From Tannerella sp. (lineage in GTDB: Bacteria; Bacteroidota; Bacteroidia; Bacteroidales; Tannerellaceae), in assembly GCA_031267485.1 (NCBI GenBank), contig JAIRYY010000085.1, positions 1-13,984 on the forward strand: a DNA stretch of 13,984 nucleotides, written 5' to 3'. This document shows positions 1 through 13,984 of the stretch, in pieces; position 1 is the first letter of the stretch, and each line of letters starts with the position of its first letter. The notes under the pieces were generated by a model. The model was not told the origin of the DNA. It was given only the letters and a program-made list of their open reading frames with translations, and did not search any database. The position numbers were made by a program, and so were the translations under genes.

Positions 1-119
1 CCATTTTCCGCGTGCCGTCAGGTACGCTATGTGACTGTCACCACATTCCGTACCTGACGGCACGGGCCTGGACAGGCCTCCGGCATTTTCTACCGACATT
101 CCGTACCTGACGGCACGGA
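1..119. repeat. Terminal direct repeat, left copy
   Basis: These 119 bases are identical to the last 119 bases of the window (13866-13984). The copy holds a large hairpin (11-64), one full 53-bp tandem unit and part of a second. Seen directly: the identity runs from the first base of the window to its last base, so its true length cannot be judged. Possible readings are a circular molecule, an assembly-graph loop through a repeat, or a gene module between dispersed repeats. Confidence 0.95.
11..64. repeat. Palindromic hairpin, 16-bp arms
   Basis: CGTGCCGTCAGGTACG at 11-26 is the exact reverse complement of 49-64. The 22-nt spacer itself contains GTGAC-T-GTCAC (31-41) and flanking ATGTG/CACAT, so the whole element can fold into one long cruciform or RNA hairpin. 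The right arm is the start of the tandem unit that follows. The same hairpin recurs at 13876-13929. It resembles a REP-type palindrome; no function can be assigned. Confidence 0.85.
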
Positions 120-240
120 GCCTGGACAGGCCTCCGGCATTTTCTACCGACATTCCGTACCTGACGGCACGGGCTTGGACAGGCCTCCGGCATTTTCTAC
201 CGACATTCCGTACCTGACGGCACGGAGCTTAAATGTCTCC
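43..240. repeat. 53/54-bp tandem repeat array, about 4 copies
   Basis: Units begin at 43, 96, 150 and 203 (periods 53, 54, 53). Each starts with ACATTCCGTACCTGACGGCA, followed by a CCTGGACAGGCCTCCGGC segment and TTTTCTACCG. The last unit diverges after the core and ends in CTTAAATGTCTCC. A one-base indel (CGGG versus CGGAG) explains the 54-bp spacing. The near identity of the units suggests recent expansion. One diverged unit lies at 8575-8620, also just beyond the 3' end of an operon. The internal segments are themselves conserved, so this is not a CRISPR array. Confidence 0.9.
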
Positions 241-261
241 AAAAATTTTTCTACCGGCATA

Positions 262-279
262 TTGTCCCCTGCGGGACAA
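262..279. promoter_or_regulatory. TTGTCCC-N4-GGGACAA inverted repeat
   Basis: A perfect 7-bp inverted repeat with a 4-nt spacer. A sister element, CTGTCCC-N3-GGGACAG, sits at 13822-13838 in the leader of the cyclase gene. Both lie next to TTTCTACC and to the AACCATTA...TTCACGTTACT block, in opposite orientations. It could be an operator or an RNA hairpin. There is no U-run, so a terminator is less likely. Confidence 0.5.
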
Positions 280-340
280 ATCGTGTACTCTATTTTGCTT
301 ATAACCATTATATATTATTTACTTCACGTTACTAAATAGC
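277..340 (+). repeat. Leader-like block, inverted copy of the operon leader
   Basis: AT-rich block containing CAAATCGTGTACT (277-289), TTTTGCTTATAACCATTA and TTCACGTTACT (323-333). The last part matches, on the opposite strand, the leader directly upstream of the cyclase gene (13788-13819). The first part matches 8091-8125. Here it points rightward into the 3' end of the lipoprotein gene, where no convincing plus-strand gene follows. It may be a displaced promoter or leader, or simply part of a dispersed repeat. Confidence 0.6.
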
Positions 341-376
341 ATTTTCTGTACGGAGGCGGCAGGCCGGGTTCATCGA

Positions 377-1528
377 CTATGAACGCGGTTTGTTGCCGAA
401 GCACAGCAGCGTGCCTTTGGCGGTCAGAATGAGGAGGCGGCCTTTTATGACGGCGGGGGAGGCGGTGATTTGTTCGCCTGCGTCGTATTCCCATTCGAGT
501 TCGCCGCTGTCGGCGTTGACGATTGAGATGATGCCGGTTTTCGTGCAGACGACTACTCTGTCGCGGCATATCACGGGCGAACTTTCCCCGGCGCTTCCCC
601 TGAGCATGAATTTCCAGTTCGGATTGCCGTCCTTGCGGTCGACGGAGTACAGGTAGCGGTCGTCCGTCAGGAAATAGAGCGTTTCGCCCGTAATGGCGGG
701 GACGGAAACGAACGCGCTGTTCCCGTCCATCGAACTCAGTATTTTTTTGTGGCGGACGATTTCTCCCTTTTCCAGCTGGAGTTCGTACATGTTGCCGGAA
801 TAATCGCCCAGGTAGCAGTAGTCGCCCATGATGGCGGGCGAGGCCGGGATGTATGCCTCAAGCTTCAGGGAATCCGTCGGGACGCCCCGTTTGCAGTCGA
901 TTATGCGCAGCCACGCGTCGCAGCCTCCGAAGAGTACGTGCCGCTTGCGGACGGCGACGGCTCCGTTCAGGTAGTAGCCCGATTCGAAGCGGCTGATAAC
1001 CGTGCCGTCCCGGCTGTCGAGGCAGTAGAGGTGGTTGTCGTAGCTGCCGAACACGATGGCCTGCCGTCCGTCGAAGTTCACGCAGTTGGGCGATGCGGCA
1101 ATCTGTCCCATCGTTTCGCAGGTCCACAGGGTATCCCGTCCGGCGAGGGAGATGGCCGTCATCATTCCGTCGATGCGTCCGATGTAGAGTACCGAATCGC
1201 AAATCATGGGGGTTGCTTCCACGGCGGTCTGCAGGTCGTATTCGAAAACCTGCTTCCCGTTGACGTCCACTCCGCGGACGAGTCCCCTTTTGTCGCACCA
1301 GTACGTCGTGCCGTTGTCGACCACCGGCGAGGAGGCGGTGCGTGAACTGCTCCTGTACGTCCACAGCAGGACGGGATTCCGGGGCAGACGCGTGTCCGTG
1401 TATCCGCTGAGCGCCGCATCTCCGCGAAACAGATGCCAGTCCATGTCGTCCGGAGTGTCGGACGATTCGGGATTGCCTCCGCAGGCCGTCAGGAGGCATA
1501 TCAGTCCTGTGTATAGTTGCTTTTTCAT
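377..1528 (-). CDS. Lipoprotein with PQQ/BamB-like beta-propeller
   Basis: A 383-residue protein, predicted to be a lipid-anchored extracytoplasmic beta-propeller. The start at 1528 gives MKKQLYTGLICLLTAC, a short type II signal with lipobox L13-T-A-C16. The open frame continues further upstream (to 2422), but only as antisense-like sequence inside the next gene. After a short polar linker comes WHLFRG, the entry motif shared with the two other propellers here, then about eight repeats ending in turns such as LLWTYR, TLWTCE, NWKFML and LEWEYD. That count suggests eight blades, as in BamB and quinoprotein dehydrogenases. The family usually serves as a scaffold or binding module; I see no proof of PQQ binding. 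It is the last gene of its operon, only 2 nt after the Fe-S adaptor gene. Inferred role: a surface or periplasmic partner of the redox chain. Confidence 0.9.
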   Translation of the reverse strand: MKKQLYTGLICLLTACGGNPESSDTPDDMDWHLFRGDAALSGYTDTRLPRNPVLLWTYRSSSRTASSPVVDNGTTYWCDKRGLVRGVDVNGKQVFEYDLQTAVEATPMICDSVLYIGRIDGMMTAISLAGRDTLWTCETMGQIAASPNCVNFDGRQAIVFGSYDNHLYCLDSRDGTVISRFESGYYLNGAVAVRKRHVLFGGCDAWLRIIDCKRGVPTDSLKLEAYIPASPAIMGDYCYLGDYSGNMYELQLEKGEIVRHKKILSSMDGNSAFVSVPAITGETLYFLTDDRYLYSVDRKDGNPNWKFMLRGSAGESSPVICRDRVVVCTKTGIISIVNADSGELEWEYDAGEQITASPAVIKGRLLILTAKGTLLCFGNKPRS

Positions 1529-1530
1529 TG

Positions 1531-2496
1531 TTAAGACAGGTATATTGCTCCTGTGGGGCAGAGGGAGGCCAGCGTTTTGCTGATGTTCGGTTTGTTTTCT
1601 TCCGGCAGCGTCACCTGCATGGCGAATCCGCGGCCGCTGAATGTAAATCCATTTTCGCTGTTGTATACGCACAGTCCGCAGCGGATGCATTTGGCCTGCT
1701 CGAACCACATATTGCCGCCGACGTGTATCTTTTTCATTGCCGGCAGGGCGGACGAGGCTTCGTAGCGCGGGCGTTTTATACCTTCCGCCGTGGCGTACAG
1801 GCGCAGTTTGCAGTCCTTTCGCCCGGCGCAGGCGCAGTGCAGGCAGCGCGAAGGCGACGGGGTGTTTTCCTGCAGGTACGCTTTCTCGTCGCTTCGGAAG
1901 CGTCCGAGCCGGGACAGATAAGCTTTTTTGTCCGCGCCGGCAGGCGTTTCCTCTCCGGGCTGGAGCGTGTCCGCCGGGGAGGCGGCCGCCAGTTCCCTGA
2001 CGATTGCGCGGATTGCGACCGGTTTGTCGACCGTTCCCCGGCGGCATGCCTTTTCGCAGGGCGCCTTGCACGTGTCGCAGGCTATCGCCGGCAGGGCGAA
2101 AGCGCGGACGAGTATCCGGCGGGCTTCCTCCGGCTTGTCGCGGTCGTGGAACAGCAGCAGCCGCTCGACGTCCAGTCCCTGCGGGCAGACCAGCGAGCAG
2201 GGCGCTTCGCAGTCGGCGCGGTGGTCGCTCAGCAGCAGTTCCAGCGAGAGCGAGCGTACCGTCCGGACGTCGTCGCCGGTGGCGTCTATCCGCATCCCCT
2301 CGGTGGGAACCGTTGTACAGGAGGGTATGATTTGCCCCGTGTCGCAGTCCCTGACGGCGCATACCATGCACGACGCCCTGTGCTTCATTCCTTTCGCGTG
2401 GCAGAGCGAAGGGATGTCGCATCCGGCGCGTCGCGCAGCTTCGAGTATCGTTTCACCCCGGAGCGCTTCCACTTCCATACCGTTGATTGTCATCAT
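1531..2496 (-). CDS. Multi-cluster Fe-S adaptor (NuoG-like [2Fe-2S] + GltD/DPD-type [4Fe-4S])
   Basis: A 321-residue cytoplasmic electron carrier. Residues 1-75 form a NuoG/HydA-type [2Fe-2S] domain (C32, C43, C46, C60 with classic spacing). Residues about 90-170 resemble the helical two-cluster domain at the N terminus of GltD, dihydropyrimidine dehydrogenase and NfnB (C96, C100, C104-P; C140, C143, C147, C151, then KPVAI). The C-terminal third has CLHCAC (218-223), C229-KLR, and CIRCGLC (270-276) plus C313-PTGA for another [4Fe-4S] cluster. The flavin and NAD domains that normally follow the GltD-type module are absent, so it looks like an adaptor rather than an enzyme. It probably docks on the NuoEF fusion encoded two genes upstream. 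The start is MM at 2496 or 2493; upstream in-frame sequence is out-of-frame overlap with the hydrolase gene. It lies 16 nt after the hydrolase gene and 2 nt before the lipoprotein gene. Confidence 0.9.
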   Translation of the reverse strand: MMTINGMEVEALRGETILEAARRAGCDIPSLCHAKGMKHRASCMVCAVRDCDTGQIIPSCTTVPTEGMRIDATGDDVRTVRSLSLELLLSDHRADCEAPCSLVCPQGLDVERLLLFHDRDKPEEARRILVRAFALPAIACDTCKAPCEKACRRGTVDKPVAIRAIVRELAAASPADTLQPGEETPAGADKKAYLSRLGRFRSDEKAYLQENTPSPSRCLHCACAGRKDCKLRLYATAEGIKRPRYEASSALPAMKKIHVGGNMWFEQAKCIRCGLCVYNSENGFTFSGRGFAMQVTLPEENKPNISKTLASLCPTGAIYLS

Positions 2497-2512
2497 GGCT
2501 GCGGTTCGTTTT

Positions 2513-3427
2513 TTAGCGGAACGAGCCTTCGCATACGCAGAGGAGCTTGTAACTGTATCCGGCGGACGCGTCGCCCCGTATGTCCACCAGGCCGGGATAT
2601 TCGATGTGCATGCCGGCCACGCGTATGCCCTTTTCCGCGACGCAGGCCATGATGCGGCGGCGCGACGCGATGGCGGCGGCGGGGTCGACATCGAACGATA
2701 CCGCTACCTGCGGGCAGGGTATCTGGATGGGCGTCACGTGCGTCACGTCTCCCCATATCAGCAGCCGGTATCCGTCCGAATCAAGCAGGTAAGCCGTATG
2801 GCCGGGCGTGTGCCCGTATGCAGCAATGGCGCGTATGCCCGGCAACAGTTCGCGCGCCGTGCCGTCCGGTTCGCCGGGGACGAACAGATGCAGGCTGTCC
2901 CGGTAGGCGTCCAGCATTTTCCGTGCGCCGGCGAATCCGTTCCGCCGGTTTTCGGGGAGGCGCATCATGGCCTCGTCGCTCGTCCAGTAGTCGTATTCCG
3001 CCTGCGCGAGGTAGAGCGCGGCGCGGGGGAAAGCCTTTTTTCCGTCCTGCAGCAGGCCGCCGATATGGTCGCCGTGCAGGTGAGTGAGGAGGATGATTTG
3101 TATATCTTCCGCCTTTTTGCCGCATTTCTCCAGATTGCCCGTCAGATTCCGCCCCAGTCCGGCGTCGACCAGCACGGTGCGGCCGTCCGCCTCGGCCAGG
3201 AACGCGTTGATGGCGCTGCGGTAGACGCCGCCGGGGAGGTATCTGTTCAACATCTCATCCGTAGCTCCAATCAGCATGTTCGCGTTACCCTCCTGCTGAA
3301 CGTCCGTCAGTGTCGTGATGCTGAACGCACCCGCTCCGAAAGTCACCGGCTCCGTTTTGTCCTGTGCCGGGACGCTGCCGGCAAACAGTGAAAGCATCGC
3401 CGGTAAAATAATTTTTTTTGTTTTCAT
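2513..3427 (-). CDS. Secreted metallo-beta-lactamase-fold hydrolase
   Basis: A 304-residue MBL-fold hydrolase. An N-terminal signal peptide (MKTKKIILPAMLSLFAGSVPA, cleavage near A21-Q22) predicts export to the periplasm. All seven metal ligands of a dinuclear zinc site can be placed: THLHGDH (H116, H118, D120, H121), GHTPGH (H210), GD (D227) and GMH (H274). The fold and length fit the lactonase/phosphodiesterase-like branch of the superfamily, but the substrate cannot be read from sequence. The ATG at 3427 is preferred over a TTG two codons upstream because it gives a canonical signal peptide. A 69-nt AT-rich gap separates it from the NuoEF fusion gene, the widest gap within this operon, so an internal promoter is possible; I see no clear consensus. 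A periplasmic hydrolase between cytoplasmic NADH-oxidoreductase genes is unusual. Confidence 0.92.
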   Translation of the reverse strand: MKTKKIILPAMLSLFAGSVPAQDKTEPVTFGAGAFSITTLTDVQQEGNANMLIGATDEMLNRYLPGGVYRSAINAFLAEADGRTVLVDAGLGRNLTGNLEKCGKKAEDIQIILLTHLHGDHIGGLLQDGKKAFPRAALYLAQAEYDYWTSDEAMMRLPENRRNGFAGARKMLDAYRDSLHLFVPGEPDGTARELLPGIRAIAAYGHTPGHTAYLLDSDGYRLLIWGDVTHVTPIQIPCPQVAVSFDVDPAAAIASRRRIMACVAEKGIRVAGMHIEYPGLVDIRGDASAGYSYKLLCVCEGSFR

Positions 3428-3496
3428 AATCAATATATATTTAAAAATTAATAGGTCTCCGTATGTTATGTTTGCTGCGCAGAACCCGTCGTCCGG

Positions 3497-5917
3497 TCAT
3501 GCCTGTGTAAGTTTCGCCGCCAATTGATTGCGGGCGCCTCCGACCTTTCGTATGGCGCCGGAAGCGCACTCGTCGATGCACAGGCCGCACTGCACGCATT
3601 TGGCGGTGTCGATTGTGTGGATTTGGTAGGGCGAATAGGGAATTGCGTCCACCGGACAAGCCTTGGCGCACTTCGTGCATCCGGTGCAGTCGCCGGTGAC
3701 GGCGTATTTCACCAGTGCCTTGCATGTGCCGGTCCGGCAGACGCCGTTCACGTGCTCCATGTATTCCTCGCGGAAATATTTCAGCGTGGTCAGCACGGGG
3801 TTGGGCGCCGTCCGTCCCAGTCCGCAGAGGGAAGCTTTCCTGACGTTCAGCGCCAGTTCTTCGAGCGTGTCGATGTCCGCCGGTACCGCCTTTCCGCCGC
3901 AAATCCTGTCGAGTATGTCGAGCATCCGGCGGATACCGACCCGGCAGAACGTGCATTTGCCGCAGGACTGTTCGCAGGTGAAACTCAGGAAATAGCGCGC
4001 CACGTCGACCATGCAGTCGCTTTCGCTCAGCACGACCAGACCGCCCGAACCCATCATGGCGCCCATTTTGCTGAATGCGTCGAAATCGACCTGCACGTCG
4101 CACAGGTGAGCCGGGATGCATCCGCCCGACGGTCCGCCAATCTGGACGGCTTTCAGCGCCTCTCCTCCCTCCACGCCTCCGCCTATGTCGTGGATGATCC
4201 GGTTCAGCGTGATGCCCATCGGGACTTCGATAAGTCCGCCGTGGCGTATTTTTCCCGCGAGCGCGAACACTTTCGTGCCCGTGCTCCGTTCGACGCCTAT
4301 GCCGGCATAGCGTTTCGCGTCCCCGCTTATGATGTACGGTATCTGGCTGAGCGTTTCGACGTTGTTGACGAGCGTCGGCAAGCCGTGCAGGCCTTCGCCG
4401 GCAGGGTAGGGCGGACGCTGCCTGGGAAAGCCGCGTTCGCCCTCAATGGAGGCGATGAGGGCGGTTTCCTCTCCGCAGACGAAAGCGCCTGCGCCCTCGA
4501 ACACGGAGATGTCGAAAGAAAACCCGCTGCCGTCGATGTTTTCGCCCGTCAGACCTCGTTCGCGGCACAGCGCCAGCGCCATGCGTATGCGGCTGACGGC
4601 CAGCGGATATTCGGCGCGGATATAGAAGATACCTTTTCCCGCTCCGACGGCGTATCCGGCAATCAGCATGCCTTCAATCACCCGGAACGGATACGATTCG
4701 AGCATCATGCGGTCCATGAACGCGCCGGGGTCGCCCTCGTCGCCGTTGCAGATGACGTATTTCTCCTCCCTGTCCGCCGCCGCGACGAGCGCCCATTTCT
4801 TGCCGGTGGGGAATCCGCCGCCGCCGCGTCCGCGCAGGCCGCTTTTCAGGATTTCGTCTATGACTTCGCTGCCCGAAAGCGACGACAGCGCCCTGTGCAG
4901 CGCGTCGAAGCCTCCGTGTGCGGCATATTCGTCCGCGTTCAGGGGCGCGACGACGCCGTATCCCTCGGTGGATATGTGTTTCTGTCCGGCCAGGAAGCTG
5001 TCGATGATGCCCGTCCGTTCCCGTTCGGGTTTCCATATCACGTTATCCCACGTGATGTCGGTGTGGAACGTGTCGATGTGGTTGACCAGGATGTTCTTCA
5101 GGCGTTTCAGGCGGCCGGCGGGCTTGAAGTTATGGTGGAGGATTTCCTTTATCTCGGTCACTTTCACGTTCGGGTAGCGGGTGATGGCGCCGTCGGGGCG
5201 AACGACATCAATCAGCGGCGTCCGGTTGCATACCCCGACGCAGCCGACCGGTTTGATGTCCACTTCGATGCCCAGTTCTGCGGAGGCGGCCGTCAACTCC
5301 CGGTAGATGTCCGCCGAGCCGCTTGCCTGGCAGCACGAACCCATTCCGATGCGAATCTCGCCGGAGGCTTTCCGCCGCGTTCTGTTGCCGCCGTCCCCCT
5401 CCTTTTCCGTCCCGGCGATGGAGAGGAAGTCGCCAATCACTTCGCTGACCCTTCCCGGCATGACCCGGCCGTATATCTTCTCGTCGATTTGCACGACGGG
5501 CGCCAGCGTGCAGCAGCCCAGGCATGCGATTTTTTCCAGCGAGAACAGCCGGTCGGCCGTCGTGATGCCGCCGTCTTCCAGTTTCAGCTCGCGGCGGAAC
5601 GAGTCGTAGACGTTTCCCGCCCCCTTGACGTGGCAGGCCGTCCCCGTGCATACCTTGATGAGGTGTTTGCCGTAGGGTATGTGCCGGAATTGGGAATAAA
5701 ACGTGGCGACGCTGACGAGTTGCGCCCGGTCAATCTCCGTTCGTTCGTAAACGCGTTCCAGCGCGGCGGACGGGAGGTAGCCAAATTCTTCCTGGAGCGC
5801 CTGCAGCAGGGGGATGATGATTTGCCGCGACGCGCCGATGCGGTCGATGACGGCGTCCGTCCGCGCCGTCATCCCGTCTGCGTTTGCCGTCCGGCTATTT
5901 TCACAATTGCATGCCAT
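3497..5917 (-). CDS. NuoE-NuoF fusion NADH oxidoreductase with C-terminal 2[4Fe-4S] ferredoxin
   Basis: An 806-residue cytoplasmic diaphorase that should oxidise or reduce NAD(P)H through FMN. Residues 20-165 form a complete NuoE [2Fe-2S] domain (C90-X4-C95, C132-X3-C136). Residues about 187-265 form a second thioredoxin-like domain (C195, C196, C226, C230), where the usual first cysteine is G191. Residues about 275-720 are NuoF: GLRGRGGGGFPTG (360-372) and NGDEGDPGAF (391-400) for FMN/NADH, GEETAL (482-487), and C652, C655, C658 and C698 for the N3-type cluster. The C terminus adds a pair C727/C732 and two ferredoxin motifs (C744/747/750/754 and C774/777/780/784). The NuoF-to-ferredoxin layout matches HydB-type subunits of soluble NADH-linked hydrogenase and Nfn-like complexes, with the NuoE subunit fused in front. 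An SD-like AGGA (5925-5928) lies 7 nt before the ATG. It starts 12 nt after the three-TM propeller gene. Confidence 0.95.
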   Translation of the reverse strand: MACNCENSRTANADGMTARTDAVIDRIGASRQIIIPLLQALQEEFGYLPSAALERVYERTEIDRAQLVSVATFYSQFRHIPYGKHLIKVCTGTACHVKGAGNVYDSFRRELKLEDGGITTADRLFSLEKIACLGCCTLAPVVQIDEKIYGRVMPGRVSEVIGDFLSIAGTEKEGDGGNRTRRKASGEIRIGMGSCCQASGSADIYRELTAASAELGIEVDIKPVGCVGVCNRTPLIDVVRPDGAITRYPNVKVTEIKEILHHNFKPAGRLKRLKNILVNHIDTFHTDITWDNVIWKPERERTGIIDSFLAGQKHISTEGYGVVAPLNADEYAAHGGFDALHRALSSLSGSEVIDEILKSGLRGRGGGGFPTGKKWALVAAADREEKYVICNGDEGDPGAFMDRMMLESYPFRVIEGMLIAGYAVGAGKGIFYIRAEYPLAVSRIRMALALCRERGLTGENIDGSGFSFDISVFEGAGAFVCGEETALIASIEGERGFPRQRPPYPAGEGLHGLPTLVNNVETLSQIPYIISGDAKRYAGIGVERSTGTKVFALAGKIRHGGLIEVPMGITLNRIIHDIGGGVEGGEALKAVQIGGPSGGCIPAHLCDVQVDFDAFSKMGAMMGSGGLVVLSESDCMVDVARYFLSFTCEQSCGKCTFCRVGIRRMLDILDRICGGKAVPADIDTLEELALNVRKASLCGLGRTAPNPVLTTLKYFREEYMEHVNGVCRTGTCKALVKYAVTGDCTGCTKCAKACPVDAIPYSPYQIHTIDTAKCVQCGLCIDECASGAIRKVGGARNQLAAKLTQA

Positions 5918-5924
5918 GATAAAT

Positions 5925-5928
5925 TCCT
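5925..5928 (-). promoter_or_regulatory. Shine-Dalgarno of the NuoEF fusion gene
   Basis: AGGA on the minus strand, 7 nt before the ATG at 5917, supports that start. Most other genes here lack a clear SD, as is common in Bacteroidetes. Confidence 0.6.
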
Positions 5929-5929
5929 G

Positions 5930-7732
5930 TCATTTGTTTGCTACACAGTAAATGCTTTTCTCGGTGCGCACCACAATCCTGCCGTCCGTGAACGCGGGCG
6001 TGGCGAGCGTTTTCTCTCCCGTCTCGAAAGCGTCCAGGAGCGTGAAGCTGTTGTCGGCGGAGAAGATGTGCATTTTCCCGTCGTTGCTGAAGAGGAAAAT
6101 CTTCCCGTCGGCGATGACGGGCGACGAGTAAAACTCCGTGTTCAGTTCGTGTTCCCCGCGCAGTTCGCCGGTCTGCGCGTCGTAGGAGGCGACCACGCCG
6201 TAGCTCGTCGCGAGGAAAAGGTTTTCCTTCGTCGCTACCGGACTGGATACTTCCGGGAGGAAGTCGTTGCTTTCCCACAGGACGCTGCCGTCCGCGCCGT
6301 TGATGGCTACCAGCTTTGCATATTCGCTCGCTCCGAATATGATGCCGTTTGCGCTGCATGCGCTCGACCCGACTTCGCCCGTGAGACATTCGACCCGCCA
6401 GAGCTGTTCTCCGCTGTCCGGGTTGTAGGCCGTGATGGCGGGATTTCCCATCAGGACGAGTTGGGGTTTGCCGTCGACGTATGCGATAATGGGCGAGCTC
6501 CATGTTATTTTTTCCGTCCGGCTTTTGCTCCACCGCTCGGCGCCGGTGTTTATGTCGAGCGATACGACTTTCGACGCGTTCCGGTTGTCGTACTGCACGA
6601 TGACGGAGTTGCCGAAAACGAGCAGCGACGAGGCGTACCCGTAATGATTGTCCGGCACGCCCAGGTTCCGGCTCCATAACCTGTTGCCGTCCGTGTCGGC
6701 GCATATTATGTCGCCGGTGGCGAAAATCGCGCAGACCTGTTTCCCGTTTGTGGCAACGCTCGAGGCGGCCAGCCCGGTGTCGTCCGTCGTCTCCGGCATT
6801 TGCGACGGCGAACCGGAGATGTCCGTGGCAGCCAGCGTCCAGAGGCGCTCGCCCGTCGCAAGGTCGTGGCAGTATAGTTCGCGCGCTTCTTCGTCGGCGC
6901 CCGAAAAGAAGATTTTGTTTCCGTTGATGACAGGCGAGTTGTATCCTTTTCGCGGAACGTCATGCTTCCATGAGATGTTTGTCCCGCTGCTCAGATTCCA
7001 TTTGGCGGGCACTTCTTTTGCTGCTGATATGCCGTTGGAGTTGTTTCCTCTGAAGGCGTTGTGGGTTGCCTGAGGGTCTTTTGGGACTATTGGGACTTGG
7101 GGGGCTTGGGGGTCTTTGGGGGATTCGGGGATGTTTTGAGCGGTGTCGTTTGATGAGATGTCTGCGGGATTGTTGTCGGGGGGGGCGGCGTCTGTCTCGA
7201 TATTGTCGTCCGCTGGGGGGGCGACGGGTTCTTCCGTGCTGCTGTTTTGCATCGCCTGTTCCCGGACATGGGCTGTCTTCATGAGGGGGGATGTGAGGAG
7301 GGCGAAAATGAGGGCGGCGGCGGCGATGGCCGATGCCATCCATACGACGTACCGGCGCGCCTGCGATTTGACGAGCCATTCGTCGACCGGGTCTATCTTT
7401 TTATCCGGTATGTTGCGGTCGTTTGCGAAATAGAGCCTGACCGATACGATGAAGACGAACAGCATGCCCGACAGGATGTATACGCCCGTCATGAGATGGT
7501 CGAGCCTGACGAAATAGGCCTTTCTGGCGAGCAGGTCTAACTGCCGGATTTGCTCCTGCAGGACGGGATTGTCCGCATTGCTGTCGTTTAGCTGCTTCAA
7601 TGTTTCTATCACTTCGGCCTGGAGCGGCGTCGTTCCTCTGACCTGAAAGTAGTTGGTGACAAGCATAATCGAAAATACGGCCACAAAAATGGCGGATACG
7701 ATGGCTATGTTTCTGAGAATTGTCCGTTTCAT
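5930..7732 (-). CDS. Three-TM membrane protein with PQQ/BamB-like beta-propeller
   Basis: A 600-residue membrane-anchored propeller. Hydrophobic segments lie at about 8-28, 82-102 and 129-147. Residues 30-75 between the first two are polar and helical. A flexible linker rich in Pro, Asp and Asn (about 160-225) leads to FRG (227-229) and then a propeller of about eight repeats with turns such as SWKHDV, RLWTLA, RLWSRN, QLWRVE and VLWESN. The propeller is most likely periplasmic on the positive-inside pattern (NDRNIPDKK and KSQARR between TM2 and TM3). It has no heme or Fe-S motif. It is the first gene of the downstream operon; its leader carries TTCACGTTATT 39 nt before the ATG. It may be the membrane anchor that brings the NADH-side complex and the periplasmic parts together. 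Cofactor use (PQQ) is unproven. Confidence 0.9.
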   Translation of the reverse strand: MKRTILRNIAIVSAIFVAVFSIMLVTNYFQVRGTTPLQAEVIETLKQLNDSNADNPVLQEQIRQLDLLARKAYFVRLDHLMTGVYILSGMLFVFIVSVRLYFANDRNIPDKKIDPVDEWLVKSQARRYVVWMASAIAAAALIFALLTSPLMKTAHVREQAMQNSSTEEPVAPPADDNIETDAAPPDNNPADISSNDTAQNIPESPKDPQAPQVPIVPKDPQATHNAFRGNNSNGISAAKEVPAKWNLSSGTNISWKHDVPRKGYNSPVINGNKIFFSGADEEARELYCHDLATGERLWTLAATDISGSPSQMPETTDDTGLAASSVATNGKQVCAIFATGDIICADTDGNRLWSRNLGVPDNHYGYASSLLVFGNSVIVQYDNRNASKVVSLDINTGAERWSKSRTEKITWSSPIIAYVDGKPQLVLMGNPAITAYNPDSGEQLWRVECLTGEVGSSACSANGIIFGASEYAKLVAINGADGSVLWESNDFLPEVSSPVATKENLFLATSYGVVASYDAQTGELRGEHELNTEFYSSPVIADGKIFLFSNDGKMHIFSADNSFTLLDAFETGEKTLATPAFTDGRIVVRTEKSIYCVANK

Positions 7733-7770
7733 TTACCTGATTTGAAATTTTTATGTTTAACTTTTTCTTT

Positions 7771-7781
7771 AATAACGTGAA
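7771..7781 (-). promoter_or_regulatory. TTCACGTTATT leader motif
   Basis: On the minus strand TATATATATTTCACGTTATT precedes the three-TM propeller gene by 39 nt. The same core, TTCACGTTACT, occurs 15 nt before the cyclase gene (13788-13798) and at 323-333. TATATTTC just upstream is one base from the Bacteroidetes -7 box TAnnTTTG, but I find no good -33 partner. It is best treated as a conserved leader or regulator site shared by both operons. Confidence 0.45.
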
Positions 7782-7821
7782 ATATATATACTGAGTCCGG
7801 CATGGTTTTGTGCATTGCTAT

Positions 7822-7968
7822 TCATCGCAGTCTCCCTCCCCGTCATTGCAATCTCCCTCTTCGTCATAGCGAGCTCCCTCTTCGTCATTGCAATCTCCCT
7901 CCCAGTCATTGCAGTCTCCCTCCCAATCATTGCGAGCTCCCTTCCCGTCATTGCAATCTATCTTCCCG
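7822..7968. repeat. 21-bp tandem repeat array, 7 units
   Basis: Seven contiguous 21-bp units start at 7822, 7843, 7864, 7885, 7906, 7927 and 7948. The consensus core is TCATTGC(A/G)A(T/G)CTCCCT followed by a variable CTTCG or CCCAG end. The unit contains GTCATTGCGA, the terminal sequence of the palindromic element that follows directly at 7965, so the array probably arose by slippage at that end. Both strands stay open in one frame, producing 7-residue repeats in spurious ORFs. Confidence 0.9.
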
Positions 7969-8037
7969 TCATTGCGAGGAACGAAGCAATCCAGGCACAG
8001 GCGACAACCTGGATTGCTTCCTTCGTCGCAATGACGG
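7965..8037. repeat. Dispersed palindromic element (31-bp arms)
   Basis: CCCGTCATTGCGAGGAACGA at 7965 onward pairs with the arm ending in CGCAATGACGGG at 8037. The arms are about 31 nt (7965-7995 and 8007-8037) with two mismatches, and the loop is about 11 nt. This GTCATTGCGAGGAACGAAGC...GGATTGCTTC palindrome is a widely dispersed intergenic repeat in many unrelated bacteria, often mis-annotated as a protein containing ARNEAIQ and FVAMTG. It is a non-coding mobile-type or REP-like repeat. Confidence 0.85.
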
Positions 8038-8071
8038 GAGAAATACAATGCACAAAAATATTCCGCGTGAT

Positions 8072-8140
8072 ATAACATGTAATGGTTTATCAAATCGTGT
8101 ACTTCCATTTGCTTATAATCATTCTTTATATAATGATGAA
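8072..8140. repeat. Two leader-like fragments in opposite orientation
   Basis: ATAACATGTAATGGTTT (8072-8088) is identical to 13803-13819 in the cyclase leader. It is followed at once by CAAATCGTGTACT (8091-8103), identical to 277-289, and by TTTGCTTATAATCATT, which matches the left-end block. Pieces of one leader-like repeat are thus joined here head to head. No gene follows on either strand within reach. Confidence 0.7.
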
Positions 8141-8205
8141 TATCCGATGCCGATGGGAATCTTCCCCGAACAGCGCGGGAAGCTCGCCATACGTGAGAGA
8201 AACCT

Positions 8206-8275
8206 TTCCGCAAATCCGTTTCGACGTTTCGCACTTTGCGGAATCTGCCGGCGCGGACTGCAAGCCCGCGCCGGC
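8206..8275. repeat. Two adjacent hairpins
   Basis: TTCCGCAAA (8206-8214) pairs perfectly with TTTGCGGAA (8235-8243). Immediately beyond, GCCGGCGCGG (8247-8256) pairs perfectly with CCGCGCCGGC (8266-8275) across a 9-nt loop. Neither has a T-run in the direction of the operon, so they are not classical intrinsic terminators, though they lie 3' of the upstream operon. Confidence 0.6.
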
Positions 8276-8280
8276 GAGGA

Positions 8281-8504
8281 GGCTGTCCTGAACGTTAGGA
8301 AACCTTCCTGCAAGTTGCAGGAGGCTGTCCTAAACATTAGGAAACCTTCCTGCAAGTTGCGGGGAACTTTCCTAAACATTAGGAAACCTTCCTGCAAGTT
8401 GCAGGAGACTGTCCTAAACATTAGGAAACCTTCCTGCAAGTTGCAGGGAACTTTCCTAAACGTTAGGAAACCTTCCTGCAAGTTGCAGGAGACTTTCCTA
8501 AAGA
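8281..8504. repeat. 42-bp tandem array of palindromes, 5 units plus a partial
   Basis: Units start at 8295, 8337, 8379, 8421 and 8463 (exact 42-bp period), with a partial unit before them. Each unit holds TCCTGCAAgTTGCAGGA (8-bp arms, 1-nt loop; one arm degenerate in unit 2). Across unit joints lies TCCTAA-ACA-TTAGGA (6-8-bp arms). The array therefore forms about ten consecutive stem-loops on either strand. Differences between units fall mostly in the GGCTG/GAACTT/GACTG segment. There are no unique spacers, so it is not CRISPR. The 14-codon period keeps frames open on both strands. Confidence 0.92.
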
Positions 8505-8541
8505 GTTGTCTAAAAATAACCATGTCATTTTTATTCACATT

Positions 8542-8620
8542 CCGTCCGCTGACGGGACGGATGACCGGGGCTAATTCTACCGACATTCCGTACCTGACGG
8601 CATGGTGTTTAAACGTCTCC
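8542..8620. repeat. Diverged copy of the 53-bp unit plus variant hairpin
   Basis: Positions 8575-8602 match the left-end array core for 28 bases and continue with GTTTAAACGTCTCC, like the last left-end unit (TTAAATGTCTCC). At 8542-8560 CCGTCC-N7-GGACGG is a variant of the CCGTACC...CACGG core with better base pairing. The copy lies about 90 nt past the stop of the NapH-like gene, in the same orientation and setting as the array beyond the lipoprotein gene. Confidence 0.8.
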
Positions 8621-8710
8621 GGAAAACGTCCTCTCACACTTGTCGGCGCAGTTGCACAGGGCGGAAATTTACCGGATTGCAGCTGGCAGACATCGCTTCC
8701 GGTTCTGTTT

Positions 8711-10024
8711 TTACGGTCTTTCATCTTTTTCTCCTTCCTGTTTATTGGCGTTCTCCATCGCGGTTTTGTTCTGCGGGCAGTAGCTGAAGCATTTGCCGCA
8801 GGCGATGCAGTTTGCATGTTCTATTTCATATTCGGCGCGCGTGCGTTTGATGGAGAGGCCGATGAGCGCGAGGCCAATCACCAGCCCGGTCAAAGCCCCG
8901 GCTGCGGTCGAATAAATCCTGAATCCGGACAGGACGGTTTCATATCTTCCGGTAATTTCATCTACCGTACCGCCCTGACCGTAGAACGCTTCCAGTTCGA
9001 CGGAAAGCACGTCCCGCGGATTGGTCTCATGCTCCATCACCAGGGCGTAAAGGCGCGCATCCTTGTTGGCGCGGCTCAGTTCGACGCTCAGAGAACGGGC
9101 GAGCAGGGCGCCGGTAATCATCATGAGAGGCAGCAGGACGAAGTAGTTCGCAAGCCTTTTCACGCCCTGCATCCGGCTTTCCCGGACTTTGTTGTCGTAC
9201 GGAGGCCTGATAGCGTCCACGGGACATGCGTTGTGACACAGTTCGCAGTTGATGCACGGTTTGGCCGTCATTTGTACTTTCCATACGGAGACGCGCGCGA
9301 AAAGGCTCAGCAAGGCTCCGTAGGGGCAGATGAAACGGCAAAAGGGTCTTCCTGTGAATATGGCGGCGACGAGCAGCAGCACGCCTGTGACAATCAGTCC
9401 GATGTCGCCGCCCTGCCGGAAAATCCCGATGAAGGGGTCGAGCCGGCAGATGATGAAACCGCTCCGCGTCACGGCATAGAGGATTGCGAATATGAGGTAT
9501 ATCCACGGAATCACGCCCAGCACGGTGGCGACGGCTTTCGGCAGCCTGTGGTTTTTCAGGTTCACAAGCTCCTGCAAAGCGCCGAAGGGACATACGCCCG
9601 CGCAGAAAACCCTGCCGAACAGAAACGCAAACAGCACCGGCAGCATGAAAAACAGCAGGACGGAGAGCGGCAGCGCGTATGTGCTGTCGGCCAGCGCCAG
9701 CGCCACGTTCTGAACCGAGCCGATGCTGCAGACGCATCCGCTGCGGAAGAAGCCGAAGTATGCCGCGGATATGACGGAAACCCACAGAATGGGCGTTCTT
9801 GTCCGCTTTTTTACGGCCGCCCATGCGACGATGCTCATCAGCACGGCCAGCAGCGCGATGTCTGCCGCAATCCACAGGTTTTCGTCCGGGACGGCATACT
9901 GTATGTCGGGATACCGGTATCCCGACTCGAAATCGGGCTTCGGAAACCTGTTCTGGGCATACGCCACACCGGCAGTCAGAAAGCATAATCCGGCGGACAG
10001 GTATTTTTTCAATCCTTTTTTCAT
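8711..10024 (-). CDS. NapH-like polytopic membrane protein with two [4Fe-4S] ferredoxin motifs
   Basis: A 437-residue integral membrane electron-transfer protein. An N-terminal signal (cleavage near AYA23-Q24) precedes about six or seven hydrophobic segments (near 50-70, 78-93, 119-138, 163-187, 206-224, 288-310 and 372-392). It carries the paired C-X3-CP motifs of the NapH/NosR/RdxA family (C141/C145-P and C229/C233-P). Two [4Fe-4S] motifs follow: C257/260/263/267 and C406/409/412/416. An extra SGCVCSIG (C97, C99) near a membrane edge is typical of one NosR-like subfamily. These proteins pass electrons between quinol or a cytoplasmic donor and periplasmic Fe-S partners. It is the last gene of the upstream operon, 7 nt after the Tat-exported Fe-S gene. 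It is the most likely transmembrane relay of the system; the direction of electron flow is not known. Confidence 0.93.
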   Translation of the reverse strand: MKKGLKKYLSAGLCFLTAGVAYAQNRFPKPDFESGYRYPDIQYAVPDENLWIAADIALLAVLMSIVAWAAVKKRTRTPILWVSVISAAYFGFFRSGCVCSIGSVQNVALALADSTYALPLSVLLFFMLPVLFAFLFGRVFCAGVCPFGALQELVNLKNHRLPKAVATVLGVIPWIYLIFAILYAVTRSGFIICRLDPFIGIFRQGGDIGLIVTGVLLLVAAIFTGRPFCRFICPYGALLSLFARVSVWKVQMTAKPCINCELCHNACPVDAIRPPYDNKVRESRMQGVKRLANYFVLLPLMMITGALLARSLSVELSRANKDARLYALVMEHETNPRDVLSVELEAFYGQGGTVDEITGRYETVLSGFRIYSTAAGALTGLVIGLALIGLSIKRTRAEYEIEHANCIACGKCFSYCPQNKTAMENANKQEGEKDERP

Positions 10025-10031
10025 AAGCCTG

Positions 10032-10613
10032 TTATTCTTTCAGTTTGTACGCCATGCTCAGCGGTCCGCGGGCAATCGCATCCGACGGACATACGGTGGC
10101 AATCTCACATTCGTTGCAATCCCGGCACAAATCCCTCTTGATTTGAAGATAGAGGGAGCCGTTGCCGAACGAACTGCATCCTTTCACGCATTTGCCGCAT
10201 CCGTTGCACAGGCTCTCGTTTATCGTGTATTCAAAATAGGGGTCTTCGACGAATAGCCGCTGTATGGCCCCCGTCGGGCATGTCAGGTTTTCCGCTGCGG
10301 TATTCAGGTTTTTCACGTTGCTGCGGTAGTATCCCCCGCATAAATCGCAATATCCGCATACCCTGTTGGCGTGTATGCATTTCACGGCCGAAACCGGCAG
10401 CACGCAATGCGTTTCGCAGCGGCCGCACTGCGTGCACTTGTGGGGGTCAATCTGCCAGTAGTGCACGGCTTCCCGCCCTTTTGCGCGGGGTATCAGCCCG
10501 CCCGCAGCCGCAAGGATGCTTCCCCCCGCAATCGCCGACCCGGCAACCCGGAGAAACTTCCGGCGCGCCATCGGGCTGTTTCCATATTGTTCCTTATTAT
10601 CCATATCGTTCAT
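10032..10613 (-). CDS. Tat-exported polyferredoxin, about four [4Fe-4S] clusters (NapG-like)
   Basis: A 193-residue exported iron-sulfur protein. The twin-arginine signal ARRKFLR (16-22) is followed by a Gly/Ala-rich hydrophobic stretch ending near 40. Cysteine sets are C60/63/66/70; C86/89/92 with C112-P (plus C79); C136/139/142/146; and C163/166/169 with C175-P. This fits about four [4Fe-4S] clusters and the NapG/NrfC-type family, folded in the cytoplasm and exported or membrane-held by Tat. Starts at M1 (10613), M4 or M15 are all possible; M1 gives an 8-nt gap to the preceding propeller gene, and none changes the Tat motif. Its NapH-like neighbour is its obvious partner, as in NapGH. Confidence 0.93.
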   Translation of the reverse strand: MNDMDNKEQYGNSPMARRKFLRVAGSAIAGGSILAAAGGLIPRAKGREAVHYWQIDPHKCTQCGRCETHCVLPVSAVKCIHANRVCGYCDLCGGYYRSNVKNLNTAAENLTCPTGAIQRLFVEDPYFEYTINESLCNGCGKCVKGCSSFGNGSLYLQIKRDLCRDCNECEIATVCPSDAIARGPLSMAYKLKE

Positions 10614-10621
10614 TTACAGTT

Positions 10622-12055
10622 TTACACGATTTTCAGACATTTGACCCGGTGCGCATCCCTCACAATCAACATGCCGTCCGCGTATGCGATAGGCCCCCAC
10701 GCATCGGCGCCGTCCTCCATTATCCGCTGCCTTTTGAGCAGGTTCAGATTCCGGTTCCGGATTTCGTAGACGTAAAGCTCCCCGTCATCCTTGAAGATAA
10801 AAATGTTGCTGTTTATGATGATGTAAGGCCCCAGGCCGAAGCGTTCGTCCGCCGCCGAGGTCCATACGGGCGCGTGCAGGTCGGACGGGTCGTAACAGAC
10901 CAGCTTCCCCCGGTGAGCGCCGCCATCCTTCGGCATGATGCTGAATATCAAATTGCCGTACAGTATCGGCGTCTGCTGTTCGCTCGACAGGCCTTCGTTC
11001 GGTCTGTACTGCTCCGTTACCGCCGCCGTCCATTTCCCGCCGGAACGGTCAACCTGCAGCAGCGCGCCTCCGGCGCCGTAACCGGCAACCACAAAGATTC
11101 GGTTCGAGGAAACCTGAAGCGGCGAGGGGGCAACCACCGACGGCTGCCATTTGCCCGTTTCCCACAGCAGGCCGCCACGGTCGTTCCCGTCGGCGGAAAT
11201 GCCGCACACCCCGCCGATGCCGGCATATACATACGTCTTTTTCCCGCCCAGTACCATTGATATGACCGAGGAATGGGACATTTTGTATTTGAGCGTGTTC
11301 GGCGTCGTCCACAGCATCCCGCCCGTCCTGCAGTCCAGCCCGGCCAGCAGGGTCTCCCCGCCGGCGGGCGCGAGAACTAAAACCTCGCCGTCCACATGCG
11401 GGCACTGCCCGGTATACCAGAACGGCACTTCCGTCCGGAACTCCTTTTGCATGTCGAGCGCCCATTTCATGTCTCCCGTCACGGGGTCGCAACACATGAC
11501 GTGCCCCTCCGGCCCAATCGTTATGACATAGCCGTCGCCGACAGCCGGGACCGTGCGCGAAAAACCGTGATTGCGCTTTATGGGCACGCGGTACCATCGC
11601 CGCCAGAGTTCCTCCCCCGTTTCGAGCGAAAAGCAGCGCAGCGCATCCGAACTCAGCTGCTCGTTATAGTCAAGGAAATAGACCCGGCCGTTGTATATCG
11701 CGGGCGCCGCATGGCCTTCGCCCGTTTCCACACTCCACAGTACGGGGTAGTCGCCGCCGGAAACGTTGATTTTTTCCGGCGTCACGATGATGTTTCTTGA
11801 CCCCTCGCCGCGAAAGTTTGTCCATTTGCCGGATAATCCGGGATTCAGATCCTGCCCGTCGCCGTATCTCATGAAAAATTCGCCGATAACGACGTCGCCG
11901 GCCGTTCTCGTCTGTCCTTCGGGACGGTTGTCGGCGCCGGGCGCCTGGACGGACAGATTCCCGCGGGGCACGTACAGATGCCACCCCACAATGATTGCGA
12001 TGTAGATGATTAACGTCAGTACGGTTATTGCCGTTACAGTCCTTTTTCCGTTCAT
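10622..12055 (-). CDS. Single-TM membrane-anchored PQQ/BamB-like beta-propeller
   Basis: A 477-residue protein with an uncleaved-looking signal anchor (about 7-27) and a periplasmic propeller. After a polar linker comes WTNFRGEG (78-85), the entry motif shared with the other propellers. About eight repeats follow with turns such as VLWSVE, LWRRWY, MKWALD, MLWTTP, LLWETG and PVWTSA. CC at 188-189 is not the ring-disulfide signature of quinohemoproteins with certainty. The start at 12055 is chosen because its ATG overlaps the TGA of the cyclase gene (ATGA) and follows GAGG by 8 nt; the open frame extends 23 codons further but inside the cyclase gene. Translational coupling to the cyclase suggests joint function or fixed stoichiometry. 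Confidence 0.9.
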   Translation of the reverse strand: MNGKRTVTAITVLTLIIYIAIIVGWHLYVPRGNLSVQAPGADNRPEGQTRTAGDVVIGEFFMRYGDGQDLNPGLSGKWTNFRGEGSRNIIVTPEKINVSGGDYPVLWSVETGEGHAAPAIYNGRVYFLDYNEQLSSDALRCFSLETGEELWRRWYRVPIKRNHGFSRTVPAVGDGYVITIGPEGHVMCCDPVTGDMKWALDMQKEFRTEVPFWYTGQCPHVDGEVLVLAPAGGETLLAGLDCRTGGMLWTTPNTLKYKMSHSSVISMVLGGKKTYVYAGIGGVCGISADGNDRGGLLWETGKWQPSVVAPSPLQVSSNRIFVVAGYGAGGALLQVDRSGGKWTAAVTEQYRPNEGLSSEQQTPILYGNLIFSIMPKDGGAHRGKLVCYDPSDLHAPVWTSAADERFGLGPYIIINSNIFIFKDDGELYVYEIRNRNLNLLKRQRIMEDGADAWGPIAYADGMLIVRDAHRVKCLKIV

Positions 12056-13773
12056 TTGTCCGTCCTCAGTTTTTTCAGTGCGTTCAATACGAACGTTATG
12101 TTGTACAGTTCCTCCGAATACCACAGCCGGGCGAAATAAAGCCCGACGGGTTCGGGCTGAAGCAGCTCGCCCGCCGCGTATTTCCGGTACAGATAGTCAA
12201 AGGCGCGTTCAGCGGCATCCGTCGCGGTATGGCGGCAGGATGCGATGGCGGCGAGCGCGCGCGCCGTCAGCGTGACTTTCGAGGGGACGTCCCGCGCGCC
12301 TCCCCATCCTCCGTCGCCATTCTGTACGGAAAGGATGTATTTCAGGCCTTTTTCGCGCATCTCCCCGGCCTGCGGATGTTTCATCGCGGACAGGTATTCC
12401 ACGGCCATCGCCGTTCCGTAGACGGGAGAACGCCCGTCTGCGGCGTTCTGGTCGCCAAACCATAACGGCGTCCACGAGCCGTCGGACGCCTGCGCCCTGT
12501 CCATCCATTTGAGTAAACGCCCGGCGCTTCGGGCGCATCTGTTTTTTAAATCCGCCGGAAGCGAACCGTGCCACAGCTCGAAAGCCAGCATTGCATGAGC
12601 CGAGATGTCGGGACTGCTGCGGTCGAACGGGAGCTTGCCCCATCCCCGGCAAAAGGTGGGCATTCCTCCGTCGCTGTTCTGCAGTGACAGAAGCCATTCG
12701 ACGCCTTTGCGCGCTTCCCTGCAATACCGGCCATCCGAGAGGATGTGGAGGGCAACGAGCGCTCCGGCGGTATCGTCCGCATCGGGCGCCGAGCCGGCGA
12801 GGTCGGTCCATCCCCATCCGCCTTCCATGGCGCCGGTGAAAGGATGCCTGAAGGCGAAGGCGCTGCCCTTTATGATTCCGGCCAGCGAGAGCTTTTCACC
12901 GCTGTCCAGGTCGCCCTCCAGCGCCCTGACGCTTAATGCCGTGACCCAGCAGGCCAAATCGGTGTCAATCGGCCACGCCCCGTCTTCCCGAACCGTATCC
13001 GTCAAGAAGTCCACTCCTTTCCGGGTGGCGGTATGGTCGCGATAGCCCGCGCCGCTCATGCACATGGCGACGAACGCCGTCAGCGGCGCCGCTTCGAGGA
13101 AACCGCCATGCACGGGCTGCAGCCTGACGAGCGTCTCCAGAGATTTGCCGATGAATGTTTCGCGCAGGGGAGAAAGGAGAGTCTTTTTACCTTTTTTGTG
13201 CCGCAGGATTCCCACCGCAATCAGCGCCGGAATCGCATAGCTGACGACGGGAAGCCGGAAGAAACGGAACAGCTTTTGGGGCAGAACGGATATTTCGAAA
13301 GGTAACCGGGGGATGCTGTCCCAGCTTTTGATAATTCCGGCCAGTGCGCACATGACGAGAATCGGCGCGGAGAACGTCAAATCCCGGCCGTAGCAGGCCA
13401 GTACTCCGTTTATGATGTGGCTGTCGGTTATCCCGCCGAATTTCGCCGTCAGGCAGGTTTTTGTTTCTTCCGGAGCGTTGTCGACCGCACAGAGGGAGGC
13501 ATAAGCCAGCAGGGTCGCCGTCATGTTCGGCGGACTTTCGACGGTATCGCCCCATGAACCGTCCGTCCGCATCGTCTTTTTCAGCCACAGAACGCCTTGC
13601 CGTATGTAAGAAGCGTATTTCTCCCGGTCATTCATGTAGAGGGCAAAAACGGAAACGGACGTGGAGACTGCGCTTGACGACAGTTCGCCCCTCCACATAC
13701 CGCCGGGCGTCCGTCTCTGACGGAGCAGTTCAACCAGCTTCCCGGTCATTTCTTCTATTCTCGTATCCGTCAT
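12052..13773 (-). CDS. Squalene-hopene-cyclase family protein (class II terpene cyclase)
   Basis: A 573-residue homologue of squalene-hopene cyclases, slightly short for the family (about 620-640). The general acid motif is intact: D331-A-D333-D334-T-A, preceded by GGWGW (318-322) as in hopene cyclases. QW-type repeats are recognisable: DGSWGD (71-76), DGAW (264-267), QNSDGG (365-370), DGSW (431-434) and QNGDGGWGG (484-492). C-terminal PVYGTAMAVEYL and YNITFVLNAL match the conserved end of the beta/gamma barrel. Residues 150-195 contain a hydrophobic segment comparable to the membrane-dipping region of this monotopic family. The chemistry should be proton-initiated polyene cyclisation; substrate (squalene or another polyprenoid) is unknown and no squalene synthase is nearby. 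It is the first gene of the operon, with the AT-rich leader ending AAAAG-ATG and no SD. Confidence 0.88.
   Translation of the reverse strand: MTDTRIEEMTGKLVELLRQRRTPGGMWRGELSSSAVSTSVSVFALYMNDREKYASYIRQGVLWLKKTMRTDGSWGDTVESPPNMTATLLAYASLCAVDNAPEETKTCLTAKFGGITDSHIINGVLACYGRDLTFSAPILVMCALAGIIKSWDSIPRLPFEISVLPQKLFRFFRLPVVSYAIPALIAVGILRHKKGKKTLLSPLRETFIGKSLETLVRLQPVHGGFLEAAPLTAFVAMCMSGAGYRDHTATRKGVDFLTDTVREDGAWPIDTDLACWVTALSVRALEGDLDSGEKLSLAGIIKGSAFAFRHPFTGAMEGGWGWTDLAGSAPDADDTAGALVALHILSDGRYCREARKGVEWLLSLQNSDGGMPTFCRGWGKLPFDRSSPDISAHAMLAFELWHGSLPADLKNRCARSAGRLLKWMDRAQASDGSWTPLWFGDQNAADGRSPVYGTAMAVEYLSAMKHPQAGEMREKGLKYILSVQNGDGGWGGARDVPSKVTLTARALAAIASCRHTATDAAERAFDYLYRKYAAGELLQPEPVGLYFARLWYSEELYNITFVLNALKKLRTDK
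12063..12067 (-). promoter_or_regulatory. Shine-Dalgarno of the single-TM propeller gene
   Basis: GAGGA on the minus strand, within the 3' end of the cyclase gene and about 8 nt before the ATG at 12055. Together with the ATGA overlap it argues for coupled re-initiation. Confidence 0.55.
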
Positions 13774-13787
13774 CTTTTATATTATTA

Positions 13788-13838
13788 AGTAACGTGAAAT
13801 AAATAACATGTAATGGTTTCTCTGTCCCGTCGGGACAG
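13788..13838 (-). promoter_or_regulatory. Leader of the cyclase operon (TTCACGTTACT block and TGTCCC hairpin)
   Basis: Reading toward the gene: CTGTCCC-GAC-GGGACAG (13822-13838), AAACCATTACATGTTAT (13803-13819), then TTCACGTTACT (13788-13798), 15 nt before the ATG. The same three elements occur in the same order on the plus strand at 262-333, though the left copy has an extra segment of about 20 nt. Repetition in front of both operons suggests a promoter-proximal or regulatory role. No clear -33/-7 pair can be set. Confidence 0.5.
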
Positions 13839-13865
13839 CATGTTGGTAGAAAAATGGACAGCAAC

Positions 13866-13984
13866 CCATTTTCCGCGTGCCGTCAGGTACGCTATGTGAC
13901 TGTCACCACATTCCGTACCTGACGGCACGGGCCTGGACAGGCCTCCGGCATTTTCTACCGACATTCCGTACCTGACGGCACGGA
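13866..13984. repeat. Terminal direct repeat, right copy
   Basis: Identical to positions 1-119, including the 16-bp-arm hairpin (13876-13929) and tandem units starting at 13908 and 13961. The window stops inside the second unit, so the array presumably continues. If the ends are joined, the cyclase start and the lipoprotein stop are separated by 468 nt of repeats. Confidence 0.95.

Follow-up and report, generated by a model that had tools for sequence, protein, structure and literature searches.

A Bacteroidales locus that combines a predicted electron-bifurcating core, NapGH-like proteins and propellers with a class II terpene cyclase pathway

The window, by which we mean the whole stretch of DNA analysed here, is an entire contig of 13,984 bases from a 77%-complete genome. 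It codes for nine genes, all on the minus strand as an earlier note on this DNA had claimed, and each assignment is backed by Pfam or NCBIfam models. Listed from the high-coordinate end, the features of the window are:

13866..13984, no strand: contig-end copy of a dispersed repeat, whose final 116 bases are identical to the first 116 of contig C99
12052..13773, minus strand: class II (squalene-hopene-type) terpene cyclase, 573 aa, with the DXDD acid motif and Pfam SQHop_cyclase_C/N domains
10622..12055, minus strand: PQQ1, membrane-anchored propeller, 477 aa, Pfam PQQ_2, hydrophobic stretch at residues 4-30
10032..10613, minus strand: NapG-like ferredoxin with a twin-arginine signal and 17 conserved Cys (Pfam/NCBIfam)
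8711..10024, minus strand: NapH-like membrane protein containing a pair of CX3CP motifs as well as Cys sets of the ferredoxin type
7733..8710, no strand: interval filled with repeats; relatives show no boundary here
5930..7732, minus strand: PQQ2, three predicted membrane helices followed by a propeller, 600 aa
3497..5917, minus strand: NuoE-NuoF fusion, 806 aa, read as a BfuC-BfuB fusion and predicted FMN electron-bifurcating core
2513..3427, minus strand: metallo-beta-lactamase-fold protein with a signal-like N-terminus (Pfam/NCBIfam)
1531..2496, minus strand: FeSU, BfuA/NfnA-like Fe-S adaptor, 321 aa
377..1528, minus strand: PQQ3, propeller with the lipobox LTAC, 383 aa

Transcription runs from the cyclase through PQQ1, NapG, NapH, PQQ2, the NuoE-NuoF fusion, the metallo-beta-lactamase-fold protein and FeSU to PQQ3, with intergenic gaps of -4, 8, 7, 978, 12, 69, 16 and 2 bases in that order; the ATG of PQQ1 overlaps the stop of the cyclase. 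Localisation signals called from hydropathy and motifs, rather than by a trained predictor, comprise a single N-terminal helix in PQQ1, the twin-arginine signal of NapG, several helices in NapH, three in PQQ2 and the lipobox of PQQ3. A further propeller gene, NHLtat, which lies between PQQ1 and NapG in most relatives, is missing from the window and has a homologue on another contig of the same genome. No Rfam family matches the window at the gathering threshold, and a tRNA scan of it recovered none.

The 978-base gap between NapH and PQQ2 contains a 21-bp tandem array and another of 42 bp, along with a single copy of a dispersed element. In 40 cyclase loci of relatives, NapH and PQQ2 are same-strand neighbours and always within 149 bases of each other. 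We accordingly reject an operon boundary at 7733-8710: of the two tight operons proposed earlier, the tight spacing stands and the separation does not. The dispersed element is also present at both contig ends, where identical stretches of 119 bases could be mistaken for the signature of a circular element; this option is rejected, as the stretch matches at 101 places in the genome (itself included), and is further disfavoured by the many relatives in which the locus sits on a longer contig. C99, a different contig of this genome, carries genes for an Fe-S protein, a radical SAM protein, a fusion of DUF116 with a prenyl synthase and a small toroid protein, in the order and strand in which they precede the cyclase in relatives. 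The 116-base identity between the end of the window and the start of C99 fits adjacency of the two contigs, and is no proof of it because the element recurs so often. For the fusion gene on C99, the search reports one internal stop, and the frame as read is open for 527 aa.

Scanning genome contigs with the cyclase recovered 56 loci, the titles of which carry Bacteroidales-type names except for L020 (“Eubacteriales”). The shared genes of L020 show the same percentages as those of the Parabacteroides locus L018, which makes a mis-binned contig the likely explanation. The titles of the carrier genomes point to gut, rumen, insect-gut-type and marine Bacteroidales, and the cultured carriers include Parabacteroides sp. 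ZJ-118 and Plebeiobacterium marinum. G278, from the family of the window, and the isolate Parabacteroides sp. PF5-6 (L023) have identical locus genes, which places the window in the family of PF5-6. The common order begins with aquaporin, CobW, a LytS kinase and a LytTR regulator (these four in part of the loci only), continues with the Fe-S protein, the radical SAM protein, the DUF116-prenyl synthase fusion, the small toroid protein and the cyclase, and proceeds through the PQQ1 family, NHLtat, NapG, NapH, PQQ2, NuoEF and FeSU to PQQ3. Downstream of the cyclase, 42 of the 56 loci are assessable (at least 8.5 kb of sequence; the remaining 14 are too short), and, on the same strand, 40 of them have NapG and 39 have NapH. 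As for individual deviations, L024 is cut within NapG, and L017 and L030 are rearranged with the redox genes still within 10 kb. Upstream, 48 loci have 4.3 kb or more of sequence ahead of the cyclase; of these, 46 hold the toroid protein, 45 the fusion, 45 the radical SAM protein and 42 the Fe-S protein. FeSU is present in 32 of the 37 genomes that stand behind 38 of the 56 cyclase loci, and was not found in the other five (G063, G076, G080, G089 and G096).

The earlier suggestion that the two gene sets belong together is borne out by this conserved order, which, being kept across dozens of genomes, excludes chance. Pairwise tree distances of the cyclase and of NapH plus NapG correlate with r 0.95 over 49 loci and 0.93 over the 44 loci of the derived clade, the outcome to be expected if the row is passed on as a unit, by inheritance or by transfer. 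The cyclase is nonetheless patchy in its presence, with a strong match in 8 of 37 genomes of the window’s own genus. In a phylum sample, the PQQ1 profile at E 1e-60 matched the window’s genome alone of 395; there are few Bacteroidales among the rows listed for that sample, so the result shows no more than that the rest of this sample gave no sign of the module. The organisms among the best 120 homologues listed are presumably Bacteroidota, a set that leaves room for other phyla. The aligned rows include duplicates, with distinct sequences numbering 63 of 64 for the cyclase, 45 of 45 for NuoEF, 43 of 45 for FeSU, 62 of 65 for PQQ1 and 60 of 63 for NapH. The anatomy and conservation of the locus are thus solid. 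No named system with this set of genes was known to the earlier note, and a search of open-licence papers likewise returned no description of the locus.

Whether the redox and terpene halves separate was assessed in a sample comprising 393 genomes from the order, in which the DUF116-prenyl synthase fusion was found at E 1e-80 in 16 and NapH at E 1e-50 in 68. NapH occurs in 14 of the 16 fusion-bearing genomes versus 54 of the 377 fusion-less ones (Fisher p 5.8e-10, ancestry not corrected for), and, counted by genus, in all 11 fusion-positive genera versus 46 of 206 (p 2.5e-8, likewise uncorrected for ancestry). The two fusion-positive genomes with no NapH at that threshold are G237 (82% complete) and G240 (97%). 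Most of these NapH matches are 37-46% identical to the NapH of the window. Among the 11 of these 54 genomes that were inspected, NapG adjoins NapH in 10 and NuoEF is nearby in 10, and no terpene genes were recognised in the inspected stretch. Conversely, five divergent loci (L122-L125 and L128) have the five terpene genes with no NapG, NapH or NuoEF in the stretch; in L122, propeller and regulator genes lie upstream of them. In the divergent genome G330 (L121/L160), both modules stand in line. Hence, the co-occurrence anticipated earlier is there as an association and is not a strict dependence, with each module also found alone.

These separate occurrences raise the possibility that the locus is an island shared by two independent modules, a stand-alone periplasmic redox system and a hopanoid-like membrane-lipid pathway, which came together in one clade with no functional coupling. 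The redox layout in most of the inspected fusion-less genomes and the terpene genes on their own in the divergent loci would both be accommodated by this proposal. It is harder to reconcile with an order and orientation kept over long divergence, with linkage in the derived clade and in G330 alike, and with the presence of NapH in every fusion-positive genus; we consider it unlikely, if the most serious of the alternatives. The link between the two halves is real and, as the redox half is also met with on its own, not obligatory.

The redox half centers on the NuoE-NuoF fusion. According to the available sections of PMC9304861, the Bfu family of electron-bifurcating enzymes is defined by the cofactors of BfuBC, namely six Fe-S clusters plus FMN, and a histidine at the B2 site is absent from non-bifurcating homologues. 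Of the 25 ligand positions of this six-cluster core, 24 are filled in all 45 aligned fusions (the allocation of cysteines to clusters being our own assignment), and the remaining, variable B2 position carries C, T or S in 39 rows out of the 45. The diagnostic histidine, H722, is kept in 45/45, and its spacing to residues 635, 673, 727 and 732 is, bar one residue, that given for NiFe-BfuB in the same sections (PMC9304861). The closest solved relatives of the fusion are, in ranked order, NfnB (9n5u), 9bov_B, 8oh5_B (labelled HoxF) and HydB. We take 8oh5 to be the structure of StnABC. The available part of PMC10482914 is our source for this last complex. The fusion, called NuoEF in the earlier note, is hence not a plain NADH dehydrogenase, and an identity as a NuoEF/HoxFU-type diaphorase is rejected in the face of the bifurcation ligands; we predict instead a BfuC-BfuB electron-bifurcating core, for which bifurcation is well supported by the ligand set. 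The proposed path from NADH to the periplasm is affected at one end only: its passage from cytoplasm through membrane to periplasm fits the simple localisation signals, whereas, with BfuBC ligands at the NADH end, neither an exclusive role of NADH as donor nor an outward direction can be taken for granted.

FeSU is the candidate for the third Bfu subunit. Its first half matches NfnA (2.8e-34), the protein itself being shortened; in the window’s clade it is devoid of the FAD/NAD(P) flavin domain, and two long homologues (L160 and L163) carry a domain of this type. Over 45 rows, its lengths fall into 11 of 509-536 aa, 22 of 319-369 aa and 12 of 198-222 aa, a series that looks like stepwise loss. 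With the flavin domain missing in the window’s clade and 12 of the 45 rows so short, a role for FeSU as BfuA is uncertain. A Bfu Type 4 without BfuA is described in the available sections of PMC9304861.

NapH and NapG are the putative membrane and periplasmic parts of the redox arm. NapH has 15 Cys conserved in 63/63 rows, with the prolines of its two CX3CP motifs in 61/63 and 63/63. Both proteins score below the cut-offs of the curated models (69.8 versus 213.05 bits for NapH and 21.5 versus 178.85 for MauM/NapG), and a search of PDB sequences with NapH returned one weak ferredoxin match. No nitrate- or N2O-type reductase gene was recognised in the window by Pfam or NCBIfam. The metallo-beta-lactamase-fold protein, counted earlier as the secreted hydrolase of the module, scores 179 bits versus the 360 of the curated AidB model, and its gene was found in four other loci only, for which reason it is probably a passenger.

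Among the propellers, PQQ1 is strongly conserved, with 121 residues, including His, Met and Cys, at 93% or above over 65 rows (one of which, L032:308, is just 24% identical and probably a paralogue). Its predicted structure has a pLDDT of 89.3, compared to 79.2 for PQQ2, and the fold is shared with PQQ alcohol dehydrogenases, BamB and tetrathionate hydrolase. The vicinal Cys-Cys pair, which we take to be the disulfide of the PQQ site, aligns to QC in the PQQ1 profile and is thus not conserved; PQQ1 is therefore rejected as a PQQ dehydrogenase. All three propellers are below the 285.2-bit cut-off of the curated BamB model (28.5 bits for PQQ1, 76.1 for PQQ2 and 85.1 for PQQ3), and no cofactor site was recognised in any propeller of the locus. 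These features bear on an alternative in which electrons flow inward: the propellers would oxidise a substrate and NapG and NapH would feed the Bfu core, which would bifurcate to NAD+ and ferredoxin. The fold that PQQ1 shares with PQQ alcohol dehydrogenases and tetrathionate hydrolase would suit such an oxidation, but the lack of a conserved PQQ-site pair speaks against it, as does the known role of NapGH-type proteins as outward carriers. Even with Bfu enzymes described as reversible in the available sections of PMC9304861, inward flow strikes us as improbable.

Turning to the terpene half, the cyclase belongs to its own five-gene pathway. The earlier assignment to the squalene-hopene cyclase family holds for the SQHop_cyclase domains and the DXDD motif (64/64 aligned rows), and fails at the more specific level, where the cyclase scores 79.3 bits versus the 431.1 of the squalene-hopene model TIGR01507. 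Squalene/phytoene synthase (PF00494) was sought in 39 genomes, comprising that of the window, 27 of the 37 locus genomes and 11 further fusion-bearing ones, with the control positive in 7/14. It exceeds the Pfam cut-off in 9 of the 39, with one more match below it; none was found in the window’s genome, at its 77% completeness, or in the seven genomes not titled as MAGs (those behind L016, L019, L022, L023, L025, L026 and L067). Given this distribution, squalene appears an unlikely substrate. A classical hopanoid cluster is rejected, with the cyclase far below the TIGR01507 cut-off and no squalene/phytoene synthase above its cut-off in most of the genomes tested. The fusion has DDxxD motifs in the commonest of the rows listed, and it is probably the product of this DUF116-prenyl synthase that serves as substrate of the cyclase. 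The radical SAM protein shows weak similarity to HpnH and has only distant solved relatives.

In relatives, PQQ3 is followed by genes for an ATPase and for a permease that measures 1,026-1,088 aa in its nine complete copies (the two tested by Pfam are both FtsX), and a glycosyltransferase-like gene recurs in 14 loci (two tested by Pfam). Together with the weak HpnH similarity of the radical SAM protein, these neighbors suggest a further alternative, namely a secondary-metabolite cluster in which the redox arm would be a tailoring reductase for a cyclic terpenoid that the exporter and glycosyltransferase export and decorate. Yet the exporter ATPase, the glycosyltransferase and the redox genes also occur in genomes for which the search returned no fusion, and the chances of this reading seem to us slim.

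The interpretation we favor, albeit tentatively and at somewhat less than even confidence, is a composite Bacteroidales system, in which a Bfu core is wired through NapH and NapG to periplasmic propellers and accompanied by a squalene-free isoprenoid pathway. Its components can be read from the sequence: the BfuC-BfuB fusion with its bifurcation ligands, the BfuA-like adaptor, NapH, NapG, several propellers that are anchored or secreted and an ABC-type exporter found in relatives. In one clade, they are joined to the five-gene isoprenoid pathway. What we infer concerns which way the electrons run, what the propellers catalyse and which lipid is made. The Bfu core might exchange electrons with NAD(H), with ferredoxin and, via FeSU, with the NapH-NapG wire, making the periplasm its third partner. 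The likelier direction would have NADH and reduced ferredoxin merged and their electrons pushed outward to a propeller reductase, with PQQ1 the foremost candidate for the catalytic role. In a parallel arm, the DUF116-prenyl synthase fusion, the radical SAM protein and the DXDD cyclase could make a cyclic isoprenoid from a polyprenyl diphosphate rather than from squalene. The redox arm may act on this cyclic lipid in the periplasm, or the lipid may be a dedicated membrane component serving that arm.

A bolder version, which we regard as quite unlikely if a shade less so than inward flow or a metabolite cluster, is a quinone-independent, cytochrome-free energy system, in which the bifurcating core would be wired through the inner membrane to the propeller enzymes, with the squalene-free cyclic isoprenoid as dedicated redox lipid or substrate. 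The Bfu core would then be one with a periplasmic third partner, a kind of which we know no other example. Seventeen Bfu clades are without obvious function in the available sections of PMC9304861; the locus offers a fused Bfu core with a candidate partner of this kind that is open to testing. Further, the cyclase pathway appears to bypass squalene, implying that gut anaerobes may contain an unknown cyclic lipid.

The locus thus touches several known systems. With the Bfu family (HydABC, Nfn-Bfu), its fusion shares the FMN/NAD loop together with the positions of the Fe-S ligands of BfuBC, the B2 histidine among them; unlike in that family, BfuC and BfuB are fused, BfuA is represented by a shortened NfnA-like adaptor and the partners are NapH, NapG and propellers. 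The membrane types named in the available sections of PMC9304861 are Mbh-Bfu and Nuo-Bfu, and no NapGH-linked type is named there. To the NapGH/NosR-type membrane Fe-S proteins, the locus proteins are linked by the CX3CP motifs, the ferredoxin Cys sets and the twin-arginine partner, but they are far below the curated cut-offs and lie beside a Bfu core. PQQ1 differs from PQQ dehydrogenases, BamB and tetrathionate hydrolase in a residue pattern of its own. The squalene-hopene cyclases and hopanoid (hpn) clusters have in common with the locus the cyclase domain family, the DXDD motif and, in relatives, a radical SAM gene nearby, whereas the locus row includes the DUF116-prenyl synthase fusion and 30 of the 39 genomes have no squalene synthase over the cut-off. 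Finally, a possible parallel is the Listeria-type locus for flavin-based extracellular electron transfer, which combines dedicated NADH oxidation with a locus-encoded isoprenoid pathway.

The contig carries repeated sequences at its ends and between its genes:

window 1-119, 8575-8625 and 13866-13984, a dispersed element found in three places
window 8277-8502, a tandem array of 5.4 copies of a 42-bp unit
window 7822-7975, a tandem array of 7.3 copies of a 21-bp unit

Both contig ends are formed by a 119-base stretch of the dispersed element, which has 101 matches in the genome (its own included). The two tandem arrays are located between the genes for the membrane Fe-S protein NapH and the membrane propeller PQQ2.

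The Fe-S adaptor FeSU, which resembles BfuA and NfnA, falls into three length classes across the loci, of approximately 520, 320 and 200 amino acids, which look like the products of stepwise domain loss. In genome G066, one of the nine positive for squalene/phytoene synthase, a single contig (C16) codes for both FeSU and this synthase, with the genes about 21 kb apart.

One of the cyclase loci, L016, further specifies a domain fusion:

L016:7464-9035, a DUF116-polyprenyl synthetase fusion

Seven cysteines of its DUF116 part are conserved in all 54 of the 54 alignment rows.

Genes of the aquaporin family (15 of 56 loci) and for CobW (14 of 56) occur near the conserved gene row, upstream of the operon, as in L037, L041, L042 and L052, among others. 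The genome Hm464_bin62 holds the locus twice (L036 and L053). The contig of L020 is titled Eubacteriales; this label is probably due to mis-binning, because the genes it shares give percentages equal to those of L018 from Parabacteroides.
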